Virus record (IMG/VR): IMGVR_UViG_3300042326_002137 | Span: 1-34,014 of that record | Direction: 5' to 3' (one strand) | DNA length: 34,014 nt | Source: a virus | In this document: positions 1-34,014 of the stretch, one piece after another | How positions within the stretch are numbered: position 1 is the first letter of the stretch | Layout of the letters: each line of letters begins with the position of its first letter | Position numbers and translations under genes: made by a program | The notes under the pieces: generated by a model | What the model saw: only the letters and a program-made list of their open reading frames with translations | What the model was told of the DNA's origin: nothing | Databases searched by the model: none

Positions 1-297
1 ACAATGTTTACGCAGGAACTCAACGTAAATAGACCACATGCACGCATCCTCGATCTCTTCATCGGTCAACGTGATCGCATGAGCCTGTGTCTTCAGCTGC
101 TTTGACGGATCGACCAACTTGCTTTTAAAATAATCGCTCCACAAATCGCGAGTGAGCTCAAGCTGACGTTCTGTCGCATCGTGTTCTGTGTCGTCGACGG
201 GCGACTGCTCGCCGTGGTAATAAAGGTAACACGCCCAGAGATATCGCTTCTCCGCCCAACGAACAGATGATACTAGTGCGGGATTATCGTTTGCCAT
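1..297 (-). CDS. Hypothetical protein, 3' end outside window (at least 99 aa)
   Basis: An open frame starts at ATG 297 on the minus strand and runs off the window edge with no stop. The start is preceded by a strong AAAGGAG ribosome site. The visible N-terminal 99 residues are soluble, Trp/Tyr-rich near the start (WAEKRYLWACYLYYHG) and acidic later. I do not recognise the family. It is the third gene of the minus-strand operon read from the promoter at 1101-1129. Its leader shares a 20-bp identical stretch with the leader of the next gene upstream. The reading frame is clear; the function is unknown. Confidence 0.8.
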   Translation of the reverse strand, partial: MANDNPALVSSVRWAEKRYLWACYLYYHGEQSPVDDTEHDATERQLELTRDLWSDYFKSKLVDPSKQLKTQAHAITLTDEEIEDACMWSIYVEFLRKHC

Positions 298-299
298 AA

Positions 300-428
300 C
301 CAATCTCCTTTACCAACTTTTATTTTAAGTAATTAGTCCAACCAAAAAGAGCTTCCACAAAAAGGAAAAAGATCCCAATCAGCAACATTATTTCAGCAAA
401 TGACATGACCAATCTCCTTTACCAACTT
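300..428 (-). repeat. 20-bp identical leader repeat carrying the ribosome site
   Basis: Positions 300-319 and 409-428 are identical over 20 bp. On the minus strand each copy contains GGTAAAGGAGATTGG and ends next to the start codon of the following gene (starts at 297 and 406). It is therefore a duplicated translation-initiation leader, not a random repeat. Confidence 0.75.
320..406 (-). CDS. 28-aa single-pass membrane peptide
   Basis: ATG 406 to TAA 320-322 encodes 28 residues (MSFAEIMLLIGIFFLFVEAL, then GWTNYLK after one Phe). Residues 6-21 form one hydrophobic membrane segment with a polar C-terminus. The ribosome site AAAGGAG lies at the expected distance. It sits between the GP88-like gene and the partial gene at 1-297 and should be co-transcribed with both. 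Such tiny membrane peptides are common in the early regions of T4-like phages. The function is unknown, and the strong RBS is the main reason to accept it. Confidence 0.65.
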   Translation of the reverse strand: MSFAEIMLLIGIFFLFVEALFGWTNYLK

Positions 429-430
429 GA

Positions 431-1075
431 TCAAGCAGCTTTGAGCTGCCTGACCTGCTTCATCATACGTGCGCCGTGGGCGGGATACGCGATCACAGCC
501 ACCGACTTGTCCCAGCAAGCACGGCAATCACCGCACTTACCAGCACGAGTGTACGCTTCGCACACCGTAGCAAGAGTGAACGTATCGGCGTACGGAATGA
601 CCGTAGAGCCGTGCTCGGCGTCAAACTCACCAACCATCGAGTCAGACGAATAGCGCACCGAAACGTTCGGCAATGCTTTCATACGCTCAAGGATCGGGCG
701 GATCTTAGCAATCTTGTAGGACTTCGTCGGGAGCCAATGCTTGACCCACGGAGTTTGCTCCATCACCAGATAGATCTTGAACGCGAGAGCCGGATGATAC
801 ACATCGCCGGAATCAAACCAGCGGAAGTGCGTCTGCTTCTTGAGAGCAGCCACCATATCCGCAACCCACGTTCCGCGCTTCCAGTCCTCACGATTGAAAT
901 CGCGCAGTGCCTTGGCATCGGGCATATGGTAAAACCCGTCCTTGGCGTAGCAACCAGCGCACACAGGCACTGGCTTCTTGGTCGCGGGATCAATCGAACC
1001 GGGACACGTAGATCCCGCCTCAAGCGACCACGTTTTGCAGGGCATCTTGCTAGGCTTAGACAACTTCACAGTCAT
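431..1075 (-). CDS. GP88-like Cys-rich phage protein
   Basis: This 214-aa protein resembles the phage 'gene product 88' family. It has Cys13 (CKTW), Cys24 (CPGS), a CAGCYA pair at 39/42 and a C-terminal CGDCRAC cluster at 181-187. The central block FRWFDSGDVYHPALAF is typical of the family. The cysteine spacing suggests metal or Fe-S binding, and related phage families (DUF5131-type) look like radical SAM proteins, but no reaction is established. It is the first gene of the minus operon, about 25 nt downstream of its promoter's -10 box (1101-1106). The start ATG is preceded by a GGAG ribosome site. The family call is fairly secure; the activity is inference. Confidence 0.8.
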   Translation of the reverse strand: MTVKLSKPSKMPCKTWSLEAGSTCPGSIDPATKKPVPVCAGCYAKDGFYHMPDAKALRDFNREDWKRGTWVADMVAALKKQTHFRWFDSGDVYHPALAFKIYLVMEQTPWVKHWLPTKSYKIAKIRPILERMKALPNVSVRYSSDSMVGEFDAEHGSTVIPYADTFTLATVCEAYTRAGKCGDCRACWDKSVAVIAYPAHGARMMKQVRQLKAA

Positions 1076-1100
1076 GCGTCACTCCATCAGTTATGATCCC

Positions 1101-1129
1101 AATATACGGCTGGTTTGAATTAAAAACAA
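1101..1129 (-). promoter_or_regulatory. Spacer-element promoter (minus), drives 1-1075 operon
   Basis: On the minus strand, -35 TTGTTT (1124-1129), a 17-bp spacer beginning TTAATTC, and -10 TATATT (1101-1106). This is the archetype of the promoter family in this window: TTG-type -35, TTAAWTC at spacer positions 1-7, a fixed 17-bp spacing and a TA-type -10. Confidence 0.75.
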
Positions 1130-1143
1130 GCACAAAATTTCGC

Positions 1144-1172
1144 TTGCTGGAAATTCGGTTTGGGAGTAGTAT
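1144..1172 (+). promoter_or_regulatory. Spacer-element promoter, divergent from 1101-1129
   Basis: -35 TTGCTG (1144-1149), a 17-bp spacer beginning GAAATTCGG, and -10 TAGTAT (1167-1172). It lies back to back with the minus-strand promoter, and the two -35 boxes are only 14 bp apart. Confidence 0.75.
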
Positions 1173-1195
1173 GTGTGTATGATGAGGGATAGGAA

Positions 1196-1303
1196 ATGCG
1201 TAATCATGTAGCGAAAGAGTTGTGGTCCGGGAAATTCCGCAAGCAGGTAGTCCGTGACCGTAAGAAGTACTCGCGGAAGGCGAAACACAAAAAGGGATAC
1301 TGA
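1196..1303 (+). CDS. 35-aa very basic small phage protein
   Basis: ATG 1196 to TGA 1301-1303 encodes 35 residues rich in Lys/Arg/His (MRNHVAKELWSGKFRKQVV, then DRKKYSRKAKHKKGY after one Arg). Short proteins with an N-terminal MRN-x-VAK and a D-R-K-K core are widespread in tailed phages (DUF7230-like). Their role is unknown; nucleic-acid binding is a guess from charge. A GGGATAGGAA ribosome site precedes it, and it is the first gene after the promoter at 1144-1172. It ends 1 nt before the next start. Confidence 0.75.
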   Translation: MRNHVAKELWSGKFRKQVVRDRKKYSRKAKHKKGY

Positions 1304-1304
1304 T

Positions 1305-1508
1305 ATGGCGGTTCATTTTGTTGGTTTCCGCGACTCAACTCAGTTTCAGAGAGCAGTCGCTGTGTTCGGTCAGCCCGATTTTATCCATCGGCGTTGGGAC
1401 GTTCGGGCGAAGCAGGAGATCGTCGGTTCGGACATTGTCGTATTCGCAACTGGTTCGGTTACCGATCGCGCATCTCACCCAAGCTTTGATGATAGTACTT
1501 GCTTTTAA
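1305..1508 (+). CDS. Hypothetical protein, 67 aa
   Basis: I chose ATG 1305 because the AAGGGAT ribosome site lies just upstream, giving 67 residues beginning MAVHFVGFRDSTQFQRAV. The frame is open further upstream, but that stretch lies inside the 35-aa gene. It is a mixed alpha/beta protein without cysteines in the core or membrane segments. It directly follows the 35-aa basic gene and shares its promoter. Its last codons overlap the -35 of the next promoter. No family recognised. Confidence 0.7.
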   Translation: MAVHFVGFRDSTQFQRAVAVFGQPDFIHRRWDVRAKQEIVGSDIVVFATGSVTDRASHPSFDDSTCF

Positions 1509-1527
1509 TTCAAGTTACAGGTAGAGT
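1499..1527 (+). promoter_or_regulatory. Spacer-element promoter overlapping the end of the previous gene
   Basis: -35 TTGCTT (1499-1504), a 17-bp spacer beginning TTAATTC, and -10 TAGAGT (1522-1527, a weak match). The -35 lies inside the last codons of the gene ending at 1508. Confidence 0.65.
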
Positions 1528-1557
1528 AAGAATATGGTTGATGAAAGGGAAACGGAT

Positions 1558-1722
1558 ATGTCCTACGAATGGGGTCGCTACACTCTTACTGTTACCGATC
1601 TTCGCACTCAGAAGGTGGTGTTTACGCAAGAGTACAAGGGAATGTCGGGCCATGCGATGATGGACGAGACGTTTTCGCTCCGCCTTCAATATCCCAGCAA
1701 GCACTATCGTATCGACTGGTAA
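1558..1722 (+). CDS. Hypothetical protein, 54 aa
   Basis: Start ATG 1558 follows GAAAGGGAAACGGAT, which matches the leaders of neighbouring single-gene units. An ATG at 1534 lies inside that leader and is rejected. The product (MSYEWGRYTLTVTDLRTQKV...) is a small protein predicted to be rich in beta strands. It is the only gene between its promoter (1499-1527) and the next promoter (1731-1759). No family recognised. Confidence 0.7.
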   Translation: MSYEWGRYTLTVTDLRTQKVVFTQEYKGMSGHAMMDETFSLRLQYPSKHYRIDW

Positions 1723-1730
1723 ATGAGTGC

Positions 1731-1759
1731 TTGATTTTAAAACGTCCTGAGCGTAAGAT
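1731..1759 (+). promoter_or_regulatory. Spacer-element promoter (TTAAAAC variant)
   Basis: -35 TTGATT (1731-1736), a 17-bp spacer beginning TTAAAACGTCC, and -10 TAAGAT (1754-1759). The same variant recurs at 2026 and 8974. Confidence 0.75.
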
Positions 1760-1789
1760 GTCTCTATGATGATGAAACGGAGAAATGAA

Positions 1790-2029
1790 ATGGCTCGTGC
1801 TTCTGTCTCAATCAAGGCTCTTCCCACTCTTATGTTTGCTCGTGACTATCACGAGTTTGTCGACCTCAACGAGCAGTTCCGCTGCATTGGACTCTCGCTC
1901 AAGACCGATGAACTCGGATTTTCTGACTGTGAGGGACAGTACGTGGGTATCGTCTACTCTGGTCGCTATCCTTCTAAGGCAAAGATCGATGCTCTCCTTA
2001 AGAAGTTCGGTGTGAAATTTATGGATTGA
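1790..2029 (+). CDS. Hypothetical protein, 79 aa
   Basis: I chose ATG 1790 because it follows the CGGAGAA ribosome site. An in-frame ATG at 1766 lies inside the leader. The product begins MARASVSIKALPTLMFARDY and ends in a basic KAKIDALLKKFGVKFMD segment, with the look of a small alpha/beta fold. It is a one-gene unit between promoters 1731-1759 and 2026-2054. No family recognised. Confidence 0.7.
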   Translation: MARASVSIKALPTLMFARDYHEFVDLNEQFRCIGLSLKTDELGFSDCEGQYVGIVYSGRYPSKAKIDALLKKFGVKFMD

Positions 2030-2054
2030 TTTTAAAACGTCCTCACGGTAATAT
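2026..2054 (+). promoter_or_regulatory. Spacer-element promoter for the AAA+ ATPase
   Basis: -35 TTGATT (2026-2031), a 17-bp spacer beginning TTAAAACGTCC, and -10 TAATAT (2049-2054). The -35 overlaps the stop codon of the preceding gene. Confidence 0.75.
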
Positions 2055-2099
2055 GTGTTTATTGATTGATTGAACTGAAACAAACAAAGGAAAAGACAT

Positions 2100-2960
2100 A
2101 TGCCCAAGGGTGTTCCCGCCGCTGGTTTCCGCGCTCCGCGCTCCGGCACTGCTGCTGCTGACCGTTTGTCCGCTGTTAAGGTTTCTTACGCTCCGGAAAA
2201 GCGTGAGTCCGACGATCAGATCGAAAAGCGCATTGCTGACCGTTTCGAAATTCTTGACGTTCTGACCGAAGCTACGACCTGCGGCAATTCCCGCGCTCTG
2301 ATCGTTTCCGGTCCGGCTGGCCTCGGTAAGTCGTTCACGGTCGAGCAGCACCTTGCTAAGTGGGACCCGAATGAACTGCAGCACACGATCGTCAAGGGAT
2401 ACGTTCGCGCCACTGGTCTGGTAAAGCTTCTTTATCAGTTCCGCCACCCCAACAACGTCATCGTGTTTGATGACGCTGACGCAATCTTCTTCGATGACGT
2501 TTCCCTCAACTTGCTCAAGGCGGTTTGTGACACCACTGAGCGTCGTCGCGTTTCTTGGTTGTCCGAGGGTAAGCTGGTCGACGATGATTCCGCTGAACTG
2601 ATCCCGCGCTCGTTTGACTTTGAGGGTTCGATCGTGTTCATCACGAACTATGACTTTGACGCGATGATTGATAAGGGTCACAAGCTTGCACCGCACCTTC
2701 AGGCGTTGGTTTCTCGTAGCCATTATGTGGATTTGGCTATGAAGTCCCGCCGCGACTACCTGATCCGTATCCGTCAGGTTATTCGCGATGGTCTTCTGGC
2801 TGATCTTACTTTTGAGCAGCGCTCGGATGTGATCACGTTTATCGAACAGAACCACGAGAACCTTCGTGAACTCTCCCTCCGGATGGCGATCAAGTTGGGT
2901 CACCTTCGGAAGCAGTCTGAAGATTGGAAGCGGATTGCGCGAGTGACGTGTTGTAAGTAA
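2100..2960 (+). CDS. AAA+ family ATPase, 286 aa
   Basis: Walker A is GPAGLGKS at residues 71-78, Walker B VIVFDDAD at 120-127, and a sensor-1-like IVFITN follows near residue 180. The N-terminal 35 residues are basic and Ala-rich. This is an AAA+ P-loop ATPase of the single-domain kind seen in many T4-like phages. It probably works as an oligomer that remodels a protein or nucleic-acid partner; the partner cannot be read from the sequence. A leader with AAAGGAAAAG precedes the ATG. The gene has its own promoter and is followed by an oppositely oriented NUMOD3-type gene whose 3' end overlaps it by about 70 nt. Confidence 0.85.
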   Translation: MPKGVPAAGFRAPRSGTAAADRLSAVKVSYAPEKRESDDQIEKRIADRFEILDVLTEATTCGNSRALIVSGPAGLGKSFTVEQHLAKWDPNELQHTIVKGYVRATGLVKLLYQFRHPNNVIVFDDADAIFFDDVSLNLLKAVCDTTERRRVSWLSEGKLVDDDSAELIPRSFDFEGSIVFITNYDFDAMIDKGHKLAPHLQALVSRSHYVDLAMKSRRDYLIRIRQVIRDGLLADLTFEQRSDVITFIEQNHENLRELSLRMAIKLGHLRKQSEDWKRIARVTCCK

Positions 2961-3324
2961 ACACTTTACCGTCTATCGTCTTCTGTCTACCTTTAAGGTG
3001 ATGCGATAAGTTTTGTCTGGACATGTTTGGATATTTTCTTATCGCATCACCACCGCTCGCGAATAGTTCGCCTGTGGTAATACAATAAAGAGGCTTTGAT
3101 CTAGGATGCTGTGCGCCGATCATGGTTGAAGGTTTGCCCTTCTTGGCGCGAGATATCGCTTCGCAATGCTTTTTGGAGTAAGGACCGGACTTATACGTTT
3201 TTCCCTTGTTCCAAGGAATCGCATTCCAGTTAGTCGCAATTTTTTGTAAAGGTAAGTTATATACTTCGCTTAATTCCATTGGCTCTAGGCCAAGAGCGAT
3301 ACCGATCGGATCATAAATATCCAT
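2890..3324 (-). CDS. NUMOD3/NUMOD1-type DNA-binding protein (homing-endonuclease relative without nuclease domain)
   Basis: The minus-strand frame from ATG 3324 (GGAG ribosome site upstream) encodes 144 residues. Residues about 38-68 hold a NUMOD3-like motif (PWNKGKTYKSGPYSKKH, then a Lys/Arg-rich KKGK turn). Residues about 79-125 resemble a NUMOD1-like helix-turn-helix (TGELFASGGDAIRKYP ... LSHHLKGRQKT). These modules normally bind DNA next to a GIY-YIG or HNH nuclease domain, but no nuclease motif is visible here. It could be a trimmed homing endonuclease or a repurposed DNA binder. It is inserted between the ATPase gene and the promoter at 3442, and its last ~20 residues are antisense to the ATPase gene. 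Confidence 0.7.
   Translation of the reverse strand: MDIYDPIGIALGLEPMELSEVYNLPLQKIATNWNAIPWNKGKTYKSGPYSKKHCEAISRAKKGKPSTMIGAQHPRSKPLYCITTGELFASGGDAIRKYPNMSRQNLSHHLKGRQKTIDGKVFTYNTSLAQSASNLQTASEGDPT
2997..3051. repeat. 14-bp perfect inverted repeat with 27-nt loop
   Basis: GGTGATGCGATAAG (2997-3010) is exactly complementary to CTTATCGCATCACC (3038-3051). It lies inside the coding frame of the NUMOD3-type gene, just downstream of the ATPase stop codon. On the plus strand it could form a 3' stem-loop for the ATPase mRNA, but no U-tract follows. Confidence 0.7.
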
Positions 3325-3358
3325 GCTGTGTCTCCGCGTAAAAGTTTTTAGACATAGA

Positions 3359-3440
3359 GTCCATGGGTATTGGCGTACCGCGATGGACATCTTATTTAGT
3401 GTTGGGCAACTGGGCGGGAGTAATCCCGCCTCTTTTTTCT
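3359..3440 (+). terminator. Rho-independent terminator (stem 3413-3430) with preceding hairpin
   Basis: GGCGGGA (3413-3419), loop GTAA, TCCCGCC (3424-3430), then TCTTTTTTCT form a clear plus-strand terminator. About 35 nt earlier, GTCCAT/ATGGAC with an inner GGTA/TACC makes a second hairpin (about 3359-3387). No plus-strand gene lies directly upstream other than the ATPase, 450 nt away. The element ends either that transcript or a small RNA. The next promoter starts right after the T-tract. Confidence 0.75.
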
Positions 3441-3441
3441 C

Positions 3442-3470
3442 TTGTTTTTAATTCGATCCAAACGTAATAT
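3442..3470 (+). promoter_or_regulatory. Spacer-element promoter
   Basis: -35 TTGTTT (3442-3447), a 17-bp spacer beginning TTAATTCG, and -10 TAATAT (3465-3470). It follows immediately after the terminator T-tract. Confidence 0.75.
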
Positions 3471-3497
3471 TACTATATTGATGATGAGGAGATGACT

Positions 3498-3950
3498 ATG
3501 GGTCTTGATATGTACTTTACCGCTCGCCGTTCTTTTTGGGATTTCAAGGATGATGGCGTTGGTGCTCGCCAGGTTTTGGCTTTGTTTCCTGAGTTGCCGG
3601 AAGAGATGGAAACTTCTGGTACATCCGTTTCGGCGCAGTTTGGTTATTGGCGTAAGGCGAATGCCATTCATAACTGGTTCGTGAAAAACGTACAGGGAGG
3701 CGAGGACGAGTGTAGGGAGCATCCGGTTTATCCTGAAGACATTCAGCGGCTGCTGGATACGGTAAACAAGGTTTTGGCGGACACGTCAATGGCTCCGGTG
3801 CTGTTGCCGACGGCTGAGGGTTTCTTCTTCGGTGGTCAGGAATACAACGAGTGGTATTGGCGCGATATTGAGTATACGAAGCGTTTGCTCGAGCGTGCTC
3901 TTGATCCTAAGATGAAGGACTGGGATTTCTATTATCAGTCAAGCTGGTAA
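3498..3950 (+). CDS. Conserved phage protein (MGLDMYF family), 150 aa
   Basis: I prefer ATG 3498 over ATG 3492 because the GAGGAG ribosome site is then 6 nt away. The start MGLDMYFTARR, the block YWRKANAIHNWFVKNVQ, and the late GFFFGGQEYNEWYWRDIEYT are hallmarks of a small protein found in many phages and some bacteria. No activity is established, although some database entries label relatives by chance hits to enzymes. It is rich in aromatic residues. It stands alone behind its own promoter and is followed 13 nt later by the next promoter. Confidence 0.8.
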   Translation: MGLDMYFTARRSFWDFKDDGVGARQVLALFPELPEEMETSGTSVSAQFGYWRKANAIHNWFVKNVQGGEDECREHPVYPEDIQRLLDTVNKVLADTSMAPVLLPTAEGFFFGGQEYNEWYWRDIEYTKRLLERALDPKMKDWDFYYQSSW

Positions 3951-3962
3951 TAAAGTCAAGGC

Positions 3963-3991
3963 TTGTTTTTAATTCGTTCTCGGCGTATACT
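3963..3991 (+). promoter_or_regulatory. Spacer-element promoter for the 4019-6038 cassette
   Basis: -35 TTGTTT (3963-3968), a 17-bp spacer beginning TTAATTCG, and -10 TATACT (3986-3991). No other promoter of this family is visible until 6240, so it probably serves the whole overlapping gene run behind it. Confidence 0.75.
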
Positions 3992-4018
3992 ACTCTTATG
4001 ATGATGAAAGGGAAGCAA

Positions 4019-4435
4019 ATGGATACGATGCCCGCTGGACGCTATTACGTTGGTGATCTGTGTTATGTTATGCATGATGTGTGGGACGAGGTTTGTGATC
4101 TGATGTTCCCGCATGGTGGTCGTGGTGTATATGGTAAGTTCAAGCTGAACGATGGGCGTGAGTTCGCCGTTCATCCTACTGCCTACGGCGACGGCACCTA
4201 TCGTGACGATATGGGTCGCGAATATTCGGTTGACGCCGGAGTGATCGGTTGTATACTTGAGAGCGATATCCGTGATCCGGAAGGGTTTACTCGCGGCGGA
4301 CAAGTGCTTGACTTCATTGCTGAGTTCGATACGTGGGAAGATCGCGGCGTAATCCGTTTCGGTGTTATTGCTATTGACACTGCTGGTAATGATGACGAAG
4401 ACGAAGATTATTTCGATCAAGAGGAGATTGATTGA
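4019..4435 (+). CDS. Conserved phage protein (GRYYVGDLCYVM family), 138 aa
   Basis: I chose ATG 4019 because of the AAAGGGAAG ribosome site; an in-frame ATG at 3998 falls in the leader. The N-terminus MPAGRYYVGDLCYVMHDVWD, the TAYGDGTYRD block and DAGVIGCILESDI are typical of a widespread phage hypothetical family. The C-terminus is strongly acidic (DDEDEDYFDQEEID). It is the first gene of a run of ten overlapping small genes, and its TGA overlaps the next ATG (TGATG). No activity known. Confidence 0.8.
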   Translation: MDTMPAGRYYVGDLCYVMHDVWDEVCDLMFPHGGRGVYGKFKLNDGREFAVHPTAYGDGTYRDDMGREYSVDAGVIGCILESDIRDPEGFTRGGQVLDFIAEFDTWEDRGVIRFGVIAIDTAGNDDEDEDYFDQEEID

Positions 4436-4623
4436 TGGCTCGCTTTATTCAGTGGTCGTCTTTTGTATTGGCTGTTGTAGGTTTCTTCTTTCTAATTACC
4501 AGTGCTGTTATTACAGACGGTAAGCGGATTGCCTTTGTTGAGGCGTGTGAGACAATGGGTGGCGTTGCCATTATTGGCCTTTACGATACACAGGCTTGCA
4601 TTAAGTCAGAGGTATTGAAGTGA
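4435..4623 (+). CDS. Small membrane protein, 62 aa
   Basis: ATG 4435 overlaps the previous stop (TGATG), and a GAGGAG site lies upstream. Residues about 7-29 (WSSFVLAVVGFFFLITSAVI) form one membrane helix. The C-terminal half has three cysteines (CETMGG, QACIK), suggesting a periplasmic or cytosolic tail with a possible disulfide. Translation is coupled to both neighbours. No family recognised. Confidence 0.7.
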   Translation: MARFIQWSSFVLAVVGFFFLITSAVITDGKRIAFVEACETMGGVAIIGLYDTQACIKSEVLK

Positions 4624-4838
4624 TATTGACAGTGAGGTATAGGAACTATCTTTATGCAATACGCGATAGGTATGCTAAGTATATGCACATCCCGGAGTAC
4701 TTTGACTACACTGGCGTCGTGCTTCCTAATCCGAAGTGGGTTAAGGACGACAGCTTTTGCCTTTCGAGTGGTGACGGGAAACTTGATTTCAGAATTCTTT
4801 CAAAAGAAAACGTAATATGTGGTTGGAGACATAACTGA
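4620..4838 (+). CDS. Hypothetical protein with GTG start, 72 aa
   Basis: The GTG at 4620 overlaps the previous stop as GTGA, and AGAGGT lies 6 nt upstream. The product is a soluble, aromatic protein (YRNYLYAIRDRYAKYMHIPE...) ending CGWRHN. An ATG at 4654 is in another frame and was rejected. Its stop overlaps the next start (TGATG). No family recognised. Confidence 0.6.
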   Translation: MILTVRYRNYLYAIRDRYAKYMHIPEYFDYTGVVLPNPKWVKDDSFCLSSGDGKLDFRILSKENVICGWRHN

Positions 4839-5014
4839 TGCCTGGAGTTTATGTTCCGTCAGGAAAACTGACATGGGAAGAGAAGTTGGAGATCCGCAAA
4901 CATGCGCTAGAGTGTGCGTGTAGGACATATCAAAATAGCGGAACCATAGCTGAAAATGTAATCAGTCGCGCTCAGTTGTTTGAAGAATATTTGATAGGTA
5001 AGAAGCATGACTGA
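4838..5014 (+). CDS. Small helical protein, 58 aa
   Basis: ATG 4838 overlaps the upstream stop and the frame ends at TGA 5012-5014. The core LTWEEKLEIRKHALECACR is helical and charged, followed by a second helix (NVISRAQLFEEYLIGKK). It overlaps the next gene by 8 nt. It belongs to the translationally coupled cassette from the promoter at 3963. Function unknown. Confidence 0.65.
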   Translation: MPGVYVPSGKLTWEEKLEIRKHALECACRTYQNSGTIAENVISRAQLFEEYLIGKKHD

Positions 5015-5198
5015 GAACGAGCAGGTAAACAAGCTTATCGCCGCCTCTAAGGAGATTATCGCAAACGGATGCGGATGCGATCGTTTTTGCGAGAGTGTTC
5101 CGGTCTCGATCTCGTGCGGTTGTCAAGACGACGCCGAGCGTATTGTTAAGCTTACTATAGAAACCCTTTGGAATGGCGGAGATTTGCCTAATGTCTAA
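5007..5198 (+). CDS. Cys-rich small protein, 63 aa
   Basis: ATG 5007 overlaps the previous gene; GGTAAGAAG lies upstream. The middle carries CGCDRFCESVPVSISCGC, five cysteines in 18 residues, suggesting zinc binding or disulfides. The N-terminal helix is MTENEQVNKLIAASKEIIAN. It overlaps the next gene by 8 nt. No family recognised. Confidence 0.65.
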   Translation: MTENEQVNKLIAASKEIIANGCGCDRFCESVPVSISCGCQDDAERIVKLTIETLWNGGDLPNV

Positions 5199-5409
5199 GA
5201 CTGATGCTCTTATTAAGATAATTGCTCTACTTATCACACTGATCCTGCTGTCGTTGCTGCTGTCGTATCCGGTGATGTTGCTCTGGAATAGCTGCCTTGT
5301 CCCTGCAATCCCCGCTCTCGCGCCAGTCTCGTGGTTGCAGATGTTCGGCATTCAGGCGCTGCTGTCTATTCTAATTCCTAGGGCATCCGTTGATAGGAGT
5401 TCAAAGTGA
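5191..5409 (+). CDS. Conserved phage membrane protein, 72 aa
   Basis: ATG 5191 overlaps the previous stop by 8 nt and is preceded by GCGGAG. Residues 8-33 are a long hydrophobic segment and residues 50-64 a second. The block MLLWNSCLVPAIPAL followed by SWLQMFGIQALL matches small phage inner-membrane proteins with a conserved LLWN..(L/V)(V/M)PA pattern. The role is unknown; it sits with other membrane peptides. Its stop overlaps the following GTG start (GTGA). Confidence 0.7.
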   Translation: MSKTDALIKIIALLITLILLSLLLSYPVMLLWNSCLVPAIPALAPVSWLQMFGIQALLSILIPRASVDRSSK

Positions 5410-5525
5410 AGCTACTCTTCCTTTCGTCACTTCTGGTAGTTTCTACGCCAGTGACGTTCGCTGCTTTCGTTTTCCTTTCCACCTTCCTATGTACCCACTC
5501 ACTTCTTAAGGAACTGACCCAATGA
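5406..5525 (+). CDS. 39-aa membrane peptide with GTG start
   Basis: GTG 5406 has a good AGGAG site 6 nt upstream and overlaps the previous stop. The 39-residue product (MKLLFLSSLLVVSTPVTFAA, then FVFLSTFLCTHSLLKELTQ) is almost wholly hydrophobic and could be one or two membrane segments, or an N-terminal signal. Its stop TGA 5523-5525 overlaps the next ATG (ATGA). Function unknown. Confidence 0.6.
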   Translation: MKLLFLSSLLVVSTPVTFAAFVFLSTFLCTHSLLKELTQ

Positions 5526-5695
5526 ATATCTACACTCAAATCGCAATCCTCAGTCTCGTCGCTGGCGTGATAGGCTGTGTAATTGCCTTCGTCATTCCGT
5601 TTCCCTATGGCATTATACCTTCTATGCTGATCGGTGCGGCTGTAGGGCATTTCGGATATAATTTCTTTAATAAAAGTCGTGACCAAAAGTCGTGA
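5522..5695 (+). CDS. Two-helix membrane protein, 57 aa
   Basis: ATG 5522 overlaps the previous stop (ATGA), and AAGGAACTGA lies upstream. Residues 6-27 and 31-48 are two membrane helices separated by PFPYG. The C-terminal KSRDQKS is encoded by the first two units of a 13-bp tandem repeat that continues past the stop, so the repeat may have extended or replaced the original C-terminus. Function unknown. Confidence 0.65.
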   Translation: MNIYTQIAILSLVAGVIGCVIAFVIPFPYGIIPSMLIGAAVGHFGYNFFNKSRDQKS

Positions 5696-5749
5696 CCAAC
5701 ATGCGTGACCTACACACATTACCAACACACATGACCAACGCGCGAGACC
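5672..5749 (+). repeat. 13-bp tandem repeat, six units
   Basis: Units start at 5672, 5685, 5698, 5711, 5724 and 5737. Most read AA(C/A)AxxCGTGACC, and five of the six end GACC (the fourth ends TACC). The first two units are identical, the later ones diverged, and a partial seventh runs into the start codon at 5753. The array spans the end of one gene and the leader of the next, and has no clear ribosome site. Confidence 0.8.
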
Positions 5750-5752
5750 AAC

Positions 5753-5968
5753 ATGCCTGCACGAGTAACAGCTACTTCTATCCTATCAGGTAAAACAAGA
5801 ACAATGGAACTCAAACTGTATGAGCAGGATGAGTTTGAACGGCTGATGATTGCATATAAGGAAGGGAAAATAGCATCACTAGAGGAAGCGTTTCCACTAC
5901 TGTCACCTAAAGCAATTGATTTTATAAAACATGGAGTGATGCCTGGAGAATGGGATGACAATATTTGA
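5753..5968 (+). CDS. Conserved phage protein (ARVTATSxxSGKTRTM family), 71 aa
   Basis: The N-terminus MPARVTATSILSGKTRTM matches a family seen in many phages (ARVTATSYVSGKTRTM...). The C-terminus FIKHGVMPGEWDD matches the family ending (F-x-x-x-G-x-x-P-x-EWD). This supports ATG 5753 rather than the internal ATG 5804, although no Shine-Dalgarno precedes it and the leader consists of 13-bp tandem repeats. No function is known. It overlaps the next 27-aa gene by 14 nt. Confidence 0.75.
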   Translation: MPARVTATSILSGKTRTMELKLYEQDEFERLMIAYKEGKIASLEEAFPLLSPKAIDFIKHGVMPGEWDDNI

Positions 5969-6038
5969 TATTATTGCTATAATTTGTTTTGTTTGTTTCG
6001 TCGTCGTGGTGGTGCTGGTCGCTGATTGGGCGTGGTGA
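5955..6038 (+). CDS. 27-aa membrane peptide
   Basis: ATG 5955 is preceded by GGAG at 6 nt. The 27 residues (MTIFDIIAIICFVCFVVVVV, then LVADWAW) form one transmembrane helix with two cysteines and a Trp-rich end. It is the last gene of the run from the promoter at 3963 and stops just before the intergenic knot at 6040. Function unknown. Confidence 0.5.
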   Translation: MTIFDIIAIICFVCFVVVVVLVADWAW

Positions 6039-6043
6039 GTGGG

Positions 6044-6070
6044 TTAAAAAGGGAGGGGATTTAAACCCTC
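6044..6070 (-). terminator. Minus-strand terminator candidate
   Basis: On the minus strand, GAGGG (6070-6066), an AT loop and CCCTC (6057-6053) are followed by CCTTTTT. The stem begins at the last base of the stop codon of the minus-strand ORF 6070-6204, so it could end that transcript. The stem is short (5 bp). Confidence 0.5.
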
Positions 6071-6204
6071 TAAAAAGAATGTGGTGTGTGATGTGGTGCG
6101 ATGCTTTTGCCGCTGCCCGACGATGTGTTGCCATCTGCTGCGGCGATGTAATCCCATCCAATCCCATCGATGTCCGCGATTGGATCCCATCGATGTAATC
6201 CCAT
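6070..6204 (-). CDS. Candidate 44-aa minus-strand protein
   Basis: ATG 6204 to TAG 6070-6072 encodes 44 residues beginning MGLHRWDPIADIDGIGWDYI and ending PHHTPHSF. It is supported by context: a minus-strand spacer-element promoter at 6240-6268, and a terminator-like hairpin right at the stop codon. Against it, the ribosome site is weak, and the N-terminal half is encoded by short direct repeats (ATCCCATCgATGT / ATCCCATCCAA). The alternative is a non-coding RNA from the same promoter. Confidence 0.4.
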   Translation of the reverse strand: MGLHRWDPIADIDGIGWDYIAAADGNTSSGSGKSIAPHHTPHSF

Positions 6205-6208
6205 CCAA
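6144..6208. repeat. Short direct repeats around ATCCCATC
   Basis: CGATGTAATCCCATCCAA occurs at 6144-6161 and 6191-6208, and ATCCCATCGATGT at 6161-6173 and 6184-6196. The copies interleave, giving a small repeat block between the two opposed transcription units. Confidence 0.75.
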
Positions 6209-6239
6209 ATCTCAGTGGCCCATTGAGGCTGAACTTTAC

Positions 6240-6268
6240 ATGATAGCCCCAGACCGAATTAAAGGCAA
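6240..6268 (-). promoter_or_regulatory. Spacer-element promoter pointing to the minus strand
   Basis: On the minus strand, -35 TTGCCT (6263-6268), a 17-bp spacer beginning TTAATTCGG, and -10 TATCAT (6240-6245). It is divergent from the plus-strand copy at 6282-6310. Confidence 0.65.
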
Positions 6269-6281
6269 ATGATCTTTTCGC

Positions 6282-6310
6282 TTGCTCTTAATTCGGGTCT
6301 GTCGTAAGAT
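6282..6310 (+). promoter_or_regulatory. Spacer-element promoter without an obvious gene
   Basis: -35 TTGCTC (6282-6287), a 17-bp spacer beginning TTAATTCGGG, and -10 TAAGAT (6305-6310). No ORF with a ribosome site follows before 6523. The stretch 6311-6468 contains a GGGGcatCCCC hairpin near 6380 and may be a leader or small RNA. Confidence 0.65.
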
Positions 6311-6404
6311 TAAGGTAGCGACTTGATTTTTCAGTTATCGCAGCCCAGAGTTCACCAACACAAACATCTAGGCGCTTGGGGCATCCCCGACCGATTCATT
6401 ATCT

Positions 6405-6433
6405 GTTTTACGGTAAGACCGAATTTAAAACAA
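6405..6433 (-). promoter_or_regulatory. Spacer-element promoter pointing to the minus strand (weak -10)
   Basis: On the minus strand, -35 TTGTTT (6428-6433), a 17-bp spacer beginning TAAATTCGG, and -10 TAAAAC (6405-6410). It converges on the plus promoter at 6282. Only a 15-codon minus-strand ORF follows (ATG about 6400). Confidence 0.5.
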
Positions 6434-6468
6434 CAACAAAATTCGCCGGCATCGTTCTGTTTTTTCGC

Positions 6469-6497
6469 TTGCGTTTAATTCGGGTTTGTCGTAGATT
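6469..6497 (+). promoter_or_regulatory. Spacer-element promoter
   Basis: -35 TTGCGT (6469-6474), a 17-bp spacer beginning TTAATTCGGG, and -10 TAGATT (6492-6497). It drives the 67-aa gene at 6523. Confidence 0.75.
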
Positions 6498-6522
6498 GGG
6501 AATATTGATAGGGAGATAACTG

Positions 6523-6726
6523 ATGTTTCTGATTAAGGTTCAGTATACAGCCTATAAGAATCCGCGTTGGGTACTCGTACATTCGGATTGCCCCGAGTAC
6601 GTTAAGGCGATTCAAAAGTCCCGTAAGACCGCAACCCAGTTTCACACAAAGGCAGACGCCGAGCGCGTTGCCAGCCGGATAACTCCCTGGCATTCGCGGA
6701 AAGTTGAAGTTGTCGCTTGCGTTTAA
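6523..6726 (+). CDS. Hypothetical protein, 67 aa
   Basis: ATG 6523 follows AGGGAGATAACTG, the leader type shared with 6771 and 8762. The product MFLIKVQYTAYKNPRWVLVH... has a beta-hairpin-like start and a basic helix (YVKAIQKSRKTATQFHTKAD), a layout seen in small phage proteins of unknown role. Its last codons overlap the -35 of the next promoter (6717). No family recognised. Confidence 0.7.
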   Translation: MFLIKVQYTAYKNPRWVLVHSDCPEYVKAIQKSRKTATQFHTKADAERVASRITPWHSRKVEVVACV

Positions 6727-6745
6727 TTCGCTCCTGTGGTAGTAT
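6717..6745 (+). promoter_or_regulatory. Spacer-element promoter overlapping the end of the previous gene
   Basis: -35 TTGCGT (6717-6722), a 17-bp spacer beginning TTAATTCG, and -10 TAGTAT (6740-6745). Confidence 0.75.
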
Positions 6746-6770
6746 GAGAATATTGATAAGGAGATAGCTG

Positions 6771-7046
6771 ATGCATCTGATTCCCGTTCTTCGCCTTTCC
6801 GCCGCTCGTATCCGCGAGGAACTTTTCACTGGCGGGTTTCGCCCGATGAAGGGTCATGACTTTGACGGGTTTGCTGACGCTGATCCCGGATCGCTGATTG
6901 CTGATCTTTCGGTCGGGCGTTTCCGTTACGTAGTGATTTTCTCCCCCGAAGCGGGAAACGTTCAGATTTTCGACAACGATATCGAAAACGCTGAGTTCAA
7001 CGCCTGGGAAATGGATTTGCAAACCGGAGCATTCATTCAAATTTGA
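6771..7046 (+). CDS. Hypothetical protein, 91 aa
   Basis: ATG 6771 follows AAGGAGATAGCTG. The protein is acidic and beta-rich in its middle (GRFRYVVIFSPEAGNVQIFD), with a helical start (LRLSAARIREELF). It is a one-gene unit between promoters 6717 and 7049. No family recognised. Confidence 0.7.
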   Translation: MHLIPVLRLSAARIREELFTGGFRPMKGHDFDGFADADPGSLIADLSVGRFRYVVIFSPEAGNVQIFDNDIENAEFNAWEMDLQTGAFIQI

Positions 7047-7048
7047 GC

Positions 7049-7077
7049 TTGACGGAAATTCGGTCCTGCCGTAGTAT
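7049..7077 (+). promoter_or_regulatory. Spacer-element promoter
   Basis: -35 TTGACG (7049-7054), a 17-bp spacer beginning GAAATTCGG, and -10 TAGTAT (7072-7077). Confidence 0.75.
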
Positions 7078-7100
7078 GGGTTCATAACTGGAGGACGGAT

Positions 7101-7268
7101 ATGAACGTAGAGAAAGCGAACCGGATTTTTAACCGAAAGTTTAGCAAGCTCACCGAGGAGTATTTCGTTTATCAGACGATCACCGAGGACGAGTTCATTC
7201 AAAAATGGGATAAACTCAAGGCGAAACTCAACCGACAAAAGTACACGGCAGCGGGAATCAGGGTTTGA
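7101..7268 (+). CDS. Small basic helical protein, 55 aa
   Basis: ATG 7101 follows GGAGGACGGAT. The 55 residues are charged and helical (KANRIFNRKFSKLTEEYFV ... FIQKWDKLKAKLNRQKY). It could be a small DNA- or protein-binding factor, but nothing specific shows this. It ends inside the next promoter's -35 (7265). No family recognised. Confidence 0.65.
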   Translation: MNVEKANRIFNRKFSKLTEEYFVYQTITEDEFIQKWDKLKAKLNRQKYTAAGIRV

Positions 7269-7293
7269 CTTTAATTCAAACCCGAGGTAGAAA
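7265..7293 (+). promoter_or_regulatory. Spacer-element promoter (weak -10)
   Basis: -35 TTGACT (7265-7270), a 17-bp spacer beginning TTAATTC, and -10 TAGAAA (7288-7293). Confidence 0.6.
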
Positions 7294-7319
7294 CGAGTAT
7301 TAACTGAAAAGGAAACGAA

Positions 7320-7523
7320 ATGAACGCCATTGAAGCTTTCGCTCTCGTCGCTCGCGCCCAGTTTGAACCTTTCACCGAAGCCGACTGGGAGGCGTTTTGT
7401 GGTTGCGTGACCGAAACGCCCCATATCGCCGAGGTTGATGGGTTTACGCTTATTTTGGACGGCGACGTTTTGAGCGTAACCGAATCAGAATTCGGCGAGG
7501 AAAACGTTTTTCGCCTAAGATAA
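7320..7523 (+). CDS. Hypothetical acidic protein, 67 aa
   Basis: ATG 7320 follows AAAGGAAACGAA, the same leader as the next gene. The protein is acidic (FTEADWEAFCGCVTETPHIA ...) with a C-terminal beta part (GFTLILDGDVLSV). Its layout, an Ala-rich helix then a hydrophobic hairpin with DGDV, is similar to that of the 90-aa gene at 7582 (VYVDGDVRVIVSDDG), so the two may be distant paralogues. Function unknown. Confidence 0.7.
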   Translation: MNAIEAFALVARAQFEPFTEADWEAFCGCVTETPHIAEVDGFTLILDGDVLSVTESEFGEENVFRLR

Positions 7524-7526
7524 AAC

Positions 7527-7555
7527 TTGAAATTAAATCGTTCCGCGAGTAAGAT
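7527..7555 (+). promoter_or_regulatory. Spacer-element promoter
   Basis: -35 TTGAAA (7527-7532), a 17-bp spacer beginning TTAAATCG, and -10 TAAGAT (7550-7555). Confidence 0.7.
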
Positions 7556-7581
7556 GTCTATATTGATTGAAAGGAAACGAA

Positions 7582-7854
7582 ATGAACTACGCTGAAGCTC
7601 TCGTCGTTGCTGATCTCGCTCTCGCCTGTGAACCCGTTGCTCCTACTGGGGCTGATCTTGAACTGGTGTTCCGGCTGAATCCTGGCCTTGATAAGACTGG
7701 GCTTGCTGAAAGCTTTGGCTCTGTCTATGTTGACGGTGACGTTCGGGTGATCGTGAGTGATGACGGTCATGGCTACCTCGTTTATAATGATCGCGCTTAC
7801 TTCATCCCGGCTGAATCCGAAGATGATCTTACTCTCTTGTCCGCTCCGCTCTGA
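7582..7854 (+). CDS. Hypothetical acidic protein, 90 aa
   Basis: ATG 7582 follows AAAGGAAACGAA; an upstream in-frame TTG at 7567 is part of the leader. The first 20 residues form an Ala-rich helix (MNYAEALVVADLALACEPVA), and residues 49-76 look like a small beta sheet (VYVDGDVRVIVSDDGHGYLV). It is acidic overall. It may be a paralogue of the 67-aa gene at 7320. Function unknown. Confidence 0.7.
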   Translation: MNYAEALVVADLALACEPVAPTGADLELVFRLNPGLDKTGLAESFGSVYVDGDVRVIVSDDGHGYLVYNDRAYFIPAESEDDLTLLSAPL

Positions 7855-7862
7855 GATAGTTG

Positions 7863-7891
7863 TTGAATTAAATTCGTTCCGCGAGTAAGAT
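7863..7891 (+). promoter_or_regulatory. Spacer-element promoter
   Basis: -35 TTGAAT (7863-7868), a 17-bp spacer beginning TAAATTCG, and -10 TAAGAT (7886-7891). The second half of the spacer and the -10 match the copy at 7527 closely. Confidence 0.75.
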
Positions 7892-7914
7892 GTCCTCATA
7901 GATAGGAGATGAAT

Positions 7915-8088
7915 ATGCTTTCCACTTCCGAAATGGCTCACCTTTACGCTTTCGTCAAGGACTACCTTGAAGGCTCTCAGCGCCCCGATATGTCAGACAG
8001 CGACTTCGCTCGTGGCTATAGGAAGGGTTTGGCTTCGCTCCAGAGCATCCTCGACAATCTGGAAAAGGCATACGAAAAGAAGGCTTGA
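7915..8088 (+). CDS. Small helical protein, 57 aa
   Basis: ATG 7915 follows AGGAGATGAAT. The 57 residues form two likely helices (TSEMAHLYAFVKDYLEG and FARGYRKGLASLQSILDNLE) with a Lys-rich end. The block FARGYRKGL resembles small phage hypothetical proteins of this size. Its stop lies inside the -35 of the next promoter. Function unknown. Confidence 0.7.
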   Translation: MLSTSEMAHLYAFVKDYLEGSQRPDMSDSDFARGYRKGLASLQSILDNLEKAYEKKA

Positions 8089-8113
8089 CATTAATTCCCG
8101 GATCCCGTATACT
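8085..8113 (+). promoter_or_regulatory. Strong spacer-element promoter
   Basis: -35 TTGACA (8085-8090, full consensus), a 17-bp spacer beginning TTAATTCCCGG, and -10 TATACT (8108-8113). It is one of the best sigma70-type matches in the window. Confidence 0.85.
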
Positions 8114-8149
8114 CTCTCTGTAAGCTGAAATCACAAAGGAACTCTGAAT

Positions 8150-8620
8150 ATGGCAAAGGTAACTAAGACGTCTATCACTCTCTCGGTCATGAACGCCCAC
8201 GGCGACAAGCCCATGGCAGCTGTCGTGGCTCTGATCGTCAAGGCTCAGCACAAGGCTGGTTTCCTCGACGTAACCGATAAGATCGCAGCTGGTGCGTATC
8301 GCTGGGCTGTGAACAAGGGCATGGCTCCTGGTGCTGCTCCGGTTCGTGGCGCAAAGCCCGAGAAGGCTTCCGCCAAGGAAAAGGCTGTGAAGCGCATGGC
8401 CAAGGAAACTGTCGCAAAGGTAGTGAAGCCCGAGGCTCCGACGAAGTCCGCCGAGGAGATTGATCGGATCAAGGCAGCGAATATGGCACGCATGAAGGCT
8501 GTGCTCGCCAAGACGAAGCAGACTGTGCGTAAAGATGAGGATGTTCCTGCGTTTGCTGAGACCGATGCCTTCGCTGCTCCGGCATTCCTGACGAAGGACG
8601 AGGTGACTGCACTGGTCTAA
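8150..8620 (+). CDS. Basic Ala/Lys-rich phage protein, 156 aa
   Basis: ATG 8150 follows AAAGGAACTCTGAAT. Residues 8-60 form a folded helical domain (HGDKPMAAVVALIVKAQHKA ... AGAYRWAVNKGMAPG). The ending YRWxVNKGxAPG is shared with small phage proteins that stand alone elsewhere. The rest is a Lys/Ala-rich, low-complexity tail (residues 65-115) and an acidic C-terminus. Nucleic-acid binding is plausible from charge. A strong promoter in front and a strong terminator behind make this an independent, probably highly expressed unit. Confidence 0.75.
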   Translation: MAKVTKTSITLSVMNAHGDKPMAAVVALIVKAQHKAGFLDVTDKIAAGAYRWAVNKGMAPGAAPVRGAKPEKASAKEKAVKRMAKETVAKVVKPEAPTKSAEEIDRIKAANMARMKAVLAKTKQTVRKDEDVPAFAETDAFAAPAFLTKDEVTALV

Positions 8621-8675
8621 ATACGATCAGTGATTCTATTTCAATCACGAATTAATTACAACATAAATTTTCAGC

Positions 8676-8704
8676 AGAGGACCGGGAAACTGGTCCTCTT
8701 TTTT
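8676..8704 (+). terminator. Rho-independent terminator after the 156-aa gene
   Basis: AGAGGACC (8676-8683), loop GGGAAACT, GGTCCTCT (8692-8699), then a T-run to 8704. A weaker hairpin (GTGATT 8630-8635 with AATCAC 8643-8648) precedes it. The next promoter's -35 starts 2 nt after the T-run. Confidence 0.9.
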
Positions 8705-8705
8705 G

Positions 8706-8734
8706 TTGCGTTTAATTCGAACTGGTCGTATCCT
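8706..8734 (+). promoter_or_regulatory. Spacer-element promoter
   Basis: -35 TTGCGT (8706-8711), a 17-bp spacer beginning TTAATTCG, and -10 TATCCT (8729-8734). Confidence 0.75.
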
Positions 8735-8761
8735 GACAGTATTGAAACAAGGAGATAGCTG

Positions 8762-8977
8762 ATGGTTTACGTGTTGGTGTTGGATGTGCACTACGAAGGT
8801 CAGTCGTTGTTGGGTGTGTACTCGTCCCTGGAAGCGGCTCAGGAAGCTGGTCGTCTTTTCGCGGATGGTCATTCCCATTGGCGCGATGATGCGTGCGTGG
8901 CCGTGGAGGCTCGTGAGTTGGACGGTCGCGCTCGGGACGCCCATCTGTCCGAGTACGTGTGGGAATATCGTCCTTGA
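8762..8977 (+). CDS. Conserved small phage protein, 71 aa
   Basis: ATG 8762 follows AAGGAGATAGCTG. The N-terminus MVYVLVLDVHYEGQSLLGVY is a beta hairpin, followed by a helix (SLEAAQEAGRLFAD) and a C-terminal strand (EARELDG). This beta-alpha-beta layout, with 'SSLEAAQ-A' after the hairpin, is common in small phage proteins of unknown role. It ends inside the next promoter. Function unknown. Confidence 0.7.
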   Translation: MVYVLVLDVHYEGQSLLGVYSSLEAAQEAGRLFADGHSHWRDDACVAVEARELDGRARDAHLSEYVWEYRP

Positions 8978-9002
8978 TTTTAAAACGTCCTGAGCGTAAG
9001 AT
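8974..9002 (+). promoter_or_regulatory. Spacer-element promoter (TTAAAAC variant)
   Basis: -35 TTGATT (8974-8979), a 17-bp spacer beginning TTAAAACGTCC, and -10 TAAGAT (8997-9002). The core is identical to the copy at 1731-1759. Confidence 0.75.
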
Positions 9003-9029
9003 GTTTATATGGTTGATATGGAGATGACT

Positions 9030-9206
9030 ATGACGTTCGATGAAGCTGTTGAGATCATTAAGGAATACACTGGCTGCGGTAACATGCTGCTGGATGGCCT
9101 TGAGCAGATCCAGGAAGAGATGCAGGAGGAAGATGACTTCCTGCCGCAGCGTGTTAAGGCTGCTTTCCGCTTCATCTGCGCTCAGATGCGTCCCCTGTTC
9201 GTCTAA
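9030..9206 (+). CDS. Small acidic helical protein, 58 aa
   Basis: I chose ATG 9030 because GGAG lies 6 nt upstream; an in-frame ATG at 9009 is in the leader. The product (MTFDEAVEIIKEYTGCGNML ...) is acidic and helical, with IQEEMQEEDDFLPQRVKAAF in its centre. The next gene follows 13 nt later with its own ribosome site, so both share the promoter at 8974. Function unknown. Confidence 0.7.
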   Translation: MTFDEAVEIIKEYTGCGNMLLDGLEQIQEEMQEEDDFLPQRVKAAFRFICAQMRPLFV

Positions 9207-9219
9207 TAAGGAGAAACAA

Positions 9220-9309
9220 ATGTGCGGATGGCACATCGTCTGGTTCTACGCTAAACAATATGGCTATGGTTCGAAAGAACATAGGCTAGCACTCTCTAGA
9301 TACAAGTAA
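9220..9309 (+). CDS. 29-aa peptide
   Basis: ATG 9220 has a very good ribosome site (TAAGGAGAAACAA). The 29 residues (MCGWHIVWFYAKQYGYGSKE, then HRLALSRYK) start hydrophobic and aromatic and end basic. It follows the 58-aa gene by 13 nt. The strong initiation site argues for expression; the function is unknown. Confidence 0.55.
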   Translation: MCGWHIVWFYAKQYGYGSKEHRLALSRYK

Positions 9310-9338
9310 GTGTTAACATAGACAACGGAGAAAGACCC

Positions 9339-9530
9339 ATGAAGACCTCTCAGCTGATCGCCCTCCTCCAGAAGTCCCTCAAGCAGGATGGTGATCTTCC
9401 TGTGTTCCTCAACACGGGCAACGACGATGACATGTGGAAGGTCATGGTCGCCGAGTACCACGAGACCGAGGATGGTGAGTTCCCCAAGTCCTGGAGGATG
9501 CCCGAGGCGTTCCTGAAACTTTGTGCTTGA
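9339..9530 (+). CDS. Conserved small phage protein, 63 aa
   Basis: ATG 9339 follows CGGAGAAAGACCC. The start MKTSQLIALLQKSLKQDGDL followed by PVFLNTG matches a common family of small phage proteins ('MKTSELI..L......GDLPV...'). No function is known for the family. No promoter of the usual type lies between it and the 29-aa gene, so the three genes 9030-9530 probably form one operon. Its end overlaps the next -35. Confidence 0.75.
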   Translation: MKTSQLIALLQKSLKQDGDLPVFLNTGNDDDMWKVMVAEYHETEDGEFPKSWRMPEAFLKLCA

Positions 9531-9555
9531 TTTAAATTCAAGCCCATCGTATCCT
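9527..9555 (+). promoter_or_regulatory. Spacer-element promoter
   Basis: -35 TTGATT (9527-9532), a 17-bp spacer beginning TAAATTCAAG, and -10 TATCCT (9550-9555). Confidence 0.75.
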
Positions 9556-9583
9556 CTAGTCATAACTGATGAAGGAAGCACTG

Positions 9584-9766
9584 ATGAACCTCTCTCTCGC
9601 TCTTGACTCCGTCCGTTCCAAGTCCGCCTCCGACCTCGCCCGTTACCGCAACCACATCGAGACTGCCGAACGTCTGTTCCGCATGGGCTTCAAGAACAAG
9701 GCTGTTCCTTACCTGACGATGGCCCAGCGTATGGTCGACAGTCGTCTCGTCTACTTCGTCAAATAG
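9584..9766 (+). CDS. Small basic helical protein, 60 aa
   Basis: ATG 9584 is preferred over in-frame ATG 9569 because GAAGGA lies 7 nt upstream of it. The product is basic and helical (DSVRSKSASDLARYRNHIE ... LFRMGFKNKAVPYLTMAQRM). It is a one-gene unit with its own promoter and uses more GC-rich codons than the late genes. Function unknown. Confidence 0.7.
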   Translation: MNLSLALDSVRSKSASDLARYRNHIETAERLFRMGFKNKAVPYLTMAQRMVDSRLVYFVK

Positions 9767-9769
9767 TGC

Positions 9770-9798
9770 TTGATTTAAATTCAAGTCGACCGTAGTAT
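9770..9798 (+). promoter_or_regulatory. Spacer-element promoter for 9830-10566
   Basis: -35 TTGATT (9770-9775), a 17-bp spacer beginning TAAATTCAAG, and -10 TAGTAT (9793-9798). No further copy is seen until 10781. Confidence 0.75.
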
Positions 9799-9829
9799 GA
9801 GAACATAACTGATGGAAAGGAACTACTCT

Positions 9830-10072
9830 ATGGCTTCTCCCGCTCCCCGCACCCTCGTCGAACTCCAAAACGCCATCGCCCTCGCCCGCGAAGCCTACGT
9901 GATCCTGGACCAGGAGCTGGTTCGCACCCAGGACGAGGACTTCGGTAAGCTTTCGGATCAGGCTTTCGACCTGCTCCAGGCTCTCCGTGCCAAGCTGGAT
10001 GAGCGCGAGGTAGGCACTGGCTACGGCTGGGTCGTGCCCCAGACCATCAAGATCTCCAACGTGGAGGCTTGA
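9830..10072 (+). CDS. Helical hypothetical protein, 80 aa
   Basis: I chose ATG 9830, which follows GAAAGGAACTACTCT; ATG 9812 lies in the leader without a ribosome site. The protein is helical (RTLVELQNAIALAREAYVIL ... FDLLQALRAKLDEREVG), probably a two-helix hairpin. It is the first of four genes behind the promoter at 9770. Function unknown. Confidence 0.7.
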   Translation: MASPAPRTLVELQNAIALAREAYVILDQELVRTQDEDFGKLSDQAFDLLQALRAKLDEREVGTGYGWVVPQTIKISNVEA

Positions 10073-10075
10073 TCC

Positions 10076-10159
10076 ATGAACACCAACCACCTCATCCTCG
10101 CGGCTGCCATCTTCTTTACCATCATGGTGATCGCCCAAGCTGCTACCACTCTGCTCTAG
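10076..10159 (+). CDS. 27-aa membrane peptide
   Basis: ATG 10076 follows GGAGGCTTGATCC. The 27 residues (MNTNHLILAAAIFFTIMVIA, then QAATTLL) make one membrane helix. It lies 3 nt after the previous stop and 9 nt before the next start, in a compact operon. Function unknown. Confidence 0.55.
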   Translation: MNTNHLILAAAIFFTIMVIAQAATTLL

Positions 10160-10168
10160 GAGAGACCA

Positions 10169-10354
10169 ATGTTCAAGTCCTACCGTGATGACCCCGAACG
10201 TCGTATCGAACGCATCGTCGAGCTCGAGTATGACCAGCTGGACCGTCGCCTGACCAACCACGAGATCGACCAGGCTACGTACAACAAGGAAGCGAAGCTC
10301 ATCGATGAGTGGGCTCGTGAGATGTATGATGAGATGTACGATCGATATGAATGA
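10169..10354 (+). CDS. Conserved small acidic/basic phage protein, 61 aa
   Basis: ATG 10169 follows TAGGAGAGACCA. The protein is highly charged and helical: RRIERIVELEYDQLDRRLTN, then HEIDQATYNKEAKLIDEWAR. The pattern 'RIVELEYxxLDxRLxxxEIxQxxYxxExxxLDEWA' is found in other phages as a small uncharacterised family. It overlaps the next possible start by 4 nt. Function unknown. Confidence 0.75.
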   Translation: MFKSYRDDPERRIERIVELEYDQLDRRLTNHEIDQATYNKEAKLIDEWAREMYDEMYDRYE

Positions 10355-10365
10355 GGTGTATTCTA

Positions 10366-10566
10366 ATGGCAACGCGATATTACGTCAATGGCGAGGATGA
10401 GCCCATCTGGTGCATCACTGCGATGACAAAGGGTGGAGCATGGGTGCTCGCAAAGCAGTATGTGAAGATGGGCTCGAAGCTCGTCGAGGAGCCCATGGAG
10501 CGCGATGACTCCGTGTGGGTCGTCATGGTCACGAATCCGTTCCTGGATGCTGCATCTTCCTCCTGA
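10366..10566 (+). CDS. Hypothetical protein, 66 aa
   Basis: ATG 10366 follows GAGGTGTATTCTA; an ATG at 10351 overlapping the previous gene has no ribosome site. The product begins MATRYYVNGEDEPIWCITAM and has a mixed alpha/beta character with a Val-rich strand (SVWVVMVTNPF). It is the last gene of the operon from 9770. The next 270 nt are non-coding. Function unknown. Confidence 0.65.
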   Translation: MATRYYVNGEDEPIWCITAMTKGGAWVLAKQYVKMGSKLVEEPMERDDSVWVVMVTNPFLDAASSS

Positions 10567-10780
10567 CAATGTCGGGGAGGGGGGATGTTGTAGCATTCGG
10601 GACTCCTCAGTTCCTCCGGGACCTGAGTAAGGATCGTTCGACTTGTTTATTCCACACCAGCGACGAGCACCGACAAACACCAAAACTCCAGTAGCTTTTC
10701 ATCAACTTTTTATAAAAAAAATCCGCGAAAAATTTTTCTGATTCTCTAACTTCAATGTATGAGTATTTTGAAGAAATACC
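10567..10780. other. Non-coding stretch before the 10781 promoter
   Basis: No ORF with a ribosome site is visible here. The stretch has a G-run (GGGGAGGGGGG, about 10573-10583), a possible hairpin with CTCAG/CTGAG ends near 10605-10626, and then an AT-rich tract with long A and T runs (10710-10740) directly upstream of a consensus promoter, like an UP element. It also marks a drop in GC content from the genes before it to those after it. Confidence 0.5.
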
Positions 10781-10809
10781 TTGACAATAATTCGTAACAT
10801 TGGTATAAT
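10781..10809 (+). promoter_or_regulatory. Full-consensus sigma70 promoter
   Basis: -35 TTGACA (10781-10786), a 17-bp spacer beginning ATAATTCG, and -10 TATAAT (10804-10809). Both hexamers are perfect, and the AT-rich tract upstream could act as an UP element. It serves the ten-gene overlapping run 10843-13369. Confidence 0.9.
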
Positions 10810-10842
10810 CACTAGTGTACCCATGATGATAAGGATAGATTG

Positions 10843-11055
10843 ATGACTAATGAGTTTGATCATGTAGACTTGAACGAGTTTACTGTGAACGACTTTACTC
10901 ATGAGTTTTACTTGGATCTACACAGTTTGGTAGGTGTTGATGCAGTTACAGAGTTTGGATTACTCTTGAAGGAAAAGAAACCAAGCTTGTACTTTGAGTA
11001 TCTGGTCAGGTTACAGGAATACTATTGGAGAGTGAGAGATGAGACCACAGTATAA
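10843..11055 (+). CDS. Acidic hypothetical protein, 70 aa
   Basis: ATG 10843 follows AAGGATAGATTG. The protein is acidic with a helical C-terminal half (FGLLLKEKKPSLYFEYLVRL). It is the first gene after the consensus promoter, so it should be among the most strongly transcribed early genes. It overlaps the next gene by 17 nt. No family recognised. Confidence 0.7.
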   Translation: MTNEFDHVDLNEFTVNDFTHEFYLDLHSLVGVDAVTEFGLLLKEKKPSLYFEYLVRLQEYYWRVRDETTV

Positions 11056-11236
11056 GATTGTTAAGAAGATGGGCGTGCATGTTATGCGATACTATGCATA
11101 CAAGCGATGGTTGGGAGTGTTTTGGCGATCTCTTGGTTGGGAATTTGAGCTTGAAGGAGCAGAGAAGCTGATTCGTGAAGATCGCGATGAGGTAGCCAAG
11201 AGAAAGATCAAGCCTGAGATCGTAGGGTATTACTGA
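11039..11236 (+). CDS. Conserved small basic phage protein, 65 aa
   Basis: ATG 11039 follows GGAGAGTGAGAG and lies within the end of the previous gene. The product (YKIVKKMGVHVMRYYAYKRW ... VFWRSLGWEFELEGAEKLI) resembles small phage proteins with a beta hairpin, a W-x-x-x-G-W-E-F motif and a C-terminal helix. It is basic. Its TGA overlaps the next ATG (TGATG). Function unknown. Confidence 0.7.
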   Translation: MRPQYKIVKKMGVHVMRYYAYKRWLGVFWRSLGWEFELEGAEKLIREDRDEVAKRKIKPEIVGYY

Positions 11237-11520
11237 TGACCGAGTATAAGAAGATACGTGAAGATATCTATGAAAAGCACAGTAAGTCATTTGAGAAGTT
11301 GCATATGAGTGAGATTAAAGAACAACTCTATAAAGATACAGATGTAAGGGTTATTGATCAGCGTATTGGTGTGGGTATTGGTGGATTGAATACTGTTATT
11401 CGTTTGTATCATAAGCCCACTGGTATTCTTATTGAGATGCCAAGGGTAAATAGAAGTAAATATCATGATAAGGTATTGGCATTTGAGATGCTTGAATATG
11501 CACTGACAGGAGTGAAGTGA
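11236..11520 (+). CDS. Release-factor-like domain protein lacking GGQ, 94 aa
   Basis: Residues 44-84 resemble domain 3 of class I peptide chain release factors: GVGIGGLNTVIRLYHKPTG, then ILIEMPRVNRSKYHDKV, compared with the family pattern 'G-GGQ-N-..-V-R-L-x-H-x-PTGI-x-x-x-x-x-x-x-RS-x-x-x-x-x-x-A'. The catalytic Gln of GGQ is replaced by Leu, so peptidyl-tRNA hydrolysis is unlikely by the known mechanism. It has no codon-recognition domain. Relatives in other phages are annotated as release-factor-like. The N-terminal 35 residues are a charged helix. It is translationally coupled on both sides. Confidence 0.7.
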   Translation: MTEYKKIREDIYEKHSKSFEKLHMSEIKEQLYKDTDVRVIDQRIGVGIGGLNTVIRLYHKPTGILIEMPRVNRSKYHDKVLAFEMLEYALTGVK

Positions 11521-11798
11521 TGAGTGATATTGTAGAACGATTGAGGCAGTTAGAAGTTAATGAGCTTTCTACTCATCCTCTTGGGATGTTAGATGAAGCC
11601 GCTAATGAGATTGAGCAGAACCGTATCGATCTTGAGGAATACAGGCTTGACGTTGAGCAGCTGCGGGCGGTAGTAGAAGCTGCTGATAAATTGCGAAACG
11701 GTATTCGTGCTGCGGGTGTGAAAAGAATGCCTGAACTTTACTTGGTGGTTATGGCCTTTGATGCCGCCCGTGCTGCACTGTCAGGAGACAAGCAATGA
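11520..11798 (+). CDS. Coiled-coil protein, 92 aa
   Basis: ATG 11520 follows AGGAGTGAAGTG and overlaps the previous stop by 1 nt. The pattern DIVERLRQLE, then LDEAANEIEQNRIDLEEYR, and a late FDAARAAL is typical of short phage coiled-coil proteins; heptads run through residues about 25-60. It may form a dimer. It overlaps the next gene by 4 nt (ATGA). Function unknown. Confidence 0.75.
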   Translation: MSDIVERLRQLEVNELSTHPLGMLDEAANEIEQNRIDLEEYRLDVEQLRAVVEAADKLRNGIRAAGVKRMPELYLVVMAFDAARAALSGDKQ

Positions 11799-12064
11799 GT
11801 GAGATTATCTATAAGTATGGACCGTTAAGCACGAATGGCGAAACTATAGAATTCAATGGCACTCCTGTCCATGTTGGTTATCAAGATCGCGGCTTTGCCC
11901 ATGCTGATTATGCAGTTTTTATCTGGTGTAAGCTAGATATGAATTATCCCATTCATACCAGGAAGTATGCTCGTATCGTACCGACCGGAGAGTCGTTTAA
12001 CGGTAAGTATATCGGTACAGTCGTGATGCCTTCTGGTCTGGTTTGGCATGTGGTGGAGGTGTAA
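11795..12064 (+). CDS. DUF7352-like phage protein, 89 aa
   Basis: The sequence IIYKYGPLSTNGETIEFNG, an internal VGYQDRG segment, and the C-terminal GKYIGTVVMPSGLVWHVVEV follow the beta-rich pattern of a widespread small phage family (K-Y-x-L ... G-x-I-x-x-P ... Y-I-G-T ... G-x-V-W-H-V-x-E). The family's function is unknown. The start overlaps the previous stop as ATGA. It ends directly before the next gene with no gap. Confidence 0.75.
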   Translation: MSEIIYKYGPLSTNGETIEFNGTPVHVGYQDRGFAHADYAVFIWCKLDMNYPIHTRKYARIVPTGESFNGKYIGTVVMPSGLVWHVVEV

Positions 12065-12259
12065 ATGTTAGTAGGTGAACCCTGTGTGGGGATAGTCTAT
12101 AAGAAGAAAGATGGTAGTACGTTTACCGAGTGGTACCACAATCTTCGTATCGGGTGGCATACTCCGCCCGAGATTTGGGTAGAGCGGGCATTGTATTTCT
12201 CTAAAGTTTCACCTATTAACATGTGGCCCAAGCCTATGGCTGTTGTGAGGAGTAAGTGA
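12065..12259 (+). CDS. Small beta-rich protein, 64 aa
   Basis: ATG 12065 follows GGAGGTGTAA. The product MLVGEPCVGIVYKKKDGSTF, then TEWYHNLRIGWHTPPE, is a small, basic, aromatic protein with likely beta strands. It overlaps the next start by 1 nt. No family recognised. Confidence 0.7.
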   Translation: MLVGEPCVGIVYKKKDGSTFTEWYHNLRIGWHTPPEIWVERALYFSKVSPINMWPKPMAVVRSK

Positions 12260-12450
12260 TGGAACCTCTGGCGTATAGACCATTGTATAATCAATATAGG
12301 ACTATTGGTGCGATTATTGAACAAAACGATATCTATAAGATGACAGAACAAGAGTGGCAAACTCGGTGTATGATCCATTCTAATGGTAACATGCATCCCA
12401 TTCAGGCTTTGGATATTTTTCGACAGTTAAAGAGAGAGGCGGGACTATGA
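12259..12450 (+). CDS. Hypothetical protein, 63 aa
   Basis: ATG 12259 has GAGGAG 7 nt upstream and overlaps the previous TGA. The product (MEPLAYRPLYNQYRTIGAII ... HPIQALDIFRQLKREAGL) is helical with a basic end. It overlaps the next gene by 4 nt (ATGA). No family recognised. Confidence 0.7.
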   Translation: MEPLAYRPLYNQYRTIGAIIEQNDIYKMTEQEWQTRCMIHSNGNMHPIQALDIFRQLKREAGL

Positions 12451-12803
12451 GCGAAGAAGTTAAGAAGGCGTTTTGGGATCATCAGGAAGAGTTCATTCAG
12501 AAGATGCAAGAGATCTCCGAAAAGTACGAAGCCGACTGTAACGAGTATTGGGATAAGCTCTCTTACGAAGATAAGATGAAGGCATTCTACTCTGTCAGTA
12601 AGCGTATCTATCAGGCAGATGTAAAAGATCAAGGCTCTTATCGTCATGCTCTCTATCAGGTGTTCGGTTTTGATGCAGATGCCTACGTAGTCGGTATGGA
12701 GTGTGGGTACATGGATATCCATAACTACATACAAGAAGGTATCGCATCACATAAAGAATACGTAGAAAGAACCAAGAATGAGCATATGTCAGAAGATCTG
12801 TAA
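12447..12803 (+). CDS. Conserved T4-like phage protein, 118 aa
   Basis: The block KAFYSVSKRIYQADVKDQGS, then YRHALYQVFGFDADAYVVGM and a GYMDIHNYI ending, matches a family widely found in T4-like phages of cyanobacteria and proteobacteria. The protein is helical and charged. No activity is known. The start overlaps the previous stop (ATGA), and the 3' end overlaps the DUF1289 gene by 26 nt. Confidence 0.8.
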   Translation: MSEEVKKAFWDHQEEFIQKMQEISEKYEADCNEYWDKLSYEDKMKAFYSVSKRIYQADVKDQGSYRHALYQVFGFDADAYVVGMECGYMDIHNYIQEGIASHKEYVERTKNEHMSEDL

Positions 12804-12999
12804 GGTAGACGATAGTAACACCTTTTGTGTTGGGTGTGGTAGAACACTAATTGAAATAACAGAATGGTTTACAGCCGATAAAGAGCGGAAGATTGAAATC
12901 GCTGCTTTTGCTCGTAAGAGAACTAAGAAGCTAAAAGAAGATCCGTTCCCGACTGTTATGGAACTGGACTACCATTATAGAGATTATGACAATGATTGA
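12778..12999 (+). CDS. DUF1289-type zinc-binding protein, 73 aa
   Basis: Residues 4-45 carry the DUF1289 pattern: Cys4, Cys8, Cys17, Cys20 (CQKICKVDD ... FCVGCGRT), then EITEWFTADKERK. Four cysteines probably bind one zinc. The family is common in proteobacteria, but its role is not known. The start lies inside the previous gene without a clear ribosome site, which suggests coupled translation. It overlaps the next gene by 14 nt. Confidence 0.8.
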   Translation: MSICQKICKVDDSNTFCVGCGRTLIEITEWFTADKERKIEIAAFARKRTKKLKEDPFPTVMELDYHYRDYDND

Positions 13000-13369
13000 T
13001 TGTATTGCAATCGGTGATAGTATCGCAGTAGGAACTGGTAAGGCTCTCAGCTGTGAAGTTCGCGCCCATGTAGGCTGGCCGAGTGGTAAAATCATTAACC
13101 TTGCGAATGGAGCAAAAGCAGAACTTTGCATCATCTCTGCAGGATCTAATGACCCTAACAACCCCAAACTTCTTCTTAATCTTAAGACGATTCGTGGTAA
13201 GATTGACTGTGTTAAGGTTGTCTGGATCCTTCCTGTTAATCCAAAAGCCTCTTCTGCTGTAAGAAAGGCTGCAGCAGGAGATAAGGTTGTTAGCTTTACT
13301 CCAGGAAAAGATAACGTGCATCCAAAAAATTATAACGTTCTTGCCAAAAAGTGCTTGTCTTTAAATTAA
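12986..13369 (+). CDS. SGNH/GDSL-hydrolase-like protein, 127 aa
   Basis: Block I is IAIGDSIAVGTG (Ser12 as nucleophile), a middle block SAGSNDP (Asn55) fits the oxyanion region, and DNVHPKNY (Asp109, His112) fits the catalytic Asp/His block. This matches a minimal SGNH hydrolase (esterase/deacylase) with a WILPVNP strand before it. The substrate is unknown; phage versions often act on surface polysaccharide or lipid esters. It is short for the family. The start is ATG 12986 or 12992; neither has a strong ribosome site. It is the last gene of the 10781 operon. Confidence 0.75.
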   Translation: MTMIDCIAIGDSIAVGTGKALSCEVRAHVGWPSGKIINLANGAKAELCIISAGSNDPNNPKLLLNLKTIRGKIDCVKVVWILPVNPKASSAVRKAAAGDKVVSFTPGKDNVHPKNYNVLAKKCLSLN

Positions 13370-13383
13370 AACAAGAGTATTAT
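13355..13383 (+). promoter_or_regulatory. Spacer-element promoter for the DUF932 gene
   Basis: -35 TTGTCT (13355-13360), a 17-bp spacer beginning TTAAATTAAAAC, and -10 TATTAT (13378-13383). It overlaps the stop of the SGNH-like gene. Confidence 0.7.
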
Positions 13384-13426
13384 TCTATCTGTAAGTTGAA
13401 ACAAACCCTCTAGGAGAAAATAGATT

Positions 13427-14386
13427 ATGGCTCACGAAATTGAAATGGTTGGCGATGTTGCTCAGATGGCTTATGCTGGCAGTGTCCCTTGGCACGGTCT
13501 GGGAACTCGCGTCCCGGCAGATCTTACTCCGGAACAGATGCTCGAGGCTGCTGGTCTCGACTGGACCGTAGAAAAGGTTCCTGCATACTACACTCACAAC
13601 GACGAACTCTATCAGATCGGTCAGTCGGCTCTCATCCGCTCGCGCGATGGTAAGATGCTGGATGCAGTTTCTGATGACTGGAATCCTGTTCAGAACCACA
13701 CTGCCTTCGAATTCTTTGATGAATACGTTCGTCAGGGTGACATGGAAATGCACACCGCTGGTTCGCTGAAGGGTGGACAGATCGTTTGGGGTCTTGCTAA
13801 GATCAAGCAGTCTTTCGAACTGTTCAAGGGCGATCAGATCGACTCTTATTTGCTCTTCTCTAACTTCCACAAGTACGGTTTCTCTACCGACGTACGCTTC
13901 ACTCCGATCCGTGTTGTTTGTAATAACACTTTGACTCTTTCTCTCTCGAGCAAGGTCGAACGTATGGTGAAGATCTCGCACCGCAAGCAGTTCAATCCTG
14001 GCAATGTCAAGGAAATGCTCGGTATCGCCACTGACAAGCTGACCAAGTACAAGGAAATGGCTTCTTTCCTCGGCTCCAAGATGGCCAAGGGCGAAGATAT
14101 CGTCGAGTACTTCAAGCGTGTGTTCCCTGTGACTGGCTCTAACGAGAACAAGACCAAGGAAATCTCCAAGAATGCTCAGACTGCTCTTGACATTCTTCAT
14201 ACTCAGCCTGGAGCTCAGTACGCCGAAGGCACTTGGTGGCAGCCGTTCAACGCTGTGACCTACATGACCGATCACCTTGTAGGTCGTACGGCAGACACTC
14301 GCCTTACTTCTTCTTGGTACGGCTCTAACAAGAGCCTCAAGACTAAGGCTCTTGAACTGGCAGTTGAAATGGCGGAGGCTGCGTAA
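13427..14386 (+). CDS. DUF932 family phage/plasmid-like protein, 319 aa
   Basis: The N-terminus AHEIEMVGDVAQMAYAGSVP, then WHGLGTRVP, and the block WNPVQNHTAFEFFDEYV are hallmarks of DUF932 (the 'phage/plasmid-like protein' family). The core TPIRVVCNNTLTLSL and the late SSWYGSNKSLKTKALELA also fit. Length is typical. The function is unproven, although the family is found next to DNA-repair genes on plasmids and phages. A CTCTAGGAGAAAATAGATT leader precedes the ATG. Codon use is GC-richer than in the following gene, suggesting high expression. Confidence 0.9.
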   Translation: MAHEIEMVGDVAQMAYAGSVPWHGLGTRVPADLTPEQMLEAAGLDWTVEKVPAYYTHNDELYQIGQSALIRSRDGKMLDAVSDDWNPVQNHTAFEFFDEYVRQGDMEMHTAGSLKGGQIVWGLAKIKQSFELFKGDQIDSYLLFSNFHKYGFSTDVRFTPIRVVCNNTLTLSLSSKVERMVKISHRKQFNPGNVKEMLGIATDKLTKYKEMASFLGSKMAKGEDIVEYFKRVFPVTGSNENKTKEISKNAQTALDILHTQPGAQYAEGTWWQPFNAVTYMTDHLVGRTADTRLTSSWYGSNKSLKTKALELAVEMAEAA

Positions 14387-14430
14387 GCAGTCTCCTTCCC
14401 TTTCTTGGAGAAAGTTTCGAGGAAACAATT

Positions 14431-14868
14431 ATGGAACTTATCGGCGTCGGCTATCAAGATTATCGCAAAAAGCACAGCGATATTAAAAATGAAAAGAAGG
14501 GAATGGAACGATACTTGATCTATTTTGGTAGAGCACATGTTATCGACCATGAAACGAATACTGCTGCACGTGGTCCGTTAAAAATTGGTAGGGGTAAGTG
14601 GGCTACTGCTCTAATGCGAGGTCGTAATCAACCCGGAATAGATTTTCGTATTTACGCTGAAATTATTCTTGGCACTAATGAACAAACGTATTTGGCTGAA
14701 GAAATCGTAAAAGATGTTCTTGGTCATAAGAACATCCCTATGTCACAAGGACAACAGGAACTTTATGATATTAAGGATTCGGAGTTGAAGAAAGTGGTCA
14801 ATACTATTGTTGAAGTAATTAGGGCTGAAACTGAATTTGAACCACTTGAAATTAACTATTTCCTTTAA
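14431..14868 (+). CDS. GIY-YIG/T5orf172-like protein, 145 aa
   Basis: ATG 14431 follows GAGGAAACAATT. Residues 27-33 (RYLIYFG) and 49-63 (GPLKIGRGKWATALM), then RIYAEIILG and an acidic YLAEEIV helix, resemble the minimal GIY-YIG nuclease fold of the T5orf172/MUG113 type, which contains K-I-G and a later acidic residue. It could be a nuclease or an inactive relative; the canonical GIY-YIG letters are not complete. It lies between the DUF932 gene and the 375-aa conserved gene, with AT-richer codons than the former. Confidence 0.5.
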   Translation: MELIGVGYQDYRKKHSDIKNEKKGMERYLIYFGRAHVIDHETNTAARGPLKIGRGKWATALMRGRNQPGIDFRIYAEIILGTNEQTYLAEEIVKDVLGHKNIPMSQGQQELYDIKDSELKKVVNTIVEVIRAETEFEPLEINYFL

Positions 14869-14891
14869 TTAAAAAGTATAGTAATATTACT
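14859..14891 (+). promoter_or_regulatory. Weak spacer-element promoter with 12-bp palindrome at the -10
   Basis: -35 TTTCCT (14859-14864), a 17-bp spacer beginning TTAATT, and -10 TAATAT (14882-14887). The -10 lies inside a perfect palindrome, AGTAATATTACT (14880-14891), which could be an operator. Confidence 0.5.
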
Positions 14892-14913
14892 GTATAGTTT
14901 GAAAGGAACCACT

Positions 14914-16041
14914 ATGGCTCGTCGTCCATCTCTCATTCCCAAGACTAAGAAGAAGGTTCGTTCCACCAAGACCGAATCTTATCTTGTCAATCAGAAGTAT
15001 CTGGGCGACGAACCTATCTTTGCGAAAGGCAAGGACACAAGTATCTCTCGCGCATTTAATTGGTATAATGTGATGTGTGATGTGAACGATGCGCGAGAGT
15101 ACACTGTAGAATATTTTAAGAACATCGGTAATACAGAAATGGTTAAGGTCGCTAAGGCGATCCCTGACAAACTGTTCCCGATGACGAGCGCATGGGTGTT
15201 TCGCATGCTCGCGCGAGGGGCGCAGTTTGATGATGAATTTATTTCGCGTGCTGTTGATCGTTTGCGCGCTATCAAGTCTAACGGTGAAAACACTGTTGAT
15301 GATATTGCTGAAAGCAAACCCTCCAATGTAATTAACATTCAAGATCGTATTCGCGACAAGGCTTCTGATCTTATTGGTGATGTTGAAGAACTGCTAGACA
15401 AGGGCGAAGAATTTTCTCTCTATGACTGGCTCAGGTCGAATGAGATTCCTGCTACTTATGCACCTCGCATTGCTGCGTATTATGCGCCAGTGCTTGCCGA
15501 GCTCATTGAAGCTGCTGAAGGGAAAGATCCGCAGCTGAAAGAAGGCTACAAGCATTACACCAAGAAGCAGCTTGAAGCTCGCGTTCTGTTCTTCAACAAC
15601 CTGATTGAAGATGCAGAACGTTACACTGATATAACCAAGAAAACTCGTAAGCCCCGTAAGCCTCGTACGATTTCGGTAGAAAAGAAGTTGAAGCATTTCA
15701 AGTATCAAAAGGAAGACAGCAACTATAAGATTGCTTCTGTAAACCCTGAAAAAATTATTGGATCTCAGGAGCTTTGGACCTTTAATACTAAGTACAAGAC
15801 TCTTACGGTATTTCGTGCTATTGATCGTGGTGGTTTGCAAGTTAAAGGAACCAGCATTGTAAATTATGATGATAACAACTCTGTTACAAAGCGCACAGGC
15901 AGAAAGCCTGAGTACTATGTTGATCGAGTTTTGAATGGAGGTAAGGTGATTCTCAGGAAGTTGATGGACGAACTGAAGAATGATGCTCCTTTGTCTTACC
16001 GTATTAACGAAAACACTATTATCCTAAAGGTAGTATCATGA
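14914..16041 (+). CDS. Conserved T4-like phage protein of unknown function, 375 aa
   Basis: I chose ATG 14914 because GAAAGGAACCACT precedes it; a TTG at 14899 lies in the leader. The protein is basic at its N-terminus (ARRPSLIPKTKKKVRSTKT), has a helical middle with AFNWYNVMCDVNDAREYTV, and a Lys/Arg-rich hinge (TKKTRKPRKPRTISVEKKLK) near residues 245-265. It resembles a large uncharacterised protein conserved in cyanophage-type T4 relatives, where it sits among replication genes. It overlaps the following signal-peptide gene by 4 nt. Confidence 0.75.
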   Translation: MARRPSLIPKTKKKVRSTKTESYLVNQKYLGDEPIFAKGKDTSISRAFNWYNVMCDVNDAREYTVEYFKNIGNTEMVKVAKAIPDKLFPMTSAWVFRMLARGAQFDDEFISRAVDRLRAIKSNGENTVDDIAESKPSNVINIQDRIRDKASDLIGDVEELLDKGEEFSLYDWLRSNEIPATYAPRIAAYYAPVLAELIEAAEGKDPQLKEGYKHYTKKQLEARVLFFNNLIEDAERYTDITKKTRKPRKPRTISVEKKLKHFKYQKEDSNYKIASVNPEKIIGSQELWTFNTKYKTLTVFRAIDRGGLQVKGTSIVNYDDNNSVTKRTGRKPEYYVDRVLNGGKVILRKLMDELKNDAPLSYRINENTIILKVVS

Positions 16042-16331
16042 AGAAATTTTTAATCACTGCAGTTGCTCTTGCTACATTGGTAGTTTCCACCACACCCTCA
16101 ATGGCAGACAACTCTGAAGAAGTAGCCATCGGCATTCTTGGTGGAGTTGTAGGCGGACTTATCCTTGGTGAGGTTTTAGAAAAACCTCGTCACTCTCACC
16201 CTGTTCGTGTATACGAATATGAAGAACCTTACATGGTTCGCGAGTGTGTAACTAAATATAGACGTTATTACGATTCAATGGGTAATCTTGTGCGACGTCC
16301 TGTGAAAAGATGTTATTGGGTTTATGAATAA
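16038..16331 (+). CDS. Secreted glycine-zipper protein, 97 aa
   Basis: Residues 1-23 are a signal peptide (MKKFLITAVALATLVVSTTP ... with a likely cut after SMA). They are followed by a glycine-zipper-like segment, VAIGILGGVVGGLILGEVL (29-47), that could insert into or associate with a membrane. The rest is basic and tyrosine-rich with two cysteines (RECVTKYRRYY ... KRCYWVYE). The layout resembles small bacterial periplasmic or outer-membrane proteins and may be host-derived. The ATG overlaps the previous stop (ATGA). A role in lysis or superinfection exclusion is possible but not shown. Confidence 0.75.
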   Translation: MKKFLITAVALATLVVSTTPSMADNSEEVAIGILGGVVGGLILGEVLEKPRHSHPVRVYEYEEPYMVRECVTKYRRYYDSMGNLVRRPVKRCYWVYE

Positions 16332-16349
16332 ATAAAAAAAGGATTAGTT

Positions 16350-16997
16350 ATGGACAGAGGTGTTTTTAGATCGATCGTTACTCCATATAGTATGACAACA
16401 GCGCCAAGAATTAATGCATTGTTCCAAAGTATGGAATATATCAGAAAAAATAATTTCAGCGGCGACTATGTTGAGTGTGGTGTGTGGCGAGGTGGTAATA
16501 TATTGGGAATGATGAGGTATCTTGAATACCATAACAACACTGAACCTAATATTTGGTTGTATGATACATTTTCCGGAATGACTCCTCCTGAAAGCGTTGA
16601 CGTTGATTTTATGAATAACAAGGCTTCTGATATTCTAGAAAATGTTCTTTGTATGAATTCATTAGATGAAGTTAAACAGGCATTGACGAACAGCAATTAT
16701 CCAACTGATAAGATTAAGTATGTCATTGGTGACATTTGCGAAACTCTCTTAGTTAAGGAGAACGTTCCTGAAAAGATCGCATTGCTGAGGTTAGATACAG
16801 ATTGGTATAATTCTACAAAGGTTGAATTGGAAGTTTTGTGGGATAAACTTGAAGTTGGTGCACCTTGCATCATTGACGATTATGGACATTGGCAAGGTTG
16901 TAGAATGGCAGTTGATGAATTTTTCGCGAAGCTGCCACAGGCTCATGAATTTGAACAAATAGATTACACTTGTGTTAGAACACACAAGATTTGTTAA
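16350..16997 (+). CDS. TylF/MycF-like O-methyltransferase family protein, 215 aa
   Basis: The SAM-binding motif is VECGVWRGGN (41-50), followed by the acidic loop YDTFSGM (71-77), RLDTDWYNST (147-156) and IIDDYGHW (174-181). Asp150 and Asp176/177 fit the metal site of the TylF macrocin O-methyltransferase family. This class methylates hydroxyls on sugars. In a phage it could modify host surface sugars or a virion glycan; the target is unknown. AAAGGATTAGTT precedes the ATG. It sits just upstream of the tmRNA region and is AT-rich. Confidence 0.85.
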   Translation: MDRGVFRSIVTPYSMTTAPRINALFQSMEYIRKNNFSGDYVECGVWRGGNILGMMRYLEYHNNTEPNIWLYDTFSGMTPPESVDVDFMNNKASDILENVLCMNSLDEVKQALTNSNYPTDKIKYVIGDICETLLVKENVPEKIALLRLDTDWYNSTKVELEVLWDKLEVGAPCIIDDYGHWQGCRMAVDEFFAKLPQAHEFEQIDYTCVRTHKIC

Positions 16998-17000
16998 GGA

Positions 17001-17206
17001 ATTATCGTTGAAGGAAAACGAAAGACACTGAGGACGCCGAGCGTTACTAATGAAGTTGATCAAATTAGAAGAGTTTATTATAGCTGATACCGGAGTAAAG
17101 GTCACGATTCTTGTTGACATTGCTACAATGGGTAAAGCATACGCTGAGGCTCATCTGAAATGGCCAAAGATATTATCGTTGAAGGAATACGAAAAACACT
17201 GAGGAC
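17001..17206 (+). repeat. 35-bp direct repeat, 33/35 identical, 171 bp apart
   Basis: Copy 1 is 17001-17035 and copy 2 is 17172-17206; they differ at two positions. Both contain CGTTGAAGGAA and end CACTGAGGAC. Copy 2 encodes the end of the ORF at 17050-17202 and runs into the tmRNA acceptor piece. Copy 1 lies just after the TylF-like gene's stop. The 171-bp period is a multiple of three, and both copies can be read as SLKE(N/Y)E(R/K)H followed by TGA, suggesting a duplicated or recombined gene end. Confidence 0.85.
17050..17202 (+). CDS. Possible 50-aa protein ending inside the tmRNA acceptor piece
   Basis: ATG 17050 to TGA 17200-17202 encodes 50 residues (MKLIKLEEFIIADTGVKVTI ... LKWPKILSLKEYEKH) with a plausible alpha/beta profile. 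The ribosome site is weak (GAG 8 nt upstream). Its last 10 codons lie in the second copy of a 35-bp direct repeat and overlap the start of the tmRNA acceptor piece. It may be a real small gene, or a gene remnant left by recombination at the RNA locus. Function unknown. Confidence 0.5.
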   Translation: MKLIKLEEFIIADTGVKVTILVDIATMGKAYAEAHLKWPKILSLKEYEKH

Positions 17207-17475
17207 TGGGGGGCAGTACCCCACGCCTCCACCAAAGACACACTACCTAATAATAGCGGCGTACCCGTGGGGTTATTAGGAGTCTTGCAAGCTGGTGTGT
17301 CTTTGATGGGGGCGAACTAGGATCGACTGAGTGTAGAATAGTTGACTGGAGATAATCGTAGGCGACTACGTACAAGCGCAAAACTCTAAATGCAAACGAT
17401 AACTTTGCACCTCGTTTGGCACTAGCTGCCTAACATGAGTCCGGTGGGTACTTGGAAACAGAAACCCACCACCAA
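17172..17475 (+). ncRNA. ssrA: Circularly permuted (two-piece) tmRNA
   Basis: The acceptor half comes first. A T-arm TGGGG/CCCCA with loop GGCAGTA ends at 17223, followed by CGCCTCC (17224-17230) and ACCA (17231-17234). The coding half begins GGGGGCG (17308-17314), which pairs with CGCCTCC and puts the G3-U70 alanine identity pair in the stem, then AACTAGGATCGACTG. CTGAGTGT in the coding half can pair with ACACTGAG before the T-arm (P2). The intervening segment 17235-17307 is closed by AAAGACACAC/GTGTGTCTTT. The tag ORF 17392-17433 (GCA ... TAA) encodes ANDNFAPRLALAA. A GGTGGGT/ACCCACC hairpin (17443-17470) closes the 3' end. This is the alphaproteobacterial gene order. The mature 5' and 3' ends are approximate. 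Confidence 0.9.
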
Positions 17476-17481
17476 TTTCGC

Positions 17482-17510
17482 TTGACATTAAATCGGTGTC
17501 AGGGTACAAT
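17482..17510 (+). promoter_or_regulatory. Spacer-element promoter for the tRNA region
   Basis: -35 TTGACA (17482-17487), a 17-bp spacer beginning TTAAATCGG, and -10 TACAAT (17505-17510). It starts right after the tmRNA 3' hairpin and lies 10 nt before the first tRNA. Confidence 0.8.
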
Positions 17511-17519
17511 GAATAATAA

Positions 17520-17602
17520 GGCCACGTAACCGAGGACGGCTTCTACCCGTTTACACGTAACTGGAGTTGCAAATGGGGGTTCGAATCCCTCCGTGGTCGC
17601 CA
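17520..17602 (+). tRNA. Atypical tRNA, probable Arg (anticodon TCT)
   Basis: The acceptor stem GGCCACG/CGTGGTC (17520-17526, 17592-17598), discriminator G and encoded CCA are clear, as is the T-arm GGGGG-TTCGAAT-CCCTC. The best anticodon arm is GACGG-CTTCTAC-CCGTT (17535-17551), giving T33, anticodon TCT (17542-17544) and A37. Only 8 nt (TAACCGAG) link it to the acceptor stem, so no normal D-arm is present. Instead a stem-loop GTAAC-TGGA-GTTGC (17557-17570) lies between the anticodon and T arms. The anticodon is therefore provisional. Confidence 0.6.
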
Positions 17603-17624
17603 TTTATAATGCAGGAGAAAAGTA

Positions 17625-17894
17625 GTGAGCGGAACTAAGACTAAGACCAAGTACGTTTCTAAGGGCGAGCGTCGCTCTATTTCTAAGGACACATCCAAGG
17701 CAGTCAAACGCGATCGTACACCTGTTGAGCGTTGGACAATCAAGCAGAAGGCTTGGTTGAAGGGATTGAATCCTTGGATCAGTGTTCCTAACGGTAATAC
17801 CTCAGACACTCGTGCGCGCTTTGTGCGTGTGCGTGCAGAGACCGAATGGGGTGACCCGAACAAGGGATATATCGCTGGTCCTCAGAAGGACTAA
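17625..17894 (+). CDS. Basic small phage protein with GTG start, 89 aa
   Basis: GTG 17625 has AGGAG 8 nt upstream. The N-terminal 35 residues are very basic (SGTKTKTKYVSKGERRSISK ...). The middle TIKQKAWLKGLNPWISVPNG and a late WGDP resemble small phage proteins with 'NQxxAWxKGK' and 'PNP' blocks. It may bind nucleic acid. It lies between the two tRNA genes and probably shares the promoter at 17482. Function unknown. Confidence 0.7.
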   Translation: MSGTKTKTKYVSKGERRSISKDTSKAVKRDRTPVERWTIKQKAWLKGLNPWISVPNGNTSDTRARFVRVRAETEWGDPNKGYIAGPQKD

Positions 17895-17896
17895 TC

Positions 17897-18190
17897 ATGG
17901 AATCGGTGGTTGATAACAAAGCTTTGTTCTATAAATTTTTAGATTCGTATTTTACATCCGAATATGGTTGTGAATATGGCACACTGATCTCTAAACTTGA
18001 AAAAGAAGGAAAGCTGGAATTAGTTCCTGGAGATATTCAATTCAACGATAAAAATGAACATTGGTGTGGAACGCTTTATTTAAAGATTGATGAATCAAAG
18101 ATGAAGCTAGAAAACGTCATTAATGAATTAATTCATTATCCAAACGAAATGCATTATGAAAATGGTGTTCTTCGTCTTTGGTGGGATTAA
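17897..18190 (+). CDS. Acidic hypothetical protein, 97 aa
   Basis: ATG 17897 follows AAGGACTAATC, 2 nt after the previous stop. The protein is acidic with helical and beta parts (ALFYKFLDSYFTSEYGCEYG ... HWCGTLYLKIDESKMKLENV). It ends 5 nt before the second tRNA gene. No family recognised. Confidence 0.7.
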   Translation: MESVVDNKALFYKFLDSYFTSEYGCEYGTLISKLEKEGKLELVPGDIQFNDKNEHWCGTLYLKIDESKMKLENVINELIHYPNEMHYENGVLRLWWD

Positions 18191-18195
18191 AATAT

Positions 18196-18287
18196 GGGCG
18201 TGGGTGTTGGTACACAAGAGCGGCTTATACTCGCTTTAGCACTAGATCGGTGTTCTCGACAGGGTTCGAATCCTTGCACGCCTACCA
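18196..18287 (+). tRNA. Atypical tRNA with long variable arm, apparent anticodon TAT
   Basis: The acceptor stem GGGCGTG/CACGCCT (18196-18202, 18277-18283), A73 and encoded CCA are intact, with a T-arm CAGGG-TTCGAAT-CCTTG. A compact D-arm GTGT-TGGT-ACAC follows. The anticodon arm AGCGG-CTTATAC-TCGCT gives T33, anticodon TAT (18226-18228) and A37, which would read AUA (Ile). A class-II-size variable arm (AGCAC ... GTGTT) is unusual for tRNA-Ile, and position 8 is G, not T. The amino-acid identity is therefore uncertain. Confidence 0.65.
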
Positions 18288-18305
18288 CTTCTTTGAAAGA
18301 GTAAA

Positions 18306-18515
18306 ATGAAAACGAAACTCGTTAGGGATATTCCTATTGGCGTTCTTTTAATTGTTCTTTCTTTATGGTGTGTGGCAACAATCCAATATCTTTCTGGATG
18401 GCCAAATATCATTCCTTTGCTTGGAATATTATTTCTTGCGAATTTCGGTTATCGCCTTTTGTCCGTTGGCCTGGACGTAATAATAGGTGTACAAATTGCA
18501 GATAAAAATGATTAA
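18306..18515 (+). CDS. Two-helix membrane protein, 69 aa
   Basis: ATG 18306 follows GAAAGAGTAAA. Residues 9-28 (DIPIGVLLIVLSLWCVATIQ) and about 35-62 (NIIPLLGILFLANFGYRLLS) are membrane helices. It overlaps the gp33-like gene by 8 nt, so translation of the two may be coupled. Function unknown. Confidence 0.7.
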   Translation: MKTKLVRDIPIGVLLIVLSLWCVATIQYLSGWPNIIPLLGILFLANFGYRLLSVGLDVIIGVQIADKND

Positions 18516-18723
18516 AAATAACTTCGTGGAAGAAATTGATATTTTATGCCGCGAAAAAAATATCGAGTATATTGATGCAATTGTCATGTGGTGTGAGAAA
18601 AATAATCTAGAAGTAGAAACTGCTGCTTATTGGGTTAAGAAGGATCAATGCATGAAAATGAAGATTCAAGCTGAAGCAGAAAATCTAAATATCCTTAAGA
18701 AAGGTGCAAGATTACCGATCTAA
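18508..18723 (+). CDS. gp33: gp33-like late transcription accessory protein, 71 aa
   Basis: The pattern FVEEIDILCREKNIEYIDAI, then an acidic MWCEKNNLEVE segment and KMKIQAEAENLNILKKGARLPI, matches the short gp33 of cyanophage-type T4 relatives ('YMDAVxxYCExNxxExE ... K-x-K-I-x-x-E-A-x-x-L-N-x-L-x-K-x-x-x-LP'). In T4, gp33 bridges RNA polymerase (beta flap) and the gp45 sliding clamp to couple late transcription to replication. It is shorter than T4 gp33 (112 aa), as usual in this group. I chose ATG 18508; a GTG at 18487 is possible. It is adjacent to gp59 and gp32, as in T4. Confidence 0.75.
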   Translation: MIKNNFVEEIDILCREKNIEYIDAIVMWCEKNNLEVETAAYWVKKDQCMKMKIQAEAENLNILKKGARLPI

Positions 18724-18745
18724 ATTTAATCATTGAGAGGCTCCC

Positions 18746-19186
18746 ATGCAAATACGTACAAAGGGAAAACCTGATAATGTGTCTAGATCGTTATGTAAAG
18801 AGTCTCTTCAGTTTTATGCGAATGAATTATTAGGTAAGAGACTTTCAAAAAATATCAGTTTACAATTGGTGTTTGAAAAATTACCAAGTCCTTATTTCGC
18901 AATTTGTGACTGGAATGACGATGGTCCAGTTCATCGAAACTTCATTGTAATAATAAGCAAAACTCTAAAGAAAAGATCGATGTTGGTTACTCTCGCGCAT
19001 GAGATGGTTCACATCAAGCAATATGCTAGAAAAGAGTTGCAAGACAATAAACATCGTGACAGTGTAAAGTGGCTTGGGAAAGTGTTTTGTTTAAACAAGA
19101 CCAAGTACCACAAAAGACCTTGGGAAATAGAAGCTTATGCTAAAGATAAGCCATTATACGAAAAGTTCAAACAAAGAAATAAATGA
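18746..19186 (+). CDS. SprT-like zinc metallopeptidase domain protein, 146 aa
   Basis: HEMVH at residues 85-89 within TLAHEMVHIKQY is the zinc-protease motif, and KHRDS (His103) offers the third ligand, as in SprT/Spartan. The ending WEIEAYAK is also typical of phage SprT-like proteins. In eukaryotes the relatives degrade DNA-crosslinked proteins. In phages the role is unknown, but the gene is often beside replication genes, as here between gp33 and gp59. GAGAGGCTCCC precedes the ATG. It overlaps gp59 by 4 nt. Confidence 0.85.
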   Translation: MQIRTKGKPDNVSRSLCKESLQFYANELLGKRLSKNISLQLVFEKLPSPYFAICDWNDDGPVHRNFIVIISKTLKKRSMLVTLAHEMVHIKQYARKELQDNKHRDSVKWLGKVFCLNKTKYHKRPWEIEAYAKDKPLYEKFKQRNK

Positions 19187-19761
19187 TGTCAGCATTTGAA
19201 TGTTACAAAGAGTATCTTGCGTTGAAAAATCATTTCTCGAAACAAGAATATGATTACTTCAAATATAACGGAAAGCTAAAGGTAAATCCTGATACTTTCA
19301 ATTCTCGAAAAGATAAATTGTTTTTTCAAAAGCTTGCTAAACATCCGGATGTTCATAATTTTCTTGTAGCTAATCTTAGCAAAAACGAGAAAGCTTGGAT
19401 TAAGGATTTGGCGTATAGCGAAGATGCTGAGAAAACATACAAGGATTGGCTGAAGCGCAATCAGTCTTTAACATATGTGCTGAAAAACGAACTTCAGTAT
19501 CTTGTCCCCGATTTTAATTTGAATTTTACGAGTCATGGTTCAGATCATCCTTGTCTTTTAAAATTATATTTGGGCGGATATGTAAGTTTAGAAACTCTTT
19601 GCATCCTTCTACACCTAACAAAGGCAAAGAAGCATTGGGATTCTAAGATGGAGTATGATCTAGTCTATCAAGAAGTTAAGTTGAAGATTGAGAAATATAC
19701 GCCATTTATTAAGTACGATAAAGAAAAAGTGAAAAATATTGTCATTGACTTTTTTAGCTGA
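19183..19761 (+). CDS. gp59: gp59-like loader of replicative helicase, 192 aa
   Basis: The start MSAFECYKEYLALKNHFSKQ, then YDYFKYNGKLKV, FFQKLAKH, and the C-terminal HPCLLKLYLGGYVSLETLCI with YTPFIKYD are strong family marks of T4 gp59. In T4 it binds fork DNA and gp32 and loads the gp41 helicase. The length is close to T4's 217 aa. The start is ATG 19183 (overlapping the previous stop) or 19186. gp32 follows 80 nt later under its own promoter, whose elements lie in the gp59 3' end. Confidence 0.9.
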   Translation: MMSAFECYKEYLALKNHFSKQEYDYFKYNGKLKVNPDTFNSRKDKLFFQKLAKHPDVHNFLVANLSKNEKAWIKDLAYSEDAEKTYKDWLKRNQSLTYVLKNELQYLVPDFNLNFTSHGSDHPCLLKLYLGGYVSLETLCILLHLTKAKKHWDSKMEYDLVYQEVKLKIEKYTPFIKYDKEKVKNIVIDFFS

Positions 19762-19773
19762 TGGTAGTATACT
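19745..19773 (+). promoter_or_regulatory. gp32 promoter
   Basis: -35 TTGACT (19745-19750), a 17-bp T-rich spacer, and -10 TATACT (19768-19773). It lacks the TTAAWTC element of the early promoters. The leader that follows has a GGCT-GATAAA-AGCC hairpin (19786-19799), then an A-rich stretch up to GGAGATACAT. Confidence 0.75.
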
Positions 19774-19842
19774 AAATAATGTTGCGGCTGATAAAAGCCA
19801 ATACGAAACATACATTGCAATACAAAACATACGGAGATACAT

Positions 19843-20760
19843 ATGGTAGACTTTTCTAAGCTCAAGGCCAATTCTGGCAAGAAGTCCCTCGAAGACCTTA
19901 ATAAGAAGCTGTCAAGCTTGGCTGGTAATGAGGGCAAGGGTGCTGACGATCGTTTCTGGTCAGCCACAGTAGACAAGGCTGGTAACGGCTATGCTGTCAT
20001 CCGATTCCTCCCCGCTCCCCAAAACGAAGACGTTCCTTTCATTCGCATGTTCGACCATGGTTTCCAGGGTCCGGGCGGATGGTACATTGAAAACTCTTTG
20101 ACAACTCTTGGTAAACCCGATCCTGTTTCGGAGTATAATTCCAAGCTTTGGAATAGCGGCATTGAAGCCAACAAGGAAATCGCACGTAAGCAGAAGCGTC
20201 GCCTTCACTTCATTGCGAATATTTACATTGTCCAAGATTCGGGTAATCCCGACAATGAAGGTAAGGTTTTCCTCTTCAAGTTTGGCAAGAAGATTTTCGA
20301 CAAGCTCAATGAAGCTATGAATCCTCAGTTTGCCGACGAGGAAGCTGTTAATCCTTTCGACCTTTGGGCTGGAGCTAACTTCAAGCTGAAGATTCGTAAC
20401 GTCGAAGGTTATCGTAATTATGATAAGTCAGAGTTTGACAAGGCTGGTCCTTTGAAGAATGATGACTCTGAGCTTGAAGCAATTTGGAAGAAGGAACATT
20501 CTCTACAAACTTTCCTTGATCCTAGCAACTTCAAGAGCTATGATGAACTGAAGGCCAAGCTTATGAAGGCTCTGGCTGAAGATAACTCTCCCGCCTCTGC
20601 TCGCAAGAAGGCTGAAGATGAAGATCTTCCATGGGATGAAGATTCCGCACCTGCTCCTAAGCAGAAGGCAAAGGCTGCTCCTGAATTTAATAGTTCAGCA
20701 ATTGAAGAAGATGATGACGAGTCATTGGAATTCTTTAAGAATTTAGCTAACAAGAAGTAA
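19843..20760 (+). CDS. gp32: gp32 single-stranded DNA-binding protein, 305 aa
   Basis: The N-terminal KKSLEDLNKKLSSLAG corresponds to the cooperativity (LAST) region. The core RFLPAPQNEDVPFIRMFDHG, with FQGPGGWYIENSLTTLGKPD and NPFDLWAGANFKLKI, is the OB-fold. The tail (EDEDLPWDED ... EEDDDESLEFF) is the acidic protein-interaction end. The Cys ligands of T4's zinc site are replaced (GWYIENSLTTLGKPDPV has none), as in cyanophage relatives. It coats replication-fork ssDNA and partners with gp59. A GGAG site 7 nt upstream sets the start. A bidirectional terminator follows. Confidence 0.95.
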   Translation: MVDFSKLKANSGKKSLEDLNKKLSSLAGNEGKGADDRFWSATVDKAGNGYAVIRFLPAPQNEDVPFIRMFDHGFQGPGGWYIENSLTTLGKPDPVSEYNSKLWNSGIEANKEIARKQKRRLHFIANIYIVQDSGNPDNEGKVFLFKFGKKIFDKLNEAMNPQFADEEAVNPFDLWAGANFKLKIRNVEGYRNYDKSEFDKAGPLKNDDSELEAIWKKEHSLQTFLDPSNFKSYDELKAKLMKALAEDNSPASARKKAEDEDLPWDEDSAPAPKQKAKAAPEFNSSAIEEDDDESLEFFKNLANKK

Positions 20761-20765
20761 AATAT

Positions 20766-20791
20766 AAAGGGAGCTTCGGCTCCCTTTTTTT
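20766..20791. terminator. Bidirectional terminator with UUCG loop
   Basis: GGGAGC-TTCG-GCTCCC (20769-20784) is followed by seven T on the plus strand and by TTTATATTTT on the minus strand. It separates gp32 from the convergent tail gene, whose stop codon is at 20790-20792. Confidence 0.95.
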
Positions 20792-22841
20792 ATGCCAGTA
20801 CGCCACCTTTTAGATGCATTGAAGAATCGTTGTGTATTCTTCCCGCAAGTTGCTGATACCAAGATGGCGAAGAAGAATAGCCAGACAATGATGGATAACC
20901 CTGTCTGTCAAAACTTCCAGAAACTGGATACTGATTAGAAGGTAACTGTGGCTGTGTACTAACAGATTGTTGCTTAGAAGAGTAATCAATAGATTCTCTC
21001 ATCATAGCAACGTCTTGTAGCACTTGTGAAGCTGCTGAAGAATCTTTTGTTATTAATGTTGCATCATCGCCTTCTGGATGCTCTTCATTATCAAAACTGA
21101 AAAACTCTTCATCATTATCTCTTCTTTTATCGTCGGTGTTTGCACCATATGGTCCTTTTTCACCTCCTGTAAAATCCATAGCTCCTGGAGGTTGAAAAAT
21201 ATTTTCAAAGAGATTTGTTGTTCCTGTTTTAGTTATATTATCAGCAAATGCTTGACCGTGTTTCGCGCCAGCGCCCATGGGACCTAGCGTGATTAAATCG
21301 CTCAAAAATGGAAATCCTCCACTCATCATACCCATTGCGCTTAATAATCCTGAACCTATTCCAGCAAAAGGGGTTCCCGCCAAGTATTCGTTAGCAGAAC
21401 TAAGCATGCTATCAATGCCTGGAATGCCAGTTATACCACCAGAAGATGTCGCTCCGTCAGTGTATCCGCCTTCAGAAGTTAAATCGCTGTTATTGTATAC
21501 TCCAGATGCTGCTGCTTTGATCCAAGGCGCACCGCCCCAAACTGCTTGCTTACCAAATCCAACGTGAATTGTGTCAGGTCCCATATAATTGTGTCCTGCA
21601 CCAACGCCAGTAGCACCAGCAGCGACAGCAGCCGATACGAATTTGGCCATAATTTCCCTGTCGCTAGGATTGGTGTCAACAAGCAATTTTCCATTTTTGT
21701 ATAATTTTAAATCAGCTGCATTACCATTGTCGTGTCTAGTAGAACCTGTTCTAGGACCGCCTGACCCAATTGGTGCTTGACCGCCTGAATGAACAACAGC
21801 TTCTACACCAGCAGCTGCAGCAGCTTGATCTAAAACACCTCTAAGCTTTGAGCTAAGTGGGAGTTTTCTTATACCAGCTAGCGATTCTTGATTTTCATAT
21901 ACACCAGCTGCTTTGCTTTCGCCCATGACGTCACTTGTTGAATGGTATGTCCCTGATGGAGCAGAGGCATCATCTTTTTCTTGAACAGATTGCATTGCAG
22001 TTCCAAGAAATTGTTGGTATCTACCATCAGTGTACGCTCCCCAAGGCTTAAAACTTCCACCTGCTTCGTCGAAAATGTCTTTTGCTATTTGGATATTAAT
22101 TTTAGGATCAAATAATTCTTCATTTGAAGATAATCCATATTTTTCCCTTCTTTCTACACCAAGAGCACCCTTCATGTTAACTTGCCACAATCCGTAGGAA
22201 TTATCTCTTCCTTTCGTATTGTGCGCAATTGGATTTCCGCTAGATTCAGCAGATCCAATTGCTCCCATAATTACTGCTTGTTCTTCTGTAAAACCAGCTT
22301 CTTTAGCCAATTGTACTAACTGAGCTGTTTTTATTTCTCCCGAAGCTTCTTGTGTTCCTGGTTTAGCTCCACCACCAAATAATCCAGAGAATGTACCGAA
22401 ATTACTTTCTAATCCAGCGCCAGCTGCAACTAATCCAGCACCTAAAGCTGTTTTACCGATAATACTCGCAAGACCGCCTCCTCCTCCCCCTACTCCGCTA
22501 CCACTACCACCCTCTGCTACATCTAACAGTTTATTGATGCTTGAAGAAAGATTTTTCAATTCATTTAACATGTTAGTTTGAATTGAAATAGATTCTTGTA
22601 ATATTACGTTTGTTTGATCTATTTTGCTAGAGGTAGAAGCTGCGCTTTGTTCTAAACTGTTTAACGAGCCACTTATGTCGCTTTGTTGTTTCGACTGAGA
22701 AGTAAACATCTTAGAAATATCTCTAATGAACTTAGAGATACTATTGTTTTGTTGTGAAGCAGCCTGTCTAAATTGACTGTTCTCTTGACCAATCTTAGAT
22801 ACGCTGGAAGTTAAGTTTTTGATAAAATCTAATGCTGCCAT
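20790..22841 (-). CDS. Tail/baseplate protein with lytic transglycosylase and M15-like peptidase domains, 683 aa
   Basis: Residues 1-108 are a coiled-coil, Ser/Gln-rich region, followed by a Gly-rich linker (111-123). Residues 172-283 look like a lysozyme/SLT transglycosylase: catalytic-type Glu199 in GSAESSGNP, NSYGLWQVN (214-222), then YQQFL. Residues 336-432 look like an M15-type D,D-carboxypeptidase: H370-x-x-G-x-A-x-D377 and His426 in DTIHVGFG. The two domains would cut the glycan and the peptide parts of the cell wall during DNA entry. The remaining 250 residues are low complexity. It is the last gene of the minus-strand virion operon, 3 nt behind the frameshift ORF. Confidence 0.85.
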   Translation of the reverse strand: MAALDFIKNLTSSVSKIGQENSQFRQAASQQNNSISKFIRDISKMFTSQSKQQSDISGSLNSLEQSAASTSSKIDQTNVILQESISIQTNMLNELKNLSSSINKLLDVAEGGSGSGVGGGGGGLASIIGKTALGAGLVAAGAGLESNFGTFSGLFGGGAKPGTQEASGEIKTAQLVQLAKEAGFTEEQAVIMGAIGSAESSGNPIAHNTKGRDNSYGLWQVNMKGALGVERREKYGLSSNEELFDPKINIQIAKDIFDEAGGSFKPWGAYTDGRYQQFLGTAMQSVQEKDDASAPSGTYHSTSDVMGESKAAGVYENQESLAGIRKLPLSSKLRGVLDQAAAAAGVEAVVHSGGQAPIGSGGPRTGSTRHDNGNAADLKLYKNGKLLVDTNPSDREIMAKFVSAAVAAGATGVGAGHNYMGPDTIHVGFGKQAVWGGAPWIKAAASGVYNNSDLTSEGGYTDGATSSGGITGIPGIDSMLSSANEYLAGTPFAGIGSGLLSAMGMMSGGFPFLSDLITLGPMGAGAKHGQAFADNITKTGTTNLFENIFQPPGAMDFTGGEKGPYGANTDDKRRDNDEEFFSFDNEEHPEGDDATLITKDSSAASQVLQDVAMMRESIDYSSKQQSVSTQPQLPSNQYPVSGSFDRQGYPSLSGYSSSPSWYQQLAGRIHNDSSMHLKGGVLA

Positions 22842-22844
22842 TTT

Positions 22845-23027
22845 TTACGTTGCATTCTTCTTTTGTTTTTCTGCTTCTTCTAGATATTGCAATAACAAAT
22901 TGACATAAACATCGCGCTCAAAGGGGATTAAATTTTCAATTTCACTTATTGAATATTTATGGTGCTGAGCCAAAGAAAAAACCATCTTATAATAGCCTTT
23001 TAATGTGTTATGACTCAGCGCCAAGTA
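22845..23027 (-). CDS. -1 frame extension of gp26 (probable programmed frameshift product)
   Basis: This open frame continues the gp26 gene in the -1 frame. The gp26 end reads GAT TTT TTT ACT TGG CGC TGA. Slipping back one base on T TTT TTT (23033-23027) gives TAC and then 60 residues, YLALSHNTLKGYYKMVFSLA followed by QHHKYSISEIENLIPFERDV. That sequence is similar to conserved C-terminal parts of gp26/gp51-type baseplate hub proteins in T4-like phages. The fusion would be 294 aa. An ATG at 22985 could also start a free 46-aa protein, but it has no clear ribosome site. In T4, gp51 is the hub assembly catalyst. Confidence 0.7.
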   Translation of the reverse strand, partial: YLALSHNTLKGYYKMVFSLAQHHKYSISEIENLIPFERDVYVNLLLQYLEEAEKQKKNAT

Positions 23028-23728
23028 AAAAAATCGTTTAACGAATTCAATTCGATTTTTCTATCATTGCCTAATTTGTTCTTATAGTTTATGACGTAGT
23101 TAATTTTCGGTGTGCTCAACAAGAAATCATGAACTTTTTCGAAAACTTTGACGTTTAAGCTCTCAACAAACTCTGAAATATCTTTTTTTGAGAAATTTTT
23201 AGTCTCATAAACCTCATCACCATCGTAAATTTTGTCGATACATCTTAAAATCAACTCAAAAAGGTGATCTTTTTCTAATTTTAAAAATTCTTCATCAGAA
23301 TATAGTGATGCAGGAGGGTATTTTAGGATTAAACCCGCTGTTTCGTTGATTTTGATGATATTTTCGGTTTTTTTAGGGAAAGTTACTTGAATTTCTTCTA
23401 AATTTACATCAAAATCATAAACATTTTTGTCTTCATTATCTTTTAATGATATTTTGATGATGCTATCTACAGAAAACGACCTTAATTTCAAGAAAATATA
23501 CTCTAAATCAAAAATCGCAATTGAGTCGACGTCAAATTTCTTGTCTAAACAACAATTTTGAACAATTTGTTTGATTACTACAAGAATATCAGAGTCGTTT
23601 TTGCTTTCTTTCGCCATAAAAAGAAGCTTTTCTTCTTTTACAAGAAATGGCCTGAACATAAATTCCTTTTTTAAGGAAGGAACTTTGATATTAAGTATTG
23701 GATAATCTATTTTTGGCAAAGATGACAT
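23015..23728 (-). CDS. gp26: gp26-like baseplate hub protein, 237 aa
   Basis: The N-terminus SSLPKIDYPILNIKVPSLKK, with FRPFLVKEEKLLFMAKE, QNCCLDKKFD, LKYPPASLYSDEEFL and the end GNDRKIELNSLNDFFTWR, matches gp26 of cyanophage-type T4 relatives. gp26 is part of the central baseplate hub assembly. The length is near T4's 208 aa. A GGAG site 6 nt upstream supports ATG 23728. A T-run slippery site near the stop predicts a longer frameshifted form. It is transcribed with gp4 and the tail-tube-like gene. Confidence 0.85.
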   Translation of the reverse strand: MSSLPKIDYPILNIKVPSLKKEFMFRPFLVKEEKLLFMAKESKNDSDILVVIKQIVQNCCLDKKFDVDSIAIFDLEYIFLKLRSFSVDSIIKISLKDNEDKNVYDFDVNLEEIQVTFPKKTENIIKINETAGLILKYPPASLYSDEEFLKLEKDHLFELILRCIDKIYDGDEVYETKNFSKKDISEFVESLNVKVFEKVHDFLLSTPKINYVINYKNKLGNDRKIELNSLNDFFTWR

Positions 23729-23743
23729 TATTTACTCCATATT

Positions 23744-24436
23744 TTAAGCTGTTATCACTCCAGTAGAAGTGGTGATCGAGACACGGTCAGTAGAAGGTGT
23801 TGTTGCGTTAGAATTTATGTTACTTCCTACGATTGAATAGCTAGAGTACGTTACAGTTATGGCTATACGCATAAGATTAACATTGTCGTTCCAAGCTAAC
23901 TGAATTTCTCTCATAGAAGAAGGGTATGCTTCATAAAGATTTATAGTTTTTACTGTTTCTCCAACATCATTATAAATCACTATCATCATATTTGTTGAAT
24001 ATTCGTCTTTATACTCAATGGTATAATTTGGTATTCTACCACCGTTGAAAATATTATCTCCATTTGGTTCTTGGCCATTAAAATTGAAGATACCGTTTAT
24101 CCAATTGTACCAAAAGTCCCAAAGATCAGTATTTCTGTCTAGTAGGATAGAAAATGTGGTGTCGAAATATTGAGCATTGTACGGCATCTTTTGTGTTGGG
24201 CCAATGCCGTATCTGTTAGTGTCGATTGATAACAAAGATGCGCTAGGAGTGCGAACTTGGTCTATTCTGAACCTTAAAAGATTGTTTATATCTTTTATGC
24301 TCGTTTCTCTATCATTTATTTTCATGTATTTGTTTTGCAAAAATTTAGGCGCTTGAACGAACACTTCAAATTTGTTATTTTTGATGTATCCAAAGAAATC
24401 TAAATTTTGTTTGAAGCTATTTACGTTAAAAGGCAT
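23744..24436 (-). CDS. Tail-tube-fold protein (gp19/gp54-like), 230 aa
   Basis: The start FNVNSFKQNLDFFGYIKNNK and blocks FRIDQVRTPSASLLSIDTNRYGIG (split by my reading into two strands) and LAWNDNVNLMRIAITVTYSS fit the tail-tube fold shared by T4 gp19 and the gp54 tube initiator. At 230 aa it is longer than gp19 (163 aa) and shorter than gp54 (320 aa). Given its place next to gp26 and gp4 and opposite gp48, a tube-initiator role (gp54) is the better guess. It lies 15 nt upstream of gp26 in the same operon. Confidence 0.7.
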   Translation of the reverse strand: MPFNVNSFKQNLDFFGYIKNNKFEVFVQAPKFLQNKYMKINDRETSIKDINNLLRFRIDQVRTPSASLLSIDTNRYGIGPTQKMPYNAQYFDTTFSILLDRNTDLWDFWYNWINGIFNFNGQEPNGDNIFNGGRIPNYTIEYKDEYSTNMMIVIYNDVGETVKTINLYEAYPSSMREIQLAWNDNVNLMRIAITVTYSSYSIVGSNINSNATTPSTDRVSITTSTGVITA

Positions 24437-24444
24437 TTCTTTTC

Positions 24445-25026
24445 CTAGTATGGAGGTTTTCTTGCGTATTTTCTGTTAGGATTGATTTGCCATCTTTGTA
24501 AAGGAAGCAAAACAGCTTTGTCCCAATCGTAAGGCGAAACTTGATGAAAACTGCTTCTTACATGAGCAAACAAATATCTTTTTATGCAATTTTCGAACCC
24601 GTTAAACTGAATAGAGTGAGCTTTCAACACATTATATGAAATTGCCAATTTGGTAGAGTTATCATATTTATCATTGTTCGCTAGATCTTTTAAATTTGTT
24701 AAAAGTTTAGCTCTGGCTAATGGTGGAAGATAGTGTAAGTTGATACCCAAGAAACCGTCAGAATAGAACTCTATAGGGAAAACTAAAGGATATGCATCGT
24801 AATAAGGTAATATGTTTTTGTACTTTGGATCGTAAGCAAACATGTACATTTGGCCGATTTCAGGAAATGCATCTTTAGTAAAAACATTATTTTGGTTTCT
24901 GGATAGTTTTTTAGATACATCCGAAGCTTTGTCTTTGAACCAATCAATAGCGGTTTTCGCACTGCTGGCTAGCTCTTTTCCGGTGTTTTTTAGTAATTGG
25001 AAAAATTCATCGTCTTGACCAGCCAT
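24445..25026 (-). CDS. Conserved T4-like virion-associated protein, 193 aa
   Basis: ATG 25026 overlaps the gp4 stop (TAATG). The N-terminal 45 residues are a charged helix. The core FPEIGQMYMFAYDPKYKNIL, then PYYDAYPLVFPIEFYSDGFL and LHYLPPLARAKLL, is a conserved block in cyanophage-like T4 relatives, where such proteins are sometimes labelled structural or DNA-end-related. I cannot assign a role from sequence alone. Its place between gp4 and the tail-tube gene suggests head or tail completion. Confidence 0.65.
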   Translation of the reverse strand: MAGQDDEFFQLLKNTGKELASSAKTAIDWFKDKASDVSKKLSRNQNNVFTKDAFPEIGQMYMFAYDPKYKNILPYYDAYPLVFPIEFYSDGFLGINLHYLPPLARAKLLTNLKDLANNDKYDNSTKLAISYNVLKAHSIQFNGFENCIKRYLFAHVRSSFHQVSPYDWDKAVLLPLQRWQINPNRKYARKPPY

Positions 25027-25466
25027 TATTTAATCCCTAATTCTTTCTCTGTGAAAATATGGAAAGTCCAGCCTCTGTCTTTACAAAATTCATAGGCGGC
25101 TTTCCATTTAGCTTCATTCGTTCCCCAAGTTTTTACCTCGGTCAAAAACGTTTTTTGTTTTTTGCCTTTGGTGTTTTTTGGTGGAATAGTTTGTACATAA
25201 GGTTTTACTTCTATCAAAATAGTTTCTTTCTTACCATCACTATTTATTTTTGTAACGATAAAGTCCGGAAAGTATCTGTGTATTTTTCCATCTATAGGAG
25301 ATCTGTATGGTATTATTATTTCTTCAGATCCCCAACTCAAAATATCCTTTCTAGAATCTAAATAAAGCATGAGTTTGAGTTCCCAACCCGAACGATATAC
25401 AATATTTGTTGGGTCGCCTTTGTATTTTTGTGGATTTTTAGGTTTAAAGAGTCCTTGTATCGGCAT
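25026..25466 (-). CDS. gp4: gp4-like head completion protein, 146 aa
   Basis: I chose ATG 25466 because GLFKPKNPQKYKGDPTNIVY begins 3 residues later, as in T4 gp4; the upstream open frame is antisense to gp48. The motifs RYFPDFIV and ILIEVKP form a PD-(D/E)xK-like nuclease core, known for this family. gp4 completes filled heads before tail joining; whether it cuts DNA ends is not settled. It is the first gene of the minus operon, with a CATAAATA late-type box about 25 nt upstream. Confidence 0.9.
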   Translation of the reverse strand: MPIQGLFKPKNPQKYKGDPTNIVYRSGWELKLMLYLDSRKDILSWGSEEIIIPYRSPIDGKIHRYFPDFIVTKINSDGKKETILIEVKPYVQTIPPKNTKGKKQKTFLTEVKTWGTNEAKWKAAYEFCKDRGWTFHIFTEKELGIK

Positions 25467-25475
25467 AAAAAACGT

Positions 25476-25503
25476 AATAAATAATAACAACAAGTTATTT
25501 ATG
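25476..25503. promoter_or_regulatory. Divergent T4-late-type promoter candidates
   Basis: AATAAATA (25476-25483, plus) and CATAAATA (25496-25503, minus) are each one base from the T4 late consensus TATAAATA. They sit in the 55-bp gap between divergent gp4 and gp48. No other promoter is visible for these late operons. Confidence 0.4.
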
Positions 25504-25521
25504 TAGCATAAGATAAAGAGA

Positions 25522-26253
25522 ATGCCATTTCCATCAACCACTTCAAATATCCCAAATTTCCCTAAACCATTAGACAGAAATGAAAATTCTGGTCCTTTGG
25601 TTTTTCCAAACGATTTGACAAACAGCACTGGTAGAAATTTCTACACACAAATACAATTCGTTCAATATTCTATATTCCAACAAATAAATTTTATGGGTTC
25701 GTATGCATTGCCATCCGGCGGTATGAAGCTTCCTATACCTTCTAAAGTAAACGACAACTTAATTTTACATTGGAGCCCAGTTTCTTTAACCGAATCTGTG
25801 TTAGGTGCAGCGGGTTCTTTTGGTAAAGGCGCTGGTCTTGTAGCACAATTAGGCGGTGCTGCGGTTCCTGGAGGACTTGCACTTAATCCATTGATGTTTT
25901 TGCTTTTCCAAAGACCTGAATACAGACAATTTTCGCTAAGTTGGTTGTTAACTCCAAGAAACGAAAAAGAATCTAACACAATTAAGAACATAGTTACTAA
26001 GTGCAAGAGGGCTGCTTCTCCTGACAGATTTGGTCCGTTTCTTATGACATATCCACAAGTAGCTCTAATTAAGATGTATCCAAATGATATTTTCGGGCAA
26101 ATGATATTTAAACCTTGTATTATAACATCTGTTCAAGTTAATTACACAAATGCTCCAACTCCAGCTTTCCATAAAAATGGAGCTCCTGCAGCAGTTGCAT
26201 TAACATTGAATCTGATGGAAATGCAGTTCTGGTTCAGAAACGAGATAACCTAA
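25522..26253 (+). CDS. gp48: gp48-like baseplate tail-tube cap, 243 aa
   Basis: The block NPLMFLLFQRPEYRQFSLSW, then LLTPRNEKESNTIKNIV, the segment FKPCIITSVQVNYT and the end LTLNLMEMQFWFRNEIT follow the gp48 pattern of T4-like phages. gp48 sits on the baseplate hub and, with gp54, starts tail-tube growth. A Gly/Ala-rich stretch (GAAGSFGKGAGLVAQLGGAA) at about residues 95-114 replaces part of the usual loop. AAAGAGA precedes the ATG. It overlaps gp53 by 1 nt. Confidence 0.85.
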   Translation: MPFPSTTSNIPNFPKPLDRNENSGPLVFPNDLTNSTGRNFYTQIQFVQYSIFQQINFMGSYALPSGGMKLPIPSKVNDNLILHWSPVSLTESVLGAAGSFGKGAGLVAQLGGAAVPGGLALNPLMFLLFQRPEYRQFSLSWLLTPRNEKESNTIKNIVTKCKRAASPDRFGPFLMTYPQVALIKMYPNDIFGQMIFKPCIITSVQVNYTNAPTPAFHKNGAPAAVALTLNLMEMQFWFRNEIT

Positions 26254-27131
26254 TGACAGACAGATATTTCGATAAGTTTCCTTTAATAACTTACGCTAAC
26301 AACACTATCGTAGATATTACCAGAAAAGTTACCCTTTTGGACAAAGTCTCTAGTAACCCATATGCATTTTACCCGTTTGAGATAACAAATTACGAAAGAC
26401 CAGACCAGCTTTGTAATCGATACTACAACGATTCGTACAAAACTTGGTTGATATATTTGGCTAACAACATTAAAGATCCGTATTATGAATGGTATTTGTC
26501 AGAAGACGAGCTAAATGAGTTCGTAGAGTTAAAATACGGTTCTTTTTATAAAGCACAAACTAAGATAAAATTTTACAGGAATGATTGGGAAAATAAAGAA
26601 CCGATATCAAAGAGCGAATACAACGCATTAACTCCTGGTCAGAAAAAATATTGGAATCCAAATTATGGTATGGGTTCTTCGGTAATTGACTATTCTAGAA
26701 AAGAAATAGACTGGTCATCAACAACCAACAAGATAATTTCTTATGCTGTAAGTAATACAAACTTTATTACAGACGAGTTATGTAACATTCGTTTACAAGG
26801 CGAGTATATTGGTAAAGGTCAAATAGTAGCTACTACCAACACGAATATATATCTACAGCATGTGTACGGCTCTTTCTTTACCAGTGATGTAATAACTTTA
26901 AGCGGCAATAGCTATATCTTTGGAACAGAAAGCAATTGTAATGCAGTTGTAACTGCAGTTTCTTCATCGGCTAATAATATAGCAGAAGAAGAATTAGTTT
27001 ATTGGAAACCAATCACTTACTATGACTATGAAGTAGAAAGAAACGAATACAACAAGTCAATAAGAGTTATTGACAGCAACCAAGCATCTGTAGCAGTAGA
27101 TAATTTGAGAGTTCTTTTGGAGACTGAATAA
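26253..27131 (+). CDS. gp53: gp53-like baseplate wedge protein, 292 aa
   Basis: The start DRYFDKFPLITYANNTIVDI and the block FEITNYERPDQLCNRYYNDS, followed by KTWLIYLANNIKDPYYEWYL and the late YYDYEVERNEYNKSIRVID, are typical of T4 gp53. It joins baseplate wedges into the hexagonal plate. The middle (residues about 165-245) is beta-rich and may be an inserted domain compared with T4's 196-aa protein. It overlaps both neighbours by 1 nt (TAATG). Confidence 0.85.
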   Translation: MTDRYFDKFPLITYANNTIVDITRKVTLLDKVSSNPYAFYPFEITNYERPDQLCNRYYNDSYKTWLIYLANNIKDPYYEWYLSEDELNEFVELKYGSFYKAQTKIKFYRNDWENKEPISKSEYNALTPGQKKYWNPNYGMGSSVIDYSRKEIDWSSTTNKIISYAVSNTNFITDELCNIRLQGEYIGKGQIVATTNTNIYLQHVYGSFFTSDVITLSGNSYIFGTESNCNAVVTAVSSSANNIAEEELVYWKPITYYDYEVERNEYNKSIRVIDSNQASVAVDNLRVLLETE

Positions 27132-28375
27132 TGGCTATTGGAGATATTAAATTTTCTGAATTGAAAATTGGTGGTGTTGATTTAAATGATCCTAATCAAG
27201 CTTATCCAGACGAAATAAACATATATGAAGACATTTTAAATTCTTATGGTCCAGCTATAGAAATAAGAGTTATTGATCCAACAGATGCCTTCGGTAAAAA
27301 CAACATTAATGGATCTTACGATCAAGACATAATCATTTCATTTTCTGATGATATGGGTAAAACTGTAAGGTTTAAATTCAAACAGCTTGAAAATTCAAAT
27401 TTGACAGACGAAGCTCAATTTAAGCAAGGTTCTTTGCATGCTAAAAGTTCCACTGTAAAAGGTGTAAGTCCAGAACTATTAAACGCTCAAGGACATTATG
27501 TACAAAAAAGCTGGGAAGATAAAACAACCAATATTGCTAGAGACATATTGAAAGACAATTATAAAACAGACAAGCAAATTGAAATTGATGACGATTCTAA
27601 AGAAAAAAGAAGATGGATTGCCTCTAACGAGCATCCACTAAAACAGTTACAAAAGTTAAACGAAGAACACGTGGCAACGCAAAGCCAATCTTCAACTTAT
27701 GTTATATTTCCAAAACAAGAAAAAGGCAATTCAAAATATAAAATAACTACTTACGAAAAGTTATTCCAACAAAGCCCAGTAGCAACGATAAAACAATCAA
27801 CAGTTCTTGATACCTCTGCCTCTACTGAAGAAGATAAAAGAAATTCTATAATGTGGATGAACGTCGGCGAGTCTTTTTATAGTGGTTCTAGACATCTAAC
27901 AAAATCTTCAGAACAAACTACAAATCTTTTTACACATAAGATCGTACAAACAGACTCTATACAAACTAAATTTGTTTTACCAGGTAAAGAAGTATATCAA
28001 GGGCAAACATCAAATCATAATGTTGTTCCGCAAAGAAAAATATATAGTAAACTAAATGAACCAAAAGAACAAAGAATAACACCAGCTGACGCTAAAACAA
28101 AAAGGGCTGAATTTCTTTCTCATTTGGCACAAAATTCAGCTGAATTAGAAATACCAGGAAATCCAGATATAACTTTAGGTTCAATGATAACTTTGCAAAT
28201 ACCCAAAAAAGTAGATGCAGGATTAGGCGGTGGTAATGAAATGCAATTCAATGATAAAGTTTTAGTAGTAGGTGTTAGACACAGAATAAAACCAGCAGGT
28301 AAAACACCTAGATATACTCAAGTGTTAAAAGTTGTGAAAGCATCTTTTTCTCAAGGCGGTGGAGGCAGTGCTTAA
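27131..28375 (+). CDS. Baseplate hub protein (gp27-like), 414 aa
   Basis: It has a hub-like layout: N-terminal DEINIYEDILNSYGPAIEIR domain, a central RWIASNEHPLKQLQKLNEEH block and a C-terminal GNPDITLGSMITLQIPKK, then VLVVGVRHRI, as in gp27 and phage late-control (gpD) hubs. It is directly followed by a separate OB-domain gene, as expected for gp27 next to gp5. In T4, a gp27 trimer carries the tail tube on the spike. The family match is by layout and context more than by sequence identity. Confidence 0.75.
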   Translation: MAIGDIKFSELKIGGVDLNDPNQAYPDEINIYEDILNSYGPAIEIRVIDPTDAFGKNNINGSYDQDIIISFSDDMGKTVRFKFKQLENSNLTDEAQFKQGSLHAKSSTVKGVSPELLNAQGHYVQKSWEDKTTNIARDILKDNYKTDKQIEIDDDSKEKRRWIASNEHPLKQLQKLNEEHVATQSQSSTYVIFPKQEKGNSKYKITTYEKLFQQSPVATIKQSTVLDTSASTEEDKRNSIMWMNVGESFYSGSRHLTKSSEQTTNLFTHKIVQTDSIQTKFVLPGKEVYQGQTSNHNVVPQRKIYSKLNEPKEQRITPADAKTKRAEFLSHLAQNSAELEIPGNPDITLGSMITLQIPKKVDAGLGGGNEMQFNDKVLVVGVRHRIKPAGKTPRYTQVLKVVKASFSQGGGGSA

Positions 28376-28764
28376 TGGCTAAGTTTTTAATTGCAGAAGT
28401 AAGACAAGGACCACATAAAGATCCTAGCAACTCAGGTCATTGTCAAATACGTATCTACAATAGACAAAATGATGAACAAAATATTAAAGACGAACATTTG
28501 AAGTGGGCATGCCCACTTCACCCAATAACATCTGCTGCAACTGCAGGAGTAGGTATTATACCTGCAGGTATGATTCCAGGTTCTAGAGTTTTGATAACTT
28601 ATTTGGATGATGATGAAGGCGAACAATATCCAATAATTCTTGGTACTTTGGGAAGAGGCGAGTTGCCAGATGAAGATGGTATAGGAAAAAGATCAGATAC
28701 ACAAACGGCTGGTAAAATTGATAATTCTAAACCAAATGATAATCCAGTCACAGTAAAGGTTTGA
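28375..28764 (+). CDS. gp5: gp5-like OB-fold hub protein, 129 aa
   Basis: The sequence LIAEVRQGPHKDPSNSGHCQ with IRIYNR, then LKWACPLHPITSAA and GSRVLITYLDDDEGEQYPII followed by LGTLGRG, matches the N-terminal OB domain of gp5/gpV-type spikes. Unlike T4 gp5 it lacks the lysozyme and the beta-helix, which are encoded elsewhere (lysozyme-like domain at 20790-22841, spike at 30083). It starts 1 nt inside the hub gene's stop and probably binds the hub ring. Confidence 0.8.
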   Translation: MAKFLIAEVRQGPHKDPSNSGHCQIRIYNRQNDEQNIKDEHLKWACPLHPITSAATAGVGIIPAGMIPGSRVLITYLDDDEGEQYPIILGTLGRGELPDEDGIGKRSDTQTAGKIDNSKPNDNPVTVKV

Positions 28765-28768
28765 AATA

Positions 28769-30079
28769 ATGGCTATTTACAATAATTTAACACAATTAGA
28801 TGCTGGAAAATCATTTAATTTTTCTATAAATAAAAAAGTCAGAATTGAAGATTATCCTCCATATGCAACACCTCCTAAACCAAAGGAAGATGGCAAGCAA
28901 AATTATGAAGGTAATGCAGTTCCTAATGCACCAAACAGAGACAAGCCAACAACTGCGGACGCTAAAAAAGGATTAAAAGATTTACCAGCTGCTATGGCTG
29001 CAGTAGACCCTAAAGGTTTGTCATCTATAGCCCCGAAGATGTATCAGATGTTAGGACAAATTGCTGCTGCCGCTGGTGGTGCATCTGAATCTACTCGAAA
29101 ACAAACTGTCGAGGATGCTTTGTCTGGTGCGTTAGCTATATTGTCTAACAAGTATACATTTGAATATCTGACTCTAGTTTTCAACAATGCGCTGCAAAAT
29201 GACGGTGTCAAGCTCATAGACAAAGGTTATCAATCTGTTGTTAAAAACGCATTGGCAAACCTCTACAAAAATTATTTGACCTATGGTGAGGGAAATATTC
29301 CAGAAACAACTTATGAGACAGTAACAACGATTGGAGATGCACCATCACCAATAGTAACTGATGTTCCAGATTTATACGTTCAGCAATATTATACAAAAGA
29401 AAACGATCCGTATCCTGGTTATACTGAATGGATTTCTCAAGATGGTTCTGATATTGTTTTTACAGAAAGAACAATAGGCGATCCATATTATACTTCTTCT
29501 AGCGAAGAGGTTTATTCTGATGCTGAAAAAAAGTTGGCCATAGCTTTAGAGCCTTTTGTGATAGAAAATAATTTGACTGCTCCAGAATTAAATGATCTTT
29601 TGTTGAGTCAAGAATCCCAAATAGAAAATAATACTGCTGAAAAAACAGGTGGCAAAAACTCTTCAAAGCAATTAATGAGCGTATTGATGCAATTAGCAGG
29701 ATATGCTGGAAAAATAGCTAACTTGCAACAATCTCTTCAATTGCCTATTTCTGTGTTAAACCAAGGTGGTATTAAAAAATCTCATGAATCTTTCATGAAA
29801 AACATTGGTCAATTAAGACAAGCAAAAGATAAGGCAAGAGAAGCAGCAAAACCTTTATCTGCTGCAGCAGGTTTACTTTCTTCCGTAGGAGCTTTATCAG
29901 GGGCGGTTGGTGCTGTTTCTGGAGCTGTTGGTGCAGTATCAGGTGCAGTAGGGGCTGTTTCCGGAGCTGTTGGTGCTGTAAGCTCTATTTCTTCTGTCTC
30001 TAGTGCAGTTTCCGCTGCACAAACTGTTGTAAAATCAACAGAACACGTGAAATCTTTATATAACACTATTACGAGTTAA
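28769..30079 (+). CDS. Large baseplate-region protein with SGAVGAV repeats, 436 aa
   Basis: ATG 28769 lies 4 nt after the OB gene. The N-terminal 70 residues are Pro/Lys-rich (YPPYATPPKPKEDGKQNYEG ...), the middle is helical (LPAAMAAVDPKGLSSIAPKM ...), and residues 377-404 are four perfect SGAVGAV repeats followed by Ser-rich helices. Proteins at this position in cyanophage-type genomes are virion structural proteins of unknown role. The repeat could be a flexible or glycine-zipper segment that passes a membrane or trimerises. No enzymatic motif is visible. Confidence 0.7.
   Translation: MAIYNNLTQLDAGKSFNFSINKKVRIEDYPPYATPPKPKEDGKQNYEGNAVPNAPNRDKPTTADAKKGLKDLPAAMAAVDPKGLSSIAPKMYQMLGQIAAAAGGASESTRKQTVEDALSGALAILSNKYTFEYLTLVFNNALQNDGVKLIDKGYQSVVKNALANLYKNYLTYGEGNIPETTYETVTTIGDAPSPIVTDVPDLYVQQYYTKENDPYPGYTEWISQDGSDIVFTERTIGDPYYTSSSEEVYSDAEKKLAIALEPFVIENNLTAPELNDLLLSQESQIENNTAEKTGGKNSSKQLMSVLMQLAGYAGKIANLQQSLQLPISVLNQGGIKKSHESFMKNIGQLRQAKDKAREAAKPLSAAAGLLSSVGALSGAVGAVSGAVGAVSGAVGAVSGAVGAVSSISSVSSAVSAAQTVVKSTEHVKSLYNTITS
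29897..29980 (+). repeat. Four 21-bp tandem units encoding SGAVGAV
   Basis: Units begin at 29897, 29918, 29939 and 29960. The protein repeat is exact (SGAVGAV x4), while the codons differ at third positions, so selection has kept the peptide. Confidence 0.9.
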
Positions 30080-30082
30080 AAT

Positions 30083-30886
30083 ATGGTAGATACTAACAAA
30101 AAATTACCTAAGCACGGTTGGGATGATGAAATTGTTCCAGAACAAGGTTGGGTTACTGGCGAACAAGACATCCTCGGCAGCAAAAACTTCAAATATGCTA
30201 ATCCTGACAAACCAGAGGATTTTAGCACACAGAAGGTTTCTGCTACAGGCTCTTATGGAACTACGCAATACGATAAAAACAAAAAAGAAATCGTAACAAA
30301 CTTATGCGTTGGAGAAATTCGAGGATATACAGCAGGTGGTTGTTCTTCACAAACAGATGGCCATAAAGACACTAGTGTAGATTCTACTTATCGTGAAAAT
30401 TGTACAGGAGACAAAGGTGTTTCGAGCAAATCAAGCTTTGAAGCCGCTACAAACAGTAAATATTCTTCAATATCAGGTTCTTATTATACATTTACAGTCG
30501 GACCAAGATCAGAGTCTAAAACGTTTAATGGTACAGACGGAGACGTTGCAGAAGAATTTTCCGGACATCGCCATTCTGCATACGAAAAAGATAAGGTAGA
30601 AGCAGTCAAAGGTAACAAAGTTACCATGATTGAGGAAGGCGATTACGCCATTCATACTAGTAAAGGTAATTTTGACTTACAAGTAAGTGAAGGCAAGCTT
30701 CACTTAATGACTTCTGCTGACGACTTAATCGCTAATAGTAATGTTAAAGTTTTATTGCAGGTTGGAAATCAGTCAAAAGTTACAGTTGAACCTTCTAAAG
30801 TTAGACTAGAAGTTGGTGGTGGTTCTTATATTGAAATTACTTCCGGAAGTATAAAAATGGTTTCTCCTCGTATTGACTTAAATTGA
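30083..30886 (+). CDS. Baseplate central spike protein (gp5 C-terminal/gpV-like), 267 aa
   Basis: The C-terminal third has the short beta-strand repeats of an intertwined beta-helix spike: DYAIHTSKGNFDLQVSEGKL, then KVRLEVGGGSYIEITSGSIK and MVSPRIDLN. The last motif (E-V-G-G-x-S-x-I-x-I-x-x-G-x-I-x-x-x-S-P-x-I-x-L/I-N) is typical of phage spike tips. It would form a trimer below the OB ring and carry the PAAR tip. The N-terminal half has Ser/Thr-rich strands and two or three cysteines. It is 3 nt after the repeat protein. Confidence 0.8.
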   Translation: MVDTNKKLPKHGWDDEIVPEQGWVTGEQDILGSKNFKYANPDKPEDFSTQKVSATGSYGTTQYDKNKKEIVTNLCVGEIRGYTAGGCSSQTDGHKDTSVDSTYRENCTGDKGVSSKSSFEAATNSKYSSISGSYYTFTVGPRSESKTFNGTDGDVAEEFSGHRHSAYEKDKVEAVKGNKVTMIEEGDYAIHTSKGNFDLQVSEGKLHLMTSADDLIANSNVKVLLQVGNQSKVTVEPSKVRLEVGGGSYIEITSGSIKMVSPRIDLN

Positions 30887-30896
30887 TGGAGGATAT

Positions 30897-31100
30897 ATGG
30901 CTCATCAATTTGTTATTTTAAAAAATGGAACTTTAGAAACTTACGATAAATATGAAGATATACCTGAAGAATTTGATAACCTTATTAAATTTTTACCCGA
31001 CATACCTGATGGTCCGCACACACACGAACAACATGAAGAAATTGATAGTTGGAATGAAAAACTAAAAGAATTGTTAAAGAAAGAAAAAAATTGCCAATAA
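30897..31100 (+). CDS. Conserved small baseplate-region protein, 67 aa
   Basis: ATG 30897 follows GGAGGATAT. The sequence FDNLIKFLPDIPDGPHTHEQ, then HEEIDSWNEKLKELLKKEK, is like a small protein found beside the spike genes in cyanophage-type T4 relatives ('F-x-P-D-I-P-x-x-P-H-T-x-x-x-H-x-E-I'). It may chaperone spike or hub assembly; this is inferred from position only. It overlaps the next gene by 10 nt. Confidence 0.75.
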   Translation: MAHQFVILKNGTLETYDKYEDIPEEFDNLIKFLPDIPDGPHTHEQHEEIDSWNEKLKELLKKEKNCQ

Positions 31101-31543
31101 TAGCTTCTCCAGCTTCTGTACTGACTAGCGTTGAAAGATATCAAACATTTACCGAGACTATTACTTTTTCTGCTGATGCTGGCGAAGTAATATCCAGTGC
31201 TAATTGCGTAAAGGGGTTTGTAGATAGCGAGGTTTTAGTTACTAACGGAGTTTCTACTGTTGTAATAAGCGGCAAGCACACAACAGCGTTTGGGCAAGAT
31301 GAAGTAAAATATGTAGAAAAAGGAAGTAGCGACAAACTACAGACTCCTAGCGTGGTTTACAAGTTTTCTGACGTTCCAGCAAACAAAGATTTATTCGAGG
31401 TCAATCAAGACCCTTCTGAAGGTATAACAAGAACTTACACAGTAAATGTCACTCATAGTGCAGGATCAAACACTTTCGTTTTTTCTCAATTTGTAGATAA
31501 TGATGTATCAGCAGGATATAACTTTTTACAGGATTACTATTAA
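31091..31543 (+). CDS. Beta-rich baseplate-region protein with TTG start, 150 aa
   Basis: There is no ATG in the open part of the frame. TTG 31091 overlaps the previous gene by 10 nt and follows a purine-rich AAAGAAAG stretch. The product is beta-rich (TFTETITFSADAGEVISSAN ... RTYTVNVTHSAGSNTFVFSQ) with no known motif. It overlaps the PAAR gene by 1 nt (TAATG). It may be a spike- or wedge-associated decoration. Confidence 0.7.
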   Translation: MPIIASPASVLTSVERYQTFTETITFSADAGEVISSANCVKGFVDSEVLVTNGVSTVVISGKHTTAFGQDEVKYVEKGSSDKLQTPSVVYKFSDVPANKDLFEVNQDPSEGITRTYTVNVTHSAGSNTFVFSQFVDNDVSAGYNFLQDYY

Positions 31544-31833
31544 TGCCAGCAGCAACTAGAATAGGTGATGCAGATGTTTCGCATTGCTCAGGTATGGTAA
31601 GAGCGCAAGGCTCCCCTAATGTTTTTGTTAATGGTAGAGCTTGGTCTAGACAAGGGGACAATAATACAGTTCATTTGCTCCCTGGAGATCCTTGTAGACC
31701 TCACGCAGCTCCGATAGCTGTTGGTTCTTCGAAAGTATTTGTTAACGGTAAAGGCGCTGGTAGAATTGGTGATGCAATTGCCGGCTGTACTTCTGTGGCG
31801 GCTGGTTCATCTAACGTATTTGCAGGTGGATAA
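31543..31833 (+). CDS. PAAR-domain spike tip, 96 aa
   Basis: The two PAAR-type halves are visible: AATRIGDADVSHCSGMV ... SPNVFVNGRAWSRQGD and GSSKVFVNGKGAGRIGDAIA, then CTSVAAGSSNVFAGG. His14, Cys15, His44, Cys51, His54 and Cys82 are candidate zinc ligands. PAAR proteins sharpen the tip of the contractile spike (T4 gp5.4, VgrG/PAAR in type VI secretion). It lies between the spike gene group and gp25, as expected. Confidence 0.95.
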   Translation: MPAATRIGDADVSHCSGMVRAQGSPNVFVNGRAWSRQGDNNTVHLLPGDPCRPHAAPIAVGSSKVFVNGKGAGRIGDAIAGCTSVAAGSSNVFAGG

Positions 31834-32264
31834 TGACTAGACTTTCTAGAGCAGAAACCTTAATTGGTGGTAACAATAGAAAAATAGAGTATTACTCTGA
31901 TTTCACCACAAGTTTTACAAAAACTCCTGTTGGCGATCAGTTAGCTCGAGTAATTAATGAAAAGTCGATAAATCAGTCTTTGAAAAATTTAATTCTCACG
32001 AATTTGGGTGAAAGATTATTTCAACCGTATATTGGTTCTAATGTTCTTGCGACTTTATTTGAACTCAACAATGGTGAAAATTTAAATGACGTAGAATTTT
32101 ACATTGAAAACACAATTAAAAACAACGAAAGAAGAGTAAATTTGCTCGGCGTTGATGTTTCTTTGGGCGATAACGAAAATGAAGTGAAAATATCGATTGT
32201 GTACAATACAATAAATAGTCCAGAACAAATAACATTTGAGTACATTTTAAGAAGAGTTCGATAA
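31833..32264 (+). CDS. gp25: gp25-like baseplate wedge protein, 143 aa
   Basis: The block YSDFTTSFTKTPVGDQLARV, then NLILTNLGERLFQPYIGSNV and the end PEQITFEYILRRVR, is the gp25/TssE pattern. The conserved E-R-x-F-x-P motif corresponds to the EPR sheath-starting motif (here GERLFQP). gp25 starts sheath assembly on the wedge, and 143 aa is close to T4's 132. It overlaps the PAAR gene by 1 nt and is joined to gp6. Confidence 0.9.
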   Translation: MTRLSRAETLIGGNNRKIEYYSDFTTSFTKTPVGDQLARVINEKSINQSLKNLILTNLGERLFQPYIGSNVLATLFELNNGENLNDVEFYIENTIKNNERRVNLLGVDVSLGDNENEVKISIVYNTINSPEQITFEYILRRVR

Positions 32265-34014
32265 ATGGCCACAAACAGCCCACTAACACTAAGTTCTATT
32301 GATTTTGATACATTAAAAGAAAATTTTAAAGAATTTTTAAAAACGCAATCAGTATTTAAAGATTACGATTTTGATGGTTCAAACATCAATGTTCTTCTTG
32401 ATGTTATGTCTTATAATTCTTTTCTTAATGCATTTTACCTTAATATGGTTGCATCAGAAATGTTTCTTGATTCAGCTCAAAAGTACGATTCCGTAATTTC
32501 TCACGCAAAAGAGTTAAACTATCTTCCAAGAAGTGCAAAATCTTCTATAGCAGAGATTAATCTTTCATTACAAACCACAATAAACAGTGGTAAATTGAAT
32601 ATCCCAAAAGGCACCAGATTTTCTGGGTTTAACGCTAATGGTTCCTTTACTTTCACTACAGACCAATCAAAAGTTCTTTCTTCAGGATCAAACACATTCA
32701 CTACAGCTAATCTTTTGATTTACGAAGGCGATTATTACAAAGATTCTTTTGTAGTCGATTATAGCATCGAAAATCAGCAGTTTATTTTAACTAACAAAAA
32801 CATAGACGTTAATAGCCTTACTTTAAATGTTGTAGAAAACAACGGTTCTTCTAATACAGAGTTTAAAAGAGTAGAAACTTTGTTCGGATTAAATGGTCAA
32901 TCTAATGTTTACTTTTTGCAAGGTGCGCAAAGCGATAGTTATGAAATTGTATTTGGAGACAGCTTGTTTGGTAGAAAACCTCAAGACGGAGCAGTTTTAA
33001 ATGCAAATTATAGAGTTTCTTCTGGTATAGATGCTGATGGTATAACTGTATTCAGTTTACAAGACGATTTTGGACCAATTAATAGCGGTCAAATTACTTC
33101 ATCGACAATAACTCTTGTTTCTTCGTCTTCTGGTGGTTCCGAAAAAGAAAATATGGATTCAGTGAGATTTTCAGCGCCAAGATATTTTGCGACTCAACAG
33201 AGAGCTATTTCTTCGGACGATTACAAGAGTTTGGTTCTTGTTAACTTTGGTGGTGAAATATCAGACGTTACTGTCTATGGTGGTCAAGAAATAGAGCCTA
33301 AGTTATATGGCAGAGTAATTGTAGCTGTAAAGCCAACAACAGGAACAATTGCTCCAAATTATATTAAAAATAAAATTTATAATTATTTACAAGATTATAT
33401 TGCTCTTCCAAATAGAATTGTAATAACCGATCCCGAATACACATATTGTGATATATTTACTGAAGTTCAATATGACCCTAAAAGCACAACAAAAACACCA
33501 TCTGAAATTCAAACTGCAGTTTTAAGCTCAATTTTAAATTACAGTTCAAATAACTTAGAAAAGTTTGCTAATGATTTAAGATATAGCAGATTGACAGCTT
33601 CTATAGATTCGGCTGACTCAAGTATTACAAGTAATGACACAGAACTTAGAATAATTAAGAGAATTGTTCCTAATTTCAATCAAGATACTACGTACAACAT
33701 TTCAGTAGGAAACGTTTTGTACTATGACGCAAGTATTTTTTCTGATAATGCTCAACACAAACAACTCCATGACTCTGAAATAGATGCAAGATATGCTCAC
33801 GCTACTTTAATATCTTCTAATTTTACATATAATGCTAATGATGGAAAAGTTTATGAACTTGCGTTTTTCGAAGATGACGCTAAAGGTAATATTTTGTTAT
33901 ATGCTCCTATAGGAACTACGCTTTTACCTATAGAAACTGTCGGCACTATAGATTATGCGACAGGAAATATAAATTTAAATGAGATTAATGTGGCAAGTTA
34001 TTCAAACTATATCT
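32265..34014 (+). CDS. gp6: gp6-like baseplate wedge protein, 3' end outside window
   Basis: ATG 32265 directly follows the gp25 stop, and the frame stays open to the window edge (583 codons). The N-terminus (LSSIDFDTLKENFKEFLKTQ, then a YDFDGSNINVLLDVMSYNSF block and LNMVASEMFLDSAQK) and later SAPRYFATQQRAISSDDYKS are clear gp6/baseplate-J marks. T4 gp6 (660 aa) forms the inner baseplate iris with gp7 and gp53. The order gp25-gp6 matches T4. Confidence 0.9.
   Translation, partial: MATNSPLTLSSIDFDTLKENFKEFLKTQSVFKDYDFDGSNINVLLDVMSYNSFLNAFYLNMVASEMFLDSAQKYDSVISHAKELNYLPRSAKSSIAEINLSLQTTINSGKLNIPKGTRFSGFNANGSFTFTTDQSKVLSSGSNTFTTANLLIYEGDYYKDSFVVDYSIENQQFILTNKNIDVNSLTLNVVENNGSSNTEFKRVETLFGLNGQSNVYFLQGAQSDSYEIVFGDSLFGRKPQDGAVLNANYRVSSGIDADGITVFSLQDDFGPINSGQITSSTITLVSSSSGGSEKENMDSVRFSAPRYFATQQRAISSDDYKSLVLVNFGGEISDVTVYGGQEIEPKLYGRVIVAVKPTTGTIAPNYIKNKIYNYLQDYIALPNRIVITDPEYTYCDIFTEVQYDPKSTTKTPSEIQTAVLSSILNYSSNNLEKFANDLRYSRLTASIDSADSSITSNDTELRIIKRIVPNFNQDTTYNISVGNVLYYDASIFSDNAQHKQLHDSEIDARYAHATLISSNFTYNANDGKVYELAFFEDDAKGNILLYAPIGTTLLPIETVGTIDYATGNINLNEINVASYSNYI

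Follow-up and report, generated by a model that had tools for sequence, protein, structure and literature searches.

A circularly permuted two-piece tmRNA gene in a T4-like phage fragment, and intervening sequences of related phage genes that often appear to encode proteins

Results

The tmRNA locus

The window analysed here is a whole 34-kb IMG/VR record (34,014 nt) and represents a fragment of a T4-like phage. A complete circularly permuted tmRNA gene of the alphaproteobacterial type was located at positions 17172–17473, in which the acceptor half precedes the coding half and the two are separated by an intervening sequence (IVS). The features of the gene and its surroundings are as follows.

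16350–16997, + strand: TylF-like methyltransferase gene (TylF/macrocin O-methyltransferase-like; Pfam TylF, 139 bits)
17001–17035, + strand: second tmRNA 5' end, broken, matching 17172–17206 at 33/35 positions
17050–17202, + strand: conserved 50-aa ORF (12 IMG/VR loci, full-length ones down to 74% identity)
17172–17234, + strand: acceptor half (RF04321/RF01849, ARAGORN, helix coordinates)
17172–17177 (ATTATC) and 17351–17356 (GATAAT), + strand: P2 helix, 6 bp (helix coordinates)
17203–17223, + strand: T-arm (helix coordinates)
17224–17230, + strand: acceptor 3' strand CGCCTCC (helix coordinates)
17231–17234, + strand: encoded ACCA (directly read)
17235–17307, + strand: IVS, 73 nt, without an ORF of note
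17308–17473, + strand: coding half (ARAGORN, Rfam, helix coordinates)
17308–17314, + strand: acceptor 5' strand GGGGGCG (helix coordinates)
within the coding half, + strand: D-loop-like GGATCGAC
17392–17433, + strand: tag ORF ANDNFAPRLALAA with its stop codon (ARAGORN, direct reading)
17443–17470, + strand: 3' hairpin GGTGGGT/ACCCACC of the coding half
17482–17510, + strand: candidate sigma-70-like promoter TTGACA-17-TACAAT (11/12 consensus matches)
17520–17599, + strand: tRNA-like gene (RF00005, a weak match of 31.6 bits, cut-off 29)
19183–19761, + strand: gp59-like helicase loader (PHROG 269 and 224 for the gp59/gp32 module)
19843–20760, + strand: gp32-like ssDNA-binding protein (same module)

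The sequence-only reading had proposed a permuted phage tmRNA of alphaproteobacterial type, to be checked with covariance models and ARAGORN. This was borne out when the searches were run: both Rfam models matched far above their cut-offs, tmRNA_permuted (RF04321) at 17172–17433 with 119.4 bits (cut-off 47, E 5e-23) and alpha_tmRNA (RF01849) at 17116–17473 with 100.9 bits (cut-off 50, E 1e-26), and ARAGORN called a permuted tmRNA at 17142–17524 with the tag ANDNFAPRLALAA. The tag has the ANDN start that had been claimed and an Ala-rich hydrophobic end with the usual ALAA. The predicted 7-bp acceptor stem joining both halves was confirmed at 17308–17314/17224–17230, with the G3-U70 pair at 17310/17228 and the CGCCTCC strand followed by ACCA, as was the P2-like pairing, which covaries in relatives. 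Replacement of host ssrA or an altered degradation tag was put forward in that reading as a possible role of the phage gene. The ends of the IVS, AAGACACACTA (17235–17245) and TGGTGTGTCTT (17293–17303), form an 11-bp helix that extends the acceptor stem, and the native duplex has a calculated energy of -15.0 kcal/mol.

The pairing of the window tmRNA is not due to chance, because the stems change on both sides in relatives while pairing is kept. The acceptor stems found in relatives include GGGGGCG/CGCCTCC, GGGCCAG/CTGGTCC, GGGGCAG/CTGCTCC, GGGGCGG/CCGCTCC and GGGCTCG/CGGGTCC, and P2 is GTTATC/GATAAC in L190 and ATCATC/GATGGT in L090. Since the tmRNA gene finder accepted only genes with G3-U70 and seven acceptor pairs, these two features are not independent evidence, and among the stems only the variety at positions 4–6 is informative; independent evidence comes from this variety and from the two Rfam models. 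In a tree of mature sequences, which is to be treated with care since it was built on about 225 nt with a midpoint root, the clade of the window contained 123 viral and 0 bacterial members with a support of 0.88, and recent capture from a host is therefore unlikely. The same tag as in the window was found in two other phage contigs (L107, L129). DNA encoding the exact tag was absent from a collection of 84,980 bacterial/archaeal species scanned with a degenerate tag pattern, which fixes GCAAACGA and therefore misses genes with unusual codons. The start and end pattern of the tag is common to most of the 93 tmRNA calls in phage loci.

Genomic neighbourhood

The tmRNA gene lies upstream of a T4-like gp59/gp32 module (19183–20760), and the window also encodes proteins of the baseplate hub, tail tube and baseplate wedge and a DNA end protector. 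Permuted tmRNAs were called by ARAGORN on at least 21 of 80 contigs with gp32 relatives, and more were found with Rfam. The isolate phage Melnitz has the gene order ssrA, late-transcription coactivator, helicase loader, thymidylate synthase and ssDNA-binding protein, and L389, a contig of the family A described below, has the order PhoH, exonuclease, tmRNA, helicase loader and thymidylate synthase. A glutamine riboswitch has been reported at the position downstream of the tmRNA in Melnitz; in L189 a manA RNA motif (RF01745, 66 bits) lies at 662–870, directly 3' of the phage tmRNA.

The conserved 50-aa ORF shares its last ~10 codons (17172–17202) with the 5' portion of the acceptor half and stops right at the edge of the T-arm. 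Comparison of the window with L212 over residues 1–38 gave 13.5 changes at 25.2 synonymous sites and 15.5 at 88.8 nonsynonymous sites, and the overlapping end is unchanged; by these counts the first 38 codons evolve as protein. The ORF ends differently in L214 and L215, and the overlap with the tmRNA is therefore not universal. It had no match in isolate phages and matched no Pfam family.

Upstream of this ORF lies the broken tmRNA 5' end at 17001–17035, without T-arm or acceptor. L209 lacks the segment corresponding to window positions 16323–17038 and so represents an empty site for the TylF-like gene together with the broken 5' end. The 35-bp repeat was considered as an integrase attachment site and rejected: it lacks the acceptor end and no integrase was seen among the window ORFs examined, so that a recombination scar of the insertion that brought the TylF-like gene fits better. 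In L215, positions 2961–3152 give an incomplete permuted tmRNA match that spans the T-arm as far as the beginning of the coding half and, at 40.9 bits, falls short of the cut-off. It lies directly upstream of the complete tmRNA of this contig, and together with the window copy it suggests that tmRNA fragments duplicate at this locus.

The candidate promoter is directly 3' of the tmRNA and precedes the tRNA-like gene, for which ARAGORN gave no call. This gene has an apparently short D-arm, a long variable arm and the anticodon loop CTTCTAC, with TCT as the anticodon by reading, and is conserved in L209. ARAGORN also reported an unusually long tRNA-Ile(TAT) of 92 nt at 18196–18287, which L209 shares.

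Intervening sequences in bacteria and phages

The same 20-base DNA pattern was scanned in viral and bacterial/archaeal collections and unique genes were counted. The IMG/VR records are contigs and in most cases incomplete, and both scans were restricted to genes with a GGGGG[C/T]G acceptor strand; the figures below, which hold among the matches listed, are therefore not censuses of prevalence. Parsing with a fixed linker misses the HNH alleles described below, and looser parsing was used for the survey. Among the matches listed, the bacterial IVSs (n=103) had a median length of 31 nt and a maximum of 116 nt, and the viral IVSs (n=102) had a median of 79 nt and a maximum of 499 nt, with 19 longer than 150 nt. 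An ORF starting with ATG or GTG covered at least 60% of the sequence in 23 of the 30 listed viral IVSs of at least 110 nt, compared with a mean of 4.0 and a maximum of 8 in 100 dinucleotide shuffles. A phage IVS thus often appears to encode protein. The IVS ends pair far better natively than with partners swapped, both in viruses (-12.2 vs -4.9 kcal/mol) and in bacteria (-12.5 vs -8.0 kcal/mol), indicating that the spacer lengthens the acceptor stem in bacteria and phages. One family of IVS ORFs, the third next to the HNH and membrane peptide ORFs described below, carries the motif KIPKYLSG and was found in L185, L115 and Melnitz.

HNH ORFs in sister alleles

The 50-aa ORF of L209 is 96% identical to that of the window, and the 514-nt IVS of the tmRNA gene on this contig contains a 151-aa HNH ORF. 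In L210–L212 and L216 the IVS is about 327 nt and contains a 104-aa HNH ORF unrelated to the 151-aa one; both ORFs terminate with TGA immediately 5' of G1. They matched homing/HNH endonuclease families, PHROG 655 for L209 (E 1.7e-11) and PHROG 2255 for L212 (E 2e-25), and Pfam HNH was just under its cut-off for both. The 151-aa protein has many distant relatives in T4-like phages that are annotated as homing or mobile endonucleases. L358 has an HNH ORF 67% identical to it within the IVS of a clearly different tmRNA, that is, in a second tmRNA lineage, and comparison of the two genes (pS 0.64, pN 0.225) shows the protein to be conserved over the DNA.

Alleles with and without HNH ORFs differ only in the T-arm and acceptor strand and at the start of the coding half. 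L212 and the window are identical at 31/31 positions of the 5' domain and at 40/40 positions from GGATCGAC onward, and at 24/32 positions of the T-arm plus acceptor strand. Ordinary recombination could be the source of this pattern. The long IVSs were also considered as group I introns; this was rejected, as no intron family was among the Rfam matches to the long-IVS tmRNA genes at E 0.5 or 0.1.

A membrane peptide tied to the tmRNA

A second scan used CCA followed by the ribosome-binding-like NAAGGAGA, and the resulting set is thus selected for that sequence; its parsing also allows other T-arm starts. It gave at least 60 unique permuted tmRNAs, 56 with an IVS longer than 150 nt among the matches listed. 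Most of these IVSs encode a peptide of 38–44 aa, such as MKNPLVREVSKWMFKAYIVWSICADITLLAGIIYLVFF, here called family A, whose hydropathy is as expected for a peptide that crosses the membrane once. Ahead of it lies a short first ORF (e.g. MEVEFLGDQDEEPLSTRGK) that overlaps it and is open in 28 of 28 distinct sequences. Past the overlap the dN/dS of the peptide over these 28 was 0.13, with frame-shifted controls at 1.03 and 3.8.

An independent search with the peptide alignment alone gave 192 family-A relatives. Strict parsing placed 69 of the best 80 within a tmRNA IVS, and reading of the sequence added L517 and L518 (about 71/80). The module lies directly 5' of the permuted tmRNA, outside the IVS, in L515, L524–L526 and L551, which indicates that it stays tied to the tmRNA and can change side; a further four of the best 80 are truncated or rearranged loci. 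No family-A peptide was found in isolate phages by tblastn, where low-complexity masking by BLAST may hide matches.

Permuted tmRNAs in isolate phages

Permuted tmRNAs were also observed in six isolate phages (L003, L004, L005, L478, L479, L480) whose records have no annotated RNA feature. Those recorded were from Rhodobacter phages RcSimone-Hastad and RcRudolph (ANDNVRMDAQALAA) and RcXuper (ANENFAPMEMRLAA), Ruegeria phage vB_RpoS-V10 (ANINNAPMEMAIAA), Mesorhizobium phage Cp1R7A-A1 (VAANDNHFEARALAA) and Sinorhizobium phage Phosso (IVS of 410 nt). ARAGORN gave no call for the long-IVS tmRNA genes of L209–L212 and L005, which would account for annotations that have been missed.

Discussion

The window gene itself is of a known kind, since two-piece tmRNAs of phages have been published: a 2022 survey described 402 phages with tmRNA and 133 distinct structures, 53 of them two-piece, of which 50 were from marine or aquatic phages (PMC9004378). 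Like the Caulobacter-type tmRNA (RF01849), it has a GGCRGTA-type T-loop, an acceptor stem with G3-U70, CCA, an IVS and the tag start ANDN. Melnitz and other marine phages share the permuted alphaproteobacterial type (PMC9004378), and Melnitz is likewise a T4-like phage with ssrA upstream of the gp59–gp32 module. The two differ in their tags and in the IVS, which in Melnitz is 142 nt with an unannotated open frame resembling that of L185, whereas that of the window is 73 nt without an ORF; the overlapping 50-aa ORF is a feature of the window.

The evidence is best explained by an intact phage two-piece tmRNA gene whose discarded IVS holds protein genes in relatives, and we hold this with high confidence. 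The structure and pairing of the gene, the lengths of the IVSs, the conservation of the ORFs and their place in the genome were obtained here, and from them we infer how such a gene would be expressed, processed, charged and used for tagging. A single precursor of acceptor half, IVS and coding half would be transcribed, the paired IVS ends would lengthen the acceptor stem, and host tRNA-processing enzymes would cut at CCA and G1, leaving two halves held together by the acceptor stem and P2. Once it carries alanine, the RNA would act with host SmpB to add ANDNFAPRLALAA to stalled nascent chains and so direct them to proteolysis of the ClpXP type.

Being discarded, the IVS would tolerate cargo, and for the protein gene that it holds in sister alleles and other phage lineages the most likely template of translation is the precursor or the released spacer. 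The two unrelated HNH homing-type endonucleases probably use the IVS as a silent landing site, with the changes in acceptor stem and T-arm marking the endonuclease-bearing alleles, and the small membrane peptide may be a lasting resident. We consider it likely that the phage spacer is a nest for genes, namely HNH homing endonucleases and a two-ORF module with the tmRNA-bound membrane peptide of 38–44 aa, that the pre-tmRNA doubles as an mRNA, and that the window locus is a currently empty allele. The claim of cargo rests on the predicted ORFs of relatives; the IVS of the window has none.

One could suspect that the window copy was captured from a host tmRNA gene and is now decaying or without function, given that the broken 5' end 171 bp upstream shows the locus to be rearranged. 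Such a pseudogene is very unlikely, as both covariance models score well over cut-off, the helices (acceptor stem, P2 and the IVS helix) have remained intact and show covariation in relatives, the tag keeps its ALAA end, and the clade is entirely viral, which speaks against recent capture. It is also very unlikely that the RNA inhibits or titrates host SmpB and trans-translation instead of tagging. Phage DS6A has a tmRNA consisting of the tRNA-like domain only, and a molecule of similar kind is a strong inhibitor of tmRNA (PMC4131195); the DS6A RNA is tag-less, whereas the window gene has a complete tag ORF ending in ALAA, of a pattern common to most of the phage calls, for which a decoy would have no need.

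For the relatives, the question is whether chance alone would leave the IVS ORFs open in long AT-rich spacers. A few singletons (L095, L089, L154), for which no relatives were found or sought, would suit this explanation, which as a whole we regard as highly implausible. Filled IVSs among the matches listed far exceed the shuffled expectation (23/30 against 4, maximum 8), the peptide family has a dN/dS well below its frame controls, which are at or above 1, the two HNH ORFs match PHROG endonuclease families, and the HNH protein shared by L209 and L358 is conserved over its DNA. For the HNH and membrane peptide families the explanation by chance is already largely refuted, and an intact tmRNA gene with a cargo-bearing IVS in relatives is preferred.

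No report of protein genes in permuted-tmRNA IVSs was found in the open-access literature, and the available part of a 2025 tmRNA database paper (PMC11915505) mentions none. That part describes a tRNA-Ala inside the IVS of one permuted tmRNA from a nominally archaeal MAG, which like the phage relatives has a cargo gene within the IVS; the MAG cargo is a tRNA, whereas the phage cargo is protein genes and recurrent. It also describes tmRNA genes interrupted by a group I intron that encodes a LAGLIDADG homing endonuclease. In these, as in the phage relatives, a homing-type endonuclease gene is nested in removed RNA; unlike them, the phage gene lies in the permutation spacer, is of HNH type and has no group I intron. 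The bacterial IVSs of at most 116 nt also differ from those of viruses, which reach 499 nt and are often apparently protein-coding among the matches listed.

Taken alone, the window gene is one more phage two-piece tmRNA, and the wider IVS result would carry more weight. It would be unusual among bacteria and phages for a processed RNA precursor to encode a conserved protein in its throw-away part, and a coding IVS could partly explain why the permuted form persists in phages. For homing endonucleases, the IVS would be a silent site within an RNA gene that requires no intron, and in marine phages a conserved membrane peptide appears tied to the tmRNA. If this is true, one transcript would yield both a ribosome-rescue RNA and a protein.
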